Source of the DNA: Flavobacterium gelidicaeli
GTDB taxonomy: Bacteria; Bacteroidota; Bacteroidia; Flavobacteriales; Flavobacteriaceae
Reading direction: 5' to 3'
Assembly (NCBI RefSeq): GCF_013294005.1
Contig: NZ_JABSNK010000004.1
Location: 186,001 to 250,000, forward strand
Length of the DNA stretch: 64,000 nucleotides
This document shows, piece after piece, positions 1 to 64,000 of this stretch. The notes beneath the pieces were generated by a model that saw only the letters and a program-made list of their open reading frames with translations, was not told where the DNA came from and ran no database searches. The position numbers were made by a program, and so were the translations under genes. Positions within the stretch are counted from its first letter, which is position 1; the number at the start of each line of letters is the position of its first letter.

Positions 1-2
1 AG

Positions 3-140
3 GACGGACTCCTATCTAGAAAAGTTTTCCCGGTCGTTCCACCAAAAGTAGAATATGCACTTACGGAAAGAGGCCAATCACTAGAAGCTATTTTAAGAAG
101 CTTAGATCAATGGGGAGTAGATGATGAGAAAAAAAAATAG
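3..140 (+). CDS. HxlR-type transcriptional regulator, C-terminal fragment
   Basis: An open frame enters from the left edge and encodes 45 residues before the stop. It reads [18 protein letters not shown], then ALTERGQSL, and ends in LRSLDQWG followed by a charged tail. This is the wing and last helix of the HxlR winged-helix family (known pattern: R.vyp.vPPrVEYsLTe.G.sL), a group of small, often redox- or aldehyde-responsive DNA-binding repressors or activators. The start and most of the helix-turn-helix lie outside the window, so its target cannot be inferred. Confidence 0.8.
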
Positions 141-202
141 TTGCTAAACCGTTGATAGATGAAGCAACTATATGATGTGAGCTATTTGTGTTTATGAATT
201 GT

Positions 203-2848
203 TTATTTACTAGAATTAAATTTGTCATTCATGACTTTTTGTAAAGTTTGATATAATTTTTCTACTTCACTTTCGATTTTTGAAAATGGAACGTTCTTCA
301 ACTTTTGAATAGACTTTAAATCATAAAATGATTGTAAGTTATATGTCTTGTCAACGTTTTGTGTGATTTGAATTCCCCTAGCTACCTTGTTATTTTTATC
401 TGTTTGTAGACCTAATTCCATGGGGCTATCATCTGACATCCCTAATAACTTTAGTGGCGAAGGTTGAGTTTCATTAGAAGTGAAGTTTTTACTAATTTCT
501 AAGAAACAACCTTTGACAGAGTTTGCATTAAAGTTTGCGTTAAAATAAAATTTATCTAATAAATCTATGTCTTGTGAGTTGTAACGATTGGCTCTGTTGT
601 TCTCGATTTCGTTATTAATTTGGTCATAAACTTTTAAGGAGTTATCTTGAATAACATATATTCTATTTCCATTTTTAGGTAGAGAGTCATTTACTGCTAC
701 CGAACGACTAGTTTTTGATGCAATAATTTTATCTTTCAAGAATAGCTCACTTAGCAGTTCGTTGTCCTTTTTAGAGATCATAATTTTACCTTTAGATTGA
801 TATTCAGTAATTTCAATTCGGTCTTTGATTAACGCAAAATGAATTCTATTAAAATAATTAACTGCAAATAAATCCCAATCTATCGTTTGTAGAATACCTT
901 TATTCCATTTTTTAATGATTAAACTTTTATCCATTAGAATATACTCTAAACCGTCAACGATTTTACCATCCTTATAAGTTGACTTTATATCATATTCAGG
1001 AAGCACATAACGCTCCATGTTTTTTAAATAGTCATTGGAATATTGGTATATCAAAGCGCCATTTTTATAGAGGTTTACTCTCTTAAATTCACTTTCATTA
1101 TCATAAAAGTAACCATCAAATGGAAGTCCGTTTTTATATATCCCTATATATTCTTCTCGTGGATCTTCGGTAATTATAAATTGATTTTTGTAAGTAGCTA
1201 TAGTTGGTAAATTATTTTCAAATTGACTTGTTATTTTTTGATCCTCATTTTGAAAACTTTTAGATGTCACTAGTTGTGTCATAGTTCCGTTTTTATATGT
1301 TGAGATCTCGTTTTTTTCTGTTAGTACCCCTTCATAAGGTTTGTTGTCTTTATAGATGATTGTAGAGACTACTTTTTCGTCTTTATAAAATACGCTTTCT
1401 CCATTTTTCTTACCATTTTTTAAGGTGTAAGTTTCCACAGGTTGCAAATAGTCAAAGTCATAAGTTGTTTGTTTGCCTTCTTTTTCGAAATTTACTACAT
1501 TGATAATCTCATATTTATCATCTCTGTAGCTTTCATAGTCTTTAATAAAGAAAGTGCCTTGAAATGGTTTTCCGTTTTTATAAATTCCTTTTGCAACTAC
1601 AGCTCCAGAATCGGTTTTAGCAATCGCTTCACCCTCTTGCAAACCATTTTTATAAGTTGATTCTATAGTAATATCACGATCAAATGGAATGCTAAAATGA
1701 CCATCAAAGGGTTCATTATCTTTGTAAACTAATTTTTTAAGGAGTACTCCAAGTTGACTGTACTCTAAGGTTTCACCATTCTTGTAACCTTCATTATAAT
1801 TAGTTATAGTACTCGTTTTGTCATTTGGGAAGTACGAAATAACTTTGCCTGATATCTGTTCGTTTACGTATGGAGTAGTAGTTTTAATTCCAGTTATAAA
1901 CTCATTCTGAGTGTAATACTCATAGTCAATTCCGTTTGTAACTTGATTACCATAATTGAGGCTTCCTTTTTTTAAATCTTGCAATAATTTACCTGATTTG
2001 TCATAATTTTTTTGAGAAATAAGTTCAAGTTCTTTGTAACCATATGCAGTTCGCTTATATCCTTTTACTTGTGCTAATAGATTTGAATCCAGCCAGTATT
2101 TTTTTTCAAATAGGATAGCAATATCTTCTTCTTCTTCAACTTCTTCCATACCTTCAACCAGTTCCGCTTCTTTTACTTCTTCGGCTTCTGTTATTATGGA
2201 TGGGGAATATTCTTCTTCATTATGGGTTGCGTTCTCAACTTCTTCGTCTTTATAATCGGTGTCTACTACAATTCTTGCTGGAGCTACTGTAGCTGCTAAT
2301 TTTTCATTCTCAATTTCTTCTGCGAGAGAATCACCGTAATAATCATCAACATTTTTAACTGTTATAAAATCTCCAGAAATTGGCTGTCCTTTTTCGTAAG
2401 TACTCGTCATTAAAATAGTTTCGTCTTTTTTATAAATGAGGGTATTGCCGTCTTTTACATCATCTTTATAATGTATTTTTTTCCAAAGTTTCCCATCAGG
2501 ATAATAGTAAGTGAGTTCCTGATTTTGAGTGGTATTGTAATATTGAGAAGAACTAGCATCTGTTCCGTTTTCATTGTAGTAATAAATATCACCAACATAG
2601 TTTTCCTGATTATCTTTCAGGACATAACCCTGCATTTGTCTATTTCCATTTTTGTAAAAATCTTCTATCAATACTAGCTCGCCAATCTGCTTTAGAGGCA
2701 TCGGTCTATAAAAAGCATGATTTTCTTTGTTTGACGGTTTCCAATCGGCATCAAAATAAAGGGTATCTTTTTCTTGCGATTGAGCACTAATAGTGAAGAA
2801 ACTAAAAATTAAAACGAATTTTATTTTTAAAAATTGATGTACTTGCAT
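203..2848 (-). CDS. Large secreted MORN/YwqK-type repeat protein
   Basis: The 881-residue product has a signal peptide ending near AQSQ (about residue 24). It is then built of degenerate repeats of the form yknG-x-x-x-G-x-f-x-x-y-x-n-g, with YKNG, YKDG or YKDN recurring dozens of times from about residue 85 to 640. These match the MORN-like/YwqK repeat fold, a beta-rich repeat with no enzymatic activity. A strongly acidic, low-complexity linker (Glu-rich, about residues 200-245) splits an N-terminal repeat block from the main one. The last 200 residues lack clear repeats. Many database entries call this family an antitoxin, but nothing here supports a toxin partner. It is probably periplasmic or surface-exposed. 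The gene is the first of a run of minus-strand secreted proteins. Function is unknown. Confidence 0.75.
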   Translation of the reverse strand: MQVHQFLKIKFVLIFSFFTISAQSQEKDTLYFDADWKPSNKENHAFYRPMPLKQIGELVLIEDFYKNGNRQMQGYVLKDNQENYVGDIYYYNENGTDASSSQYYNTTQNQELTYYYPDGKLWKKIHYKDDVKDGNTLIYKKDETILMTSTYEKGQPISGDFITVKNVDDYYGDSLAEEIENEKLAATVAPARIVVDTDYKDEEVENATHNEEEYSPSIITEAEEVKEAELVEGMEEVEEEEDIAILFEKKYWLDSNLLAQVKGYKRTAYGYKELELISQKNYDKSGKLLQDLKKGSLNYGNQVTNGIDYEYYTQNEFITGIKTTTPYVNEQISGKVISYFPNDKTSTITNYNEGYKNGETLEYSQLGVLLKKLVYKDNEPFDGHFSIPFDRDITIESTYKNGLQEGEAIAKTDSGAVVAKGIYKNGKPFQGTFFIKDYESYRDDKYEIINVVNFEKEGKQTTYDFDYLQPVETYTLKNGKKNGESVFYKDEKVVSTIIYKDNKPYEGVLTEKNEISTYKNGTMTQLVTSKSFQNEDQKITSQFENNLPTIATYKNQFIITEDPREEYIGIYKNGLPFDGYFYDNESEFKRVNLYKNGALIYQYSNDYLKNMERYVLPEYDIKSTYKDGKIVDGLEYILMDKSLIIKKWNKGILQTIDWDLFAVNYFNRIHFALIKDRIEITEYQSKGKIMISKKDNELLSELFLKDKIIASKTSRSVAVNDSLPKNGNRIYVIQDNSLKVYDQINNEIENNRANRYNSQDIDLLDKFYFNANFNANSVKGCFLEISKNFTSNETQPSPLKLLGMSDDSPMELGLQTDKNNKVARGIQITQNVDKTYNLQSFYDLKSIQKLKNVPFSKIESEVEKLYQTLQKVMNDKFNSSK

Positions 2849-2912
2849 TTGCGGATTTTTTCTCGTTTTGAGAGTTGAATTATTCTGATTAAAAAAAAGG
2901 ATTTAATATTAT

Positions 2913-3452
2913 TTATTTTAATAGTTTATAAATTAGTGTCATCTCCTCATTTTCACTACTGAAATGTTCGATTTTGATCTTGAATATTATACTAGTTTCC
3001 ATTTTTAGTAGAAAAATAACTCCTGATTTTATTTTTCTTAAACTATCTTCATCAAAAATGATGTCTTGAGCGTTTTTGAGATTGTAATAATTCCATTTTT
3101 GATCAACTATTTTTAATTTGGTTTGTTTTCCAGGAAAAATTGCGATTTCTGGATCTCGTGGTTCAATAAATAAATCAGCATCTAATTTTCTAATTTCTCT
3201 TTCAGAGGTATCTCCTTTAGAAATAATATTAGGAAGCACTTTGACAAACTTGTTGCTAGTCATATTGATAGCAACTGCAGGGTATTCATTTTGAACGGAC
3301 TGTATTTGTAGAATTTTTTTATTTAATACTACATGGTACTCCTCATTGACGGGGTCGAAAAAGTAATTAGAGTCTTTTTTTTCTTGAGCATTACACGTTA
3401 TCGAAAGAATTATAAATAGTGTGAGTTGTACGAGTTTTATAAAATTTGGCAT
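2913..3452 (-). CDS. Secreted protein of unknown function
   Basis: The 179-residue protein begins with a signal peptide (hydrophobic LTLFIILSITCNA) with likely cleavage after NAQ. I do not recognise a family. The mature part is rich in Lys, Ile and Phe with alternating hydrophobics, which suggests a small beta-rich periplasmic domain. It sits 64 bases upstream of the MORN-repeat gene on the same strand and could be co-transcribed with it. The start ATG is the only good one, just before the hydrophobic segment. Coding status is supported by the signal peptide and length. Confidence 0.6.
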   Translation of the reverse strand: MPNFIKLVQLTLFIILSITCNAQEKKDSNYFFDPVNEEYHVVLNKKILQIQSVQNEYPAVAINMTSNKFVKVLPNIISKGDTSEREIRKLDADLFIEPRDPEIAIFPGKQTKLKIVDQKWNYYNLKNAQDIIFDEDSLRKIKSGVIFLLKMETSIIFKIKIEHFSSENEEMTLIYKLLK

Positions 3453-3578
3453 AGTATAATTTGATATAATTAAAGTCGAAAGGTCAACACGTAAGACAGC
3501 TTTTTATCTTGCAAAAAGTTGCTTATTGATTATCAAAAATACAATTAAATTACGACTCTCAACTAGCTATTGAGTTTG

Positions 3579-4199
3579 CTAATACAAGTACTTATCAGTA
3601 AATTTGAAATTCTGTATTTTTGGCAAGGGTCTAATAAGTACTGTTTTTGTCCTTTTGTTTACTATTTTGTCAGAACCTAATAATTGATCTACTTCAGTTC
3701 TAAGCCCCGTGATGAGGTTGAAATTAGTTTCGGTAAAAACAGTGTTTTCATCTATGACTATTGTTGAATTGTGCGTGATTTTATGCAGTTTAATTAATTC
3801 AAAATTTCCTCTTTGGTATTTAAACTCATAACTGATGTTGCCCTTTTCTATCTCTGACCACATTGATAAAATTCCGTTTTCAATAAAAAAATCAGGGATT
3901 TGATATCCGTTGTAGGCGCCATTTTTTTCTATAGGATACATAGCTTCAATTATTTGGTTAGATGTCACTATTAACTTCCGTTTTCCATCTGGTTGTGATA
4001 AAAAGAGTTGTAGTCTTAATGGTCTCGTCTCATTAATAATGTCCATCATAACAATGACGCTATCTGGGAAACCGTCATTATTTAAGTCGCCTGTAACGTC
4101 TCTTATCAGTTCGCTAAAATGATTTGTCTTGTTTTGCGCAGCGGTACTTGTTTGTAATAAAACACAAAAGAATATAGGGTATAGATAGCGGTTTTTCAT
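3579..4199 (-). CDS. Secreted protein with a calcium-loop-like DxNxDG motif
   Basis: I chose the internal ATG at 4197-4199 because it places MKNRYLYPIFFCVLL at the N-terminus as a signal peptide; the longer frame adds ten residues in front of it. The mature protein of about 185 residues starts with VTGDLNNDGFPDSVIVMM. This fits the D-x-N-x-D-G-x-x-D calcium-binding loop of FG-GAP/VCBS-type repeats, where a repeat reports a value and then its derivative strand. The rest is not recognised. It is on the same strand as neighbouring secreted-protein genes but separated by 126 bases or more on each side. Confidence 0.6.
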   Translation of the reverse strand: MKNRYLYPIFFCVLLQTSTAAQNKTNHFSELIRDVTGDLNNDGFPDSVIVMMDIINETRPLRLQLFLSQPDGKRKLIVTSNQIIEAMYPIEKNGAYNGYQIPDFFIENGILSMWSEIEKGNISYEFKYQRGNFELIKLHKITHNSTIVIDENTVFTETNFNLITGLRTEVDQLLGSDKIVNKRTKTVLIRPLPKIQNFKFTDKYLY

Positions 4200-4229
4200 G
4201 ATTTTGATTTTATCAAACTGGTACAACAA

Positions 4230-4487
4230 AGTCCAACTTAATTTTTGTTAGATGTAGCACAGCTAAGATGCAATAGTGGTTTTCGACTCCGCTCGAACAG
4301 ATAATTGTACCGATTTACAACAGTCTGGGTATTATAAACCAAGTTTGTTGTAAATAACGACAAAAATAAAATAAAGTAAGAAAAATAAATCAAAGATCTC
4401 AAGTGTACTTATTCAAATCGGTATAGTTTATTGTTACACAACAATTAAATATTATCGCAGCTAATTCAAAGAAACAAAATTGATTGA
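4230..4487. repeat. Intergenic region with nested inverted repeats
   Basis: This gene-free spacer holds several inverted pairs. TTTACAACA (4314-4322) pairs with TGTTGTAAA (4346-4354). TACCGATTT (4308-4316) pairs with AAATCGGTA (4415-4423). A small hairpin ATTGTT-ACAC-AACAAT lies near 4431-4446. A GC-richer block, CGACTCCGCTCGAACAG (4284-4300), stands out from the AT-rich surroundings. It may be a decayed miniature element or structured 3' region; no terminal duplication was seen. Confidence 0.35.
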
Positions 4488-5165
4488 TTACTTTACTAAA
4501 AAGTTCTCGTATTCGTTTGTGGTCATTATTGTTGATTGATATGGAACAATTGCATTAGGATCTTCATCATCGTACTGTTCAAATAGTTGATCTAACAGTT
4601 TTACTTTTATTGCATTGGGCTCTGTATTTGGAAAATAATAAAGCTTTTTTTCCTCGCCCAGAATAACCAAATTGCTCTGTTGTTTTTTAGAATAATAATT
4701 CACATATTTTGTGCTTACTTCAACAAGTTCAAACAGTCCATTAGTAAGATTTTTATTTTCAATTCCGCATCCTTGTTCTAATAATTCAAAATTAATTTTA
4801 TCAGGAAATTCAATTGGCTCTTTAGCTGCAATTTCAAATGAGATGTTGGTTGAGTAACAGTCAGGCGCGCCACAATCAAAGCCGTGAAGATTGAAATTTA
4901 GATCAAATAGGATTTTATTATCAACTTGATTTACCAGGTCTCTAATATATAATTCTTGTAAGAGACTGGATTTTAGATTTTTGTTTGATTTTGACTTTAA
5001 AAGTTGCTTTCTTAAAGAATCTTGTGTCTCTTCAAAACTCAATTTAGCTTTAGTAGGCATTGTTTTCTCAGTCAAAATATTCCACTGTTTGTCCACTTTA
5101 TCCTTTTTTTCTTTTGAAGAACAAGAGATCAGTAATAATGTAAAAAGGACAAAAGTAATTTTCAT
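4488..5165 (-). CDS. Lipoprotein of unknown function
   Basis: The 225-residue product starts MKITFVLFTLLLISCSSKEKK, a clear lipobox (ISC) with lipidation at Cys15, followed by a charged linker. Between residues 85 and 115 it carries the cysteine-bearing stretch FDCGAPDCYSTNISF and a further Cys near residue 133, so a disulfide is possible. No family is recognised. The gene is followed by a spacer with inverted repeats and preceded, only 9 bases away, by a small membrane-protein gene on the same strand, so the two are probably one transcript. Confidence 0.6.
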   Translation of the reverse strand: MKITFVLFTLLLISCSSKEKKDKVDKQWNILTEKTMPTKAKLSFEETQDSLRKQLLKSKSNKNLKSSLLQELYIRDLVNQVDNKILFDLNFNLHGFDCGAPDCYSTNISFEIAAKEPIEFPDKINFELLEQGCGIENKNLTNGLFELVEVSTKYVNYYSKKQQSNLVILGEEKKLYYFPNTEPNAIKVKLLDQLFEQYDDEDPNAIVPYQSTIMTTNEYENFLVK

Positions 5166-5174
5166 AGTGTTATT

Positions 5175-5492
5175 CTAATTAAATAATTCTATTATTTGAA
5201 AATATAAGTAAAGCAGAAAAAACAATGTTGGAATAGTGAAAGCCATAATAAAATTGAGGTTTCTTTTTCTATTTTCCTTTTTTTTATTTAAAAAGTAAGC
5301 TTCATACAATAATCCCAATACCCAAATACAATATAAGATAAAAATGTAAAAGAATACAGCTAAACCATCTCCAGTTCCACATCGTCTGTTTTTATCTAAT
5401 GTTGATAACCCAATAATTGAGGCTATTGGAATTAATAGTACGAGTAATACTATTCTTAAAAACAAATGCATGAGCTCTTTTTTTTTGATCAT
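5175..5492 (-). CDS. Small membrane protein of unknown function
   Basis: The 105-residue protein contains three hydrophobic spans (about residues 10-28, 45-65 and 80-102). A Cys/Gly-containing loop (RRCGTGDG) lies between the first two, and a basic stretch (KKKENRKRN) before the third. It resembles small integral inner-membrane proteins with no assigned role. It lies 9 bases upstream of the lipoprotein gene at 4488-5165 on the same strand. Confidence rests on the membrane topology and close spacing only. Confidence 0.5.
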   Translation of the reverse strand: MIKKKELMHLFLRIVLLVLLIPIASIIGLSTLDKNRRCGTGDGLAVFFYIFILYCIWVLGLLYEAYFLNKKKENRKRNLNFIMAFTIPTLFFLLYLYFQIIELFN

Positions 5493-5803
5493 TTCTGTTG
5501 TCGTTATGTTTAATCAATTTAGGTGGTCTTTTCTGTTTATTATTTTTACTATATGTTCAATGTGCTTTTAAATAATAATATTGTGGGAAGTTATAATTTA
5601 TCACGTTTTAGAAATTAGTATGAAAGTTGTTTTGTTTTTTAGACTTCTTTAGTAAAATTTTTCTAACAATTAAGATGTAAAAATATTATTTTTTTTACTT
5701 TAGACTGTATTTATTTTCCAAGTAATAATACGCTTTCAATGATTTTAAGGATAATTATATCAGGAAAACGACTGAGCCTTTTCTTTTAAAAGCAGATAAA
5801 AAT
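5493..5803. other. AT-rich intergenic spacer, nothing recognised
   Basis: This 311-base stretch is very AT-rich. I see no open frame of credible length, no strong hairpin followed by T residues and no repeat shared with other parts of the window. Confidence 0.5.
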
Positions 5804-6397
5804 TTAATTTAGGATTTTAAAATCAAAAGCTAATTTTTTAGTACGAAGTAAGGTACGCCAATTGATGAAAAACAGACAAAAGAGCATTACAAATCCTAAA
5901 ATAAAGCTAGCAATAGATTGCCAAGAAAAAATATTATCAATGATATTCTGTTGGTTTTCTGATGCAAACTTCCCTAAATGTAAAGCGATAGCATCGCTAG
6001 TGAATTTCCCTACTAAAAAAGGACCAATGATATAGATCGGTTTTATTTTAGAAATTCCCGCACCTAAAAAAAGTGGTGTGGTTGGTAGAGGTAGTAAAGA
6101 ATAAGCAAGTACGACTAAAATTCCTTTCCATTTATTTTGATCCATTTTATCGCCAAGGAATTTAATGTCTTCATTTTTAGATGCTTTTAAATATTTATCG
6201 GCCATTAATGGTGCATATAGTAGAAGAATGTACCTACCTAATACGGATCCAATAACTCCAACAATAATAACTATCCAAACATCCAACTCAAAAAGAATTT
6301 GAAAAAATACCATTATTGTAAAAGCTGGAGCAAACGGAAAAGGAACTATGTCAAATAATAACGCGCCAAAAAAAACTAATAGATAATGCCACCACAT
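5804..6397 (-). CDS. DedA/VTT-family membrane protein
   Basis: The 197-residue integral membrane protein has about five hydrophobic spans and the segment LPLPTTPLFLGAGISKI near residues 102-118. The SNARE-associated/DedA (VTT) fold has re-entrant loops with such a small-residue and proline-rich motif. Members are membrane transporters or scramblases; bacterial DedA proteins have been linked to recycling of undecaprenyl phosphate and to membrane homeostasis. The sequence is a divergent member, so the substrate cannot be assigned. It stands alone, with more than 300 bases of spacer on each side. Confidence 0.65.
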   Translation of the reverse strand: MWWHYLLVFFGALLFDIVPFPFAPAFTIMVFFQILFELDVWIVIIVGVIGSVLGRYILLLYAPLMADKYLKASKNEDIKFLGDKMDQNKWKGILVVLAYSLLPLPTTPLFLGAGISKIKPIYIIGPFLVGKFTSDAIALHLGKFASENQQNIIDNIFSWQSIASFILGFVMLFCLFFINWRTLLRTKKLAFDFKILN

Positions 6398-6705
6398 GTG
6401 TTTGAAATTTTATAGCCAAGTTAATTAAACAAGTAATAATACTCTTTTATACTTGACCCATGAACTTCAAAACTACAATTAAATTTGTTGGAGAATAGAA
6501 TAATTTTGAAGACATTTATTTATAATTGTTGCAGTTTATTCAAATTTTGATATAAATACTTTTAATTAGGAGAAATACATTATTATAGAAATAATATATT
6601 AGGTCAGTAAATTTTGTGATTTTTGAACAAGTCTTTTGAAATGGATTTTATAGTTGAAAATCAACAATTATATTCAAACACACTACTGAGCTTATTATAG
6701 AAAAA
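6398..6705. other. AT-rich intergenic spacer, nothing recognised
   Basis: This 308-base spacer separates the DedA-like gene from the peroxiredoxin-like gene. No coding frame, strong terminator or repeat was found. Only weak AT-only inverted repeats are present. Confidence 0.45.
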
Positions 6706-7356
6706 TTAAGTAATTTTTTTTAACGCTTCAATAATTTCTTCCGGTTCAGAGCGGGTTCTATAATCGACATTGACATAGTTCCAAACTACGATGCCATCTT
6801 TGTTTATGATGAAAGTGGCTGGAATAGGGAGAACCGTTCCGTTTCCGTTATTGATTTGTTGCAAGTCTAAGTTTCTATCCTTACGCATGTGCTCGAGCAA
6901 AAACTCTGGAACTTCCCAAGCTACGCCATATTGTGAAGCTACTGTTGCATTTTGATCGGATAAAACAGTAAAGTTCATTTCGCTAATTTCAGATTTGGTC
7001 AAAGAACCATCAGGAACTTGCGGACTTATAGCAACAAGTGTCGCACCCAAGGTATGAATTTCGTCCAATCGTGCTTGCAATGCTCGAAGCTGTAAATTAC
7101 AATACGGACACCAATCGCCACGGTAAAAAGTAACAACAACAGGCCCTTTTCCTAACAAATCGCTTAGTGAGATTAGATTTCCTTGTTGATTAGGTAGTTC
7201 AAAGTTTACTGCTACATCTCCTACTTTTAAAGCGTTGGCTCCTTGCTCAAATTCTTTTGCTTTGGCAATTTCGATATCGACTCCTTTCATAAAATCAGGA
7301 TTGGCTTGGCGTCCTGCTTCAATTTTTGCGTCGGTTTGTTCTTTTAATGTTTTCAT
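6706..7356 (-). CDS. Peroxiredoxin-like AhpC/TSA family protein
   Basis: The 216-residue cytoplasmic protein (no signal peptide) has a thioredoxin fold. GDVAVNFELPNQQGN opens it (about residue 46). The active-site stretch VTFYRGDWCPYC gives Cys83 and Cys86, and ISPQVPDGS follows, as in the AhpC/TSA peroxiredoxin-like family. Cys83 sits where peroxidatic or thioredoxin-type cysteines are found. The W-C-P-Y-C arrangement suggests thiol-disulfide exchange with peroxide reduction as the likely role. An N-terminal helical extension of about 40 residues precedes the fold, as in the larger members. It probably detoxifies peroxides or organic hydroperoxides; the exact substrate is inference. Confidence 0.8.
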   Translation of the reverse strand: MKTLKEQTDAKIEAGRQANPDFMKGVDIEIAKAKEFEQGANALKVGDVAVNFELPNQQGNLISLSDLLGKGPVVVTFYRGDWCPYCNLQLRALQARLDEIHTLGATLVAISPQVPDGSLTKSEISEMNFTVLSDQNATVASQYGVAWEVPEFLLEHMRKDRNLDLQQINNGNGTVLPIPATFIINKDGIVVWNYVNVDYRTRSEPEEIIEALKKIT

Positions 7357-7454
7357 GCTCCTATTATTTTATTTTGGAGTTATTTGGTTGCTTCTCCTAT
7401 ATGCTACACTAGATTGTAACCAACTAAGAATGTTTGTTTGAAATGGGAGACTAT

Positions 7455-7689
7455 TTACTTGACCTTCAAATTTCGAGCTTTCATTTCTTCTTCAAACCAT
7501 TTGTCTTTTTTGGCATTGGTTACCAATTTATAAATAAAAAATAATGGAATCAAAGTAAAAAATCCCCAGCTATTTTTGAAAATACTATAACAAATAACAC
7601 CAACCAAGAAACCAATGAATAAACTATTGGTTATTTACCTCGATTATTAATTCTTGATCGGTTAGCTGCGAAAGTTAGTTTTGAGTCAT
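7455..7689 (-). pseudogene. Broken gene for a small flavobacterial membrane protein
   Basis: Reading the minus strand from an ATG at 7687-7689 gives MTQN, then an in-frame TAA (7675-7677). The same frame continues LSQLTDQELIIEV and is then lost at an A-run. The next frame resumes NSLFIGFLVGVICYS, then FFTLIPLFFIYKLV, and ends WFEEEMKARNLKVK at the stop at 7455. Restoring the stop codon and one frameshift gives a continuous small protein with two membrane spans and a charged C-terminus. The resumed frame has no start codon of its own. I read it as a recently inactivated gene with at least two lesions. A sequencing error could explain the frameshift but not easily both. Confidence 0.6.
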
Positions 7690-7762
7690 GTGTTTAAAGG
7701 TTTTAAATTTGCAATAATTACCTTTTTGTTATTGACTTACATGATTTATTAAAAGTCCTATA

Positions 7763-8377
7763 CTAAGTTTTTAATTTCATTTGATTTTCAATATCAGGAT
7801 AGATTTCATATAACTCGTCTGAAATAGTAGAAGCATTCTTAGATAAACCCCAAAATTTATCACCTGTCATTTCTATTACAACCAGTAGTATTTCGAAAGC
7901 TAATTTAATATCAATCACATCATCTGGTACTTTGAGTGAATGTTGATTTCTTTGAAAGTAGAGACAATTTTCACGTATTTCAACGAATTTACCAGATTGG
8001 AGGTTAATTAATATTTCTTTGATCCTTTCCTCTCCAATACTATTCTGTAGTCTGTTACCAATTAGAATAATTGGATCCGCTGCTATAAAATGCTTTGATT
8101 TATGACTAAATAGAGGATCCTTAGCCTTTTTAATTAATTCACGATTTTGAAAACCTCTGTATACACAAACTTCAATTTTGGCAATTTCTTCTAAAGCTGT
8201 AATACTTAAAAATAGAGATTGAGTGAAGAACTCAGAATCTAGAAGTTTTTTTGAACTTAAAATTAAATTTCGCAAATGATTTAAGATTTTTTCAAATTCA
8301 ACTTTCCCCTTGAAACCGATAAGATTTTCTGATGAAATTAATGTTGAATCGTTTATCAACATAGATGGATTTTCCAT
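7763..8377 (-). CDS. AbiV-family abortive infection protein (HEPN-like)
   Basis: The 204-residue, all-helical protein carries the signature pattern of the AbiV family: SLFLSITALEEIAKIEV (about residues 54-70), then LFSHKSKH (89-96), then ENCLYFQ (136-142). Known AbiV proteins have a helix with A-x-EEIgK, a K/H-rich SHK-like turn and a later re-glYvd segment. In Lactococcus, AbiV blocks phage development by interacting with a phage protein and shutting off late translation. The domain is grouped with HEPN folds, but a canonical R-x4-6-H nuclease motif is not obvious here. No partner gene is adjacent: a broken gene lies downstream and a 368-base spacer upstream. It is probably a solitary phage-defence gene. 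Confidence 0.7.
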   Translation of the reverse strand: MENPSMLINDSTLISSENLIGFKGKVEFEKILNHLRNLILSSKKLLDSEFFTQSLFLSITALEEIAKIEVCVYRGFQNRELIKKAKDPLFSHKSKHFIAADPIILIGNRLQNSIGEERIKEILINLQSGKFVEIRENCLYFQRNQHSLKVPDDVIDIKLAFEILLVVIEMTGDKFWGLSKNASTISDELYEIYPDIENQMKLKT

Positions 8378-8587
8378 GATATACTATTTTAAAAATAAAT
8401 ATTTTTATGCTCTATTATAAAAAGCAATTTAAACATAATTTCATTTAAAAATCGAACTGCTTCCTAGATTGCTGATACAGTAAGATAGGTATAGAGTTAT
8501 TTAAATAATTCCAATGTTAAAGGTATAAAAATGATGTTGTAATTCCTTGTATTATAATCGAAATTTGAAATGCAAGACGTTCAAAAA

Positions 8588-8667
8588 TAGCCCCGATAGC
8601 AGTGGAAATCCTTTGCTGTGGCGCTAGCCAAAAGTAAAGATTGTAACGAATAGCGGGAGGGAGCTTC
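8588..8667. repeat. Dispersed structured intergenic element, copy A
   Basis: This block begins TAGCCCCGATAGCAGTGG and ends CGAATAGCGGGAGGGAGCTT. It stands out as GC-rich in an AT-rich spacer. A related block at 39874-39938 shares the TAGCCCCGAT head and an AGCGGGA tail with a different central hairpin. I recall such elements as frequent intergenic repeats in Flavobacterium genomes; their role is not known to me. This copy lies between htpG and the AbiV gene. Confidence 0.55.
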
Positions 8668-8696
8668 TTGTGAAAATCATTCTTTCTGCTCCAAAA

Positions 8697-8725
8697 AAAA
8701 AGCTGCCCAATGAAGGACAGCTTTT
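8697..8725 (-). terminator. Rho-independent terminator of htpG
   Basis: AAAAGCTGCCC and GGACAGCTTTT pair across a five-base loop with one internal mismatch. The hairpin lies 21 bases past the htpG stop, and on the minus strand it is followed by a run of T residues. Confidence 0.75.
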
Positions 8726-8745
8726 AGTATAGCATGATGCTGGTA

Positions 8746-10635
8746 TTATTTGATCATTTCAAAACTACGTTTCACAAAAGCAGTTAATGCTTCTCCTTTA
8801 AGTAGGTTTTGAGATAATTTAGCTAAGTCTAGCGCTTGTTTTACTAAGTGCTCTTGGCTTGGTTTGTCTGTTGTGTTTAAAATTGTAGACGCTAATGGCG
8901 AGTTGGTATTTACCACTAGATTGTACATCTCTGGCATATTACCCATCCCGAACATTCCGCCACCACCACCTGACTGGCTCATCTCTTTCATTCTACGCAT
9001 GAATTCTGGTTGCGTGATGATAAAAGGAGCTGCTTGGCTGTCCATAGCTTCTAGTTGTACTGTATAGGTTTGTTTTGGAACGATTGTTTCTAAAACTGTT
9101 TTTAAGCCTGTTTGCTCTTCTTCTGATAATTTCGAAATTGTAGTTTCGTCTTTCTTGATTAAGTTATCAATATGGTCAGAATCTACACGTACAAAAGTGA
9201 TATCGCTGTTATCTCCTTCGATTTTTTGAATCAAGTGTGAGATAATAGGAGAGTCAAGTAACAATACTTCGTATCCTTTTTCTTGCGCTGTCTCGATGTA
9301 AGAGTGTTGCGCTTCTTTATTTCCAGCGTATAAAACAACTAGCTTACCATCTTTATTAGTTTGCTTGTCTTTTAAGTTCTCTTTTAATTCTTCAAGTGTG
9401 AAGTATTTATTGTCTACCGTTGGGTAAAGAACAAAGGCACCAGCTTTTTCATAGAATTTATCTTCAGATAGCATTCCGTATTCAAGAACGATTTTAATGT
9501 CATTCCATTTTGCTTCAAAGTCAGCACGGTTTTCAGTAAACAAAGATTTCAATTTATCAGCTACTTTACGTGTGATATAGTTCGAAATTTTCTTTACCGC
9601 ACCATCTGCTTGCAATCCTGAACGCGAAACATTTAAAGGAATATCTGGCGAGTCTACTACTCCACGTAGCATCATCAAGAATTCAGGCACAATTCCTTCT
9701 ACGTTATCTGTAACGTAAACTTGGTTTTGGTACAACTGAATTTTATCTTTTTGGATTTGTAAGTCCCCGCTTAATTTAGGGAAGTACAAAATACCAGTAA
9801 GGTTGAATGGGTAATCTACATTTAAGTGAATGTGAAATAAAGGCTCTTCAAATTGCATAGGATACAATTCATGGTAGAACGTTTTATAGTCTTCGTCATT
9901 TAAATCAGTAGGTTGTTTTGTCCAAGCTGGGTTAGGGTTGTTGATGATATTATCAACTTCTACCGTTTCAGCAACAGCGTCTTCTGGAGCGTCATCGGCT
10001 TTAGGTAACGTTTCTGTTTTTGTTCCAAATTTAATTGGAATAGGCATGAACTTGTTGTACTTATTTAAAAGTTCCTTGATTTTTGACTCTTCAAGAAATT
10101 CTAATGAATCTTCAGCGATGTGCAAGATAATCTCGGTACCACGTGTTGTTTTGTCAGCTGGTTCAAGAGAGAACTCTGGGCTACCATCACAAATCCAGTG
10201 TGCAGCTGGCTCGTCTTTATATGACTTAGTGATAATCTCCACTTTTGAAGCTACCATAAAAGCCGAGTAGAAACCAAGACCAAAATGACCAATAATACCA
10301 GAATCCTTAGCGGTATCCTTATATTTTTCTAAAAACTCTTCGGCACCAGAAAAAGCAAGTTGATTGATGTATTTTTCCACTTCTTCAGCAGTCATACCAA
10401 TTCCTTGATCTATAATATGTAGTTTTTTGCCTTCTTTATCTATTTTTACCTCAATCATTGGGTTGCCATATTCTACTGTAGCTTCGCCAATATTGGTTAG
10501 GTGTTTTAATTTTAAAGTTGCATCTGTCCCATTCGAAATCAATTCACGTAAAAATATTTCGTGATCGCTATAAAGGAACTTTTTGATTAATGGGAAGATG
10601 TTTTCTACCGATACATTAATTTTTCCTGTTGTCAT
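8746..10635 (-). CDS. htpG: Molecular chaperone HtpG (Hsp90)
   Basis: The 629-residue cytoplasmic chaperone shows all Hsp90 landmarks. The N-terminal GHKL ATPase contains FLRELISNGTDATLKL, then the DQGIGM box, then GHFGLGFYSAF. The middle domain carries the SDIPLNVSRSGLQ-type segment (here SPDIPLNVSRSGLQ). The C-terminal dimerisation part includes a Gly/Met-rich loop (SGGGGGMFGMGNM). It folds or maintains client proteins, acting as a homodimer driven by ATP. On the minus strand a promoter-like TTTG-N19-TATCTTAT lies upstream (10680-10710). It appears to be a single-gene unit closed by its own terminator. Length is normal for bacterial HtpG. Confidence 0.97.
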   Translation of the reverse strand: MTTGKINVSVENIFPLIKKFLYSDHEIFLRELISNGTDATLKLKHLTNIGEATVEYGNPMIEVKIDKEGKKLHIIDQGIGMTAEEVEKYINQLAFSGAEEFLEKYKDTAKDSGIIGHFGLGFYSAFMVASKVEIITKSYKDEPAAHWICDGSPEFSLEPADKTTRGTEIILHIAEDSLEFLEESKIKELLNKYNKFMPIPIKFGTKTETLPKADDAPEDAVAETVEVDNIINNPNPAWTKQPTDLNDEDYKTFYHELYPMQFEEPLFHIHLNVDYPFNLTGILYFPKLSGDLQIQKDKIQLYQNQVYVTDNVEGIVPEFLMMLRGVVDSPDIPLNVSRSGLQADGAVKKISNYITRKVADKLKSLFTENRADFEAKWNDIKIVLEYGMLSEDKFYEKAGAFVLYPTVDNKYFTLEELKENLKDKQTNKDGKLVVLYAGNKEAQHSYIETAQEKGYEVLLLDSPIISHLIQKIEGDNSDITFVRVDSDHIDNLIKKDETTISKLSEEEQTGLKTVLETIVPKQTYTVQLEAMDSQAAPFIITQPEFMRRMKEMSQSGGGGGMFGMGNMPEMYNLVVNTNSPLASTILNTTDKPSQEHLVKQALDLAKLSQNLLKGEALTAFVKRSFEMIK

Positions 10636-10679
10636 ATTTAAATTTATTAGGGTTTTACAATCTCGTACAATTCTTTCAA

Positions 10680-10710
10680 ATAAGATACCATTTACTTATA
10701 ATGTGACAAA
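10680..10710 (-). promoter_or_regulatory. Putative htpG promoter
   Basis: On the minus strand TTTG (complement of 10707-10710) is followed after 19 bases by TATCTTAT (complement of 10680-10687). This fits the Bacteroidota vegetative promoter TTTG-N19-TAnnTTTG at the first element and partly at the second. It lies about 45 bases from the htpG start. Confidence 0.5.
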
Positions 10711-10777
10711 TTGGCGTAAATGTTAATTTTACAACAAATTTCTAGAATATTACTACTGTACAATTCATAATGGATTG

Positions 10778-10785
10778 TATCTTTG
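10778..10785 (+). promoter_or_regulatory. Bacteroidota -7 box upstream of the lipocalin-like gene
   Basis: TATCTTTG matches TAnnTTTG exactly and lies 30 bases before the chosen ATG at 10816. No clear TTTG is seen at the usual -33 distance. Confidence 0.55.
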
Positions 10786-10815
10786 CATCAGTTAAATATT
10801 AAAACGAAAACCAAA

Positions 10816-11292
10816 ATGAAAAAACTAATTTTCTTAGCAGCAATAGCAGTAATGCTTTTCTCATGCAAGCCTGCATCAGTTGCCAATACACAGTTAAATA
10901 AAGGGTCTCAAGTAGCAGTAAAAGGGGAGTGGACAATTACCGCTGTAAATTATCCAGGATCAGAAGTAATAAAAGTAAATTCATTCCAGATTGCCGATTC
11001 AAAATGTTTTGTAGGTAGTACTTGGAAGTTTATTTCGAATAACAATAAAGGAGAAATGGCTTTAACTAGTTATGACTGTCCTGCTTTTAATTCTCCAATC
11101 ACATGGTACATTAATAAGGACGGGCAATTCATTCTTAAAATTTTAGATGCTGGTGAAAAGGCTAAAAAAGTTAGAGATGGTTATATCTTAACAGTGGCGA
11201 ACCAAACGGAAACTTCTTTTCAATTGGTTGACAAAATCAACGTGGGTGGAAAATTAACGGATGTTATTTACCAATTTCAAAAATCAAACTAA
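10816..11292 (+). CDS. Lipocalin-like lipoprotein
   Basis: I chose ATG 10816 because it puts MKKLIFLAAIAVMLFSC at the N-terminus, a lipoprotein signal with Cys17 as the lipidated residue. The longer frame starts upstream inside the promoter box. The mature 142 residues begin with a KGEWTITAVNYPG strand, as in the lipocalin-like (calycin) lipoproteins of Bacteroidota, and keep a TSYDCPAF and an ITWYINKDG strand. Such proteins form an eight-stranded barrel in the periplasm or at the surface; the ligand is unknown. Only 18 bases separate it from the OmpA-like gene, so the two are probably one operon. Confidence 0.75.
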   Translation: MKKLIFLAAIAVMLFSCKPASVANTQLNKGSQVAVKGEWTITAVNYPGSEVIKVNSFQIADSKCFVGSTWKFISNNNKGEMALTSYDCPAFNSPITWYINKDGQFILKILDAGEKAKKVRDGYILTVANQTETSFQLVDKINVGGKLTDVIYQFQKSN

Positions 11293-11310
11293 TAAACTAA
11301 ATAATCTATT

Positions 11311-12006
11311 ATGAAAAAGATTTCTATACTTTCAATGGCCTTAGTAATGGCTATGGGTTCACTGTTTACAAGCTGTGATGCTGTAAAAAACACAAATAAC
11401 ACTCAAAAAGGTGCTGGAATAGGTGCCGTAGCTGGAGCGGTGCTAGGTGGAGTTCTAGGAAACAACTTAGGTAAAGGTGGTAATACTGCTGTAGGTGCTG
11501 TTCTAGGTGGAGTTGTTGGTGGAGTTGCCGGTGGTGTTATTGGTAATAAAATGGACAAACAAGCAAGACAAATTGATCAAGCAATTCCTGGTGCAGAGGT
11601 AGAAAGAGTAGGAGAAGGGATCAAATTAGTATTGAATGAAAATGCAGTACGTTTTGATACTAACAAATCTAGTCTAACTGCTGCTGCAAAAGCGAATTTA
11701 GATAAATTAATACCGGTATTTCAAGAATATGCTGATACTAACATAACTATTTTTGGATATACTGATAGTTCAGGACCTGCTGATTTTAACTTGAAACTTT
11801 CAGGTGAAAGAGCAGCTTCAGTAAGAGATTACTTAGTGTCTAAAGGATTAGTTTTAGGTAGATTTACAGTAACTGGTTTAGGTATTGCTGACCCAATTGC
11901 AACAAATGAAACTTCAGCTGGTAAAGCGCAAAACCGTCGTGTTGAATTTGCTATTACTGCAAATGAAAAAATGCAACAAGACGCTCAAAAAGAATCAGGA
12001 AACTAA
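11311..12006 (+). CDS. OmpA-family lipoprotein with glycine-zipper domain
   Basis: The 231-residue product has a lipobox at FTSC (Cys22). A glycine-zipper segment follows (about residues 36-85, repeating GAVLGGVLG-like units). The C-terminal OmpA/MotB peptidoglycan-binding domain (about 105-220) contains VRFDTNKSSLTAAAK, IFGYTDSSG and the closing NRRVEFAI. OmpA-like domains bind diaminopimelate in peptidoglycan and tether the outer membrane to the wall. The zipper may insert in or associate with the membrane. It follows the lipocalin-like gene by 18 bases and is closed by a strong terminator. Confidence 0.92.
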   Translation: MKKISILSMALVMAMGSLFTSCDAVKNTNNTQKGAGIGAVAGAVLGGVLGNNLGKGGNTAVGAVLGGVVGGVAGGVIGNKMDKQARQIDQAIPGAEVERVGEGIKLVLNENAVRFDTNKSSLTAAAKANLDKLIPVFQEYADTNITIFGYTDSSGPADFNLKLSGERAASVRDYLVSKGLVLGRFTVTGLGIADPIATNETSAGKAQNRRVEFAITANEKMQQDAQKESGN

Positions 12007-12031
12007 GCAATTTGCTTTTTTTTTATAACAT

Positions 12032-12070
12032 AAAAAAGTCGTTTCGTTTTAGGATGAAACGACTTTTTTT
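12032..12070 (+). terminator. Rho-independent terminator after the OmpA-like gene
   Basis: AAAAGTCGTTTCGT and ATGAAACGACTTTT pair across a short loop and are followed by a T run. The hairpin starts 26 bases past the stop. Confidence 0.85.
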
Positions 12071-12114
12071 ATTTTAATTATCATTTCATTTCCGTTATTT
12101 CTAGTAAAGAAATC

Positions 12115-12122
12115 TATCTTTG
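12115..12122 (+). promoter_or_regulatory. Bacteroidota -7 box upstream of the ABC ATPase gene
   Basis: TATCTTTG, an exact TAnnTTTG match, lies 26 bases before the ATG at 12149. It immediately follows the terminator of the preceding operon, so the ABC ATPase gene is probably its own unit. Confidence 0.55.
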
Positions 12123-12148
12123 TATCCTTAAAATTTCATATCATAAAA

Positions 12149-13093
12149 ATGCTTCAAGTTCAAAACATCTCTTTTGGTTATAACGAAAAACCCGTTTTAA
12201 AAAACATCAATTTCACTATTGAAAAAGGACAGAATATTGCTGTTATTGGTGAGAGTGGTTGTGGTAAAAGTACTTTACTAAAACTAGTTTATGGCTTGTA
12301 TGATTTAGATGAAGGAGCAATTACATGGGGCGATAAAAAGGTTACTGGGCCTAAATATAACTTGGTTCCTGGAATGCCTTTTATAAAATATCTTGCCCAG
12401 GATTTTGATTTAATGCCGTACACTACAGTTGCTGAAAACGTGGGTAAGTTTTTATCTAATGGTTTTAACGCCTTGAAAAAACTACGTGTCGAACAGTTAT
12501 TAGAAATGGTCGAAATGACCGAATTCGCAAACGTTCAGGCCAAATATTTAAGTGGAGGACAGCAACAACGTGTGGCACTAGCAAGAGTTCTTGCTAATGA
12601 ACCTGAAATTTTATTGCTAGACGAACCTTTTAGTCATATTGATAACTTTAGAAAAAACGCTTTAAGACGTAATTTGTTTGCTTATTTAAAGACCAAAGGA
12701 ATTACATGTATTGTAGCCACTCATGATAGCACAGATGCATTGTCCTATGCTGATGAAACAATCGTTTTACAAAACGGAATGATGGTAGACAAAGCCAACT
12801 CATTTAGTTTGTATAACAACCCAATAAATAAATATGTTGCTTCTCTTTTTGGAGAGGTAAACGAGTTGAAATTATCTCAGTTAGTTCCTGTTGATGGTGC
12901 CGATGAAACAGTTTTGTTATATCCTAACCAATTAAAAGTGGTCGATAACGGGATGCTTAATGCGGTGGTGAAACAGTCGTATTTTAAAGGCGGTTATTAT
13001 TTAATAAAAGCAGTCTTTGATAGAAAAGTAATTTTCTTTGAACATGACCGTCCGTTGCCAGTCAATGAAACAGTGACACTAATGATTTCATAA
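12149..13093 (+). CDS. ABC transporter ATP-binding protein, PotA/CysA-like, orphan
   Basis: The 314-residue ATPase has Walker A GESGCGKST (34-42), a Q-loop (LAQDFDLMP), signature LSGGQQQR (134-141), Walker B LLLDEP (155-160) and the switch histidine in VATHD. After about residue 240 comes a beta-rich tail resembling the TOBE regulatory domain of importer ATPases (PotA, CysA, FbpC). Such proteins power uptake of polyamines, sulfate, iron or similar. No permease or binding-protein gene is adjacent, so the membrane partner must lie elsewhere. The substrate is therefore unassigned. It has its own promoter box and no obvious terminator. Confidence 0.85.
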   Translation: MLQVQNISFGYNEKPVLKNINFTIEKGQNIAVIGESGCGKSTLLKLVYGLYDLDEGAITWGDKKVTGPKYNLVPGMPFIKYLAQDFDLMPYTTVAENVGKFLSNGFNALKKLRVEQLLEMVEMTEFANVQAKYLSGGQQQRVALARVLANEPEILLLDEPFSHIDNFRKNALRRNLFAYLKTKGITCIVATHDSTDALSYADETIVLQNGMMVDKANSFSLYNNPINKYVASLFGEVNELKLSQLVPVDGADETVLLYPNQLKVVDNGMLNAVVKQSYFKGGYYLIKAVFDRKVIFFEHDRPLPVNETVTLMIS

Positions 13094-13416
13094 ATATAAA
13101 ATGCTTTCAGAAACGAGTATTCTGTGGGTGTTTTAAACTACATTTTAAAATGAAATTATTATCGGTACTATTTTTATCGAAAATAATTCAAATGAACAAA
13201 ATTTTAGACAATAATTATTTTACTGAAAGCGTAGTAGATTAGTAAGATTATAGTTGTTTTTATTGGTTGAATAAGCAATTTGTTACTTTTGAAAAACTAG
13301 GGGTAAATTCACTAGTTTCTCTTAAAAAATTGCTATTTGTTAAAAAATCAGTAATTTGTACGTTTATATTTTAAAGTATTTTTAAATTTGCAATCTTATT
13401 TTAATAAAACAACAAT
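13094..13416. other. Intergenic region upstream of the FabH-type gene
   Basis: This 323-base spacer is AT-rich. It contains the fabH -7 box (13383-13390) and a 16-codon frame (13192-13242, MNKILDNNYFTESVVD) that I do not accept as a gene. No terminator for the ABC ATPase gene is visible. Confidence 0.4.
13383..13390 (+). promoter_or_regulatory. Bacteroidota -7 box upstream of the FabH-type gene
   Basis: TAAATTTG matches TAnnTTTG and lies 26 bases before the ATG. A TTTG at 13355-13358 is 24 bases upstream, longer than the usual spacing, so the -33 element is uncertain. Confidence 0.5.
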
Positions 13417-14424
13417 ATGTATCATTCAAAAATTGCGGGATTAGGATATTACGTTCCTTCCAATGTTGTAACTAACGATGATTTAACAAAAATCATTGAC
13501 ACAACAGACGAGTGGATTCAGGAACGAACTGGTATTGAGGAGAGAAGACACATTATAAGAGGAGAGGATACAACTACATCTATGGGAGTTAAGGCTGCTG
13601 AAGTAGCTATTGAACGCTCTGGTGTGGCTAAAGAAGATATTGATTTTATAGTTTTTGCTACATTAAGTCCAGATTACTATTTTCCTGGGCCAGGTGTACT
13701 TGTACAACGTGATTTAGGTTTAAGAACAATAGGTGCTCTTGATGTAAGAAATCAATGTTCGGGATTTATTTATGCGTTATCTGTTGCAGATCAGTATATT
13801 AAAACCGGAATGTATAAAAATATTTTGGTAATTGGTTCTGAGGTGCATTCTACAGGTTTAGACATGACGACTCGTGGACGCGGTGTATCAGTAATTTTTG
13901 GTGATGGAGCTGGAGCAGCTGTTTTAAGTAGAGAAGAAGACTTGACTAAAGGAATTCTTTCTACACATTTACACTCTGAAGGGCAACATGCCGAAGAATT
14001 AGCACTTATTGCACCAGGAATGGGAGCAAGATGGGTGACGGATATTATTGCAGACAATAATCCTGATGATGATAGTTATTTTCCACATATGAACGGACAG
14101 TTTGTATTTAAAAATGCTGTAGTTCGTTTTGCTGAGGTAATTAATGAAGGGCTTGAAGCCAATAATCTAAAGGTATCTGATATTGATATGTTGATTCCGC
14201 ATCAAGCAAACTTGAGAATTTCTCAGTTCATACAAAAGAAATTTGAGCTTACGGATGACCAAGTTTTTAATAACATTCAAAAATACGGAAACACCACTGC
14301 TGCTTCTATTCCAATTGCTTTAACCGAAGCATGGGAAAAAGGAAAAATTAAATCTGGAGACACTGTAGTTTTGGCTGCTTTTGGAAGTGGATTTACTTGG
14401 GCAAGTGCGGTTATTAAATGGTAA
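13417..14424 (+). CDS. fabH: 3-oxoacyl-ACP synthase III (KAS III, FabH type)
   Basis: The 335-residue enzyme has the thiolase fold with the complete KAS III triad: Cys114 in VRNQCSGF, His262 in PHQANLRI, and Asn292 in YGNTTAAS. The N-terminal DEWIQERTGI segment and the GDGAGAAVL turn are standard. KAS III condenses acetyl-CoA or branched acyl-CoA with malonyl-ACP to start fatty-acid synthesis. It is about 18 residues longer than E. coli FabH, with an insertion around ADNNPDDD. It stands alone, not beside rpmF, plsX or other fab genes. It may therefore be a second copy with a specialised starter unit, which is inference. Confidence 0.92.
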   Translation: MYHSKIAGLGYYVPSNVVTNDDLTKIIDTTDEWIQERTGIEERRHIIRGEDTTTSMGVKAAEVAIERSGVAKEDIDFIVFATLSPDYYFPGPGVLVQRDLGLRTIGALDVRNQCSGFIYALSVADQYIKTGMYKNILVIGSEVHSTGLDMTTRGRGVSVIFGDGAGAAVLSREEDLTKGILSTHLHSEGQHAEELALIAPGMGARWVTDIIADNNPDDDSYFPHMNGQFVFKNAVVRFAEVINEGLEANNLKVSDIDMLIPHQANLRISQFIQKKFELTDDQVFNNIQKYGNTTAASIPIALTEAWEKGKIKSGDTVVLAAFGSGFTWASAVIKW

Positions 14425-14458
14425 TTTTATACCAATAAAAACATCCTTTTGAAATATA

Positions 14459-14492
14459 AAAAAACCCGAAGTCATCATGACTTCGGGTTTTT
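14459..14492. terminator. Bidirectional terminator between fabH and the receptor gene
   Basis: AAACCCGAAGTCA and TGACTTCGGGTTT form a near-perfect hairpin, flanked by A residues on the left and T residues on the right. It can end the plus-strand fabH transcript and the minus-strand receptor transcript. Confidence 0.9.
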
Positions 14493-14521
14493 CTTTGGGT
14501 AACCTTATTTTTATAGTTAGT

Positions 14522-16936
14522 TTATAGAACGCCGCCTCCTTGGCTTTCATTTTTGTCTCTTTGTTTTCTTTCAGCGGCTTTATTTTTTCCACTTCCAAAA
14601 CGGTAATTAAATCCTAAATACACTGTTTGACTTTCCCAATTGAACTGCCCGTTTGTTTTGTAGGGTTTGTCATTATTAAAAGCAAAACGCATGGTGTTAA
14701 ATACATCACTAAAACGAGCACTAACCGTTCCATTTCCTTTTAGAACAGTATAACTTGTTCCAATATCCATTTTCCACATTTTAGCAACGTTAAACTGAAT
14801 ACTGCGTTCTCTTCCTCTGTACATGGCAAACAACTGCACACGCAAATCTTTGGTTGGTTTAAAAGTATTGTTGATTCGGGCATTAAAAGTGGTGGCATCT
14901 ATTGTTTCAAATTCGTAGTTTCCAGGAGTAATTTCGATAGTTCCTTTAATTTTCCTTTGATAAGCATCTAAACTAACGTTAGCGCTCCACCATTTTTTAA
15001 AATCTAAATTTCCTGACACCTCAATTCCGTAGGCGTTGTTATTGTCAAAATTGGCATAGGATAACACTTGTTTGTTTGGATTTTCTAAATTGGTAAAAAG
15101 TACTCTATTGATTTCGTTTTCAATTTTTCTATAAAAAACGCCTGAAGTAATCGAACCTATTTTTGTTTTTCTAGTATAATTCAATTCAAAGGAGTTGGTA
15201 AATTGCGGTACAAGATTTGGGTTTCCTTCTGAATCTAATGTTGCAGTACTCCATTCTCTAATTGGGTTCACTTGATCAATACTTGGTCGGTCTACGCGTC
15301 GTGAAAAGCTTAAATTAAAGGAGTTGTTTTCACTAGGGTTGTAATTCAAGAAAGTAGAAGGGTATATACTTAAAATGTCGTCGTTAAATTTTCCGTTAGC
15401 TTCAGCCACTTGTTGAAATAAAGCATCAACATTATATTGCTCCAAACGCGCTCCTGCTTGAAAACTCCATTTTTTCCACTGTTTACCCAGTGTAGCATAA
15501 CCTGAGTAGATATTTCGATCATAAGTAAAATTAGAACCATAGACTTGGTCTCTAAATAAATTGTTATCTGTAGTTTCTTCTCTAAGTTCTAAACCCAATT
15601 CTAATTTTATGGTTTCACTCAATGGATTCACATAGTCAAGATTCACAATGGTACTTTTGCTAAGTACACGCACATCATTAATGAAAGAGTTAATAAGTGT
15701 ATTGCTGTCTTTATTTAAGTTGGTGTAAATTGCATTTTCACGACTGTCATCTTCACCATAATTAGCTTCAAGCTCTAGATTGTGTCCTTCTTTTTTGAAA
15801 TTTATTTTGTAATCAAAATTATACGTTTGACCTTGATTGTCTTGACTATTTTGATAGGGTTGTAACAAGTCTACATTTGTGGTGTTAGAAACATAATCTA
15901 CTGAGGTACTTCCTAAACCTTTTGAATTAAAAAACACTTGATTGGTATAAAATGATAAGGTATTGTTGTCGTTGAGGTAATAATCTACACCTACTTTAGC
16001 AAGATGAGAGGTGTTTAAGTTATCAAATTGAAAATGCTGTGTGTTTTCTTTGTCTTCTTCCTCGCTTACAATTACTCCTCTATTAAGGCGCTTGCCGTGA
16101 TTAAGCCCATAATTACCATAAAAATTAAATTTTCCGTTGCGATAGTTTAGGTCGAAAGCTGAATTTACTTTGGGTGTTTTCCCAAATGTGATTCCGTTAT
16201 TGATACTGCCATTAAAACCTATTTTGCTGTTTTTATTCAATACGATATTGATAATTCCGCTCATTCCTTCTGGATTGTATTTTGCCGATGGATTGGTAAT
16301 CAACTCAATTTGTTTGATAGATGCTGACGGAATTTGTTGCAGTATTTGCGATGCGTCAATCGTAGATGGTTTTCCGTCTATTAAAACTTTTACATTTGAG
16401 TTTCCTCTTAAACTAATCGCGTTTGTTTGCGGATCAACACTTACTGAGGGAATGTTATTCATTATTTCGCTGGCTGTTGCTCCAGTCGAAATTAAGTCTT
16501 TGCCCACATTAATGATTTTTCGATCTATTTTTTGAACAATAGTCGATTTCTCACTTACGATATTAACTCCTTGCAATTCAATCGCATTTTCTTGAAGTGA
16601 AATGGTACCCAAATCCAGGTTTTTATTATCGCTTGATAAAGTGATGGTTTTTAAAATCGTTTTGTAACCCATAAACTGAATTTCGACATTGTAATTCTTT
16701 AAATCTAAATTTTTAATGTAAAAAAATCCTTTGTCAGAAGTGACTCCAGCTGTGATTAACTGGTTAGCTTCTTTAATTACAACGTTCACATAAGGAAGCG
16801 ATTCACTTGTTTTTAAGTCGATAATTTTCCCTGAAACGCTTCCTTGTTTTTCTGAAAGATTGGTTGTGACTGCATTTTGCGCTTGCATGGAAACTAAGGT
16901 TCCAAAAAAGCATACTAATAATAGTTTGATTTTCAT
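14522..16936 (-). CDS. Outer-membrane beta-barrel receptor with carboxypeptidase-like N-terminal domain
   Basis: The 804-residue protein has a signal peptide ending near MQAQ. A CarboxypepD regulatory-like beta domain (about 30-120, GSVSGKIIDLKTSESLPYVNV) follows. Then comes a plug-like region (IINVGKDLISTGATASEIMNNIPSV, then SLRGNSNVKVLIDGKP, then NPSAKYNPEGMSGIINI) and a barrel ending in a terminal strand YLGFNYRFGSGK with an unusual basic tail. This is the outer-membrane beta-barrel family common in Bacteroidota (OMP_b-brl type), related to TonB-dependent receptors. The cargo is unknown. It is a single gene on the minus strand, sharing a bidirectional terminator with fabH. Confidence 0.88.
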   Translation of the reverse strand: MKIKLLLVCFFGTLVSMQAQNAVTTNLSEKQGSVSGKIIDLKTSESLPYVNVVIKEANQLITAGVTSDKGFFYIKNLDLKNYNVEIQFMGYKTILKTITLSSDNKNLDLGTISLQENAIELQGVNIVSEKSTIVQKIDRKIINVGKDLISTGATASEIMNNIPSVSVDPQTNAISLRGNSNVKVLIDGKPSTIDASQILQQIPSASIKQIELITNPSAKYNPEGMSGIINIVLNKNSKIGFNGSINNGITFGKTPKVNSAFDLNYRNGKFNFYGNYGLNHGKRLNRGVIVSEEEDKENTQHFQFDNLNTSHLAKVGVDYYLNDNNTLSFYTNQVFFNSKGLGSTSVDYVSNTTNVDLLQPYQNSQDNQGQTYNFDYKINFKKEGHNLELEANYGEDDSRENAIYTNLNKDSNTLINSFINDVRVLSKSTIVNLDYVNPLSETIKLELGLELREETTDNNLFRDQVYGSNFTYDRNIYSGYATLGKQWKKWSFQAGARLEQYNVDALFQQVAEANGKFNDDILSIYPSTFLNYNPSENNSFNLSFSRRVDRPSIDQVNPIREWSTATLDSEGNPNLVPQFTNSFELNYTRKTKIGSITSGVFYRKIENEINRVLFTNLENPNKQVLSYANFDNNNAYGIEVSGNLDFKKWWSANVSLDAYQRKIKGTIEITPGNYEFETIDATTFNARINNTFKPTKDLRVQLFAMYRGRERSIQFNVAKMWKMDIGTSYTVLKGNGTVSARFSDVFNTMRFAFNNDKPYKTNGQFNWESQTVYLGFNYRFGSGKNKAAERKQRDKNESQGGGVL

Positions 16937-17381
16937 GATTGATGATTTTTGATTTAATATTTGATTGATTTTTCAAAGGTATTGTTTTTATCATAATATT
17001 ATGTATTGCATAGTACTGTTTTATATAATTTATTTTTAAAATTGTACGCTTATTTACTTCAAAGACTGTTTTTACAACGCTTTGTTACTTATAAAATAAA
17101 AAAGTAAAAATGAAAATAAATTAATAAAAAAGGAAAAGGATTACAGTTTTGTTTGTCTTTTGTAGATTTGGAATTAATAAAAGTCAGCAAATGACTTTTA
17201 AATTGAAACGAAATGCAATGCTGTTTTTAAATTTAATTTGGCTGAAAAGCCAATCCTAAAGAGTGGCTGGGTAACTTTCGATAAATAAAAGGCGCTTTTT
17301 TTACTTTTTTGAAGCCTAATACTACTTTTTTGCGAACATATTAGTTAATTAGAATTATCTTTGCACTCTAAAATTATATTC
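16937..17381. other. Intergenic region upstream of argS, possible small RNA
   Basis: This 445-base spacer separates the divergent receptor gene and argS. It contains a -7-like TAGATTTG (17163-17170) followed by two hairpins: AAAAGTCA-GCAAA-TGACTTTT (17179-17199) and TTGGCT-GAAA-AGCCAA (17238-17253). Further on lies the argS promoter. A small RNA or 5' leader is possible but unproven; I recognise no known RNA family. Confidence 0.3.
17329..17363 (+). promoter_or_regulatory. Putative argS promoter
   Basis: TATCTTTG (17356-17363) matches TAnnTTTG exactly and sits 18 bases before the argS ATG. A TTTG at 17329-17332 is 23 bases upstream, slightly long for a Bacteroidota -33 element. Confidence 0.6.
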
Positions 17382-19160
17382 ATGACATTACCAGAAATTC
17401 TTACACCTTCTATTGAGAAAGCAATTCAGACTTTATTTGACGTTACTATTGACAAAGTTGAATTTCAAACTACTCGCAAAGAATTTGAAGGGGATATAAC
17501 AATGGTTATTTTTCCTTTATTGAAAGTAATTAAAAGTAATCCTGTAGAATTAGGAAATAAAATAGGGAACTACTTAGTCGAAAACCTTGATGAGGTAAGT
17601 AGATTTAATGTTGTTTCTGGTTTTTTAAACATAGTGATATCAGATGCTTATTATCTGAATTTTTTCAACGGAATCAAAGACGAATCAAAATATGGTTTTG
17701 TTACTCCTAATCCAGATGACAAAGCGATTATGGTGGAGTATTCTTCGCCAAATACCAATAAACCCTTGCATTTAGGTCACGTACGTAATAACTTATTAGG
17801 TTATGCTGTTGCTGAAATTATTAAGGCTTCAGGTAAAAAAGTGTACAAAACCCAAATTATTAACGACCGTGGAATCCATATTTGTAAGTCGATGTTGGCT
17901 TGGCAGAAATTTGGTAACGGAGAAACTCCTGAAAGTACTGGTTTAAAAGGGGACAAATTAGTAGGGAACTATTATGTTGCATTTGATAAAGCTTATAAAG
18001 AACAAATTGCTCAGTTAATGAGTGACGGTAAAACAGAAGAAGAAGCAAAAAAACAAGCACCAATTATTATTGAGGCGCAAGAAATGCTTCAAAAATGGGA
18101 AGCTGGAGATGCTGCTGTAAAAGAATTGTGGGCAAAAATGAACCAATGGGTTTATGATGGTTTTGCTATTACATATAAAAATTTGGGCGTTGATTTTGAT
18201 AAATATTATTACGAAAGTAATACGTATTTATTAGGGAAAGATGTAGTAAATATAGGTCTGGAGAAAGGTATTTTTGAAAGAGATCCTGACGGTTCAGTTT
18301 GGATTGATTTGAGTGATGAAGGTTTAGATCGTAAAATTGTACTGCGTTCTGACGGAACTGCGGTTTACATGACACAAGATATAGGAACGGCTATTCAACG
18401 TGTAAAAGACATGGCTGATGTAGGCGGAATGGTTTATACAGTAGGGAATGAGCAAGATTATCACTTTAAAGTGTTGTTCTTAATCCTTAAAAAATTAGGT
18501 TTTGATTGGGCTTCAAGCTTGTATCACTTATCCTATGGAATGGTTGATTTACCTTCTGGAAAAATGAAAAGTCGTGAAGGTACAGTGGTAGATGCTGATG
18601 ATTTAATGCAAGAAATGACGAGTACAGCTCAAAAAATTTCTGAAGATTTAGGAAAACTTGATAGTTATTCTGATGAAGAGAAAACAAATTTGTACAATAC
18701 AATTGGTTTAGGAGCGTTAAAATATTACATTTTAAAAGTTGATCCTAAAAAGAGAATCCTTTTTAACCCAGAAGAATCTGTAGATTTTGCTGGAAACACA
18801 GGGCCTTTTATTCAATATACATACGCAAGAATTCAGTCGATTATTCGTAAAGCTAATTTTGATTTTTCTAACAATTCAGGAATGCTAAGCCTTCATGAAA
18901 AAGAAAAGGAATTGTTGAAACAAATTGAGTTATTCCCTGAGGTGATTCAAAATGCAGCTCATAATCATAGTCCTGCTTTATTAGCTAATTTTACTTATGA
19001 TTTAGTTCGTGAGTATAATTCTTTCTATCAAGCAGTACCTATTTTAGGAGAAGAGGAAATGAGTAAAAAAGTTTTTAGAGTACAACTTTCTAAAAAAGTA
19101 GCTAATATTATTGCTGCTTCTTTTGGATTACTTGGAATCAATGTTCCAGAACGCATGTAA
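17382..19160 (+). CDS. argS: Arginyl-tRNA synthetase
   Basis: The 592-residue class I synthetase uses the ATG at 17382; the longer frame would begin inside the promoter box. The HIGH-type motif is PLHLGHVRNN (HLGH at 130-133) and the KMSKS-type motif is SGKMKSREGT (394-397). The N-terminal Add1 domain that contacts the tRNA D-loop is at about 5-95, and the C-terminal DALR anticodon-binding domain ends LGINVPERM, a classic ArgS terminus. It charges tRNA-Arg with arginine using ATP, with tRNA needed for activation. The SGNH gene follows after 35 bases with no terminator between, so read-through into the acylation cassette is likely. Confidence 0.97.
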   Translation: MTLPEILTPSIEKAIQTLFDVTIDKVEFQTTRKEFEGDITMVIFPLLKVIKSNPVELGNKIGNYLVENLDEVSRFNVVSGFLNIVISDAYYLNFFNGIKDESKYGFVTPNPDDKAIMVEYSSPNTNKPLHLGHVRNNLLGYAVAEIIKASGKKVYKTQIINDRGIHICKSMLAWQKFGNGETPESTGLKGDKLVGNYYVAFDKAYKEQIAQLMSDGKTEEEAKKQAPIIIEAQEMLQKWEAGDAAVKELWAKMNQWVYDGFAITYKNLGVDFDKYYYESNTYLLGKDVVNIGLEKGIFERDPDGSVWIDLSDEGLDRKIVLRSDGTAVYMTQDIGTAIQRVKDMADVGGMVYTVGNEQDYHFKVLFLILKKLGFDWASSLYHLSYGMVDLPSGKMKSREGTVVDADDLMQEMTSTAQKISEDLGKLDSYSDEEKTNLYNTIGLGALKYYILKVDPKKRILFNPEESVDFAGNTGPFIQYTYARIQSIIRKANFDFSNNSGMLSLHEKEKELLKQIELFPEVIQNAAHNHSPALLANFTYDLVREYNSFYQAVPILGEEEMSKKVFRVQLSKKVANIIAASFGLLGINVPERM

Positions 19161-19195
19161 TTATTACATACTATTTAACTGTTTAATGTTTTAAA

Positions 19196-20713
19196 GTGAA
19201 TACACCGAAAAGTTATTTTTTTCAATCATTTTTGATTATTCTTTTAGCCACACTATTTTTTATAGGAATAAAAGAAGTATTACCCAAACAACTTTTTTCT
19301 GAAAAGGAAGCTGGTACTAAAAACGTACTTATCGATAGTATGTTAATTGATGCAATAAATGCAGATAAGAATATAGAGCAACAAGGAGTAATGGGTGATT
19401 CTATTACTCCTGGTGCTACTGATTCTCTGGGTAATCCTATCCTTAATCAGCAAGTTGCGAGTAGTTCAAACCTAGGAGTTGTATTTTCGGGTGAATCTTA
19501 CGAAAACTACAATGGAACGCAATTTTTAAGCGCGTTCTATGAAAAGTTATTCCAAATAGAAACCAACCACAAAGGAAAAGTTCGCATTGCTTATTTTGGC
19601 GATTCAATGACTGATGGCGATTTTATCGTTCAAGATTTCCGTAGTGAATATCAAAATAAATTTGGCGGTGAAGGAGTTGGTTTTGTTGCGATAACTTCTG
19701 AGTCAGCATCATCGCGTAGTTCTGTAACGCACCAGTATTCTAAAAACTGGAAAATGCAATCGTACTTGAATGTTAAAAATCCCATTAGGCCATTTGCTGT
19801 AAATGGTCATGTGTTTTTTGCAAATGATACAATAAATAAAACCTGGGTTAAATACCAAGCAGGAAGAGGTAAAAATACCTCACAGTTAAATAACCCTACG
19901 TTGTTCTACGGAAGTGCTGCCAATCAAAATGGTTTTATTTCGTACCAAATTAAGAACGATACGATTATTAAAAAATTAAATCCTACTAAGATTTTAAATA
20001 CTATTCAGCTTGCGCCAAATAACTTACAAGCGGTAACTATTGCTTTTAAGAAAGCAAAATCGATTCCTATTTACGGAGTGAATTTTGATAACGGAAAGGG
20101 AGTTCACGTTGATAATTTTTCGCAACGTGGAAATTCTGGAATCCCAATATCTAAATTTGATGTGCCTTTAATGAATGCTTTTCAGCAAAAGTTAGGTTAC
20201 GACCTGATTGTATTGCATTATGGGACTAATGTTTTAAAATACGGAACGTTAGATTTTAGTTGGTACGATAAAAGTATGACTAGAACGGTTGAACGTTTGC
20301 AAAAAAGTTTTCCTGGAGCGGCTATTTTAATTATTTCTACAGCAGATAAGTCGTCTAAATATGATGCAGTTATGAAAACAGATTCCGCTGTAGTACCACT
20401 TACCAATTCTCAAAAGAGGTATGCCGCAAAAACAAAATCAGCATATATCGATTTGTATAAATTAATGGGAGGTGATGGTTCTATGGCAAAATGGGTAGAG
20501 CAAGATCCACCTTTAGCAAATAAGGATTATACCCATTTTAATTTTAGAGGAGCTAAAAAAATTGGCGGTATGTTATTCCAAGAATTAGATAAAGGATACG
20601 AAAAATACAAGCTTTTGCGAAAGCGAGCAAATCCAATAAATCAAAATACTACTGCTGTGAAAATCAAATCAGATAGTATTACAAACAATCAAGAAAGTAC
20701 CAATGGGCAATAA
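19196..20713 (+). CDS. Membrane-anchored SGNH/GDSL-fold hydrolase or acyltransferase
   Basis: The 505-residue protein starts at GTG and has a single N-terminal membrane anchor (about residues 8-27), so the bulk is periplasmic. SGNH blocks are visible: YFGDSMTDGD with Ser137, HYGTN with Asn345, and DYTHFN with Asp444 and His447. About 200 residues separate the first and third blocks, which leaves room for an inserted beta domain as in AlgX/PatB-like enzymes. SGNH enzymes hydrolyse esters or, when paired with MBOAT proteins, transfer acetyl groups to glycans. The gene overlaps the next by 11 bases and is followed by an MBOAT gene. Role inferred: the periplasmic step of glycan O-acylation. Confidence 0.8.
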   Translation: MNTPKSYFFQSFLIILLATLFFIGIKEVLPKQLFSEKEAGTKNVLIDSMLIDAINADKNIEQQGVMGDSITPGATDSLGNPILNQQVASSSNLGVVFSGESYENYNGTQFLSAFYEKLFQIETNHKGKVRIAYFGDSMTDGDFIVQDFRSEYQNKFGGEGVGFVAITSESASSRSSVTHQYSKNWKMQSYLNVKNPIRPFAVNGHVFFANDTINKTWVKYQAGRGKNTSQLNNPTLFYGSAANQNGFISYQIKNDTIIKKLNPTKILNTIQLAPNNLQAVTIAFKKAKSIPIYGVNFDNGKGVHVDNFSQRGNSGIPISKFDVPLMNAFQQKLGYDLIVLHYGTNVLKYGTLDFSWYDKSMTRTVERLQKSFPGAAILIISTADKSSKYDAVMKTDSAVVPLTNSQKRYAAKTKSAYIDLYKLMGGDGSMAKWVEQDPPLANKDYTHFNFRGAKKIGGMLFQELDKGYEKYKLLRKRANPINQNTTAVKIKSDSITNNQESTNGQ

Positions 20714-22127
20714 ATTATATCTGTTATTTTTAATTGGGTTCATTAGCTTTAAAGGCTGTTCACAAACAAAGGATACCACTGACACTACTGTAACTATGGA
20801 CGAAAACATTAGCAACAAATCGGTTTCTCATTCATATAACGATGAAAATGGAATTCAGAATAGTATTGAAATAGCCTCTTTTTTAGCCAAGCTAAAGCAG
20901 TTAAAACACGATAACTCAGGTCAAATTAATATTGTACATATTGGGGACTCTCATATTCAAGCAGATTTGATGACCAATGAGATTCGGGAGAATTTGCAAG
21001 ATTATTTTGGAAATGCAGGTAGGGGCTTTATTTTTCCGCATAATTTGGCTAAAACCAATGGATCATCTGATTTTCGATTTTCATCAAATGTAATCTGGAA
21101 AAACTATAGAAATATTTTCCCTGATAATGGAGATCCCATTGGACTGAGCGGGATTTTATTAAGTACTAATTCTAAAAAATTAGTATTGCAGTTAAATGCT
21201 AAAGAAGCTGCAAATGATTTTAATACTATAAAAATCATTACACCAGAGAATAAAGATTTATTTGAAATAGCAACTTCTAAAGAAGCCATTATTTTAAAAT
21301 CTACTGCGCCTAAAGTGATTGTTCATAAGATTAAAAGAGGCGAAACTATATCAGAAATTGCTGAGAAATATGGTGTCACTGCAGCACAATTAAAAAAAGC
21401 AAACGGATTAAAATCAACCCGAATCGCTTTTGGTAAAACCTTAAAAATCCCTACTAAGGAAACTAAGGAAGTGTCAGTTTCAGAGTCTTATTTTAAGCCG
21501 TTAGATTTATTAGCTACTAATAATTACCATTATTACCACTCTGATGAAGCTTTGCGTAAAATATATTTGTTACCTAATAAAGAACAATCAGATTATGTAT
21601 TAAGCGGTGTTGTGTTAGAAAATGACAAACCTGGGATACTATATCATAACCTAGGGGTTAACGGAGCTAAATTTTCTGATTACAATAAATACCCTTTGTT
21701 TTTTGAGCAGTTAAAAGGATTACAACCTAATTTAATAGTTGTTTCTTTTGGTACTAATGAGTCTTACGGGAAATTTACCAATGAGGAGTTCATGAGCCAA
21801 TTAGAACTGTTTATAAAAAATGTAAAAAAGGCCAATCCTAATTCAGCAATTTTAGTTTTGACGCCGCCACCGTCCTTTTTAGCACATCATAAATTAAATA
21901 CAATTGTTGATGGTTATTGTGATGAAATTAAAAAAGGAGCGATTCAAAATCAATATGCAGTATATGATTTGTATTCCCAACTAGGAGGTTTGCACGGAGT
22001 AGAGAAAAACTTTAAAAACGGAATAATAGCCGCAGATAGAGTGCATTATACTGTTGCGGGTTATCAATTACAAGGTGCCTTAGTTTCAGAAGAGATTATT
22101 AAAACATTTCATAATTATAATAAGTAA
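20703..22127 (+). CDS. SGNH-fold lipoprotein with internal LysM domain
   Basis: The 474-residue product has a possible lipobox at FKGC (Cys19). SGNH blocks are VHIGDSHIQAD (Ser83), VSFGTNES (Asn352) and ADRVHYT (Asp445, His448). A LysM domain lies between them at about residues 207-250, reading HKIKRGETISEIAEKYGVT and ending LKIPT. LysM binds N-acetylglucosamine-containing glycans, chiefly peptidoglycan. The gene starts inside the previous one (11-base overlap) and ends 6 bases before the MBOAT gene, so the three are translationally linked. I infer an O-acyltransferase or esterase held on the cell wall by its LysM domain. Confidence 0.8.
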   Translation: MGNKLYLLFLIGFISFKGCSQTKDTTDTTVTMDENISNKSVSHSYNDENGIQNSIEIASFLAKLKQLKHDNSGQINIVHIGDSHIQADLMTNEIRENLQDYFGNAGRGFIFPHNLAKTNGSSDFRFSSNVIWKNYRNIFPDNGDPIGLSGILLSTNSKKLVLQLNAKEAANDFNTIKIITPENKDLFEIATSKEAIILKSTAPKVIVHKIKRGETISEIAEKYGVTAAQLKKANGLKSTRIAFGKTLKIPTKETKEVSVSESYFKPLDLLATNNYHYYHSDEALRKIYLLPNKEQSDYVLSGVVLENDKPGILYHNLGVNGAKFSDYNKYPLFFEQLKGLQPNLIVVSFGTNESYGKFTNEEFMSQLELFIKNVKKANPNSAILVLTPPPSFLAHHKLNTIVDGYCDEIKKGAIQNQYAVYDLYSQLGGLHGVEKNFKNGIIAADRVHYTVAGYQLQGALVSEEIIKTFHNYNK

Positions 22128-22133
22128 TAATAA

Positions 22134-23831
22134 GTGGATATTTTATCAGCATTACAAAATTGGTTCATGCAAACTTATGGACAAATTTCACTAGATGAAA
22201 TTGGGAATTGGTTTGTTTACAATCCTAAAGAGCCTATTTTATTTAATACGGCTTTCTTTCTAGGAGTGTTCTTAGTTTTTTATCCTATTTATATTTTAAC
22301 GACAAAAGTAAGTTCACGTATATATCGTAATATCTATGTGTTTGCCTTTTCGCTATTTTTCTATTATAAGTCAAGTGGTGTTTATTTTTTATTATTACTT
22401 TTTTCGGGAGTAATAGATTTTACTTTAGCCAAGTTTTTATACCAAGAAACAAACGAGCGTTTCCGGAAATTTTTCATTATCGTCAGTGTGCTTTTTAATT
22501 TGGGTTTCCTAGGTTATTTTAAGTATGCTAACTTTATGATTGTGAGTTATAATGGACTATTTGAAGGACATTTATCGTTGCAGAATATTATTCTTCCTGT
22601 TGGGATTTCGTTTTATACTTTTCAGTCAATGAGTTACATTATTGATATTTATAGAAGAGAACTAGAGCCTACAAAGAACTTTTTTGACTACATGTTTTTT
22701 GTGTCTTTCTTTCCACAATTAGTCGCAGGGCCTATTGTAAGAGCATCTGAGTTTATTCCGCAAATTTATAAAAAGACAACACTATCTCGTTCTGACGTTA
22801 ATAATGCCTTGTTTATGATTATAGGAGGATTGATAAAGAAAACAGTAGTTTCTGATTATATCTCGTTGAATTTTGTTGATCGTGTTTTTGATGCGCCAAA
22901 GAGTTATACCGCCTTTGAAAATTTAATGGCTGCCTATGGATATACGTTACAAATTTATTGTGATTTTTCAGGATATTCTGATATGGCCATTGGTATTGCT
23001 TTGTTAATGGGCTTTAAATTATCAACAAACTTTGTAACTCCCTATAAGTCGGCTTCTATTACTGAATTCTGGAGACGATGGCACATCTCGTTATCCACAT
23101 GGTTGCGTGATTATTTATACATCACAATAGGAGGGAATCGCAGCGGCTCATTTGCTGGATTTTTATTCCCATCAGTATTTTTTGGAGGGTTATTAATTTA
23201 TGGGTTTTTACAATTTGCTGTTTCACCTATTCCATTAATTATAGGTATTGTTGCTGCAATTGTCTTTATCCTGACAATAGTTTTTTCTAAAAATTCAGAA
23301 AAGACAATGTATACCAATGTCAATATGATGACCACAATGTTGTTAGGCGGTTTCTGGCATGGAGCCAGTGTTCGTTTTATTGTTTGGGGTGCTTTGCATG
23401 GTTTGGCTTTGGCAGTAAATAAAGTTTTTGCCGAATATTTTCCTGATAAAAAAGGAGCAAAGTGGACAATTAATAAGGGGTTTTTTCATGTGATTTCTGT
23501 TTTAATCACCTTTCATTTTGTTGCTTTCTGTTGGATTTTCTTCCGTGCAGGGACTTTTGCAATAGCATTAGATGTATTAAATTCTATACAGCAAGTAACT
23601 TTTGATCCATCACAGTGGTGGGTTATTGCTCAAGGATATGAAAACGTATTTATTGTAATGCTTTTTGGTTTTGCTTGGCATTTTCTTCCTGCAAGAATAG
23701 TCGAATTCAATAAATCAATCTTTGATAAAATGCCTATTGTATTTAAAGCTTTTGCATTAGCTATGACATTTTGGGTGGTGTATGCAACCTCTACAAGTGG
23801 GCCACAACCATTTATTTATTTCCAGTTTTAA
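22134..23831 (+). CDS. MBOAT-family membrane O-acyltransferase (AlgI/PatA-like)
   Basis: The 565-residue protein has about ten to twelve membrane spans and starts at GTG. It carries the MBOAT hallmarks: QSMSYIIDIYRRE, then a FWRRWHISLSTWLRDYLYI segment, and the active-site histidine region GGFWHGASVRFIVWGALHG. AlgI and PatA members move acetyl groups from a cytoplasmic donor across the inner membrane, where SGNH partners pass them to alginate, cellulose, peptidoglycan or other glycans. It follows the LysM-SGNH gene by 6 bases. Together with the two SGNH genes it forms a plausible complete acylation system. A strong bidirectional terminator closes the unit. Confidence 0.9.
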   Translation: MDILSALQNWFMQTYGQISLDEIGNWFVYNPKEPILFNTAFFLGVFLVFYPIYILTTKVSSRIYRNIYVFAFSLFFYYKSSGVYFLLLLFSGVIDFTLAKFLYQETNERFRKFFIIVSVLFNLGFLGYFKYANFMIVSYNGLFEGHLSLQNIILPVGISFYTFQSMSYIIDIYRRELEPTKNFFDYMFFVSFFPQLVAGPIVRASEFIPQIYKKTTLSRSDVNNALFMIIGGLIKKTVVSDYISLNFVDRVFDAPKSYTAFENLMAAYGYTLQIYCDFSGYSDMAIGIALLMGFKLSTNFVTPYKSASITEFWRRWHISLSTWLRDYLYITIGGNRSGSFAGFLFPSVFFGGLLIYGFLQFAVSPIPLIIGIVAAIVFILTIVFSKNSEKTMYTNVNMMTTMLLGGFWHGASVRFIVWGALHGLALAVNKVFAEYFPDKKGAKWTINKGFFHVISVLITFHFVAFCWIFFRAGTFAIALDVLNSIQQVTFDPSQWWVIAQGYENVFIVMLFGFAWHFLPARIVEFNKSIFDKMPIVFKAFALAMTFWVVYATSTSGPQPFIYFQF

Positions 23832-23850
23832 TACTTGATAATAATATATA

Positions 23851-23886
23851 AAAACACCCGATAATTACAAAATTATCGGGTGTTTT
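23851..23886. terminator. Bidirectional terminator after the MBOAT gene
   Basis: AAAACACCCGATAATT and AATTATCGGGTGTTTT pair perfectly over an ACAA loop. It lies between the plus-strand MBOAT gene and the minus-strand DUF6607-like gene and can serve both. Confidence 0.92.
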
Positions 23887-23909
23887 AGTAACTAACTCAG
23901 TTGTAATGA

Positions 23910-24821
23910 TTATTTATCTGCAATAAAACTGTCAATGATGGCATCAGTTTCTCCTTTAGTAGCGGTAGGTTTTAAATCAAATAAATGGGCGTAAAGGGGT
24001 TTGTTAGAAACTTTTTTCTCTAAGGTAAGATCTTTGTTTTCTGCAAAAACAGTTTGCCATTTAGTTCTAACATTCTTCCATAAATCGTTATTCTCTTTCC
24101 ACCAGTTTTGCGCCGCAATACATTTAGCATCTGTTACTTTTGTATACGTATCAATCCCTTTTTCTTGAGCTAGTACTACATCTTTTCCATTTTCATTACG
24201 TACTATTTTATCATTATCTTGTTCGTGTAACCATCCCGTAGCTGTAATTTCATGAATGTTTCTTCTTTTTAAGATGTTGTAATCATCACGTTTAGTATAT
24301 TCTCTTCTTGGTAACGGCGCATCGGTAGTATTCTTCCAATAATCTTTACCGTCAATATGAACCCAACTTGCGGTTCCTTCATATCTTGGACTATCGTCTA
24401 CTTGAAATACTTTTTGAGTCCATTGTCCTTTTACTTGCTCTTTTGGTAATTTTATGTATTTCCAATTGTTCTCTTTATTGTAGCTGTATAAATCTGTATT
24501 CTGGAACAACCAATCTTGCCTCCAGTGTTTTATAATCATGTCATCACTTACAATTAATAGGTGCTGTAGCATTAACTTGTTTGGTGTTTCCTCGACTAAT
24601 TCTACCCATTCTAAACCATAATCGTGCTTAGTTTTTGAGGGTTTATAATTGGCAGTATCTTTTGAATATTGGAAGATTTCTGCAAAATTAAATTTCACCT
24701 CATAACAACCACACATAGCTTTTATTGATTGGATGTCTTTTTGTTTTTTATCATTTTGACTGTGACTTATTAAACAGTTTAAAGAGATGGTTGCTGCAAG
24801 GAGTAGCTTTTTAGTAATCAT
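23910..24821 (-). CDS. DUF6607-like secreted protein next to the iron/heme locus
   Basis: The 303-residue protein has a signal peptide ending near SHSQ. It then carries the motif MCGCYEVKFNFAEIF, and later WVHIDGKDYW and ITATGWLHEQDN. I match this to DUF6607 (Bacteroidota and Proteobacteria), a family of unknown function whose members often lie next to TonB receptors and heme or iron genes. The paired Cys36 and Cys38 near the mature N-terminus are notable. It diverges from the TonB receptor gene across a 108-base region with a perfect palindrome, which suggests joint control. Function is unknown; iron or heme handling is inference from position. Confidence 0.65.
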   Translation of the reverse strand: MITKKLLLAATISLNCLISHSQNDKKQKDIQSIKAMCGCYEVKFNFAEIFQYSKDTANYKPSKTKHDYGLEWVELVEETPNKLMLQHLLIVSDDMIIKHWRQDWLFQNTDLYSYNKENNWKYIKLPKEQVKGQWTQKVFQVDDSPRYEGTASWVHIDGKDYWKNTTDAPLPRREYTKRDDYNILKRRNIHEITATGWLHEQDNDKIVRNENGKDVVLAQEKGIDTYTKVTDAKCIAAQNWWKENNDLWKNVRTKWQTVFAENKDLTLEKKVSNKPLYAHLFDLKPTATKGETDAIIDSFIADK

Positions 24822-24853
24822 AATTTTTAGAATTATTTAATTAAATTTTTTTA

Positions 24854-24861
24854 CAAATATA
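24854..24861 (-). promoter_or_regulatory. Putative -7 box of the DUF6607-like gene
   Basis: On the minus strand this reads TATATTTG, an exact TAnnTTTG match, 32 bases before the start codon. It lies just beside the palindrome at 24867-24885. Confidence 0.5.
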
Positions 24862-24866
24862 TTATA

Positions 24867-24885
24867 TTTATTTAGAATAAATAAA
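24867..24885. promoter_or_regulatory. Perfect palindrome between divergent promoters, operator candidate
   Basis: TTTATTTA-GAA-TAAATAAA has 8-base arms and a 3-base centre, a 19-base span typical of Fur-like operators. It lies between the minus-strand -7 box (24854-24861) and the plus-strand -7 box (24895-24902), so a bound dimer would cover both promoters. It could be a Fur-family site given the iron/heme-type genes on both sides, but no regulator gene is present here. Confidence 0.45.
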
Positions 24886-24894
24886 AATAATATA

Positions 24895-24902
24895 TACATT
24901 TG
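24895..24902 (+). promoter_or_regulatory. Putative -7 box of the TonB receptor operon
   Basis: TACATTTG matches TAnnTTTG and lies 27 bases before the receptor ATG. The region where a -33 element would lie is occupied by the palindrome. Confidence 0.5.
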
Positions 24903-24929
24903 CGGTCTTATTAAGATTAAATAAAAATA

Positions 24930-27044
24930 ATGAAATTAAAAATAACTTTATTTGTGACTCTCTTTTTATATGGAACAACTTTCGGTCAAGTCAGGGATAG
25001 TATCTCGTCAATAGAGAAATTATCTGAGGTCGTAGTTACTGGTCAATTTGAACCACAATCAATAAAAAAGGCAGTTTTTAATGTTCGTGTTATTTCAAAA
25101 GAAGACATCAAGCAATTAGCGGCAACTAATTTATCAGATGTTTTAAATCAGTATTTAAACATTACCGTAACACCAAGCGGAACTGATGGACGATCTACTG
25201 TTTCATTATTTGGTTTAGATGCGCAATATTTTAAAATTTTGATTGATAATGTACCTCTTGTAAGCGAGGCCGGTTTAGGAAATAATACTGATTTATCACA
25301 AATAAATTTGAATGATGTGGAGCAAATAGAGATTGTCGAGGGTTCAATGGGAGTTGCCTATGGGGCAAATGCAGTAAGCGGTGTATTGAATATTATAACC
25401 AAGAAATCAGCAATTAACAAATGGAATATATCTGCAGCTGTTCAGGAAGAAACTGTAGGGAATGAATTTGCTTTATTTGATAAAGGCAGGCACATACAAT
25501 CATTAAGTATAAATCATTCTATTGATAAATATTGGTTTGCAAGTGCTGCACTTAATCGGAATGATTTTCAGGGATTTTTAGACAATAAAAAAGGTAAAGA
25601 TTATTCTGAGACTGATTTTAACCGTGGATACAGTTGGCTTCCTAAAGAACAATTGAATGGAACAGCACTTGTTGCATATAAAAAAGATGCTTTCAGAATT
25701 TTTTACAAATTTGAATTTTTAGACGAAACAGTAGCGTATTACAATAGCACCGTACAATCAGGATACAATGCTCAATTGGGATCCTATCGGTATACGAATG
25801 ATAAAAGGTATATGACAAATAGGTATTTTCATAATGTGAATGCTACAGGGAAAATATTTTCTAAATTGAATTATAACGTGTCACTCTCTCATCAAAAACA
25901 ACAAAGAGAAGTTGCTGATTTTAAGTATTATTTATTTTCTCAAACGGAAGCGGATAATAGTAGTATTAAAGATCAATCCATGGAAGTATTGTATTCTACG
26001 GGAACATTAAGTAATATTTTCAATAGTAAAATTATTGATCTACAATTAGGTTATGAAATAGTTAATAACAATGGCTTTTCACTGATACAAGAAGCAAATA
26101 ATAGCATTGTTCCTATTCGAAAAAGACTAAATAATTATGATTTCTTTGTCTCTTCAGAGATCAATATTTTTGAAAAAATGGCTATACGACCAGGTATCCG
26201 AATATCATCTCAATCACAATTTGAAAATCAATATGCATCTTCATTAGGATTGCGCTATTCTTTTGAAAAAGGAATTGATTTTCGAATGTCATACGGGAAA
26301 TCATTTCGCACACCTACTTTTAACGAGCTTTATTCCAAACAAATTTTTGACGGTCATTTCTTTACAGGTAACGAGAGTCTAGTTCCTGAGCAAAGTACTT
26401 CTTATGAAACGAGTCTTAAGAAAACTACTAATTTGTATTCAGGTGTGCAACTTTCAAATACAGTAACTGCTAGTTTTTTAAATGTTAAGGATCGAATTGA
26501 TATGGCATTAATTGGCTTTAATGAAGACACTGGCAATCCCATGTACCAATACATTAATATCAGTACGTATAAAATGTGGAATGTTTCAACGATGAATCAG
26601 TTTAAAAAAGGAAGTTTCAATTTTAATGTAGGCGCTTCTTTTATTGGGATCTCACAGGAAATAGACAATCAAGTTTATAGTTCAGATGATCGTTTTTTAT
26701 ATTCATTTAATATCAATAGTAGCCTTTCTTACACAATTCCAAAATGGGAAACTACAGTAGCGACATATTATAAATATAACGGAAAAACGCAACAGTTTAT
26801 AGAAGGTAATTCAACGTACGTGGTGTCTGAAATTGATGACAGCAACTGGTTGGACGCCTCTATTCAAAAAAGTTTTTTCAATGAAAAAATAGTCACCATC
26901 ATAGGATCTAGAAATTTATTTAATGTTGGTAATGTTAATCAGTCAGGTGCAAATTTAGCAGCTGGTCATGCAACATCCTCTAATGTAATGCTTGCTTATG
27001 GGCGCTCTTATTTTATCAAATTTACGTATAACCTTAATTTTTAA
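24930..27044 (+). CDS. TonB-dependent outer-membrane receptor, iron/heme type
   Basis: The 704-residue protein has a signal peptide ending near TFGQ. A TonB-box-like SEVVVTG (about 32-38) and a plug domain (ISKEDIKQLAATNLSDVLNQYL, then LFGLDAQYFKILIDNVPL, then IEIVEGSMGVAYGANAVSGVLNIITK) follow. The barrel carries FRTPTFNELY and GNESLVPEQS, equivalent to the FRAP and NPDL boxes of heme and siderophore receptors. It imports a ligand using energy from TonB-ExbBD. The next gene encodes an HmuY-like lipoprotein, so heme or an iron complex is the likely cargo. The ATG lies 27 bases past a consensus -7 box, and the gene starts a three-gene operon with HmuY-like and DoxX-like genes. Confidence 0.9.
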   Translation: MKLKITLFVTLFLYGTTFGQVRDSISSIEKLSEVVVTGQFEPQSIKKAVFNVRVISKEDIKQLAATNLSDVLNQYLNITVTPSGTDGRSTVSLFGLDAQYFKILIDNVPLVSEAGLGNNTDLSQINLNDVEQIEIVEGSMGVAYGANAVSGVLNIITKKSAINKWNISAAVQEETVGNEFALFDKGRHIQSLSINHSIDKYWFASAALNRNDFQGFLDNKKGKDYSETDFNRGYSWLPKEQLNGTALVAYKKDAFRIFYKFEFLDETVAYYNSTVQSGYNAQLGSYRYTNDKRYMTNRYFHNVNATGKIFSKLNYNVSLSHQKQQREVADFKYYLFSQTEADNSSIKDQSMEVLYSTGTLSNIFNSKIIDLQLGYEIVNNNGFSLIQEANNSIVPIRKRLNNYDFFVSSEINIFEKMAIRPGIRISSQSQFENQYASSLGLRYSFEKGIDFRMSYGKSFRTPTFNELYSKQIFDGHFFTGNESLVPEQSTSYETSLKKTTNLYSGVQLSNTVTASFLNVKDRIDMALIGFNEDTGNPMYQYINISTYKMWNVSTMNQFKKGSFNFNVGASFIGISQEIDNQVYSSDDRFLYSFNINSSLSYTIPKWETTVATYYKYNGKTQQFIEGNSTYVVSEIDDSNWLDASIQKSFFNEKIVTIIGSRNLFNVGNVNQSGANLAAGHATSSNVMLAYGRSYFIKFTYNLNF

Positions 27045-27060
27045 TATATATTTTAATACT

Positions 27061-28143
27061 ATGAAAAAGACAATTTTTTCTTTGACATTCGCCTTATTAA
27101 CACTTGCTTCGTGCTCAAATAATGAAGCAGACCCTATCGAGATAGCTACCGTTGGGGAGACTTTACAACCCAATGTGGGCGGTCCTAACGAACCCAATCA
27201 AGTTTATTTAGATTTAAGCACAGCAAAAATGGATGTTGTTGATAGAGCATCATGGGATTTCGGGTTTTCAAGCGGTTCTGATTTTAGAGTAGTCATTAAT
27301 GGTGCCCTTAAAATGGCCGTAAAACAACTAGCTACTTCAGATATTAGTTTGCCACAAGAAATAAACAGTGCAGTAACAGTAGGGGCAGGAACTACCGCTT
27401 CTTCAAACGGATATGTAGACAACCCGACAGGAGTTTTACAAGGAGATGGAGCAGGACTTGGAACTGCTATTGCTGAAATTTCAGCTACAGAAGCTGACAA
27501 TAAAGTGTATTTAGTTAATCTAGGATACGCAGTTTCAACAGAAACTCCAGTTGTAGGTTCTGTTAGTGTTGATGGGATTGCAAGAGGTTGGAAAAAAGTT
27601 AGAATTTTAAGAAACGGTACAGGTTATAAAATTCAGTATGCAGATTTAACAGCTACAACTTTTGAAGAAAAAATAATTGCTAAAGATGCGAATTTCAATT
27701 TTTCATTTTTTAGTTTAATTACTGAAAAAAATGTTGCAGTTGAGCCATTAAAAACAAAATGGGATTTGAACTTTACCATTTTTACAAATTATGTGAACTT
27801 TGGTTCAGAAGTGACTTATGGTTATTCTGATTTTATTGTTTCAAATACCAATGGAGGTACAAAAGTGTACCAAGTGCTAGAAGCTGATGGGGGATCTTAT
27901 TTGGCTTTCGCCAAAGCAAATGTAGTTGAAGATAATTTTGTTTTTTCAAGTACTGATCAAAGAGTAATTGGTTCTAGTTGGAGGAGCGGTGGCGGACCGG
28001 GAACTTTACCAAGTATTAAAACAGATCGTTTTTATGTGGTAAAAGATGCTGCTGATAATTATTATAAAATAAAATTTCTAAGCATGACCAATGATGCTGG
28101 AGAAAGAGGAAATCCTATTTTAGAATATGCAATTTTAAATTAA
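27061..28143 (+). CDS. HmuY-family surface lipoprotein lacking histidine
   Basis: I chose ATG 27061, which gives a lipoprotein signal MKKTIFSLTFALLTLASC (Cys18), 16 bases after the receptor stop. The 360-residue product has the HmuY pattern: QVYLDLSTAK, then SWDFGFSSG, then KTKWDLNFTIFTNYV and a C-terminal FYVVKDAADNYYKIKFLS. HmuY of Porphyromonas gingivalis binds heme with two histidines and passes it to the receptor HmuR. This protein contains no histidine at all. Its only internal methionines are Met57, Met85 and Met342. It may use other ligands, as some HmuY relatives use methionines, or bind something other than heme. An insertion of about 60 Gly/Ala/Thr-rich residues (100-160) is also present. 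Confidence 0.85.
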   Translation: MKKTIFSLTFALLTLASCSNNEADPIEIATVGETLQPNVGGPNEPNQVYLDLSTAKMDVVDRASWDFGFSSGSDFRVVINGALKMAVKQLATSDISLPQEINSAVTVGAGTTASSNGYVDNPTGVLQGDGAGLGTAIAEISATEADNKVYLVNLGYAVSTETPVVGSVSVDGIARGWKKVRILRNGTGYKIQYADLTATTFEEKIIAKDANFNFSFFSLITEKNVAVEPLKTKWDLNFTIFTNYVNFGSEVTYGYSDFIVSNTNGGTKVYQVLEADGGSYLAFAKANVVEDNFVFSSTDQRVIGSSWRSGGGPGTLPSIKTDRFYVVKDAADNYYKIKFLSMTNDAGERGNPILEYAILN

Positions 28144-28147
28144 AATT

Positions 28148-28612
28148 ATGAAAAAGATACTACCTGTACTTAAAGTACTATTTAGCCTGATATTAGGAGG
28201 GATGATGATTTTTGGAGGAATCAAGAAATTTGATAAACCAGCTCCATCACCTACCGAAATTATTGAGACTGTAAAGAAAGGAGAAGAAGTAGCTCCTAAT
28301 ACCGAGATCCTAAAGATTAAAAATTACGTTTTCGGGATGAAACAAACTAATTACTTCTGGGAATTTTTAGGTTTTGTAGAAATCCTAGCTGGGGTATTAT
28401 TAATAAGTCAGTTTTTCTCTTTATTGGGGGCAATAGTGGCGTTACCTGTAACCATTAATATATTCTTATTTCATTTGTTTCTAGAACCTAATGAAATTGG
28501 AGAGTTATTCCAGATGTTAGGATTGTTAATCATAAACTTAGCAATAATAGGCTTTAGTTATAAATTATGGAAACCTATTTTGATTAATAGGAACATATTA
28601 CGATTGAGTTAG
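28148..28612 (+). CDS. DoxX-like small membrane protein
   Basis: The 154-residue protein has four hydrophobic spans, with a first helix LKVLFSLILGGMMIFGGIKKF typical of the DoxX/DoxD-like family. A loop with many charges follows, then FWEFLGFVEILAGVLLI and LFHLFLEP. DoxX-like proteins are membrane proteins of mostly unknown role, some tied to redox or thiosulfate metabolism. It begins 4 bases after the HmuY-like gene, so it is the last gene of the receptor operon, and is followed by a terminator. A role in reduction or release of the imported ligand is conjecture. Confidence 0.75.
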   Translation: MKKILPVLKVLFSLILGGMMIFGGIKKFDKPAPSPTEIIETVKKGEEVAPNTEILKIKNYVFGMKQTNYFWEFLGFVEILAGVLLISQFFSLLGAIVALPVTINIFLFHLFLEPNEIGELFQMLGLLIINLAIIGFSYKLWKPILINRNILRLS

Positions 28613-28639
28613 TTTCAGTGTTTTTTATTTTTATTTTTG

Positions 28640-28668
28640 AAAAGGTTAGATTCGTCTAGCCTTTTTTT
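28640..28668 (+). terminator. Terminator of the receptor/HmuY/DoxX operon
   Basis: AAAAGGTTAGA and TCTAGCCTTTT pair (with one G-T pair) around a TTCG tetraloop and run into seven T residues. Confidence 0.85.
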
Positions 28669-28755
28669 GGTTTGGATAGTCAGTCAATTATTATTTAAGC
28701 TTGTTTTTAAGAGAATTTAAGTGGGTAAAACTTTGTTTCTTTGCTACTTTGACTC

Positions 28756-28786
28756 TTTGTACCTACAGAAGTTTGTATTATATTTG
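28756..28786 (+). promoter_or_regulatory. Putative ffh promoter
   Basis: TTTG (28756-28759), a 19-base spacer and TATATTTG (28779-28786) give a full consensus Bacteroidota promoter. It lies 22 bases before the ffh ATG. Confidence 0.75.
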
Positions 28787-28808
28787 CAATTCCTAAAACA
28801 ACAATTAC

Positions 28809-30164
28809 ATGTTCGATAATTTAAGCGATAAACTAGATAAAGCCTTTCATATATTAAAAGGGCACGGAAAAATAACTGAAGTAAACGTAGCCGAAACTTT
28901 GAAAGAAGTACGTCGCGCCTTACTTGACGCCGATGTGAATTTTAAAATTGCCAAAGATTTTACTACAAGAGTGAAAGAAAAAGCAATTGGACAAGACGTA
29001 TTGACTACTTTGCAACCGGGGCAATTGTTAGTGAAGCTTGTAAAAGATGAATTAACAGAGTTGATGGGTGGTGATGTTGCGGGAATTAACCTTTCTGGTA
29101 CACCTACTGTTATCTTGATGTCGGGTTTACAAGGATCAGGTAAGACAACTTTTTCTGGGAAATTAGCTAATTACCTTCAGACAAAAAAAGCTAAGAAACC
29201 ACTTTTAGTTGCTTGTGATATTTATCGTCCGGCGGCTATCCAGCAGTTATACGTTGTAGGAGATTCTATAGGTGTTGAAGTTTATTCAGAACCAGAGAAT
29301 AAAAATCCAGTTGAAATTGCTCAAAATGCAATCAAACACGCAAAAGCAAACGGTTTTAATGTTGTTATTGTCGATACCGCAGGTCGTTTAGCAGTAGATA
29401 AACAAATGATGGACGAGATTGCACTCGTTCACAAAGCAATACAACCACAAGAAACTTTATTTGTTGTGGATGCTATGACAGGTCAGGACGCGGTAAATAC
29501 AGCAAAAGCGTTCAACGATATTTTGAATTTTGATGGAGTAATCTTGACTAAATTAGATGGAGATACACGTGGTGGAGCAGCGCTTTCGATCAAAACTGTA
29601 GTTAATAAACCAATTAAATTCGTAGGTACGGGTGAAAAAATGGATGCAATTGATGTATTCTATCCTGTACGTATGGCTGAACGTATCCTGGGAATGGGAG
29701 ATGTGGTGTCTTTAGTTGAAAGAGCACAAGAGCAATTTGACGAAGACGAGGCAAGAAAGATTCAAAAGAAAATTGCTAAAAACGAATTTGGTTTTGATGA
29801 TTTCTTATCACAAATTCAACAAGTGAAAAAAATGGGTAATATGAAAGACTTGGTCGGAATGATACCAGGTGCTTCTAAAGCCATGAAAGATGTAGAAATA
29901 GAAGATGATGCTTTCAAACACATTGAAGCAATTATCCACTCGATGACTCCCACAGAAAGAAGCAAGCCTTCGCTTATTGATGTGAAAAGGAAAGCGAGAA
30001 TTTCAAAAGGTTCTGGGACAAAAATCGAGCAAGTTAATCAGTTGATGAAACAGTTTGAGCAAATGAGCAAAATGATGAAAATGATGCAAGGTCCGGGAGG
30101 AAAAAATTTAATGAAAATGATGGGCGGAATGAAAGGCGGTATGCCTGGAGGAATGCCAAAATAA
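28809..30164 (+). CDS. ffh: Signal recognition particle protein Ffh (SRP54)
   Basis: The 451-residue GTPase has the N helical domain and G1 GLQGSGKTT (106-114). It has the DTAGRL G3 box, TKLDGDTRGG (G4 and insertion region) and a methionine-rich M domain ending in many Met and Gly (KMMKMMQGPGGKNLMKMMGG). Ffh with 4.5S RNA binds signal sequences on ribosomes and delivers them to FtsY for membrane insertion. It is monocistronic, with a consensus promoter and a hairpin after the stop. Length is standard. Confidence 0.97.
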   Translation: MFDNLSDKLDKAFHILKGHGKITEVNVAETLKEVRRALLDADVNFKIAKDFTTRVKEKAIGQDVLTTLQPGQLLVKLVKDELTELMGGDVAGINLSGTPTVILMSGLQGSGKTTFSGKLANYLQTKKAKKPLLVACDIYRPAAIQQLYVVGDSIGVEVYSEPENKNPVEIAQNAIKHAKANGFNVVIVDTAGRLAVDKQMMDEIALVHKAIQPQETLFVVDAMTGQDAVNTAKAFNDILNFDGVILTKLDGDTRGGAALSIKTVVNKPIKFVGTGEKMDAIDVFYPVRMAERILGMGDVVSLVERAQEQFDEDEARKIQKKIAKNEFGFDDFLSQIQQVKKMGNMKDLVGMIPGASKAMKDVEIEDDAFKHIEAIIHSMTPTERSKPSLIDVKRKARISKGSGTKIEQVNQLMKQFEQMSKMMKMMQGPGGKNLMKMMGGMKGGMPGGMPK

Positions 30165-30167
30165 TAT

Positions 30168-30210
30168 TTTAAGGTTTAAGATTCTGTACGGAATTTTAAA
30201 CCTTAAATTT
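30168..30210 (+). terminator. Terminator after ffh
   Basis: TTTAAGGTTTAA pairs with TTAAACCTTAAA across a 16-base loop and is followed by T residues. The stem is AT-rich, so it may be moderate in strength. Confidence 0.65.
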
Positions 30211-30308
30211 TTGCTACAAATTACAACAACTACTATTCGGTTTTACAATTTTTAGGTACTTATGAGGGAGGACTTTTAAATTTCTAAAATTTTAAACTAC
30301 ATTAAAAA

Positions 30309-31193
30309 ATGCAACTACTAGACGGAAAAAAAACTGCAGAAGACATCAAAGGCGAAATTGCTATTGAGGTACAAAAAATGATTAAAAACGGGGAAAAAGT
30401 GCCTCATCTTGCCGCAGTTATTGTGGGGAATGATGGCGCAAGTTTAACTTACGTAGGAAGTAAAGTGAAGGCCTGCGAAAGAGTAGGGTTTGAATCTACT
30501 TTAGTAAAAATGCCTAGCACAACATCTGAAACAGAATTGCTTAAAAAAATTAAGGAATTAAACGAAGATGATAATATCGATGGATTCATTGTTCAATTGC
30601 CTTTACCTGTTCAAATTGATGAGCAAAAGGTATTGATGGCAGTTGATCCAAGCAAAGATGTTGATGGTTTTCACCCAGAGAACTTTGGGAAAATGGCCTT
30701 AGATATGAGTACATTTATTCCTGCAACACCTTTTGGAATTTTAGAATTATTAGAACGTTATGGTGTAGAAACTCAAGGAAAGCACACTGTTGTTATAGGG
30801 CGTAGCCATATTGTAGGACGACCAATGAGTATCTTAATGGGTAGAAAGGGTTTTCCTGGAAACTCTACAGTGACATTAACACATAGTTATACAAAGAATA
30901 TTGCTCAAATTACCACACAAGCAGACATCATCATCACAGCGTTAGGGGTTCCTAATTATCTTAAAGCAGAAATGGTTAAAGATGGTGCTGTCGTAATTGA
31001 TGTGGGTATTACACGTGTAAGTGATGATACAAATGCAAAAGGATATGTTATTACTGGTGATGTTGACTTTGAAAATGTAAGTAAAAAAGCGAGTTTTATC
31101 ACACCAGTTCCTGGAGGTGTAGGACCAATGACCATTGCGATGTTAATGAAAAATACTTTATTAGCTAGAGAAATGAAAATGGCTAAATTATAA
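30309..31193 (+). CDS. folD: Bifunctional methylenetetrahydrofolate dehydrogenase/cyclohydrolase FolD
   Basis: The 294-residue enzyme shows the FolD patterns. Near residue 43 it reads IVGNDGASLTYVGSKVKACERVG with the catalytic Lys in YVGSK. VQLPLPVQID follows, then VDGFHPENFG and the Rossmann segment VIGRSHIVGRPMSILM, with a C-terminal PVPGGVGPMTIAMLM. It interconverts methylene-, methenyl- and formyl-tetrahydrofolate using NADP(H), supplying one-carbon units for purines and formylmethionine. It stands alone after ffh and is closed by a terminator 9 bases past the stop. Confidence 0.96.
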   Translation: MQLLDGKKTAEDIKGEIAIEVQKMIKNGEKVPHLAAVIVGNDGASLTYVGSKVKACERVGFESTLVKMPSTTSETELLKKIKELNEDDNIDGFIVQLPLPVQIDEQKVLMAVDPSKDVDGFHPENFGKMALDMSTFIPATPFGILELLERYGVETQGKHTVVIGRSHIVGRPMSILMGRKGFPGNSTVTLTHSYTKNIAQITTQADIIITALGVPNYLKAEMVKDGAVVIDVGITRVSDDTNAKGYVITGDVDFENVSKKASFITPVPGGVGPMTIAMLMKNTLLAREMKMAKL

Positions 31194-31202
31194 GAAATAC
31201 CT

Positions 31203-31228
31203 AAACCTACTCAAACGAGTAGGTTTTT
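31203..31228 (+). terminator. Terminator after folD
   Basis: AAACCTACTC and GAGTAGGTTT form a perfect stem with a four-base loop, followed by a long T run. Confidence 0.9.
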
Positions 31229-31411
31229 TTTTTGGTATTAAATAAAACATAAAAAACCAACAGTACAGAGTTGGCCTTAGAAATAAACAATACTTTTGTG
31301 CCACTTAAAAAAAGAGACTTACCTAATGGACGATTATTATTCGGAAATGTTTAACTAAATGTGGCCCTTGATCAATTTCAAGAGGCTATACTAATACTAT
31401 AGAATTTTGAA

Positions 31412-32338
31412 ATGAGAGCTTTTTACAAAAACAACAATGGATTAATTGAGGTGGCTGACTGGTTTCCTAACAGCTGGATAAATATTGAGTGTCCATCTCC
31501 TGATGAAAAACGATATTTACTGGAAGAACTACAAATTCCAGAAGCTTTTTACAACGATATTGAAGACATAGACGAAAGACCACGTATTGAGGTTGAAAAC
31601 GGCTGGACGCTTATTATTATGCGTATACCAGTGAAAAGTAATGATATAAAATTACCTTTTCATACCATTCCAGTAGGCGTGGTTTTTAAAGGAGAGGTAT
31701 GCGTGACAATTAGCTTTTATAAAACGGAAATGCTCACTGACTTTGTCGCTTATACTAAGAGAAAAAACATTGATTTAAAAGATAATTTTGATTTGGTTCT
31801 ACGTCTTTTATTATCCTCTAGCGTCTGGTACTTGAAATATTTAAAATTAGTCAACCAGAAGATTAGGCTAGCCGAAGACAACTTAGAGAAATCCATAAAA
31901 AATCAAGAATTACAAGCTTTACTGCAAATTGAGAAATGCTTGGTATTTTTTATGACTTCTTTAAAAGGGAATGATATTTTACTACACCGCATAAAAAATA
32001 TAAAATCACAGAGAGAAACGTACGATTCTGATTTATTAGAAGATGTCGAAATCGAATTGCGACAAGCACAAGAAACTACTAATATTTATAGTGATATTTT
32101 GACAGGAACCATGGATGCTTACGCGTCTGTGATTTCTAATAATATGAATAACATAATGAAGCAGATGACGTCGATTTCGATCATACTAATGATTCCTACA
32201 GTTATCGCTAGTTTTTACGGTATGAACGTTCCTAATGCTTTACAAGATAATCCTATGGGTTTATGGATTCTGGTGTTGATTTCGATTTTGTTATCTGCTG
32301 TGGGTGTGTTTCTTTTTAAGAGAAGAAGATGGTTTTAA
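31412..32338 (+). CDS. corA: CorA-family magnesium/divalent-cation channel
   Basis: The 308-residue protein has a cytoplasmic N-terminal alpha/beta domain, a long helix and two C-terminal membrane spans (about 251-268 and 283-300). The invariant YGMN motif (269-272) at the pore mouth starts the periplasmic loop, here YGMNVPNAL. Several acidic residues follow. CorA forms pentameric Mg2+ channels gated by intracellular Mg2+. The last residues are basic (KRRRW), as usual at the cytoplasmic end. The gene is single, between terminators. Confidence 0.92.
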   Translation: MRAFYKNNNGLIEVADWFPNSWINIECPSPDEKRYLLEELQIPEAFYNDIEDIDERPRIEVENGWTLIIMRIPVKSNDIKLPFHTIPVGVVFKGEVCVTISFYKTEMLTDFVAYTKRKNIDLKDNFDLVLRLLLSSSVWYLKYLKLVNQKIRLAEDNLEKSIKNQELQALLQIEKCLVFFMTSLKGNDILLHRIKNIKSQRETYDSDLLEDVEIELRQAQETTNIYSDILTGTMDAYASVISNNMNNIMKQMTSISIILMIPTVIASFYGMNVPNALQDNPMGLWILVLISILLSAVGVFLFKRRRWF

Positions 32339-32395
32339 AAGGTGGAACTTTAGCTTTGTTTTCGAAAAATAAAAAATAAAAATTAATATAAAATA

Positions 32396-32427
32396 AAAGA
32401 GAGGATATATTGCTATATCCTCTCTTT
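32396..32427. terminator. Bidirectional terminator between corA and susD
   Basis: AAAGAGAGGATATA and TATATCCTCTCTTT form a perfect hairpin with a TTGC loop. It lies between convergent genes. Confidence 0.9.
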
Positions 32428-32456
32428 GTATTTAAAACAGAAACTACTTTTTTAAA

Positions 32457-33857
32457 TTAGTATCCTGCATTTTGTTTTGTGTTTGCATTAGCATTAGTTT
32501 CCACTAATGGAATAGGGAAAGCATATTTATAACTTCCGTAAAGAATTGCCCCTTTGTCATCATAGGTTTGCTTTAACGCATCAACAATAGGCATGTTTTG
32601 CTTTGTTCTAGCGATATCATCAAATCTAAACCCTTCAAAAGCTAACTCTTTGCGACGCTCATTTAAAATGTCATTACGAGTCACTGTAGTGTAAGCAGCA
32701 GCACCTCTATTAGTAGCAATTGAGTTGATCGAAGTTAAAACGGTTGCATCTGCATTGTTAATCATGAAAGAAGCTTCAGCATTAACTAATACCATTTCTT
32801 CAAAACGAATTAAAGGAACATTTGATTCGAAAGCGATAAATTTACCCACGTTTCTTAATCTGTTTTTGCCATCAATAGCTAACATTGCTGTAGTTCCTCT
32901 AACGTCAGTTTTACTGAAAAGATTCTTGAAGTTGTCTAAAACAACAATGTCTCCGTAAGTAGTCGATGCGTAGATGTTGTACAACCCATCGATAGAATTG
33001 TTATCGTTATCTCTAAATGCCAATTCAAAAATAGTGTTGATAGGCTTAGGGATAGTGTAGGTATTTACAAACTCACTAGCTTGTGCAATACGTTTACCGT
33101 TTATTGTTGCTTGCTTCATTGCATCGCTTGATGCTTGTTTAGCAATTGCCCAATCCTCAAAATACAATGCTACTCTCGCTTTAAGACCATTTACAGCTGG
33201 TGTTGTCACCGTTTCTGTAGAGTCATCTAGTTCTGCATCCATCAAAGTTAAGGCTTTGTCTAAATCAGTATAGATGAAGTTTTTAACTTCTCCTACCGTA
33301 TTTCTAGCCGGACTTAAATTAGCGCTTTTAAACTCAGTAATGTACGCAACACCATCAGCAGATAATCCGCCACCGTTTACGTTTTGCTGACCATATAAGC
33401 GAAGTAAATCATAATGAGCTAAAGCTCTTAACATTAAAGCTTGCCCTTTGTAATAGTTGATTTGAGCAGTTTCCTCCGCATTTGCTCCTGTAATAGTTGT
33501 GTTAATTACAAGATTAGTACTTGATACTACGGCATATATTTGAGTAAAAGTATCTCTAGCGTAGCCGTCAGAGTTTACCATATCCATAGATCCTGGAGTT
33601 ACAAAACGTCCAGAGTTTCCAGTTGAAAAGGCATTATCAGAGCGTACGTCACCAAAGACTAACATGTCACGACCATAGTAAAACTCACTAGTCATTCTAT
33701 TGTAAGCTCCAGAAAGTACTAATCTCAAGTCGTTAGCAGATTTAATTGTTGTTACCTCTTTATTAACTGTCAATGTTGGGTCTAAATCTGAATCATCGCA
33801 TGAAGCTACTGTAAGCAGTAGGGACAATGCTAATATGCTTTTTGTTATTATTTTCAT
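32457..33857 (-). CDS. SusD/RagB-type nutrient-binding lipoprotein
   Basis: The 466-residue product has a lipobox at TVASC (Cys20) and an N-terminal segment VTTIKSANDLRLVLSGAYNRM. A TPR-like helical core includes YYKGQALMLRALAHYDLLRLYG, the best conserved SusD motif, and the C-terminus has NERRKELAFEGFRFDDIART. SusD proteins sit on the outer surface and act as a lid over a SusC channel, capturing glycans or peptides. It follows the SusC gene by 3 bases, so they are co-transcribed. No glycoside hydrolase, peptidase or regulator is adjacent, so the substrate is unknown. Confidence 0.95.
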   Translation of the reverse strand: MKIITKSILALSLLLTVASCDDSDLDPTLTVNKEVTTIKSANDLRLVLSGAYNRMTSEFYYGRDMLVFGDVRSDNAFSTGNSGRFVTPGSMDMVNSDGYARDTFTQIYAVVSSTNLVINTTITGANAEETAQINYYKGQALMLRALAHYDLLRLYGQQNVNGGGLSADGVAYITEFKSANLSPARNTVGEVKNFIYTDLDKALTLMDAELDDSTETVTTPAVNGLKARVALYFEDWAIAKQASSDAMKQATINGKRIAQASEFVNTYTIPKPINTIFELAFRDNDNNSIDGLYNIYASTTYGDIVVLDNFKNLFSKTDVRGTTAMLAIDGKNRLRNVGKFIAFESNVPLIRFEEMVLVNAEASFMINNADATVLTSINSIATNRGAAAYTTVTRNDILNERRKELAFEGFRFDDIARTKQNMPIVDALKQTYDDKGAILYGSYKYAFPIPLVETNANANTKQNAGY

Positions 33858-33860
33858 TTC

Positions 33861-36800
33861 TTAAAATTTAAAGTTCATTGCAAAAGTTACTGATTTAACA
33901 GGAGGAGTAGACAAACGAGTAAAACCGTCAGCTCTTACCTCTGGGTCATATTTAAGACGACCATCTTTAACAAAAGTGAACAAGTTAGTTCCTCTTACAG
34001 ATAATGTTAATCCATCTAAACTAATTTTTTCTAATACCTCTTTGTTGAAAGAGTAACCAAGAGTTAAATCTTTAATTCTGATATAATCTCCGTCATATAA
34101 AAAACGTGTAGAAGTAGCAGCAGAGTTATTTCCTGTAGATGTTAGATCCATTTTAGGAACATCAGTGATGTCTCCAGGATTTTGCCATCTGTTTAATAAA
34201 GCTTCAACTCCATTGTAGTTTACTGTAGTTCTTGTTCCAGAACTTTGTGTGTAAGAAGCCCAGTCTTCAAAAACTTTGTTTCCACCTGCAAAGTATACAC
34301 TTGCGTCAAAAAACACTCCTTTGAAATCTAAATGCGTACTAACTCCACCTGTGTAAGTAGGTAATGATTTACCTTGAATAGCAATTTGAGCCTCGTTATA
34401 GTTGCTTGTAGTTGCGCCATCTTTACCATTTACAAACCATAGTGGGTTACCGTTTGCTGAATCTACACCAGCCCATTTTCTCATATTCCAAGTTCCAACA
34501 GCTTCACCTACTTTAGTGATTTTTGTTCCTGTAGCGATATTAATATCGTTTCCGGCTGGATCTTTTGCAAGTTTAGTTACTTCGTTGTCATTGAAAGCGT
34601 AGTTTGTAGATACGTTCCAATTGAAGTCTTTAGATTGAATCACGTTGAAAGTTAAATCAGCTTCAACTCCTTTGTTCACAATTTCACCTACATTAGAAGA
34701 TACTGTTGTAAAACCACTTGTTCTAGATAAAGGAACGTCTTGCAATAAGTCAGATGTTTTTTTATTGTATACACCTAAACTACCAGAAATACGGTTGTTT
34801 AATATAGCAAAATCAACTCCTAAGTCGATTGTTCTGTTTTTCTCCCACTGTAAGTCTAAGTTACCGTATGTAGAAGGATAGATCGTAGGGTCTCCAGCAT
34901 AATTTGTATTGTATGCAAGCAATGTTTGGTATTGATTCAAGTCAATAGCGTTGTTTCCAGAAGAACCTACAGAACCTCTTAGTTTTAATTCGCTAAAGAT
35001 TCCGTCATTCATGAACTCCTCTTTGTTGATGTTCCAAGCAGTACCAACAGACCAGAAATCACCAAAACGTTTTCCTGGAGCAAAACGAGAAGATCCCTCT
35101 TTTCTATAGGTAAAGTCAAGTACATATTTACCGTTGTAGTTGTAGTTAAGTAACGCTAAGTAAGAAACGTTTAACCAGTCGTCATAGCTTCCGTTTACAC
35201 TAATGTTTCTAACCACGTTGTCAACATATTGTAATCCTTCCGAAGCAAAATTTTCTCCGTAAGCGCCTAATTGACTAAAGGTATTTTTTTGGTATTCGAA
35301 TAATGCCGTTGCGTCAAAACTATGTAATTTATATCTATAGTTATAGTTCAAAGAGTTTTGAGCTACTAAATTTAAGTTACGAGATACCGTTTGTTGTGCA
35401 TCACCATTTACGTTTGCTCCATCACCATGAATTGGATTATCATATTGGTGAAATGTTGCTAAGTTGTAATCAATTCCAAAAACTGACTTGTATTTAAATC
35501 TATCTGAAATTCTCCATTCTAATGTATTGTTAGAGATAATTCTAGCTAGATCATTTTCGATTAAATTGTTTTTAACAACATACAGTGTATTTGGCACCCC
35601 TGTATAGTCTTGAATATCGGTAATGTTTAATGAACCATCAGCATTGTATGGGTTAGCCCATGGAGTCATGAAATAGCGCGCTAAATGTGGGTTAGAAAAG
35701 AATCCACCACCTTCAAGTACACCATTTTGTTTTGAGTCTGCAAAACTATTATTTGTCGAAAATTTCACGTTTTCAGTTAATTTTCTTGACATACCAATCT
35801 TAGCTGTAAGACGTCTAAACTCTGATCCAATTACGGTACCTTCTGTCTTGTTGTATCCTAACGACACGTTGAAAGTTGATTTTTCGTCACCACCACTAGC
35901 AGAGATATCATAAGATCTTAAAATAGCGTCTTTGTTTTGTAACAATTCAGGCCAGTTTCCTTCTTTACCATCCCAATACTGTAATCCAGCAAAGTTATTG
36001 TCAATATTTAATCCTTGAGCAGTACCTAATAAAAATGTTTCAGCATTTGCTCTTGTAAAACCGTTATCTGCACCATAAGTATTGTATACAGCGTCAAGAT
36101 ATAGTTCTTTTCTTTGTTCTCCTGTTAAAGGAGTTTGCCCTTTAACGGCATTGTTTTGGAAACCAATAGACGTATTCAAGTTGAATACTGTTTTTCCTGA
36201 TTTTCCTTTTTTAGTTGTAATAATGATTACACCATTAGATCCTCTAGCTCCATATGCTGAAGTTGCAGAAGCATCTTTAAGTACTGTCATGCTTTCAATA
36301 TCGCTACTCGCGATAGACGCAAGCGGAGATAATGTAGATACGTTATCACTAGCTGCAAAAGCATCGTTAATAACGGGTACACCATCAATCACATATAAAG
36401 GTTGGTTACTTGCAGATACAGAACCCACACCTCTAATACGGATATCTTGTACAGATCCCGGTGTTCCAGATGATTGCGAAATTTGTAAACCAGCAACCTT
36501 ACCTTGTAAAGCTTGATCTACAGAAACTACTGGAACTCCTTTTAAGATATCTCCAGATATTTGTTTCACACTTCCTGTTACTTCGTTTTTACCTCTGGAT
36601 ACATATCCTAATATTACTACTTCTTCTAGAACTTTACCTTCCTCTTTCATTTTTACATTGATAGTTGAAGAAGTTCCTACAGTAGCAGTGAAATCTTGCA
36701 TTCCAACAAATGAAAATACAATTACATCACCTGGTTTTGCTTTAATAACATAACCACCGTCAAAGTCTGTTTGTGCACTTTTTTTTGTTCCTTTTACGAG

Positions 36801-36929
36801 TACATTAACTCCAGGTATAGACCCTATAGCATCCGAAACAACACCCTTAATTGTTTGCTCTTGTGCAAAAGCAAACTGAATAGATAACGCCATCAAAAGC
36901 GCATAAATCCATTTGAATTTTAATCTCAT
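33861..36929 (-). CDS. SusC/RagA-type TonB-linked outer-membrane transporter
   Basis: The 1022-residue protein has a signal peptide ending near FAFAQ. A carboxypeptidase-like domain (about 27-100, IKGVVSDAIGSIPGVNVLVKG) precedes the TonB box (EEVVILGY). The plug contains VSVDQALQGKVAGLQISQSSG, then IRIRGVGSVSASNQPLYVIDGV, then TVLKDASATSAYGARGSNGVI. The C-terminal barrel ends with SVTFAMNFKF. With the following SusD it forms a bin-shaped import complex. No enzymes are nearby, so this is an isolated pair rather than a full polysaccharide utilisation locus. A 590-base gene-free region lies upstream. Confidence 0.96.
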   Translation of the reverse strand: MRLKFKWIYALLMALSIQFAFAQEQTIKGVVSDAIGSIPGVNVLVKGTKKSAQTDFDGGYVIKAKPGDVIVFSFVGMQDFTATVGTSSTINVKMKEEGKVLEEVVILGYVSRGKNEVTGSVKQISGDILKGVPVVSVDQALQGKVAGLQISQSSGTPGSVQDIRIRGVGSVSASNQPLYVIDGVPVINDAFAASDNVSTLSPLASIASSDIESMTVLKDASATSAYGARGSNGVIIITTKKGKSGKTVFNLNTSIGFQNNAVKGQTPLTGEQRKELYLDAVYNTYGADNGFTRANAETFLLGTAQGLNIDNNFAGLQYWDGKEGNWPELLQNKDAILRSYDISASGGDEKSTFNVSLGYNKTEGTVIGSEFRRLTAKIGMSRKLTENVKFSTNNSFADSKQNGVLEGGGFFSNPHLARYFMTPWANPYNADGSLNITDIQDYTGVPNTLYVVKNNLIENDLARIISNNTLEWRISDRFKYKSVFGIDYNLATFHQYDNPIHGDGANVNGDAQQTVSRNLNLVAQNSLNYNYRYKLHSFDATALFEYQKNTFSQLGAYGENFASEGLQYVDNVVRNISVNGSYDDWLNVSYLALLNYNYNGKYVLDFTYRKEGSSRFAPGKRFGDFWSVGTAWNINKEEFMNDGIFSELKLRGSVGSSGNNAIDLNQYQTLLAYNTNYAGDPTIYPSTYGNLDLQWEKNRTIDLGVDFAILNNRISGSLGVYNKKTSDLLQDVPLSRTSGFTTVSSNVGEIVNKGVEADLTFNVIQSKDFNWNVSTNYAFNDNEVTKLAKDPAGNDINIATGTKITKVGEAVGTWNMRKWAGVDSANGNPLWFVNGKDGATTSNYNEAQIAIQGKSLPTYTGGVSTHLDFKGVFFDASVYFAGGNKVFEDWASYTQSSGTRTTVNYNGVEALLNRWQNPGDITDVPKMDLTSTGNNSAATSTRFLYDGDYIRIKDLTLGYSFNKEVLEKISLDGLTLSVRGTNLFTFVKDGRLKYDPEVRADGFTRLSTPPVKSVTFAMNFKF

Positions 36930-37460
36930 TATTCTGATTTTTGAATTAATTTGAATACAAAAATCACAATAAAACGTTGAATTTTACTCCCCAGGTAGGT
37001 GTTAAAAAATGAAGTTTAACATTCGTGTAAATATTAAACGTTAAAAAGGTTAAAAAAGAATTTAAAAATTATTTTTTTATAATAAAACTGAATTAAAATG
37101 AAATTATGTTTTTAGCAAAAGCCTTGTATTTGCACTTGCTGACGAGGTTTTAATGTTAAGTTATTGTTAACTAACTTATATTATTAAGTTATGAAATAGT
37201 CGTTACCTGTTAAATTATAATATTAAATTAAGAGTTTTAAACTGATTTTTTAATCCTATTTTAAGCATAATAATATTATGTAATACAGGATTTAAAGTTT
37301 TTATTTACCAATACAATTTATACAGTAGTCCAATTATCAATTCAAACGGATTGTAGAACAAGTATTGTATTTAAACAGTTCTTGATTTGATATAAATTAG
37401 GTTGGTCTTTATTGTAGTAATTTTAGAAATTATTTAGTTGAAATTTAAGATTTTCACAAA
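36930..37460. other. Long AT-rich region upstream of susC
   Basis: About 530 bases without a credible gene precede the minus-strand SusC start. TTAAGTTAT occurs directly repeated at 37156-37164 and 37184-37192, with an inverted AACTTAT between (37173-37179), which might be operator half-sites. I found no clear consensus promoter for susC, so an alternative sigma factor or a long leader is possible. Confidence 0.35.
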
Positions 37461-37502
37461 AAAAAATAGATTGAAACGTTTCCGTCGCAATCTATTTTTT
37501 TA
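37461..37502 (-). terminator. Terminator after lipB
   Basis: AAAAAATAGATTG pairs with CAATCTATTTTTT, with a possible inner pairing of ACG with CGT. It lies 18 bases past the lipB stop on the minus strand. Confidence 0.75.
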
Positions 37503-37519
37503 GTTTATAATCTATCTTA

Positions 37520-38218
37520 TTATATAAATTCGCTTTCAAAAAGTTTAGAGAAATGATTTCTGATTTTCATTTTTATTTCTTCTTCGTCTACTTTTTCGAT
37601 ACCTAACTCTACGTTTAATGAGGTTACTGCTTTTCCGCGAATTCCGCAGGGTATGATATTGTCAAAATAACCTAAGTCAGCATTTACATTCAAAGCAAAA
37701 CCGTGCATAGTAACCCAGCGTGAAGCACGAACACCTAGAGCACATATTTTTCTAGCAAATGGTGTTCCTACGCCTAACCAGACACCTGTTTCACCTTCGC
37801 TACGACCGCATTCTAATCCATATTCTTGCAAGGTTAAAATAATTGACTCTTCAAGGAAACGCAGGTATTTATGAATATCAGTAAAGAAGTTCTCTAAATC
37901 TAAAATAGGATACCCTACAATTTGTCCTGGTCCGTGATAGGTAATATCTCCTCCACGGTTTATTTTATGAAAAGTAGCTCCTTTTTCAGCTAGTTGCTTT
38001 TCAGATAAAAGTAAGTTACTTAAATCGCCGCTTTTTCCTAAAGTGTATACATGTGGATGTTCTACAAAAAGAAAGTAATTAGGAGTTTCTAGTTCTAGTT
38101 CTTCTCTGCGGTTTCTTATTTTGATATCTACAATACCTTTAAATAATTCTTCTTGGTATTCCCAAGTTGCTTGGTAATCTTTATTTCCAAGATCCTGAAG
38201 CTGTATTTTTTTATTCAT
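37520..38218 (-). CDS. lipB: Lipoate-protein ligase B (octanoyltransferase)
   Basis: I chose the ATG at 38216-38218, giving 232 residues and starting one base after the upstream stop; the longer frame begins at TTG inside that gene. The sequence carries RGGDITYHGPGQIVGYPIL with the acyl-binding and catalytic lysine/histidine region, and later IIPCGIRGKAVTSL with the catalytic Cys. LipB transfers octanoate from octanoyl-ACP to the lipoyl domains of 2-oxoacid dehydrogenases and GcvH. LipA, which then inserts sulfur, is encoded in this window at 55884-56753 but in a separate unit. It is the last gene behind two lipoprotein genes. Confidence 0.95.
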   Translation of the reverse strand: MNKKIQLQDLGNKDYQATWEYQEELFKGIVDIKIRNRREELELETPNYFLFVEHPHVYTLGKSGDLSNLLLSEKQLAEKGATFHKINRGGDITYHGPGQIVGYPILDLENFFTDIHKYLRFLEESIILTLQEYGLECGRSEGETGVWLGVGTPFARKICALGVRASRWVTMHGFALNVNADLGYFDNIIPCGIRGKAVTSLNVELGIEKVDEEEIKMKIRNHFSKLFESEFI

Positions 38219-38219
38219 T

Positions 38220-38993
38220 TTATTCAAATTCTACTTTAAAGCTTAAATCCATGTTTTCTTGTAAGTTTTCCATTGGAATATCCAAAACAAAACTTTTTTT
38301 ATCCTCTGCTATCGTTGCACCATCTAAAGAAAGTGATTTTATTTTTTTAGGGAAGTGGTATTCTATAGTGTATTTGCATTGTTTAAATAAATCATCTAAT
38401 TTTTTAGACAAATCATCCTCTGGTTCTTCGTCTTTATTTTTTTTAGGTTTTACTTTTTCTTTGTTTTTAGATTTTTTAAGTTCTTTATTTAAAGTTACAG
38501 TTTTAATAAAATACTTTCCGTCGTAACTAAAGCTACTATTACTCTTTTCTTTTTCTGCTGAGACTTTTTTTGAAGCTGTTTTTTTATCAGTCAATGCTAA
38601 TAAAGAAGCTGCTTTAGTGGGTGAAACCATATTAGACAAACTATCTGTTACAGGGAAATCAAAGGCCATATCATAGCTAAATTCCTTATCGATTTCATCG
38701 ATTTTCATTCTGATTCGAAAATTCTCTAACAATTTGAATTGTGCTTGCTCAACATCCGATAATTGAGCAATACTGTCTTTCATTGGAGCAAGGAGTTCTT
38801 TAAAAGTAAAAGTAGAATCCATTACTTTAGGGACTTTAGTAGAGTCAGTAGATTTACCCATTTTCATTAAAGCAGAAACATCAAATCCATAAGAAAACGT
38901 ACCTGATCCGTCTTCATTTAAGACCATTTTCTCTTTAATTGTACAACTTGTAAAAACAAAAATTAATAGTAATAGAGGATAGAATTTCTTCAT
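38220..38993 (-). CDS. Lipoprotein, paralogue of the upstream neighbour
   Basis: The 257-residue product has a lipobox at FTSC (Cys17) and then an MVLNEDGSGTFSYGFDV strand. A Lys/Glu-rich linker (about 170-195) precedes a C-terminal segment EYHFPKKIKSLSLDGATIA with DKKSFVLDIPM. The neighbour at 39047-39775 shares this end (YHFPRKIKTV, DKKSLEL), so the two are diverged tandem duplicates. The family is not recognised. It precedes lipB with a single base between stop and start, so they are surely co-transcribed, but a functional link to lipoate is not evident. Confidence 0.65.
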   Translation of the reverse strand: MKKFYPLLLLIFVFTSCTIKEKMVLNEDGSGTFSYGFDVSALMKMGKSTDSTKVPKVMDSTFTFKELLAPMKDSIAQLSDVEQAQFKLLENFRIRMKIDEIDKEFSYDMAFDFPVTDSLSNMVSPTKAASLLALTDKKTASKKVSAEKEKSNSSFSYDGKYFIKTVTLNKELKKSKNKEKVKPKKNKDEEPEDDLSKKLDDLFKQCKYTIEYHFPKKIKSLSLDGATIAEDKKSFVLDIPMENLQENMDLSFKVEFE

Positions 38994-39046
38994 CTTTTTT
39001 TACAAAGATACAAACTCTAGTTGAAACGATTGGTTGGTTCTTTGGA

Positions 39047-39775
39047 TTACTCTAAGGTTACTTCAAGATTTGTACTTGTGGGATTTTCCAGGAAATCAAT
39101 TATTTTTAGATTTAATTCTAATGATTTCTTATCAGCACTAATAACGGCATTGGGATTTGAAACGGTTTTTATTTTTCGAGGAAAATGATACTTTATAATG
39201 TAACTCTGAACTAAATTAAAGTTGGCTAACTGTTTTTTGAAGTTCTGTAATTTTTCTTTTTCGGTTTTATAAATTGCTTCGTCAGTAATAGTTACAATTC
39301 GGTTGAACGTATTGTCTTTTAATGTAAAACGAATGTTGTAATAATGTTCTTCGGCAGTTAAAGCATAATTATGGATAATATCATCAACATAGTGTTCTGT
39401 TTTAGTCAAATCGGCAATGTCCTCGACATTACTAAATTCTTGTGTAATAGTATTTCTGAATTCTTTATCAAAAGCACTTTTCTTGATGTGTACTTTTACA
39501 TTTTTGAACCTATTAAAAAGCTCTTGTTCTTGTGGTGTATATTTAACAAAATTGGCATTATATTTATCTATATAGCCCTGAAAAACATAGGTAGTATCTT
39601 TAAAAACTGTTTCTTTAGAGTACTCTTCTTTTGCAATTTGCATATAACTATTTTCGTTTCTGTGACTGTCGTACTCAATTGTTCCTGAATTATCGGGATT
39701 GATATGTACCGTTTCAGTTATCTCACAACTTGTGAACAAGGATAGTGCAAATAATAAAAGGAAAATTTTTCTCAT
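39047..39775 (-). CDS. Lipoprotein, first of a tandem paralogous pair
   Basis: The 242-residue product has a lipobox at FTSC (Cys17), as in its neighbour, and then TVHINPDNSGTIEY, matching the neighbour's LNEDGSGTFSY. The C-terminal YHFPRKIKTV and DKKSLELNL segments also align. It lacks the Lys-rich linker. It is 53 bases upstream of the paralogue on the same strand and may start the three-gene unit ending with lipB. Both likely face the periplasm or outer membrane. Function unknown. Confidence 0.65.
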   Translation of the reverse strand: MRKIFLLLFALSLFTSCEITETVHINPDNSGTIEYDSHRNENSYMQIAKEEYSKETVFKDTTYVFQGYIDKYNANFVKYTPQEQELFNRFKNVKVHIKKSAFDKEFRNTITQEFSNVEDIADLTKTEHYVDDIIHNYALTAEEHYYNIRFTLKDNTFNRIVTITDEAIYKTEKEKLQNFKKQLANFNLVQSYIIKYHFPRKIKTVSNPNAVISADKKSLELNLKIIDFLENPTSTNLEVTLE

Positions 39776-39873
39776 GTTTTAAGTTTGTTTTTTAAGGTTT
39801 AAATATACAAGACTTTTATAATGCTTGTTGTTTTTTAACAAAATATTCTTACAGATAGCAGTTCGTTCAGGCC

Positions 39874-39938
39874 TAGCCCCGATTGTATGCGGTATCCCGC
39901 GCCTTTTTTTGGCGTGGATAAAGCGGAAAGCGGGAGAG
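39874..39938. repeat. Dispersed structured intergenic element, copy B
   Basis: The block starts TAGCCCCGATTGTATGCGG and ends AAGCGGAAAGCGGGAGAG. It shares the head and tail with copy A (8588-8667), while the middle is a different hairpin (GCGCC-T7-GGCG). It lies between the divergent lipoprotein gene and lysS. Confidence 0.55.
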
Positions 39939-40012
39939 ATTGCTATTGAAAACGGAATAGTTGTGCTCCTGTAATGCTACTTTATCGATACATTATTTTA
40001 GCAATTGTTCAC

Positions 40013-40044
40013 TTTGTTATTTTAACACATAAAGACTATCTTTG
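40013..40044 (+). promoter_or_regulatory. Putative lysS promoter
   Basis: TTTG (40013-40016), a 20-base spacer and TATCTTTG (40037-40044) match the Bacteroidota consensus. It lies 21 bases before the lysS ATG. Confidence 0.7.
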
Positions 40045-40065
40045 CGCTCTTAAAATTAGAGTAAA

Positions 40066-41769
40066 ATGGCATTATCAGAACAAGAAATCATCCGTAGAGA
40101 AAAACTACAGTCCTTACGTAATTTGGGTATTAACCCTTATCCAGCAAATCTTTTCCCTGTAAATCATACTTCGAAACAGATAAAAGAAAGCTTTGAAGAA
40201 GGTAAGAAGGTTATTGTAGCCGGACGTTTGATGAGTGTGCGTGATCAAGGAAAAGCTTGTTTTGCTGAGCTTCAAGATAGCGAAGGCCGTATTCAATTGT
40301 ATGTGAATCGCGATGTACTTTGTGAAGGTGATGATAAAACGTTGTACAACCAAGTATTTAAAAAATTAACCGATTTAGGTGATTTTATAGGTATCGAAGG
40401 GGAATTATTTACTACAAAAGTAGGTGCGCAATGTATACGTGTAGATCAATTTACTTTTTTAAGTAAAACATTACGTCCGTTGCCTTTACCAAAGGTAGAT
40501 GAAGACGGAAAAGTGCACGATGCTTTTAATGATGCTGAATTGCGTTATAGAATGCGTTATGTGGATTTAACGGTAAACCAAAACGTAAAAGAGACTTTTA
40601 TTAAGAGAACAAAATTGTTCAACGCCATGCGTGGTTTCTTTAACGATGCAGGATATCTAGAGGTTGAAACTCCGGTTTTACAATCGATTCCTGGTGGTGC
40701 TGCGGCAAGACCATTTATTACACACCACAACTCGCTAGATATGCCATTGTACATGCGTATCGCTAATGAGTTGTACTTAAAAAGATTAATTGTAGGTGGC
40801 TTTGACGGAGTCTATGAGTTCTCTAAAAACTTCAGAAATGAAGGAATGGATAGAACGCACAATCCTGAGTTTACTGCCATGGAAATATATGTAGCCTACA
40901 AAGACTACAACTGGATGATGGAATTCACTGAAAACTTATTAGAACATTGCGCTGTGAGTGTTAATGGGACTAGTGAAGCGATTTTTGGTGAGAATAAAAT
41001 CAACTTTAAAGCACCTTATGCTCGTGTAACGATGACTGATTCTATCAAGCATTTTACAGGATTTGATATCTCTGGTAAAACAGAAGCAGAGCTTTTTGAA
41101 GCTGCAAAAGGAATGGGTATCGAAGTAGATGCTACAATGGGTAAAGGAAAATTGATTGATGAGATTTTTGGAGCAAAATGTGAAGGAAATTATATTCAAC
41201 CAACATTTATTACTGATTATCCTAAGGAAATGTCGCCACTTTGTAAAGAGCACCGTGACAATCCGGAGTTAACAGAGCGTTTTGAATTAATGGTTTGTGG
41301 TAAAGAGGTTGCCAATGCATACTCTGAATTAAATGACCCAATTGATCAAAGAGCACGTTTTGAAGATCAAATGCGTTTGGCTGAAAAAGGAGATGATGAA
41401 GCAACGGGAATTATTGATGAAGATTTCTTAAGAGCATTAGAATACGGGATGCCACCTACCTCTGGATTAGGAATAGGAATGGACCGTTTAATGATGTTCT
41501 TGACAAACAATGCCTCTATTCAAGAAGTATTGTTCTTCCCGCAAATGAGACCGGAGAAAAAACAAATCACAGTAGAACTAGAAGCAGACGAGAAAACAAT
41601 TGTGGCTATTTTACAAGCGAATGAGAACCAAATGGATTTTGGTTTACTGAAAATAAAATCAGAATTAAGCGGTAAAAAATGGGACAAAGCCATGAAGAAT
41701 TTATCAGCTCTTGGAATGACAGAAGTTGTTGTTGAAGGCGATGTGAAGGCTTGTAGATTGAAAGGATAA
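40066..41769 (+). CDS. lysS: Lysyl-tRNA synthetase, class II, with C-terminal extension
   Basis: The 567-residue enzyme has the N-terminal OB-fold anticodon domain (about 50-150). Class II motif 2 is FRNEGMDRTHNPEFTAMEIY and motif 3 is GLGIGMDRLMMFLTN. After the usual end near QMRPEK there is an added domain of about 70 residues (ANENQMDFGLLKIKSELSG and further) seen in Bacteroidota LysS proteins and absent from E. coli LysS. It charges tRNA-Lys using ATP. It is monocistronic, with a consensus promoter and a strong terminator. Confidence 0.97.
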   Translation: MALSEQEIIRREKLQSLRNLGINPYPANLFPVNHTSKQIKESFEEGKKVIVAGRLMSVRDQGKACFAELQDSEGRIQLYVNRDVLCEGDDKTLYNQVFKKLTDLGDFIGIEGELFTTKVGAQCIRVDQFTFLSKTLRPLPLPKVDEDGKVHDAFNDAELRYRMRYVDLTVNQNVKETFIKRTKLFNAMRGFFNDAGYLEVETPVLQSIPGGAAARPFITHHNSLDMPLYMRIANELYLKRLIVGGFDGVYEFSKNFRNEGMDRTHNPEFTAMEIYVAYKDYNWMMEFTENLLEHCAVSVNGTSEAIFGENKINFKAPYARVTMTDSIKHFTGFDISGKTEAELFEAAKGMGIEVDATMGKGKLIDEIFGAKCEGNYIQPTFITDYPKEMSPLCKEHRDNPELTERFELMVCGKEVANAYSELNDPIDQRARFEDQMRLAEKGDDEATGIIDEDFLRALEYGMPPTSGLGIGMDRLMMFLTNNASIQEVLFFPQMRPEKKQITVELEADEKTIVAILQANENQMDFGLLKIKSELSGKKWDKAMKNLSALGMTEVVVEGDVKACRLKG

Positions 41770-41791
41770 AAATTAAATTATAGTATTGAGC

Positions 41792-41828
41792 AACCCTCAA
41801 AAAGTTTTAAACTTTTTGAGGGTTTTTT
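41792..41828 (+). terminator. Terminator after lysS
   Basis: AACCCTCAAAAAGTTT and AAACTTTTTGAGGGTT form a long stem followed by T residues. Confidence 0.92.
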
Positions 41829-41988
41829 ATTTTAGAGTAATTTTTTATAAAGACTAAATAGGTGTTTATTTCGAAAAGCAACAGAAATGGTTGATTGTAT
41901 TTTAAAAATAAATAGGATCTTTTTGTAGTAAAAAAAGTATATTAGTTCAAGATTTGGCGAATTTTAGAAAAATTATACATTTTACGAA

Positions 41989-43062
41989 ATGAAAAAAACT
42001 ATACTTATTACTATTTTACTGTTGATAGTGCTTTATTCCTGTGAAAAAAAAGGACCCAAAAAAGTATTTCTCGACAAAACTTCAAAGCAAGTCATAGCTA
42101 AGAGTACAAACGACTTCGTGGCAGTAGATGACGACAACAATAGTTTAACTACATTGTTCAGCGTTCAGAATGACGATAAGTCCGAAGAGATTCGAATTTC
42201 AGCCTATCAATCAAGTGAATATGATAAGTTTCTTCTTGTTGCCGATACCAATTATGTCCTTATTTCTAAATACTTAAAAAGGAATGAAAAATTTATTCTT
42301 TCTAAAAAAGACACTTTGCTTACCAACGAATATACTTATGCTCACATAGATTCTGCCAGCTTAAGTAAAAAGAAAATTGGAAATAAAGACTATGTATCCC
42401 TAGTTATAAAACAAGAATATAAAGGGACAGCCGTTACTGAAAGGAATGTGATTTTTTATATGGTTTCTTTAGAAAATTTTAAAGTGTATACTCTTGTATG
42501 TAGTGGTTCCGGCACTGTAAGAGCAACGCATTGTGACGACTGTATAGATGGAGAGTTATCTTCAAATAAAGAATTAGATGCTAAACCAGAAATAAAAAAA
42601 TCTCTATACGAGGTAGCTAATAATAGTAAATTTATATACCATCCTTCAAAAAAAGAATTGGATATTTCCTATTATAAAAATTACGACTCAAAATGGTATA
42701 TTGACAATAAAACAGACAATGATCTGGCTAATGGCTATTCGGGCATTAATGATACTATATATAGCACTTATTATAAAGAAAATATTTTTGACTTTACAGG
42801 TGATCTAGATGGTCGAGAAACTATCGAAAATGAGTATTATAAAATAGTCAATTTTTCTCGTAACAATGTTTTAGGATTTGATAAACGCAAACAATTGTAC
42901 TTTCCTATTCATATAGAAAGCTGTGCGACAGGATGTAATAAAATAGTAACTTTTGTATCTGACCAAGAAATAAAGATTTTATTTGATGAAGACTCCGAAA
43001 AAGAGTATTCGATAGTAAATCTGGAACAAATAAACTTTTTAAATCCAAACCTCGTAAGGTAA
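41989..43062 (+). CDS. Lipoprotein of unknown function
   Basis: The 357-residue product has a lipoprotein signal ending at LYSC (Cys18) followed by a Lys-rich linker. The body is rich in Asp, Lys and Tyr, and carries a C-terminal cysteine pair in ESCATGCNKIV (about 311-321) and another in VCSG/HCDDC (about 171-185), suggesting disulfides. I recognise no family. It is a single gene between the lysS terminator and a hairpin at 43165. No consensus promoter box was found directly upstream. Confidence 0.55.
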   Translation: MKKTILITILLLIVLYSCEKKGPKKVFLDKTSKQVIAKSTNDFVAVDDDNNSLTTLFSVQNDDKSEEIRISAYQSSEYDKFLLVADTNYVLISKYLKRNEKFILSKKDTLLTNEYTYAHIDSASLSKKKIGNKDYVSLVIKQEYKGTAVTERNVIFYMVSLENFKVYTLVCSGSGTVRATHCDDCIDGELSSNKELDAKPEIKKSLYEVANNSKFIYHPSKKELDISYYKNYDSKWYIDNKTDNDLANGYSGINDTIYSTYYKENIFDFTGDLDGRETIENEYYKIVNFSRNNVLGFDKRKQLYFPIHIESCATGCNKIVTFVSDQEIKILFDEDSEKEYSIVNLEQINFLNPNLVR

Positions 43063-43164
43063 TCCATAATGAAATAAGCAATTGTTGTATCTGTTTGGAA
43101 GGGCAAACACAATTTCAATGTATAAAAAGGTGAAAACTTAAAAAATTCAATTCAATATTTTTGG

Positions 43165-43195
43165 AAAGGAACTTCAATAAGATGTTCCTTTTTTT
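43165..43195 (+). terminator. Terminator after the lipoprotein gene
   Basis: AAAGGAAC and GTTCCTTT pair across an 11-base loop, followed by T residues. It lies about 100 bases past the stop. Confidence 0.7.
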
Positions 43196-43283
43196 TTGCT
43201 TAAAAAATTATTCAACATTTCCTTGTACCTATTTTCTTTCGTTAAATAAGTCCTAAAATTCTTATTTAATTAATTTAAACTGC

Positions 43284-43291
43284 TATTTTTG
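43284..43291 (+). promoter_or_regulatory. Bacteroidota -7 box upstream of the small barrel gene
   Basis: TATTTTTG matches TAnnTTTG and lies 19 bases before the ATG at 43311. Confidence 0.5.
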
Positions 43292-43310
43292 AGATACTAA
43301 AACAAAAATC

Positions 43311-43826
43311 ATGAAAAAAATTATTTTATCGGCGGTTGCGCTATTTGCTTTTGTATTTGCCAGTGCTCAAGCTACTGAGGGTCAAGTTTCAAAAGGAAAA
43401 TGGCTTGTAGAAGTTAATACTGGTTTTGGTTCTAATGTAGGATCAACAGCATTGTATTTTAATTCATCTGATGGCGTGACTTCGTACAACATTGGTGCCG
43501 AAGGTGGTTATTTTATCAAAGATAACTTAGCTTTAAAGTTAGGTTTGGGTTATGGCGAAGTAGACGGTCAAGGAGACCCTATTGCTTATAAAATTGGTGC
43601 AAAGTACTATCTGAAAAAAATGATCCCAATCGAACTTTCTTATAATGGAGTAGGTTTTGGAGATGCAGATGCAAATCCAACGTATTTAGGTTTACAAGCA
43701 GGTTACGCATGGTTTATAGGTAAAAATGTAAGTATTGAGCCAGGATTACGATATAATAAAGCAATTAATGATCAATATTACGATGATAAATTCCAATTGA
43801 ATGTTGGTTTTGCATTACATTTTTAA
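43311..43826 (+). CDS. Small outer-membrane beta-barrel protein
   Basis: The 171-residue product has a signal peptide ending near FASAQ. Alternating hydrophobic/aromatic strands follow: WLVEVNTGFGSN, then YNIGAEGGYFIKDNLALKLGLGYG, then YLGLQAGYAWFIGKNVSIEPGLRYN. It ends in FALHF, a terminal aromatic typical of barrel insertion signals. It fits the porin-family/OmpX-like eight-stranded barrels common in Flavobacteria. The exact role (adhesion, channel or structural) is unknown. It has its own promoter box and terminator. Confidence 0.82.
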   Translation: MKKIILSAVALFAFVFASAQATEGQVSKGKWLVEVNTGFGSNVGSTALYFNSSDGVTSYNIGAEGGYFIKDNLALKLGLGYGEVDGQGDPIAYKIGAKYYLKKMIPIELSYNGVGFGDADANPTYLGLQAGYAWFIGKNVSIEPGLRYNKAINDQYYDDKFQLNVGFALHF

Positions 43827-43841
43827 TAGTAGAACTATTTA

Positions 43842-43881
43842 AAAAAAAATCGGTTTGAAATTTTTAAACCGATTTTTTTTT
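43842..43881. terminator. Bidirectional terminator between barrel gene and dehydrogenase
   Basis: AAAATCGGTTT and AAACCGATTTT pair, with A-rich left and T-rich right flanks, between convergent genes. Confidence 0.88.
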
Positions 43882-43924
43882 AGATTACTTATAGTGTTTG
43901 ATTTACTGTTGAACTTTTTAAAGC

Positions 43925-44950
43925 TTAAGCTAAAAAAGCCATTTTGTTTTCTAATTCATTATTGCGCAATAGGGTTTCTATATTTCCTAAAGTTGTCAGA
44001 GCAATTTGTGTCAATGCTTCTTTAGTAAAAAAAGCTTGGTGTGCTGTTACAAGAACATTTGGAAAACTCATCAATCGCTGAATTTCATCATCCTGAATAA
44101 TATCATCTGAGAGGTCTTTGAAAAATAGTTTTTCCTCTTGTTCGTAGACATCAATACCTAAATAACCTACTTTTCCTTTTTTTAAGGCTTCGATCACATC
44201 CGAAGTTTGAATTAATCCGCCACGACTGGTATTAATTATCATGATATTTTCTTTCATTAGGGAGAGAGAATTTTCATTAATAAGGTGTTTTGTTTTTTCG
44301 TTCAACGGGCAATGTAATGAAATAATATCAGCTTCTTGAAAGAGGGAGTTGAGGTTGGTGAAGATAACACCGTCTTTTTCCATTTCTGGATCAACAACCA
44401 CATCAAACGCTAAGACCTTGCAGCCAAAACCTTTTGCGATTTTAGCAAATGCTTTTCCAATATTTCCTGTTCCTATTATACCAATGGTTTTACCGTGCAA
44501 ATCAAAACCTAACAATCCGTTTAAAGAAAAATTTTGCTCTCGAACTCTGTTGTAAGCTTTGTGAGTTTTTCTATTTAAAGTCAAAATCATTGCCATAGCA
44601 TGTTCAGCGACGGCCTCAGGAGAATAGGAGGGAACGCGACAAACGTGAATTCCGAGCTTCTTAGCAGCATCTAAATCTACGTTGTTAAATCCGGCACAGC
44701 GTAAAGCAATTATTTGTACTTTTTTATTGGCCAATGATTCAATGACTTGAGCGTTGACAATATCATTTACAAAAACACAAACAACGGTTTCGTCTTGAAT
44801 TAACTCAACAGTTAGCGCATTTAATTGTGATTCAAAAAAATGTAATGAAAACCCAAAATCAGCATTACGATTTTCGAAAAATGTTTTGTCGTACGACTGT
44901 GTAGAAAAGAAAGCAATCTTTGTTTTTTTAGCTAATGTAGAGGGTCGCAT
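43925..44950 (-). CDS. ldhA: D-lactate dehydrogenase-like 2-hydroxyacid dehydrogenase
   Basis: The 341-residue enzyme has the D-isomer-specific dehydrogenase fold: catalytic-domain start KIAFFSTQSYDKTFF, substrate-binding ALRCAGFNNVD, Rossmann GIIGTGNIGKAFA, INTSRGG, and TAHQAFFT with the catalytic His. The AGFNNVD and TAHQAF signatures favour fermentative D-lactate dehydrogenase: pyruvate plus NADH to D-lactate. About nine residues precede the usual start, so a later initiation is possible, but the first ATG is the only obvious one. The gene stands alone on the minus strand. Specificity is inferred from motifs. Confidence 0.88.
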   Translation of the reverse strand: MRPSTLAKKTKIAFFSTQSYDKTFFENRNADFGFSLHFFESQLNALTVELIQDETVVCVFVNDIVNAQVIESLANKKVQIIALRCAGFNNVDLDAAKKLGIHVCRVPSYSPEAVAEHAMAMILTLNRKTHKAYNRVREQNFSLNGLLGFDLHGKTIGIIGTGNIGKAFAKIAKGFGCKVLAFDVVVDPEMEKDGVIFTNLNSLFQEADIISLHCPLNEKTKHLINENSLSLMKENIMIINTSRGGLIQTSDVIEALKKGKVGYLGIDVYEQEEKLFFKDLSDDIIQDDEIQRLMSFPNVLVTAHQAFFTKEALTQIALTTLGNIETLLRNNELENKMAFLA

Positions 44951-45075
44951 AGTCTGTAGTTGAAAATAGGTTGCGTAAATTTACACAATTCAGCATTAGG
45001 CTAGAATTATATTTTAAAAACGACTTTAGTGATAAAAAAAAAATGACTTGAGATTATCGAGTTATTTTTAATGTT

Positions 45076-46875
45076 TTATGCTAATAGCGGAATAGCAATG
45101 CTTAGTAATTCGTTTTTATAACGATCAAGCAATGTTTGTTCGCTATGGTTTTCTGTTTTAAACGAAGGATTTGCAAGAAATAAATTCTTGTAATAATCAA
45201 TTCCTTCTAATAAATTGTTGCTAAATAAATTCCATTTTTTTATTTGGGCAGCTGTCACTTCAGTCGAAATTGTGTCGATTTCGTTTTTTAAATAATCAAC
45301 ATACATTTTTAATTCTTTGACAAACATATTGGGACGATCAGTTATTGTAAGTACAGTATCGTTTCCATAGATATGCTGTACCATTTTAGACAAGGAAACT
45401 TCTTGGTCAAAGTAAGCCATGTTAGGTCCAGGGCAAACAACTACACCTTGGGCTTGCCCTTTTATTTGCATATCGTTTTCAAGATAAGATGCATTGGCTA
45501 GGCCAACACAAAGACAAGATTTATCCGTTATTTTATTCTTGGCATTGTCATACATAACGGCAGTCAAAGTTTCCTTATTGGCTTCTAACTCTTGTAATTT
45601 TACATCTTGGTATTTTTTAGAAGCGGTGCAAATTCCTTCGGGACCAAATTCTTTACTCAAGGCTAAAAACTTTTTAGGACAAGAACTTCCTGCTTTGTTA
45701 TCTTGAATTCTTTTTTGTTTTAGAGCTTCGTTAGTTGTTCCTCTTAATGTATTAAACGGAATCCCTAATGGAGAAATCGGACTTAAATACAAATCTTCTT
45801 CTTTGGCTTTCGCCAATAATTCTCGTGTTGATTTATCTACAGAGGTCGCTTCAGGAACTAATAAAAATGGTGATCCCCAACCTACTGAATCTACTTGATA
45901 ATGAGCTAATAAAAAATCATGTTCTTCCGCAGTTCCTACTCCGCCCTGCACAGTGATTTTAAGGTCTAATGGTTTTTCGGGTATGTGTTTTCCTTTTATT
46001 GTTAATGCTTTTACCATTAACTCATGTGCTGATTGAATTAATTGTGCTTTCTTTTCTTTAAATTCTTCTAAAATAGGTCCTAATAAATAACCATCAGTAG
46101 CAAATGCATGCCCGCCACAATTAAGTCCTGATTCTACACGATACTCTGATACCCAAAGTCCTTTTTTAGCCAAGAAATTTCCTTGTATCATTGCTGAACG
46201 AAAATCACTTACTTTCAAAATAATCTTTTTATTAAGTTGGTTGTTTTCGTTAGGAAAAAAGGCTTCAAAATTTTCAAAATAGCTATACAATCTTGGATTC
46301 ATCCCAGCAGAAAGTACCACAGACGAACTCAAAGTACTATTAGCAAAACCGCGTAATGAAGCATGCGCATCATTAAACTCAGTTGCTAATTGCTCGTCTT
46401 TAATGAAATTATCTTTATCGATTTTAGTCATGATATTTACATCAATCTCACCTGCGCTTAGGTTGTTTTCAAGGTAGTTCATAATCGTTTCCTTTCCTTC
46501 TTCCATCAGGTTTTGCAAACCTTGTTTGATATCGGATTTGTTAGGCAACATGGCTATGTAGCTTTCTAATGTTTGTTTGCTTTCGCTTAATTCTTTTTTG
46601 AAATTTTCAAATTTGTCTTTTACAATTTTGTCGACTAAATTCAAGTAAGAAGTTACTCGTTGTGCGCGATAGTCGTGCATCTTCTGAGTGATTTCTTGGT
46701 ACGGAAGATTAAATTTGGTACTATAAAAAGCACTCATTTTTTCAATAAGATCATCATCAATAATCGAAATCACTGATGAGATTCCATATTTAGCAACTCT
46801 AATAGGACTATCAATAGTGTACGCTAGTCCCATCACAGGAATATGGAAGGTATGCATTGGTTTAGAAATTGTCAT
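45076..46875 (-). CDS. Conserved Bacteroidota protein, possible FMN/Fe-S barrel
   Basis: The 599-residue cytoplasmic protein belongs to a family I recall as conserved in Bacteroidota with no known function. It starts IPVMGLAYTIDSPIRVAKYGISSVISIID, which resembles the barrel start of flavin enzymes such as nitronate monooxygenase and the FMN domain of glutamate synthase. SGLNCGGHAFATDG (about 249-262) and ITVQGGVGTAEEHDFLL (about 307-323) resemble flavin phosphate-binding loops. Six cysteines lie in the second half and at 253 (253, 399, 416, 454, 456, 481), several in CP or CxC contexts, so a metal or Fe-S site is possible. A helical insertion occupies about 50-180. The gene is alone on the minus strand. 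Function is inference only. Confidence 0.6.
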   Translation of the reverse strand: MTISKPMHTFHIPVMGLAYTIDSPIRVAKYGISSVISIIDDDLIEKMSAFYSTKFNLPYQEITQKMHDYRAQRVTSYLNLVDKIVKDKFENFKKELSESKQTLESYIAMLPNKSDIKQGLQNLMEEGKETIMNYLENNLSAGEIDVNIMTKIDKDNFIKDEQLATEFNDAHASLRGFANSTLSSSVVLSAGMNPRLYSYFENFEAFFPNENNQLNKKIILKVSDFRSAMIQGNFLAKKGLWVSEYRVESGLNCGGHAFATDGYLLGPILEEFKEKKAQLIQSAHELMVKALTIKGKHIPEKPLDLKITVQGGVGTAEEHDFLLAHYQVDSVGWGSPFLLVPEATSVDKSTRELLAKAKEEDLYLSPISPLGIPFNTLRGTTNEALKQKRIQDNKAGSSCPKKFLALSKEFGPEGICTASKKYQDVKLQELEANKETLTAVMYDNAKNKITDKSCLCVGLANASYLENDMQIKGQAQGVVVCPGPNMAYFDQEVSLSKMVQHIYGNDTVLTITDRPNMFVKELKMYVDYLKNEIDTISTEVTAAQIKKWNLFSNNLLEGIDYYKNLFLANPSFKTENHSEQTLLDRYKNELLSIAIPLLA

Positions 46876-47046
46876 GGATGTGTTTTTAAATAATAATCCA
46901 CAAATATTACAATTCTAACGCATTAAAAAGCTGATATTTATCATTTGCCCTTTTTTGTGTTATTTATAAGTTCATTAAAAGCGTTTTATAATGAAAGCTC
47001 TATTGTTTTTGGAACTTGATTTTCGAAATAAAATAAACAAAAAAAA

Positions 47047-47079
47047 ACACCTCAAAAAACGCTTGTTCTTTGAGGTGTT
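47047..47079 (-). terminator. Terminator after the RluF-type gene
   Basis: AACACCTCAAA and TTTGAGGTGTT pair across a loop of about 11 bases, 26 bases past the minus-strand stop; T residues follow on that strand. Confidence 0.8.
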
Positions 47080-47104
47080 GTTTATTAATTAAGACAAAAT
47101 TTGT

Positions 47105-47917
47105 TTAATATTCATTCCGATTTTTAAATCTAGGATCGTCTCTTTTTATGAATTCGGTTCTTCTTTTAGGAACTTCTGCTTTTGGTAAGCTAGCTTCTTC
47201 CGTTTTACTCGAAGGTTCGATAAGTTCGTTTAATTCTTTTATTTCGGCATCTGTTAGATCACGGTAGCGGCCTACAGGGATATCTAGCGAGATATTGATG
47301 ATTCTGATTCGTTTTAAGGCAGTAACATCATATCCTAAATACTCTGTCATTCTACGAATTTGACGGTTTAGACCTTGTGTAAGAATAATTTTAAAAATGT
47401 ATTTGCTTATTTGTTCTACTTTACATTTTCGGGTTACCGTATCTAAAATAGGAATTCCGTTCCCCATTCGTTCTATAAAACGATCCGTTATGGGTTTGTT
47501 TACGGTTACTGTATATTCTTTTTCATGGTTGTTTCTGGCACGAAGTATCTTGTTTACAATGTCGCCGTCATTAGTCATGAATATTAGCCCTTCACTGGCT
47601 TTGTCTAATCGGCCAATAGGAAAAATACGTTTAGGATAATTGATGTAGTCTACAATATTATTACGTACGTCTAAATTAGTAGTGCACTCGATTCCTACCG
47701 GTTTATAAAAGGCTAGATAAACTGGCTTTTCGTTTCTCTCTCTAATCAATTTACCGTCAATACGTACTTCGTCATTTTGAGAAACCTTTGTTCCTAGTTC
47801 AGGTACTACACCATTGATAGTAACTCTACCTTCTTCAATGATTTTATCTGCTTCACGGCGAGAACAAAATCCTGTTTCTCCAATGAATTTATTAAGACGT
47901 TTTAGATTTTCTTCCAT
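47105..47917 (-). CDS. rluF: 23S rRNA pseudouridine synthase, RluF family
   Basis: The 270-residue protein has an N-terminal S4 RNA-binding domain (about 6-65, LNKFIGETGFCSRREADKII). The RsuA/RluF catalytic core follows with FPIGRLDKASEGL (catalytic Asp) and LTQGLNRQIRRMTEYLGYDV. The arrangement NRQIRRM with YLGYDVTALKRIRI matches RluF, which modifies U2604/U2605 of 23S rRNA, rather than RluB. A basic Lys/Arg tail follows. A -7 box (TACTTTTG, 47932-47939 on the minus strand) precedes it closely. Confidence 0.9.
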   Translation of the reverse strand: MEENLKRLNKFIGETGFCSRREADKIIEEGRVTINGVVPELGTKVSQNDEVRIDGKLIRERNEKPVYLAFYKPVGIECTTNLDVRNNIVDYINYPKRIFPIGRLDKASEGLIFMTNDGDIVNKILRARNNHEKEYTVTVNKPITDRFIERMGNGIPILDTVTRKCKVEQISKYIFKIILTQGLNRQIRRMTEYLGYDVTALKRIRIINISLDIPVGRYRDLTDAEIKELNELIEPSSKTEEASLPKAEVPKRRTEFIKRDDPRFKNRNEY

Positions 47918-47931
47918 AGTGCAAAAGTAAT

Positions 47932-47939
47932 ACTAAATT
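47932..47939 (-). promoter_or_regulatory. Putative -7 box of the RluF-type gene
   Basis: On the minus strand this reads TACTTTTG, matching TAnnTTTG, 14 bases before the start codon. No -33 element is clear. Confidence 0.45.
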
Positions 47940-48000
47940 GTTTAATGGTTGAGTTGCTGGTTTGTTTATTTATCTCTTTCTATAAAAGAGCTTTAAAATA

Positions 48001-48849
48001 CTAGTTTGTATCAAATAAAAAGCTAGCAATTTTTTTATAAAGGATATCATCGTGTAAACTATGTCCCAAGCCTTTTGTTGTTACAAAAACAGCATTCTTC
48101 CAGGTTTTGGCAATTTTTTCGGCTTCATTAAATAAAACGATAGTGTCATTAGTATCATGAGCAATAAGTCCTTTAGTATGTATTTTAGAAGCAAAATATT
48201 TTCCCGAAAAATTATCTAGTTTTAGTTTAAAATTATCGAGATAATGTTTTTCTAAACCGCTATAAATTGTGGTGTTTAAGCTCAACATATTGGTATAGTT
48301 TGTTAGGATTACTTTAAAATCACTTGGTGAACCTAAAATAACCATTTTTTCAATATTCTGATTTTGATATTCCGCTTGATAATAAAGGCATGTTTTTGCA
48401 CCTAATGAATGTCCTACTAAGTATTGAGGTTGGTGTTTTTGAGCCAAAACATCTATAAAAGATGCATACTGCGGAATGTTAAACTCTTTTCCGCTAGAGA
48501 GTCCGTGAGCTGGACCATCAAGCGCTATAATAGTGCTTCCGGATTGTTTTAAGTAAGGAAGTATGTTTTCCCAGCGTGACGCGTTACTTTCCCATCCGTG
48601 AACTAATAAGATGGTAGTATCGTTACCTTTCCAAGTATAGGTTTGAAAATGTTCTTTATTGTGAAAATGAGTTTCAGTAACTGCTTCTCGCAAAATTTCA
48701 GGAAGGTTGTTCTTATCGAGTCTTCCATCACGAGGTTCGCTAAATAAAGAGTAGGCGAGCTGTATTGCTTTGTCAGGATATACTAAACTGAGGATGTTAA
48801 TGTATAATCCGATAGACTTGGTGAAAATAAATTTAAAGGTTTTTTTCAT
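48001..48849 (-). CDS. Alpha/beta-fold hydrolase
   Basis: The 282-residue protein has the alpha/beta hydrolase pattern. LLVHGWESNASRWENILPYL gives the oxyanion region and IALDGPAHGLSSG follows. The nucleophile elbow is VGHSLGAKT (catalytic Ser). VLFNEAEKIA is near the acid, and TTKGLGHSLHDD carries the catalytic His. A short hydrophobic N-terminal stretch (ILSLVYPDKAIQLAYSLF) may associate with the membrane. The substrate is unknown; the family includes esterases, lipases and thioesterases. It follows the coiled-coil gene after a terminator, so it is probably transcribed separately. Confidence 0.85.
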   Translation of the reverse strand: MKKTFKFIFTKSIGLYINILSLVYPDKAIQLAYSLFSEPRDGRLDKNNLPEILREAVTETHFHNKEHFQTYTWKGNDTTILLVHGWESNASRWENILPYLKQSGSTIIALDGPAHGLSSGKEFNIPQYASFIDVLAQKHQPQYLVGHSLGAKTCLYYQAEYQNQNIEKMVILGSPSDFKVILTNYTNMLSLNTTIYSGLEKHYLDNFKLKLDNFSGKYFASKIHTKGLIAHDTNDTIVLFNEAEKIAKTWKNAVFVTTKGLGHSLHDDILYKKIASFLFDTN

Positions 48850-48856
48850 AATAAAA

Positions 48857-48880
48857 AAGTCCCGATGTGTATCGGGACTT
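48857..48880 (-). terminator. Terminator after the coiled-coil gene
   Basis: AAGTCCCGAT and ATCGGGACTT form a perfect stem with a four-base loop. It lies just past the coiled-coil gene stop at 48889 on the minus strand. Confidence 0.88.
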
Positions 48881-48888
48881 AAATATAA

Positions 48889-49668
48889 TTAAAATTTAGA
48901 AAATAACTTTTCCATTTTTTCTTTTTCTTCATCGGCTAGTCCGCTGTCAACTAAAATTCTTCCTGAATGCTCATCAGTGATGATTTTCTTTCTAGAAGCA
49001 ATTTCAACTTGAGTTTGTGGCGGAATCGTAAAGAATGATCCTGCAGAAGCGCCTCTTTCAATAGATACAACTGCTAATCCGTTACGAACACTAGTTCTAA
49101 TTCTTGTGTATGCTGCAAGAAGTCTATCTTCAATTGAGTTTTGAAACTCAAGAGATTTTTCAGTCAAATAAGCTTCTTCTTTCGCTGTTTCAGCCATAAT
49201 AGCTTCAAGCTCAGATTTTTTGTGCTTTAAGTGATTCGATTTTGTTTCTAATCTGTCTTTAGACTGAGAGATAACTTCTTTTTTGTGTTCAATAGAAGCT
49301 TTCATTTCTTTAATTTGCTTTTCAGCTAATTGAATTTCAAGTTCTTGGAATTCAACTTCTTTAGTTAAAGAGTTAAATTCTCTATTATTACGAACACTTT
49401 CTTGTTGTTTTGTGTATTTTTTGATCGCCTCTTTGTGCTCATCAATTGCATTCTTTTTTGATTTGATTAGGTCTTCAACTACTTCTAGTTCCCCTTTCAA
49501 TTTCTCAGAACGTGTGCTCAAACCAGCAACTTCATCTTCTAAATCTTCCACTTCAAGAGGAAGTTCACCTCTTACATTTCTAATTTCGTCAATTCTAGAG
49601 TCAATCAATTGTAAATCGTATATTGCTCTTAACTTGTCCTCAACACTTAATTCTTTCGTATTCGCCAT
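48889..49668 (-). CDS. C4-type zinc-ribbon family coiled-coil protein without its cysteines
   Basis: The 259-residue protein is almost wholly coiled coil (about residues 10-185; heptads of Leu, Ile, Glu and Lys). After that comes VVSIERGASAGSFFTIPPQTQVEIASRKKI and HSGRILVD. In the zf-RING_7 (CT398-like) family this end is a zinc ribbon, CxxC...IPPQ...C..CgRiLy. Here the context FTIPPQ and GRILVD is kept, but all four cysteine positions are replaced and the protein contains no cysteine. It sits 3 bases upstream of the NIF3 gene stop on the same strand; the same neighbour pairing is common in Bacteroidota. Function is unknown, possibly in nucleic-acid or secretion-related assemblies. Confidence 0.82.
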   Translation of the reverse strand: MANTKELSVEDKLRAIYDLQLIDSRIDEIRNVRGELPLEVEDLEDEVAGLSTRSEKLKGELEVVEDLIKSKKNAIDEHKEAIKKYTKQQESVRNNREFNSLTKEVEFQELEIQLAEKQIKEMKASIEHKKEVISQSKDRLETKSNHLKHKKSELEAIMAETAKEEAYLTEKSLEFQNSIEDRLLAAYTRIRTSVRNGLAVVSIERGASAGSFFTIPPQTQVEIASRKKIITDEHSGRILVDSGLADEEKEKMEKLFSKF

Positions 49669-49671
49669 ATT

Positions 49672-50766
49672 CTATAAGTACTTAACTGGATTTGTATTTT
49701 CTTCAGATAAAATTATTGCAAAATTAAGGATTTTTTTCCGAAGATAATCAACAATATAATTTTTTGTATACCGTTCGCTCTCAAAATGTCCAATATCTGC
49801 TAAAAGTAGGCTATTTTCGGCTTCATAAAACTGATGATATTTTAAATCTGCAGTCAAGAAAGCGTCGGCACCAGCCATAATTGCGTTTTTTATGGCATAA
49901 CTTCCTGATCCACCTAAAACAGCAACTTTTTTTATTTTTTTATTGGTAAAAGCCGAATGTCGTATTCCATCTGCGATCATTTTACCTTTTACAAGCATTA
50001 AAAAGTCTTTTTCATCCATCGGTTCTTCAAATTCTCCAATCATTCCAAGACCAATATTCTGATGATTATTCTCTAATTCATAAATTTCGTATGCTACTTC
50101 CTCATAGATATGATTGTTAAATAAGGCTTTTAAAATTTTCGATTCTAAATATTTTTCAAAAGTAACTTCGATTTTAATTTCTTCTGCTTGAACAAATTCA
50201 AAACGTTCTCCTATTACGGGATTACTATTCTGTGTTCCTTTATAGGTTCCTATTCCGTTAGTGTTGAAACTACAGTTTTCATAATTACCTATTTTTCCAG
50301 CTCCAGCTTCAAAAAGGGCTTCTCGAAGTTTTTCTGCATTATCTAAAGTAGTAAAAGCGGTTAGCTTTCGAATAAAATTTTGCTTCGGAATCAGTATTTT
50401 AGTATTTGTTAGTCCCAAAGCGCTGCAAAATATTTTATTGACACCTTCTTGATGGTTGTCTAGCGCAGTATGGACGGCGTAAATAGCAATGTCATTTTTT
50501 ATAGCCTTAATTATCGCACGTTCTACATAGTTTTTTCCAGTAATTTTTTTTAGACCTGAAAACAAAATAGGGTGAAAGCAAACTACTAAATTACATTGTT
50601 TTGCAATTGCTTCATCAATGACGCTTTCGAGTGCATCGTGACATACTAAAATTCCAGTTGCTTGTGTGTTTTGATCTCCAACTAATAATCCTACATTATC
50701 AAAATCTTCTGCATAGGCGAGAGGTGCCATTTCATCAAGTACAATAAGGATGTCTTTTATTTTCAT
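49672..50766 (-). CDS. NIF3-like dinuclear-metal protein (YbgI/NIF3 family)
   Basis: The 364-residue protein has the NIF3 fold with metal-binding motifs: CFHPILFSGLKK (about 63-74), VHTALDNH (about 97-104) and, at the C-terminus, TADLKYHQFYEA and DIGHFESE. A PII-like insert of about 110 residues (about 130-235) lies in the middle, as in the longer NIF3 homologues. The family binds two divalent metals and is described as a GTP cyclohydrolase 1 type 2-like or a hydrolase of unknown substrate. It is co-transcribed with the coiled-coil gene, 3 bases apart, and diverges from lpxK. Confidence 0.92.
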   Translation of the reverse strand: MKIKDILIVLDEMAPLAYAEDFDNVGLLVGDQNTQATGILVCHDALESVIDEAIAKQCNLVVCFHPILFSGLKKITGKNYVERAIIKAIKNDIAIYAVHTALDNHQEGVNKIFCSALGLTNTKILIPKQNFIRKLTAFTTLDNAEKLREALFEAGAGKIGNYENCSFNTNGIGTYKGTQNSNPVIGERFEFVQAEEIKIEVTFEKYLESKILKALFNNHIYEEVAYEIYELENNHQNIGLGMIGEFEEPMDEKDFLMLVKGKMIADGIRHSAFTNKKIKKVAVLGGSGSYAIKNAIMAGADAFLTADLKYHQFYEAENSLLLADIGHFESERYTKNYIVDYLRKKILNFAIILSEENTNPVKYL

Positions 50767-50842
50767 TTTTTCATTTTTTTTGAAGTAAACAAATTAACGA
50801 ATAAACAAATCAACTTTAAAATAAAAAATATACTTTCGTATT

Positions 50843-51868
50843 ATGAATGTACTTCGAAAAATACTTTTCCCCTTTGCAATCCTTTACGGACTTATTACAA
50901 GTATTCGCAATTTTTTATTCGATAAAGGAGTCTTGAAGTCGGTTAGTTTTGATTTGCCAGTCATTGCTGTTGGTAATTTAAGTGTAGGAGGAACTGGAAA
51001 AACGCCTCAGATTGAATATTTAATTAGATTACTTCAAGACGAATACCGCGTGGCTACATTAAGTCGTGGTTATAAAAGAGAATCAGCGGGTTTTATTCTT
51101 GCTGATGCAAATTCAAATGCTAAAATTATTGGCGATGAGCCTTTTCAATATTATCAAAAATTTAAAAAAATCCAAGTTGCTGTTGATGCAAGTAGGGTAA
51201 ATGGTATTGAACAATTGCTTTCGGAAAAGCTTCCCCCTCAAGTTGTTTTACTTGATGATGCCTATCAACACCGCAAAGTAAAAGCGGGTTTTTATGTTTT
51301 ACTGACATCTTATGGTGATTTATATGCGGATGATTTTATGCTCCCTACTGGAAATTTAAGAGAGTATAAAAGTGGTTCCAAAAGAGCAGATGTTGTTGTA
51401 GTGACTAAATGTCCTACAGCGGTTTCAGAGAATGAACGGCAGTTGATTGACGCTAAGCTTAAATTAAAAACAAACCAACAATTGTTTTTTACTACTATTG
51501 CTTACGATGAATGTATTTACTCTTCAAAGGAGCAAATTAATGTGGCTGATTTAGTTGGGCGAGATAAATTACTTTTGGCAGGAATTGCAAAACCTGAGTC
51601 TTTTTTTGCATATTTGCAGGCTGCAAATGATGTAACGATGGTTTATCCAGATCACCATCAATTTACAGCAAACGATATTTTAGAGATAAAAAATAAATCA
51701 AAAAACAAAATCATTATTACTACCGAAAAGGACTTTGTGCGATTAAAGGGATGCGGTCTTGAGGATCAACTTTATTATTTGCCTATAAAAAGTGCCTTCC
51801 TTAGTAGTGAAGATTTGTTTAGAAAAAAAATCATGAATTATGTGGGAACAAGTACAAGAAACCGTTAA
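50843..51868 (+). CDS. lpxK: Tetraacyldisaccharide 4'-kinase LpxK
   Basis: The 341-residue protein has an N-terminal membrane-associated helix (about 1-25) and the P-loop VGNLSVGGTGKTPQ, then TLSRGYKR, then GDEPFQYYQKF, and DDAYQHRKV with the catalytic Asp and His region. LpxK phosphorylates the 4' position of the lipid A disaccharide at the inner membrane in the Raetz pathway. A near-consensus -7 box (TACTTTCG) lies a few bases upstream. Its 3' end overlaps the purine nucleoside phosphorylase gene by 29 bases, so the two are translationally coupled. Confidence 0.95.
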   Translation: MNVLRKILFPFAILYGLITSIRNFLFDKGVLKSVSFDLPVIAVGNLSVGGTGKTPQIEYLIRLLQDEYRVATLSRGYKRESAGFILADANSNAKIIGDEPFQYYQKFKKIQVAVDASRVNGIEQLLSEKLPPQVVLLDDAYQHRKVKAGFYVLLTSYGDLYADDFMLPTGNLREYKSGSKRADVVVVTKCPTAVSENERQLIDAKLKLKTNQQLFFTTIAYDECIYSSKEQINVADLVGRDKLLLAGIAKPESFFAYLQAANDVTMVYPDHHQFTANDILEIKNKSKNKIIITTEKDFVRLKGCGLEDQLYYLPIKSAFLSSEDLFRKKIMNYVGTSTRNR

Positions 51869-52652
51869 TTACATTAACAAAATAAATAATTTCAATCCTG
51901 AATATGGAGTTATTCTAGGATCAGGGTTAGGTAGTTTTACTGAAGATATTGATATAGCATTTACTTTGCCATATAATGAGATTCCAAATTTTCCTGTTTC
52001 TACAGTGCAAGGGCACAAAGGAGCATTGGTTTTTGGGACTATTGGAGATAAAAAAGTAGTAGCTATGCAAGGTCGTTTTCATTATTATGAAGGCTACTCT
52101 ATGAAGGAAGTGACTTTTCCAGTGCGTGTTTTAAAATATTTAGGTGTTAAGAAATTAATTGTTTCTAATGCTTCAGGTGGAGTGAATCCTGATTACAAAA
52201 TAGGAGAAATTATTATTATTAAAGACCATATCAATTTTACTCCAGAGCATCCTTTACGTGGTGCAAACGATGAACGTTTTGGTCCGCGATTTGTAAATAT
52301 GAGCGAGCCTTATTCTAGAAAAATGATCGCTAAAGCAAAAGCGTTAGCAACTGAATTAAATATTGAAGTTAAAGATGGAATATATTTAGGACTTCAAGGC
52401 CCTAGTTTTGAAACTTTGGCAGAATATAAAATGGTGAAAATTCTAGGTGCTGACTGCGTAGGGATGTCTACTGTTCCTGAGGTTATTGTAGCACGTCACA
52501 TGGACTTAGAGACTTTTGGTGTATCAGTAATTACAGATATAGGTGATGAGGCTAATATTGACTCAATATCACATGATGAAGTACTAGAAGCGGCGCAAAA
52601 TGCAGAGCCAAATGTTAGAAAATTAATAAGAGAGTTGATTAAGACTTACTAG
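51840..52652 (+). CDS. punA: Purine-nucleoside phosphorylase
   Basis: The 270-residue enzyme carries the type I PNP patterns: ILGSGLGSF (phosphate loop), VQGHKG, MQGRFHYYEGYSM, SNASGGVNPDY, then FETLAEYKMVKILGADCVGMST and SVITDIGDEA. It splits purine nucleosides with phosphate into base and ribose-1-phosphate for salvage. The start lies inside lpxK (29-base overlap). The end overlaps the convergent hybrid kinase gene by 14 bases, so the two transcripts share a 3' end region. Confidence 0.93.
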   Translation: MWEQVQETVNYINKINNFNPEYGVILGSGLGSFTEDIDIAFTLPYNEIPNFPVSTVQGHKGALVFGTIGDKKVVAMQGRFHYYEGYSMKEVTFPVRVLKYLGVKKLIVSNASGGVNPDYKIGEIIIIKDHINFTPEHPLRGANDERFGPRFVNMSEPYSRKMIAKAKALATELNIEVKDGIYLGLQGPSFETLAEYKMVKILGADCVGMSTVPEVIVARHMDLETFGVSVITDIGDEANIDSISHDEVLEAAQNAEPNVRKLIRELIKTY

Positions 52653-54819
52653 TAGTTAACATGTTATTCATAATAACATTGTAGAAATCTTCGGGAGCGA
52701 ATGGTTTTGTAACCACATCGTTCATACCAAAGGATAATAGCATTTCTCTATTTTCATCTAGAGAAATTGCTGTTATTGCAATTATAGGGGTAATTTCATT
52801 TGACTTCCTGATTTCTCTAGTAGCAATCGTACCATTTATACCAGGTAAGTGCACATCCATTAAAACCATGTCGTAACTATTGTCTTTAACGTTTTTTATG
52901 GCTTCTTCGCCATTATCAATAATAGTACATATAACGCCTTTATTTTCAAGCATTTTTGTAGTAATCATTTGATTGATTTTGTTGTCTTCAACAACAAGGA
53001 ATTTTTTATTTTTTAATATTGCGTAGTCTGAGTTACTTTGTTTTAAGTCGGCTTTTAAGTCATTGTTAATGTCAAATTCTAAATCAAAATAGAACGTAGA
53101 TCCTTTTCCTAATTCGCTGCTTAATTGTATCGTACCTCCCAATATTTCAATTAATTTTTTTACTATCGTTAATCCTAAACCTGTTCCACCATACTTGCGA
53201 TTAATTTCTACTGATCCTTGTGAGAAACTTTCAAATACCGTTTCTAGTTTATCTTTTGATATTCCTATTCCGGTATCAATTATCGTAAAATAAATGTGTG
53301 CTTTTTTGTTATCAAGGATGTTTGTTTTAGTAGTAACAGTTACACTTCCGTCTTTAGTGAACTTAAGTGCGTTGTTTATTAAATTCATGAAAATTTGAGA
53401 CAGCTTAGTAGGATCTCCTACTAAGCTGTCAGGGATATATGAATCTAATTGTAAAGTGAAATTATTATTATTTGTTTTAGCTAAACCGTTTAGAGAATTT
53501 TTAATGTCTTCTAATAATTCTTTTAGATTGAAACTAATATTCTCAATTTCTATTTTGTTAGACTCGATTTTGTTAATCTCTAAAATTTCATTGATGAAGG
53601 TAGAAAGATAATTTCCTGAGAATTTTAAAGAAGAGAGGTAATGTAGTTGAGATTTCTTTGGATTTTCCTCCATTAATAGATGCGTTATTCCGTTGATTGC
53701 ATTTAATGGTGTGCGTAGTTCGTGACTAACTGTAGAAAGAAATTCAGATCGTGCCTTAGATGCTTTTTCTGTTTTTTCTTTTTCGAGGATTAACTCATTA
53801 TTTTTTTCTTTTAAAAGTAAGTTAGTCTTGTTTCTAATAATGTTGTTTTTGTATAATGATAAACTCAATAACGACAAAATAGATATTAAAGCAACAGCGA
53901 GAATATTAATAAGTTTAGAGAATTTATTAGTTTTTTGTTTCTCTGCATTTTGTTTATTAATGCGTTCAATATTTTTTAAACGCTGTGTTTCTTTAAAGTT
54001 TTCATAATCGTCAATACCTAGTTTTTGATTATTTAAAATGTCTATACTCTCTTTTAGGTTTAAGTGTTGTTTTAAATAAGCGTACGCTTTATTTTTTTCA
54101 AGCATTTTTTCATGAACATAGCTTAACGCTAATAAAATATTCGAACGCTGTTGTAGGTTTTTGTCTTTAGTGCTTAATTCGTAAGCTTTGTTAAAGTAAT
54201 TTAAAGCAAAATTATTTCTTTTGCTATCAGATTCTATAAGTCCCATTTGATAGTAGGCTTCTGTTTTTGACTCTGAATTTTTAACAGTGGTGGGTAAAGT
54301 GATTATAGCATTGAATAAATTTTTGCTTTTTTCAAGGTTGCCTTTTTCTCTAAAAATTATTGCTTTTTGAAGATTTATTAGATAGAAATCATCGGTGATT
54401 TTTAAAGCTCTTTTAATTTGTTCACTTTTGTTGAAGTAAATAGTTGCTGTGTTAAAATCTCCTTTTCGACTTTTGGTTAAACCAAGGTAATAATAAGCTT
54501 CAGAACGCTCAACGGAGATTGGGAAATTTTCAAAAAGCGTAATGCTCTCTGTAAGAAAATTTGTAGCATCATTATTTTTATTAAGATCATAATATATTTT
54601 TCCTAAATGAAATGTTTGAATCGCTTGATTTAATTTGTCTGAATTTACCTCACTGTAATTGATTGCTTTTTGAGTGTAATCAATTGCATTTTTATAGTTG
54701 TTTTTTAGAATGTTAGTTTGAGCTGCTTTGTTATAAAAAGAAATGCTATCTACAGGCTCTTTGTCTTGAGCGTATAGAAGTGAGTTAAAAAAAACAATAA
54801 AAAACACAAAACATTTCAT
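52639..54819 (-). CDS. TPR-sensor hybrid histidine kinase
   Basis: The 726-residue protein starts with a signal peptide (AQDK near residue 17) and periplasmic TPR repeats (about 25-260). A membrane span (about 303-323) and coiled coil follow. HisKA (SHELRTPLNAI, phospho-His366) and the HATPase domain (NLINNALKFT, DTGIGIS, GGTGLGLTIV) come next, and a C-terminal receiver (VVEDNKINQ, phospho-Asp655 in MDVHLPG, then Lys in VTKPF). It is a hybrid sensor whose receiver could pass phosphate onwards; no Hpt or output regulator is adjacent. It starts 14 bases after the gap gene on the same strand, so both are probably in one transcript. The signal sensed is unknown. Confidence 0.93.
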   Translation of the reverse strand: MKCFVFFIVFFNSLLYAQDKEPVDSISFYNKAAQTNILKNNYKNAIDYTQKAINYSEVNSDKLNQAIQTFHLGKIYYDLNKNNDATNFLTESITLFENFPISVERSEAYYYLGLTKSRKGDFNTATIYFNKSEQIKRALKITDDFYLINLQKAIIFREKGNLEKSKNLFNAIITLPTTVKNSESKTEAYYQMGLIESDSKRNNFALNYFNKAYELSTKDKNLQQRSNILLALSYVHEKMLEKNKAYAYLKQHLNLKESIDILNNQKLGIDDYENFKETQRLKNIERINKQNAEKQKTNKFSKLINILAVALISILSLLSLSLYKNNIIRNKTNLLLKEKNNELILEKEKTEKASKARSEFLSTVSHELRTPLNAINGITHLLMEENPKKSQLHYLSSLKFSGNYLSTFINEILEINKIESNKIEIENISFNLKELLEDIKNSLNGLAKTNNNNFTLQLDSYIPDSLVGDPTKLSQIFMNLINNALKFTKDGSVTVTTKTNILDNKKAHIYFTIIDTGIGISKDKLETVFESFSQGSVEINRKYGGTGLGLTIVKKLIEILGGTIQLSSELGKGSTFYFDLEFDINNDLKADLKQSNSDYAILKNKKFLVVEDNKINQMITTKMLENKGVICTIIDNGEEAIKNVKDNSYDMVLMDVHLPGINGTIATREIRKSNEITPIIAITAISLDENREMLLSFGMNDVVTKPFAPEDFYNVIMNNMLTTSKS

Positions 54820-54833
54820 TTAGTTTTTCTGTA

Positions 54834-55832
54834 TTATTTTGCCATTGTTAGCAATATTAAGTCGATTAATCGTGATGAATAGCCAATTTCATTATCATAC
54901 CAGCCTACAACTTTTACCATTTTATCGATAACCGATGTTAGCTGTGCATCAAAAACACAAGAATTTTTATTTCCAATAATGTCAACTGATACTATAGGGT
55001 CTTCTGTGTAATCTAAGATTCCTTTTAAATTATTTTGAGCTGCATTTTTAAAAGCAGCATTAATTTCTTCAATTGTCACGGCGCGTTTCACATTAAATGT
55101 AATGTCTGTCAATGAGCCATCAGGTACAGGTACACGAATACCACAGCCTCCTATTTTTCCCTCTAATGTAGGGAAAATTTTTGTCAATGCCTTTGCTGCA
55201 CCAGTTGTTGTAGGAACAATTGATTGGCTAGCACCGCGAGCTCTACGTAGATCCTTATGGGGTTGGTCATGTAAACTCTGGTCTGTTGTGTAAGAATGTA
55301 TTGTGGTAATGTAAGCTTGCTCTATGCCACATAATTCTTTTATTACTTTCATCATTGGTGCTGCATTATTTGTTGTGCAGCTCGCATTTGATATAATTTT
55401 TTCTGTACCGTTTAATATATGTTCATTAACACCTAAGACTACTGTTTTTATAGTGTCAACTTCTGATGGAGCAGATAAAATTACTTTTTTTGCTCCAGCA
55501 ATAATATGACTATTTAACTCGTCAAAGGTTTTGTATTTTCCTGTTGATTCTATTACATAATCAATGTTTAACGCCTTCCAATCTAGGTTCGCAATGCTCT
55601 TTTCGTGAAAAAAAGCAAAAAACTGTTCCTCAATATAGAAACCGTTTTTATCTAGATTTATTGTGTGGGGTAAAACCCCATGTATGCTATCGTATTTTAA
55701 TAAATGAGCCATTGTCTTCGTATCGGCAATGTCATTTATAGCTACAACCTCTATTTTTGGATGGTTTAGAAGTAGGCGAAATAAATTTCTGCCTATTCTC
55801 CCAAAACCATTTATGGCAACTCTTGTTTTCAA
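54834..55832 (-). CDS. gap: Glyceraldehyde-3-phosphate dehydrogenase
   Basis: The 332-residue enzyme has the NAD-binding INGFGRIGRN, the catalytic SNASCTTNN (Cys152), TTIHSYTTDQ (His179), the RRARGASQSIVPTTTGAAKAL block and WYDNEIGYSSR. It oxidises glyceraldehyde-3-phosphate with NAD and phosphate in glycolysis, or runs in reverse for gluconeogenesis. It is closely followed by a hybrid histidine kinase gene (14 bases) and preceded by lipA (51 bases). Bacteroidota often have more than one gap gene; whether this is the main one cannot be told here. Confidence 0.96.
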   Translation of the reverse strand: MKTRVAINGFGRIGRNLFRLLLNHPKIEVVAINDIADTKTMAHLLKYDSIHGVLPHTINLDKNGFYIEEQFFAFFHEKSIANLDWKALNIDYVIESTGKYKTFDELNSHIIAGAKKVILSAPSEVDTIKTVVLGVNEHILNGTEKIISNASCTTNNAAPMMKVIKELCGIEQAYITTIHSYTTDQSLHDQPHKDLRRARGASQSIVPTTTGAAKALTKIFPTLEGKIGGCGIRVPVPDGSLTDITFNVKRAVTIEEINAAFKNAAQNNLKGILDYTEDPIVSVDIIGNKNSCVFDAQLTSVIDKMVKVVGWYDNEIGYSSRLIDLILLTMAK

Positions 55833-55883
55833 TTTTTATGGCGAGATCTCTTAATCGATTAATAAAACAACCGACTAAATATT

Positions 55884-56753
55884 TTATAAAATATGTTTTT
55901 GTGCTTTGTAAGAAGAACGAACTAAAGGTCCGCTTTCTACATGTCTGAAACCTAATTCTAATCCAAATTGCTCGTATTTTGCAAATTGCTCAGGCGTGAT
56001 AAATTCTTTAACAGGCAAATGCTTTTTACTTGGTTGCAAGTATTGACCTATAGTCACAATATCAACATTAGCATCGCGAAGGTCTCTCATTGTTTGGTAA
56101 ACTTCATCTTCTTGTTCACCAAGACCTAACATAATACCAGACTTGGTACGCTTGATTCCTTTTTCTTTCAGGTAACGTAACACCTCTAGGCTTCGGTCGT
56201 ATTTTGCTTGAATACGTACTTCACGTGTCAATCTACGTACTGTTTCCATATTGTGAGAAACTACCTCAGGATTTGCTTCAACTACACGGTCTATGTTTCT
56301 TTCGATTCCTTGAAAATCAGGAATCAGAGTTTCTAGAGTAGTATTTGGGTTCATTCTACGGATAGCTTTTACGGTTTCAATCCAAATAATTGATCCACCA
56401 TCTTTTAAATCATCTCTATCAACGCTAGTAATTACTGCATGTTTGATGTTCATGATTTTAATAGAGCGTGCTACTTTTTCAGGTTCATCCCAGTCAACTG
56501 TTTCAGGTCTTCCTGTTTTTACACCGCAAAAACCACAAGAGCGAGTGCAGGTATTTCCTAAAATCATAAAAGTAGCAGTTCCTTCACCCCAGCATTCGCC
56601 CATATTTGGACAACTACCAGAAGCACAAATTGTATTTAAGCTATATTTATCTACTAAGCCACGTAACTCAGTATATTTTTGTCCTATTGGGAGTTTTACC
56701 TTTAGCCATTTTGGTTTTGCAACAGGTAAATTAGTATCTATAATAGTTTCCAT
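55884..56753 (-). CDS. lipA: Lipoyl synthase
   Basis: The 289-residue radical-SAM enzyme has the auxiliary cluster motif [12 protein letters not shown] and the radical-SAM motif CTRSCGFC. It ends with the conserved VRSSYKAQ, whose Ser completes the auxiliary 4Fe-4S ligands. It inserts two sulfur atoms into octanoyl chains attached by LipB. The upstream spacer is 218 bases with a terminator belonging to the tonB gene. It may be cotranscribed with gap and the hybrid kinase (spacing 51 and 14 bases). Confidence 0.97.
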
Positions 56754-56933
56754 AAATTAATTTTCAATACTACAAAGATAGGTAAAGTGTATTTAAAATA
56801 TAGCGATTAACATCCCAAGGTTTGAGATACTTTTTTATTAGAAGAAAGTGGTTTTTGTTTTAGTAGCTATTTTCAAACATGACGTTTTAAACGATCAGAT
56901 ACTTAATTTGTAAAAAAGTTGTTTTGTAAAATA

Positions 56934-56965
56934 AAAAAAGCATAATCGGTTAGATTATGCTTTTT
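56934..56965 (-). terminator. Terminator after the tonB gene
   Basis: AAAGCATAATC and GATTATGCTTT pair with a five-base loop, close to the minus-strand tonB stop at 56972, followed by T residues. Confidence 0.85.
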
Positions 56966-56971
56966 AAATTA

Positions 56972-57805
56972 TTAATTTACTTGAACCATTATGGGTAAGT
57001 TGTAGGCAGTACGAACTACTTGTTTATCGATCATTCCTGGTAACCATTTTGTTCTCATTGATTTCAAAACACGAATAGCTTCTTTGTCTAATCCGTAACC
57101 AGGGTTATTTTTTACTTGTATGTTGCTCATTGAGCCGTCTTTCTCTACCACAAAGGATACATATATTTTTAGGGTTTTTTCATTGTAAATTTCTTGAGAT
57201 TCAAATTTATTAGCCACAAAAGCATAAAATTTATTGATTCCTCCTGGAAATTCTGGTAATTTATCTAAAATAGCGCTTGTTACTAACGTGTCACCATAGT
57301 TAGTAGGTGTGCTAAAAACTACATTGTTACCTTTTGAAGGAAGGGTAGGGTTTTTACCTATAACTCCAGCTGTGTTGTTAGTGGTTGGTTGTATGACAAC
57401 AGCCTCAACATTAGTTGCTATATCTGGCGTTGCAAGCTCAGGTTTTACAATCGTAGGATTTACTAATTGCTTTTTAATAGTAACTTCGGGGATTTTCTCC
57501 ACAATTGATTTTACCGCTGGCATTTCTCTAATAGGTTCAGCTACTGGAGGGGGTATGTTTGCGATTTCAATAATTCTCTCAATTGGGTCTAATGGAGAAG
57601 AAGATGTTATCGTACTACTAGTTTGAAATAATCCTACTACCTTAGGGATGTACACTATAGTTGCGCATAATAACACACCTATGAAGAGTGCAGTCAAAGA
57701 TGTTTTTCCGCTGTCTTGACGCAATTGGTAGGCTCCGTATTCCTTGTTTTTGTGCTCGAAAACTAGATTAATCCAGTTCGCTTCGTAGATGCTTTGTTTT
57801 GACAT
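56972..57805 (-). CDS. Energy transducer TonB
   Basis: The 277-residue protein has a Bacteroidota-type cytoplasmic N-terminus (EANWINLVFEHKNKEYGAYQL). One membrane span (about 36-54) and a Pro/Glu/Ile-rich linker (about 75-150) follow, then the TonB C-terminal domain (about 185-277: FVVEKDGSMSNIQVKNNPGYGLDKEAIRVLKSM). TonB couples inner-membrane proton motive force to outer-membrane receptors such as those in this window. No exbB/exbD genes are adjacent, so it relies on partners elsewhere. It stands alone, about 185 bases from the sigma-factor gene. Confidence 0.94.
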   Translation of the reverse strand: MSKQSIYEANWINLVFEHKNKEYGAYQLRQDSGKTSLTALFIGVLLCATIVYIPKVVGLFQTSSTITSSSPLDPIERIIEIANIPPPVAEPIREMPAVKSIVEKIPEVTIKKQLVNPTIVKPELATPDIATNVEAVVIQPTTNNTAGVIGKNPTLPSKGNNVVFSTPTNYGDTLVTSAILDKLPEFPGGINKFYAFVANKFESQEIYNEKTLKIYVSFVVEKDGSMSNIQVKNNPGYGLDKEAIRVLKSMRTKWLPGMIDKQVVRTAYNLPIMVQVN

Positions 57806-57990
57806 AGTTTAAAGATTTAAAGGTTAGGTAATTATTAAATCATAAGCAAAAAGGTATTTAAGTTAAAACGAAAATCACAAGAATTTTATTACTGTAATTT
57901 AGTTAATTTTTAAATACAAAAGCATTTAATTTGTTAATATGTTTAAAATAATTTAAACATATCATTTTTTAAGTGTGAAATGGGTGGTGT

Positions 57991-58542
57991 TTACCTTTTG
58001 TTTCTAATGATTTCAGCCAGTAGCTTCTTAGCGCGAAGCAATTTTACCTTTATATTACTTAATGGTTCATTTATAGTTGTAGCTATTTCTTGATAACTCA
58101 TTTCTTGAAAATAACGCAATTGAATTACTTCTTGATAATGTGGTTTTAGCTCTTTAATGTAACGTAATAAGCGAGAAAGGTTTTGTTCAGTAATCAATTC
58201 GTCTTCTGCAGATGGAGTGGTATCTGCAATATTGTATGCTTTTTGATCTTCTTTGTCAGTGATCTCAACAAAAAGACTGGATTTCTTTTTGCGTAATAAA
58301 TCAATATGTACATTTTTAGCAATACTAATTAACCAGGTGTTAAACTGAAATTCAGGATTGTAAGTGGCTATTTTGTCAAATGCCTTAGAGAATGTTTCAA
58401 TGGTGATATCTTCAGCACTAGTTTCATTTTCTGTTCGTTTGAGTATAAAACCATACACTTCATTCCAGTAATGATTCAATAGAAAGGTAAAGGCAGTTTG
58501 GTCCCCTTTTTTAGCTTTTTCTATTTGAGTTATTATTTCCAA
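57991..58542 (-). CDS. ECF-type RNA polymerase sigma factor
   Basis: The 183-residue protein has sigma region 2 (FLLNHYWNEVYGFILKRTENETSAEDITIETFSKAF, with RTENETSAEDITIETF typical) and region 4 (LRYFQEMSYQEIATTINEPLSNIKVKLLRAKKLL). A short linker of about 40 residues joins them. ECF sigma factors redirect transcription on an envelope or stress signal. No anti-sigma gene is adjacent: the gene upstream is the GT2 glycosyltransferase, whose stop overlaps this start by 10 bases on the same strand. The target genes are unknown. Confidence 0.9.
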   Translation of the reverse strand: MEIITQIEKAKKGDQTAFTFLLNHYWNEVYGFILKRTENETSAEDITIETFSKAFDKIATYNPEFQFNTWLISIAKNVHIDLLRKKKSSLFVEITDKEDQKAYNIADTTPSAEDELITEQNLSRLLRYIKELKPHYQEVIQLRYFQEMSYQEIATTINEPLSNIKVKLLRAKKLLAEIIRNKR

Positions 58543-59639
58543 TTTGCTGGTTTTGAGAAAATATTAGCGAAAAATATATTAATTTGTGTGAATATAAGTA
58601 CTATTTCGACAATAGGAAACCAATATTTTAAATCTTTTTCATTTAATTTTCCTGCAGTATATCCTACCACTGTCCAAGCGCAGCTATATCTAATTAAAAT
58701 CAAGGAGAGTACAATTATCCATTGAAATTGAAATGCTAATAAAATTATAGGTAAAATAAGGAATAACAATTGAGAGCAATAAAAAACACCAAGCTTTATT
58801 TGATCTCTTTTTTTATAAAAATTTGCTGTTGCAATATGGCGTCTCTTTTGCGTAAGCCAGTCTGAATATTTTGTTTTAGGTTTAGAATACGTAAAACTAT
58901 CTGGAGAGTAAGCTATAGTTGTGTTTTTTGCTGTTGCGGCTTCATTAATGAATAAATCATCATCACCTGAGCGAACTTGAATGTGGTTGATAAACCCATT
59001 TACATTAAAGAAAACGTCTTTTTTATAGGCTAGATTTCTTCCTACACCCATATAAGGACTTCCTATTTTAGCCCAAGAAAAATATTGTAATGCTGTCATT
59101 ACCGTTTCAAAACGAATTATTTTATTTAAGAACGATTTTGCTATTTTTTCATAACCACCATATCCTAAAACAATCGTTTTTTGCATTGTAAATTGTGAGC
59201 TCATTGCTGTGATCCAATCTTTTGAAGTTGGGTAACAATCAGCATCTGTAAAAAGGAGGTAATCTTTACTTGCTGTTTTGATACCTAAAGTTAATGCATA
59301 TTTTTTATTACCCCAAAAAGCTTCATTGTTCTCAACTTTTACAAGGCGGATGTTGTTGTATTTTTTTTCGAATTCTTCAAAAAGTTCTAACGTATTATCA
59401 CTAGAAGCATCATCGATTAAGATAATTTCAAAGTCGGGATAATCTTGTTCAGCTAAAAGCGGAATGAATTGTTTTACATTTTCCTCTTCGTTTTTAGCAC
59501 AAACAATTACAGAAATAGGTAGTTTTTTAGGGGTTACTTTTTGCTTTTTTGCGAAAGCGAACTTCCCAAAAACAACTAAATAGTAAAGAACCTGAAGAAA
59601 AACAATAAAAATAAAAAAGTAAAGAATTAGTATAAGCAT
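58533..59639 (-). CDS. Membrane GT2 glycosyltransferase
   Basis: The 368-residue protein has an N-terminal membrane span and a GT-A catalytic domain with VIVCAKNEEENV, then LIDDASSDNT, then FTDADCYPTSKDW (DXD) and LTQKRRH, the Q-x-x-R-R-type motif of processive enzymes. Two or three C-terminal spans follow. The arrangement resembles polymer-forming or lipid-linked sugar synthases. It overlaps the ECF sigma gene by 10 bases, and both may be one unit. The substrate is unknown; a role in surface glycan assembly is inferred. Confidence 0.88.
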   Translation of the reverse strand: MLILILYFFIFIVFLQVLYYLVVFGKFAFAKKQKVTPKKLPISVIVCAKNEEENVKQFIPLLAEQDYPDFEIILIDDASSDNTLELFEEFEKKYNNIRLVKVENNEAFWGNKKYALTLGIKTASKDYLLFTDADCYPTSKDWITAMSSQFTMQKTIVLGYGGYEKIAKSFLNKIIRFETVMTALQYFSWAKIGSPYMGVGRNLAYKKDVFFNVNGFINHIQVRSGDDDLFINEAATAKNTTIAYSPDSFTYSKPKTKYSDWLTQKRRHIATANFYKKRDQIKLGVFYCSQLLFLILPIILLAFQFQWIIVLSLILIRYSCAWTVVGYTAGKLNEKDLKYWFPIVEIVLIFTQINIFFANIFSKPANWK

Positions 59640-59749
59640 CAGAGTTTAATGTGTGTTTAAATCGTCTGCAAAGGTATGAATACAATTAGTAAGTTTATAT
59701 TTTAAATTATGAATTTTATAATAAATTATCGAGGACATTTTTTCATTTC
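59640..59749. other. Short spacer between the GT2 gene and the PaiB remnant
   Basis: This roughly 110-base AT-rich segment lies upstream of the minus-strand GT2 gene. No promoter box or hairpin is convincing. Confidence 0.4.
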
Positions 59750-60131
59750 TTATGCTATTACTATAGCTTCTGGTTGCACTTTCTTTTCTAACTCCAAAAT
59801 AATGTTTTGATAATTTTTTGTATCTCTATTTTGAGATAACTTTTTAGTAGCTTCAATTGCAGTAATATTTATTTCAAAGGCTACAATTCCGCGGCTTTGT
59901 AGCATTATTTTAGTAGTTAAGTCATCAGCTTTTTACTGGATTTTCTTTTGATAGCTGTCCTTCTAAAATAGTGTTTCTCGTTTCATCTGTACTTAATACT
60001 AACGGAATATGCGTAATGCATAATTTTAAAGCTGTTTAATTGATCAAAAGGTCAAAACCATTTTCTTGGATAAATTGGTTTATTTCTTCAGTATTTTTAT
60101 TCTTATAAATGTCAGTAGTGTATATTTTGAT
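59750..60131 (-). pseudogene. Decayed PaiB-like FMN-binding regulator gene
   Basis: On the minus strand the codon at 60129-60131 is ATC where the start ATG would be, just after the murB stop. The frame reads IYTTDIYKNKNTEEINQFI and QENGFDLLIN, then an in-frame TAA (60036-60038). It goes on ITHIPLVLSTDETRNTI and EGQLSKENPVKS to a second stop. A large internal part is missing, and another frame resumes with QSRGIVAFEINITAIEA, KLSQNRDTKNYQNII, and LELEKK before the final stop at 59750. These are the N-terminal, central and C-terminal hallmarks of PaiB-like FMN-binding proteins (about 200 residues). Lost start, one nonsense change, an internal deletion of about 70 codons and a frameshift show decay. 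Confidence 0.8.
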
Positions 60132-60132
60132 A

Positions 60133-61146
60133 CTAGATTATGTTGACTTCGGCTTCAATATGTATGCCGTACGTGCGGAATATAGTTTGCTGTATTTCTT
60201 TGGATACATCCAAAATTTCCTGACCAGTAGCGTTGCCGTAATTTACTAAAACTAAAGCTTGGTTTTTATGAACACCAGCATCACCAAAACGTTTTCCTTT
60301 AAAACCTGCTTGCTCAATTAACCATCCTGCAGGGACTTTTACTTCGGTTGCTGAGATTTCAAAATATTTCATTTCTGGAAATTTAGCGTGGATAGGTTCA
60401 AATTCAGATTTAGAAATGATAGGGTTTTTAAAAAAACTTCCGCTGTTTCCTAATTCTTTTGGATCAGGTAATTTACTTTGACGAATGGCAATAACGGCAT
60501 TACTAACGTCTCTTAAACTGGGAATTGTTATGTTTTTTTTATCCAATTCGCCTGTGATGTCTCCGTATGAAGTATTTATTTTATGGTTGCGTTTGGTCAA
60601 TTTAAAAACTACTGATGTAATGATATATTGGTCTTTTACATCGTTTTTAAAAATGCTTTCGCGGTATCCAAAATGGCATTCTTCTTTATTAAATGCAACA
60701 CTTTCTTGATTTGCAATGGCAACCGTATTGCATGAAACAAAACAGTCTTTAATTTCGGTGCCGTAAGCGCCAATGTTTTGAACTGGTGTTGTGCCTACGT
60801 TTCCAGGAATAAGCGACATGTTTTCTAGTCCGCCAAAATCTTGATTTATAGTCCATAGCACAAATTCATGCCAGTTTTCACCCGCCTGACTTTCGACCCA
60901 AACAAAATCCTCATCTTCGTCAATTATTTTTTTTCCTTTTAGATCAATATGTATTACAAGTGCGTCAATATCCTGCGTTAATAGCATATTGCTGCCGCCA
61001 CCTAATATGAATTTAGTAACTGATTGGGTTGTTGCTAAAAGTGTTTTTAATTCGGTAACAGACTTTATTGCAATGAATTGTTTTGCTTTGGCTTCGATGC
61101 CAAAAGTATTGTAGTTTTTTAAAGAAAAATTATGTTGAATTTCCAT
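60133..61146 (-). CDS. murB: UDP-N-acetylenolpyruvoylglucosamine reductase
   Basis: The 337-residue type I MurB has the FAD-binding ILGGGSNMLL, SLIPGNVGTTPVQNIGAYG, the catalytic SGSFFKNP and GWLIEQAGFKG. The C-terminal domain closes with VNYGNATGQEIL and an E-x-x-I terminus. It reduces enolpyruvyl-UDP-GlcNAc to UDP-MurNAc with NADPH in peptidoglycan synthesis. A 47-base gap follows the asparagine synthase gene on the same strand. The downstream pseudogene begins right at its stop. Confidence 0.95.
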   Translation of the reverse strand: MEIQHNFSLKNYNTFGIEAKAKQFIAIKSVTELKTLLATTQSVTKFILGGGSNMLLTQDIDALVIHIDLKGKKIIDEDEDFVWVESQAGENWHEFVLWTINQDFGGLENMSLIPGNVGTTPVQNIGAYGTEIKDCFVSCNTVAIANQESVAFNKEECHFGYRESIFKNDVKDQYIITSVVFKLTKRNHKINTSYGDITGELDKKNITIPSLRDVSNAVIAIRQSKLPDPKELGNSGSFFKNPIISKSEFEPIHAKFPEMKYFEISATEVKVPAGWLIEQAGFKGKRFGDAGVHKNQALVLVNYGNATGQEILDVSKEIQQTIFRTYGIHIEAEVNII

Positions 61147-61193
61147 AAAAGTAAATGCTTTGTATTAAGGTGAACAAGTTTCAAAAGTAAGAA

Positions 61194-63041
61194 TTAAAAT
61201 TTAGTTGCATAGGTTTTCAACCAAATATGCATCATAAATAACGGCATTATGTATGCGGTCATTCTGTTATCTCCTTTTTCTAGGTTATGAATAAGTTTAC
61301 GGCTGTCGATATTTTTAAAATAGGACATTTCAAAAAGGTCGCTTTTAGCAAAAGCCGATAATTCTTGTTTAAAAACGGCGCTTTTTACTAAATAATCTCC
61401 CCATGGTGCGCTTAATCCTATTTTTCTAAAATTTAAAATTTCTTGAGGTAAGCGTTCTTGCATGGCTGTTTTTAATATGTATTTCCCTTTTTTACCTGTA
61501 AAAAGCCATTTGTCATCAAGGCTACCTAATCCAGTTATTAATCGTTGATCTAGAAAAGGTTCTCTACACTCTATAGAAGCGCCCATTGTGGTGCGGTCGT
61601 TTCGATCTAATAATGATTGTAAGTAGGTATGTTGGTCAAAATATAAGGCTTGACGTCTTAAATTATTTGGGTATAGTTCTTTGGCTTCTTTATAAATCTT
61701 ATTTCTATAGTCGTTTTTTGGAGCCGTTTGCATACCAAACATTGTTGCAATATCCTGAGGATAAATATTCGATCCATTATAGAATACTAAGTCGGCTTGT
61801 GATTTTATTTTAGCGTAACGTGTTAATTTTTCATAACGGGGTTTTTTAGCAAAAAAATCTAAGTTTCCTAGTGCGGCAATTGCAGTTAATAAAGTCGGGT
61901 GTTGCAAGGCTTTGTAACGCACATAACCACCCATCAATTCATCGGCTCCTTCGCCTGATAGTAATACTTTAACGCTGCTTTTTGCTTTTTGAGCAATCGT
62001 TAAAAGATGCGGTTCGTTTAAGTGCATAATAGGTTCGTCTTGAAAATAAGTAGCATTTAATAAGCTATCGTATAGTTTATCGTCTTCAAGTTGTATGGAA
62101 TGAAAATCGTATCCAAATTGGTGTGAAAGCATTTTTGCTAAATGTGATTCATTATGTTCTACTTCTTTAAAACCAATATTGAAAGTTTGTATGTTTTTGA
62201 AATTTTGAGCTTTCAAGGAAGCTAAAACAGAAGAGGAGTCTAAACCACCACTCAATAAAACGCCTACAGGAACATCACTGACCATACGGAGTTTTATAGA
62301 TTCATCAAATGTGTTTCTAAACCAATCAACAGGATCTTTAATTATAGGTTGGTTTTGAATTTTTTTTTTTAAATCCCACCATTTTTCAGAGACTACTTTT
62401 CCGTTTTCATGAATTGTAATATGGTGACCAGGAAGCACTTTTTTTATGTTTTGATATAAAGTGTTTTCTCCAGCAACAAAACGATTAAAAATATATTCTT
62501 CGACGCCATCTTGCGCTATTTTTAACGGTACGCCTGCTGTAAATAGGGCTTTTTGCTCTGAAGCAAAATAAAGCGTTTCATTATAAAAAGAATAGTATAA
62601 AGGTTTGACACCCATTCTATCTCTGGCTATAACGAGTTTTTTTTCGTCTTTATCCCAAATGGCAAAAGCAAACATTCCGTTGAGGCGATGGAGCATTTTA
62701 AGGCCGTATAGTTGATAGAGTAGGAGTAAAACCTCAGTGTCAGAGCTCGTTTTTATAGTGTGTCCTTTGCTTTTTAATTCAGGGTAAAAATCTTTAAAAT
62801 TGTATATCTCGCCATTGTAAACCAGTACATAACGGTTATTTTCAGAAATAAATGGCTGGTGACCAGCTGCAGAAACATCTAATATGGAGAGGCGTCTATG
62901 TCCTAATCCAATATTATTTTCGATAAAAACCCCTTTATCATCAGGGCCTCTATGCTCTAATGCGTCGCGCATTTTTGTCAAGCAATTAAGGACTACTCTT
63001 TTTTGTGACTGAAGATGTAAAATACCGTTTATTCCGCACAT
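61194..63041 (-). CDS. asnB: Asparagine synthase (glutamine-hydrolysing)
   Basis: The 615-residue enzyme has the Ntn glutaminase (MCGINGILHL, nucleophile Cys2; EHRGPDD; LVYNGEIYN; ARDRMGVKPLYY). The synthetase ATP-binding segment is LLSGGLDSSS (264-270), with later LLSGEGADELMGGY. It makes asparagine, or in surface-polysaccharide loci amidates or modifies sugar acids. It follows a GT4 gene by 2 bases and precedes murB. AsnB-like genes next to glycosyltransferases are typical of capsule or exopolysaccharide clusters, so a role there is likely. Length is normal for AsnB. Confidence 0.93.
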   Translation of the reverse strand: MCGINGILHLQSQKRVVLNCLTKMRDALEHRGPDDKGVFIENNIGLGHRRLSILDVSAAGHQPFISENNRYVLVYNGEIYNFKDFYPELKSKGHTIKTSSDTEVLLLLYQLYGLKMLHRLNGMFAFAIWDKDEKKLVIARDRMGVKPLYYSFYNETLYFASEQKALFTAGVPLKIAQDGVEEYIFNRFVAGENTLYQNIKKVLPGHHITIHENGKVVSEKWWDLKKKIQNQPIIKDPVDWFRNTFDESIKLRMVSDVPVGVLLSGGLDSSSVLASLKAQNFKNIQTFNIGFKEVEHNESHLAKMLSHQFGYDFHSIQLEDDKLYDSLLNATYFQDEPIMHLNEPHLLTIAQKAKSSVKVLLSGEGADELMGGYVRYKALQHPTLLTAIAALGNLDFFAKKPRYEKLTRYAKIKSQADLVFYNGSNIYPQDIATMFGMQTAPKNDYRNKIYKEAKELYPNNLRRQALYFDQHTYLQSLLDRNDRTTMGASIECREPFLDQRLITGLGSLDDKWLFTGKKGKYILKTAMQERLPQEILNFRKIGLSAPWGDYLVKSAVFKQELSAFAKSDLFEMSYFKNIDSRKLIHNLEKGDNRMTAYIMPLFMMHIWLKTYATKF

Positions 63042-63043
63042 AG

Positions 63044-64000
63044 TTATTGGTCTTGGGAACTCAGAATAAGTTCGTGATATTGAGTTGCAATTAAGGTCAT
63101 GTTGACTTTGTAATTTGCTTTTTCTCGTACTTGCTTTTCATTGAAAGTAATTGCTGTTTTGCGATAGTTTTCATTTTCAAAAGTAGTCAAAATAGTTTCG
63201 GCAAGGGTTTTGTAATCGTCTATTGGAATCAAAGATCCGTTTTGATTGTTTGTAATCCATTGCTGGTTTCCTTTTAAGTTTGTGACAATTGGGTAGCAGT
63301 TTGTAGCCATTGCTTCAAATAAAGAAGCCGAAACTCCCTCGGTATTGGGCATGCTAATATAAAAGTTGGCTTTTTGTAAATAGTGTGGTAAATCAGGATA
63401 CGAAATTCTTCCGACGAATTTTACTTTCTGATTGAGTTGTAATTGTGTAGCTTGTTTTTTTAAATCATTCATGCAATTACCATCACCAATAAAGGTGAGT
63501 TCAAAGTCAATTCCCTTTTGCTGCAGCATACCAAAAGCTTTTAAAATAATTTCATGGCGGTATTCTGGCGTTAAAGAACGCGTTACCACGGCGCTAATTT
63601 TTTTAGATTCAAGCGAAGTATTTGGTTTAAAAGATTCAAGATCAATTCCTTTAGGTAAAACCATTACTTTTTTCATATCTACCTTAGCGGCAATCATTGC
63701 TGGGATCATAACTTGTCCCCAAGCGTGAATCAGGTTTGCTTTTTTAAATGCATATCGCTGTATTATTTTTTTTATGGGATAACTAAAAGAGTGTATGGGC
63801 CATAAATCCGTAATTCCTTGTTGTGCAATAACAATGCACTTTGCACCTGAGAGTGCTGCAAGAAAACCGTAGCTGGTAGTTCTTTCGGCAATTACAAGAT
63901 CAGGCTGGAACGACTTGATTATTTTTTTTATTCTAAAAGGAGCACTTATAAATTCGGCTCCTCTTAATAAGCGGTTGATAAGGTTGTTTGATGGCGTTTT
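63044..64000 (-). CDS. GT4-family glycosyltransferase, cut by the window edge
   Basis: The frame stays open from the right edge, so the real start lies outside the window; an ATG at 63707-63709 is internal. The N-terminal part contains SFQPDLVIAERTTSYGFLAAL and VIAQQGITDLWP. The C-terminal Rossmann part has PKGIDLESFKP, then LTFIGDGNCMNDL, then VKFVGRISYPDLPHYLQKA, and ISMPNTEGVSASLFEAMATN with the E-x7-E-like nucleotide-sugar site. It is a retaining GT-B (GT4) enzyme acting in glycan assembly in the cytoplasm. It is 2 bases upstream of the asparagine synthase gene, so co-transcribed. The sugar is unknown. Confidence 0.9.
   Translation of the reverse strand, partial: KTPSNNLINRLLRGAEFISAPFRIKKIIKSFQPDLVIAERTTSYGFLAALSGAKCIVIAQQGITDLWPIHSFSYPIKKIIQRYAFKKANLIHAWGQVMIPAMIAAKVDMKKVMVLPKGIDLESFKPNTSLESKKISAVVTRSLTPEYRHEIILKAFGMLQQKGIDFELTFIGDGNCMNDLKKQATQLQLNQKVKFVGRISYPDLPHYLQKANFYISMPNTEGVSASLFEAMATNCYPIVTNLKGNQQWITNNQNGSLIPIDDYKTLAETILTTFENENYRKTAITFNEKQVREKANYKVNMTLIATQYHELILSSQDQ

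Follow-up and report, generated by a model that had tools for sequence, protein, structure and literature searches.

A probable Bacteroidota-type OAP operon with a LysM module inside its second SGNH protein in Flavobacterium gelidicaeli

The window analysed here, a 64,000-nt stretch of the Flavobacterium gelidicaeli genome, carried three adjacent genes (A, B and C) with which the bacterium most likely attaches acetyl groups to its cell wall and takes them off again. We interpreted them as probably forming a Bacteroidota-type OAP operon, with C loading the acetyl group, A transferring it, and B acting as a LysM-held esterase. This reading rests on gene linkage, motifs, predicted folds, a tree and co-occurrence. 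The cluster has been known since 2005; what is added here is the LysM module inside B, and a co-occurrence pattern that hints at A as the transferase.

Gene A ('Ape1b' type; 19196-20713, plus strand; 505 aa, GTG start) encoded an SGNH protein with a predicted membrane anchor, gene B ('Ape1c' type; 20703-22127, plus strand; 474 aa) an SGNH protein with an inserted LysM, and gene C (22134-23831, plus strand; 565 aa, GTG start) a PatA-like MBOAT. A and B overlapped by 11 bases (20703-20713), B and C were separated by 6 bases (22128-22133), and all three ran in one direction, as the earlier sequence-only reading had described. A terminator-like hairpin with 16-bp arms and a 4-base loop (23851-23886, no strand assigned) was read from the sequence between C and a convergent DUF6607 gene; the terminator scan listed it on the minus strand only. 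The promoter scan found 24 promoters against 24.5 expected, and therefore no promoter is claimed.

The order A-B-C was found in 75 of the 80 named loci with A, which were the best 80 of at least 571 confirmed stretches and were biased to Flavobacterium. The linkage was thus not due to chance, and the doubt raised beforehand, that the genes might not co-occur in relatives, was not borne out. A named F. johnsoniae locus had A-B-C, and another locus (L167) had the same order, but in broken pieces.

AlgI/AlgJ/AlgX and WssH/WssI use MBOAT and SGNH chemistry. A list of ORFs from 100 aa upwards for 15-29 kb, identified partly by Pfam and partly by eye, agreed with the earlier statement that no alginate or cellulose genes lie nearby. 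The other MBOAT of the genome was not in the window; its neighbours, as identified by eye, were NeuB-like and glycosyltransferase ORFs.

C matched Pfam MBOAT at 2.4e-20, above the curated cut-off, and its profile scored 349 and 371 bits against the MBOATs encoded in the patA-patB-ape1 loci of Neisseria and Proteus. Conservation in this and the other two proteins was counted in sequence sets to which the named loci had been added, except for L167 and for any sequence not longer than 380 aa. The proposed MBOAT catalytic His409, in a WHG motif (codon 23358-23360, plus strand), was His in 120/120 sequences; from the MBOAT motifs we take it to be the equivalent of PatA His315. The C-terminal FIYFQF (23811-23828, plus strand) contained the proposed acyl-carrier Tyr562, and Y562 and F565 were kept in 120/120 sequences and F560 in 108/120. 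FXYXXF is given as the acyl-Tyr motif of PatA in a passage of PMC12148441. The PatA traits, namely the MBOAT domain, the invariant His and the C-terminal FXYXXF, were thus all found in C.

A matched Pfam Lipase_GDSL_2 (1.1e-9, above the curated cut-off). Its predicted N-terminal membrane-anchor helix (aa 7-28; 19214-19279, plus strand) was a helix in the model and was also supported by hydropathy. The N-terminal hydropathy was above the chosen cut in 119/126 homologues, and a cleavage-like motif was present in 1/126. The putative catalytic Ser137 (codon 19604-19606, plus strand) was identical in all 126 distinct A sequences, as were G162, G343, N345, D444 and H447; G162 is the block II glycine, the block being placed by eye in the alignment. 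Thr446, before the catalytic His, was found in 105/126. The motifs were GDSM and DYTH, against GDS(H/F) (motif I) and Dx(V/T)H (motif VII) of Ape1, so that the fourth position of the first was neither H nor F. One locus (L092) had an A with three LysM. Short relatives of A adjoined a glycosyltransferase-2 gene (Pfam was run on one, L196), which suggested that exopolysaccharides may also be among the substrates of the A fold.

B matched Pfam LysM (2e-13) and Lipase_GDSL_2 (6.4e-13), both above the curated cut-offs. The putative catalytic Ser83 (codon 20949-20951, plus strand) was Ser in 115/115 distinct B sequences, and G350, N352, D445 and H448 were equally invariant; the block II glycine G108 was kept in 114/115. 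Val447, before the catalytic His, was present in 100/115. The motifs GDSH and DRVH both matched those of Ape1. Anchor-like hydropathy was above the cut in only 27/115 B sequences, against 119/126 for A. B as a lipoprotein was rejected: the FKGC of the window's B missed the lipobox rule used, which 2/115 homologues fitted, and B was therefore treated as secreted. It is apparently secreted, as judged from its sequence; the cleavage-motif rule applied was loose and fitted only 33/115.

The LysM module (aa 208-250; 21324-21452, plus strand) separated the N-terminal SGNH blocks of B from the C-terminal ones. This confirmed the LysM that the sequence-only reading had placed on one SGNH partner as a hint of peptidoglycan or another GlcNAc-containing glycan. 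LysM binds chitin-like glycans as well. In the named loci (the best 80 of at least 571), the module was inside B in 73 of the 78 with B. LysM-bearing B was seen in Flavobacteriaceae, two Dysgonomonas and one Paludibacteraceae MAG, and in one locus (L082) B ended in two LysM. On the other hand, Pfam gave no LysM in the B of Bacteroides finegoldii, of Parabacteroides distasonis or of nine more loci on which it was run.

Structure prediction for both SGNH proteins had been suggested as a comparison with PatB and AlgX. Both models were SGNH folds, and the closest structure to each was Ape1, not PatB. The A model (pLDDT 83.6) matched N. meningitidis Ape1 4K3U best (Z 35.6, 344 residues, 3.1 A); its first non-Ape1 row was at Z 15.7, and PatB structures followed at Z 14.4-15.4, level with generic SGNH hydrolases. 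The B model (pLDDT 89.7) also matched 4K3U best (Z 37.7, 335 residues, 2.5 A), with the first non-Ape1 row at Z 19.7; that PatB structures were not in the 50 rows shown for B proves nothing. PatB was also absent among the three matches of A in PDB sequences up to E 1. In profile comparison both proteins were far nearer the Ape1 pair than the PatB pair. By hhalign, A gave 99.9% with the Ape1 pair and 47.3% (E 1.9e-4) with the PatB pair, and B gave 84.4% (E 7.1e-6) with the latter, so that B was nearer to PatB than A was.

Among 138 Bacteroidota genomes, the A family and the cluster-type C occurred in the same 29, and B in 15 of these. Presence required at least 300 bits for A, 370 for B and 620 for C; rows under these cut-offs (another SGNH family, short separate SGNH ORFs, and other MBOATs, the best at 499 bits) were left out, and the counts came from tables listing mainly genomes with a match. 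The 14 C-bearing genomes without a B match were 13 of group f16 and one (G114) in which the contig ended inside C (321 bits), counted as C-bearing despite the cut. A PatB profile, which had two rows and may miss distant forms, matched in 1/138. Taken together, these numbers favoured A over B as the transferase that works with C, and left B as the likelier esterase, which reverses the meaning of the name Ape1b. Both SGNH proteins had been read beforehand as acylation partners; that role is now favoured for A, and an esterase role for B.

In 26 of the 29 genomes A and C shared a contig, at most about 6 kb apart (exceptions G051, G116 and G133). In G051, C was present and the A-family member was a short relative with an apparent signal peptide, on another contig. 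Within genus g1, A and C were both present (G000, G025) or both absent (G021, G057, G068, G084). The genomes share ancestry, so the 29 do not represent 29 independent events. Of the 13 f16 genomes with A and C and no B match, 11 had a single-domain SGNH gene of another type adjoining A, which made the second slot look exchangeable. A mirror-tree of 111 loci did not separate the pairs (Pearson 0.944 for A-C and 0.947 for B-C; partial 0.464 and 0.511).

We propose the following sequence of events. By analogy with PatA, C would load acetyl from cytoplasmic acetyl-CoA onto Tyr562 of FIYFQF. A, anchored by its helix beside C, would pass it via Ser137 to peptidoglycan, presumably to the C6-OH of MurNAc. 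B, exported into the periplasm and bound to the sacculus through its LysM, would strip the acetyl via Ser83, and its removal would leave lytic transglycosylases able to cut. For Bacteroidota more widely, we lean slightly towards the view that the PatA-like MBOAT hands its acetyl to the membrane-anchored Ape1-fold A rather than to PatB, with a separate origin of this transferase in the Ape1 lineage and an exchangeable secreted esterase. By the same slight preference, that esterase would be a LysM-Ape1, an Ape1c without LysM or an SGNH protein of one domain.

The roles may instead be swapped, with the LysM-bearing B as transferase on the mature sacculus and A as esterase; we consider this unlikely. 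It would agree with the closer hhalign match of B to the PatB pair (84.4% vs 47.3%), with the esterase-like active-site features retained by A, and with two Capnocytophaga genomes (L173, L179), in which B and C were together and that A was elsewhere. The kept block II glycine, Thr446 in 105/126 and the weaker PatB profile match all spoke against A as transferase. Val447 of B resembles the hydrophobic wall of PatB, but Val before the catalytic His is also found in Ape1 of Neisseria and Proteus, so that residue does not decide the role. Against the swap, 14 of the 29 C-bearing genomes (the 13 of f16, and G114, with its contig ending inside C) had no B match, and B looked secreted, not anchored. 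The tree also placed B with the Ape1 of Neisseria and Proteus on one side and A on the other (100/100), from two composition-flagged Ape1 rows and with an arbitrary root.

That A and B are both esterases, as their 2005 names Ape1b and Ape1c imply, with transfer carried out by C unaided or by some SGNH protein encoded elsewhere, is similarly improbable. The Ape1 fold of both models and the canonical block II glycine in both proteins are as expected from it. However, an A-family protein accompanied the cluster-type C in 29/29 genomes, and the PatB profile, two-rowed and liable to miss distant forms, matched in 1/138 genomes overall and, without an independent control, not in this one. Passages of PMC12148441 describe MBOAT and SGNH pairing in many bacterial polymer acylation pathways, and the PatA/PatB system as needing both proteins.

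In one locus (L081) a gene with SLT and LysM was directly upstream of A; a similar gene in another (L098) had its SLT slightly under the cut-off (20.5 vs 21.3 bits), and in a third (L108) a SPOR protein was encoded upstream of A. These LysM, SPOR and transglycosylase attachments in other loci pointed to peptidoglycan as the substrate, in agreement with the LysM of B. O-acetylation of peptidoglycan was measured at 69.4% in wild-type B. fragilis and 27.0% in B. thetaiotaomicron (PMC1199599), and a passage of a review gives 56-66% of MurNAc as O-acetylated in Bacteroides (PMC11382707). The original suggestion of cell-wall O-acylation was thus well supported, and can be narrowed to an OAP cluster (peptidoglycan O-acetylation and de-O-acetylation).

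A surface polysaccharide or exopolysaccharide as acceptor, or an acyl group other than acetyl, is quite improbable. Alginate and cellulose are also served by MBOAT-SGNH pairs (a passage of PMC12148441), the short A relatives have their glycosyltransferase-2 neighbour, and fatty-acyl ligase-like genes lay between A and C or adjoined C in 7/13 f16 genomes. Against this, no glycosyltransferase genes were recognised around the operon, the peptidoglycan-related genes were repeatedly attached to the cluster, and Bacteroides with the same cluster has the peptidoglycan O-acetylation cited above. A Dlt-like D-alanylation system is hardly credible: the PDB sequence matches of C were DltB, but its 179.6 bits against TIGR04091 were far under the cut-off of 375, so that C as DltB was rejected, and DltA, DltC and DltD were not recognised by eye among the listed neighbouring ORFs. 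Bacteroidota, to our knowledge, would not be expected to carry teichoic acids.

The pairing of A with C offers a concrete and testable transferase assignment. O-acetylation at the level of Bacteroides should affect lysozyme and autolysins. If the role of A is true, it would represent a possible second route from an esterase fold to a transferase. Our literature search, in listings and passages, found no paper assigning a transferase in Bacteroidota. In the passages of the review available to us (PMC11382707), Pat enzymes are given for Pseudomonadota and Campylobacterota, and Bacteroidota are placed under OatA/OatB, not Pat; in contrast, this genome had no AT3 (OatA-type) protein in a search whose control matched in 10/14.

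The closest known arrangement is the OAP cluster of Bacteroides and Porphyromonas, for which a 2005 paper gave the order ape1b-ape1c-pat and treated both Ape1b and Ape1c as putative esterases; in Bacteroides, a putative cation-efflux gene precedes it (Weadge, Pfeffer and Clarke 2005, PMC1199599). Its three families, order and single direction are identical to those of the window. We made the comparison with proteins of B. finegoldii, not the exact B. thetaiotaomicron ones of 2005; that record had RND efflux genes followed by A-B-C, its A and B grouped with the window's in the tree, and all three were kin by profile. Its B was short (316-aa ORF), without LysM or insert. The earlier suggestion that the two-SGNH layout with LysM may be a lineage-specific form was thus half right: the two-SGNH layout was already described in 2005 (PMC1199599), whereas the LysM inside B, found in part of the phylum, is new relative to that description.

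The patA-patB-ape1 operon of Neisseria and Campylobacter also has three genes, for an MBOAT with the FXYXXF tail, an SGNH partner that begins with a membrane helix and a secreted Ape1-fold esterase, as proposed here (passages of PMC12148441; L192, L193). Its gene order differs, and in sequence the window's A resembles Ape1 and not PatB. The block II glycine is Ser or Asn in PatB, according to the same passages, and is kept in A and B; the position before the catalytic His is hydrophobic in PatB and mostly Thr446 in A. On the other hand, the predicted helix of A could anchor it beside the MBOAT, a PatB-like trait. The Ape1 fold (4K3U), in which a non-catalytic domain is inserted among the SGNH blocks, was matched by both models; PDB 8GKD is the C. 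jejuni Ape1, according to a paper passage and the fold search. A family 35 carbohydrate-binding module is reported for Ape1, again in a passage, against LysM in the window's B. AlgI/AlgJ/AlgX and WssH/WssI have MBOAT and SGNH chemistry in common with the operon (a passage of PMC12148441), but no exopolysaccharide genes were recognised by it and both SGNH proteins matched Ape1 best. The AlgI/AlgJ/AlgX comparison drawn at first thus gives way to Ape1, whose fold was predicted for both A and B.

After argS came three forward-strand genes: A (19196-20713), encoding an SGNH (GDSL) domain, B (20703-22127), encoding an SGNH (GDSL) domain plus LysM, and C (22134-23831), encoding an MBOAT domain. A and B overlapped by 11 bases and a 6-base gap separated B from C, so that ORFs and domains bore out the SGNH / LysM-SGNH / MBOAT cassette of the sequence-only reading. 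A hairpin with 16-bp arms (23851-23886) lay between C and a convergent DUF6607 gene. A-B-C is a genuine conserved operon. Within the genus its occurrence was patchy, with B full-length or nearly so in 12 of 24 other genomes. A TonB-dependent receptor, a HmuY-domain protein and a DoxX-like protein (the last just below the cut-off) stood in a row at 24930-28612 and are likely haem uptake genes.

Searches of PDB sequences matched A and B to Neisseria meningitidis Ape1, an O-acetyl-peptidoglycan esterase (3.5e-17 and 1.4e-17), and C to DltB (7.1e-20). The AlphaFold models (pLDDT 83.6 for A, 89.7 for B) were closest to Ape1 4K3U, with Z 35.6 over 344 aligned residues (3.1 Å) for A and Z 37.7 over 335 (2.5 Å) for B. 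Campylobacter jejuni Ape1 ranked second (Z 31.3 and 33.9), far ahead of the best non-Ape1 matches (Z 15.7 and 19.7). Both proteins thus have the Ape1 architecture. Both Pfam and the model placed the LysM of B between the N- and C-terminal SGNH blocks.

The C protein ended in FIYFQF, of which Y562 and F565 were invariant in all 120 homologues. According to PMC12148441, C. jejuni PatA auto-acetylates on the tyrosine of a C-terminal FXYXXF, and acetyl-FIYANF serves N. gonorrhoeae PatB, the transferase partner of PatA, as acetyl donor.

Profiles of A, B and C were each run against 138 Bacteroidota genomes. The A family was found in 29, and cluster-type C in the identical 29. A and C were no more than about 6 kb apart on a single contig in 26 of these; in G116 they were on different contigs, in G133 they were separated by 16 kb, and in G051 the sole A-family match was a short relative lying on a contig of its own, apart from C. 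B was found in 15 genomes, all among the 29. The 14 lacking it were 13 genomes of one family (f16) and G114, whose contig stops inside C. Of the 13 f16 genomes, all but G035 and G051 (11) had a gene next to A, on its upstream side, for a single-domain SGNH protein (about 220-265 aa) that appears to be secreted (L099, L100, L103-L106, L200-L204); one such protein gave no match in NCBIfam. This suggested that the second SGNH slot is exchangeable, and that A and C are not. Two loci carried two tandem cluster-type MBOAT genes behind one A (L105, 6239-9201; L201, 3252-6214).

A profile of two PatB proteins matched one of the 138 genomes, G066, and gave no match in the window's own genome, a negative for which G066 is the only, partial control and which by itself does not show absence. 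The matching gene (L208, C74:155830-156483) adjoined a separate MBOAT; G066 also had an A-C cluster. No AT3 (OatA-type) protein was found in the window's own genome by a search whose control was positive in 10 of 14. N-terminal hydropathy exceeded the cut in 119 of 126 A proteins, compared with 27 of 115 B proteins. In an arbitrarily rooted tree with two Ape1 rows, B grouped with Neisseria and Proteus Ape1 opposite A with 100/100 support. We interpreted the A/C co-occurrence, the exchangeable second slot, the scarcity of PatB, the lack of AT3, the N-termini and the tree to mean that A most probably takes the place of PatB and that B would be the Ape1-type esterase, an assignment drawn from comparison.

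Several results counted against a transferase role for A. PatB carries Ser or Asn at the position of the block II Gly, and its catalytic His is close to a hydrophobic wall (PMC12148441); unlike PatB, A retained Gly162 in 126 of 126 sequences and had mostly Thr446 in place of the wall. By hhalign, A scored 47.3% against the PatB pair and 99.9% against the Ape1 pair, and is thus not PatB by family. B was closer to PatB (84.4%) than A was, and closer still to Ape1. The sequence-only reading had proposed comparing the SGNH models with PatB structures; for A, the match to PatB (Z 14.4-15.4) was level with generic SGNH hydrolases and far below that to Ape1. In two Capnocytophaga genomes (L173, L179) B and C were together and the detected A was elsewhere. 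Mirror-tree correlation failed to separate A-C from B-C pairs. All four Capnocytophaga genomes searched (G334-G337; L173, L179, L171, L175) had a second cluster-type C on another contig, adjoined in two of them by an A-like match.

The LysM in B, together with wall-directed neighbours and modules gained in other lineages, pointed to peptidoglycan as the acceptor. Three LysM ended A in L092 and in Myroides guanonis (L169), and two ended B in L082. Immediately upstream of A, L081 had a gene with SLT (above the cut-off) and two LysM; L098 had a similar gene with SLT just below the cut-off, and L108 a SPOR protein encoded upstream of A. Lytic transglycosylase action requires prior de-O-acetylation (PMC5077204). 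In contrast to the operon, the genome's other MBOAT (L096, C4:140500-152000, outside the window), also ending in FIYFQF, had NeuB-like and glycosyltransferase ORFs (by eye) and surface-polysaccharide-looking genes as neighbours, and was followed by a small protein that was SGNH-like by eye.

In f16 the system may also transfer other acyl groups or act on other acceptors. The short A paralogue there, mostly with an apparent signal peptide (L194, L196, L198, L199, L101), had the same kind of neighbouring gene in four loci, which in L196, the one put to Pfam, was a family-2 glycosyltransferase (GT2); the paralogue is possibly an Ape1-fold protein of an exopolysaccharide locus. Genes resembling fatty-acyl ligases stood in the A-C interval or next to C in 7 of the 13 f16 genomes. 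Loci with such an AMP-binding ligase gene between A and C were L100, L103, L104, L108, L197, L200 and L204; in L195 it was next to C. Two had fatty acyl-AMP and long-chain acyl-CoA ligase models as nearest NCBIfam matches, below cut-offs. Such a ligase could provide the acyl donor or determine which one is used, and that donor may be other than acetyl.

The two-SGNH layout with LysM had been taken for a possible lineage-specific form; the cluster type as such proved to be known already. PMC1199599 (Weadge and others, 2005) names the OAP cluster, orders it ape1b, ape1c, pat, lists 1b and 1c proteins for Bacteroides thetaiotaomicron, B. fragilis and Porphyromonas gingivalis, reports O-acetylation of 69.4% in B. 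fragilis and 27.0% in B. thetaiotaomicron, and notes that in Bacteroides a putative cation-efflux gene precedes the cluster. A B. finegoldii record likewise ran from RND efflux genes to A, B and C, and that of Parabacteroides distasonis also had A, B and C. In the tree described above, of 57 rows, A and B of both species grouped with those of the window. The shared gene order and this grouping made the operon a member of the 2005 type.

What sets it apart is the LysM. B of B. finegoldii, a 316-aa ORF, lacked both LysM and insert, in agreement with the Ape1c description in PMC1199599, and Pfam detected no LysM in the B proteins from ten more loci, including P. distasonis. Among the best 80 of 571 confirmed stretches, 73 of the 78 loci holding B had LysM in it. 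The exceptions were four Bacteroidetes MAG loci without LysM (L185-L188) and L167, a broken assembly with the LysM match on another fragment. LysM-bearing B spanned Flavobacterium, Myroides, Capnocytophaga, two Dysgonomonas and one Paludibacteraceae MAG. Among titles and abstract openings listed for Flavobacterium, Bacteroides and Bacteroidota, none described this variant; the one paper listed for MBOAT, SGNH and LysM together concerned lipocones. The operon type is thus known, the LysM in B is a new feature of it, and a transferase role for A is a new, testable assignment.
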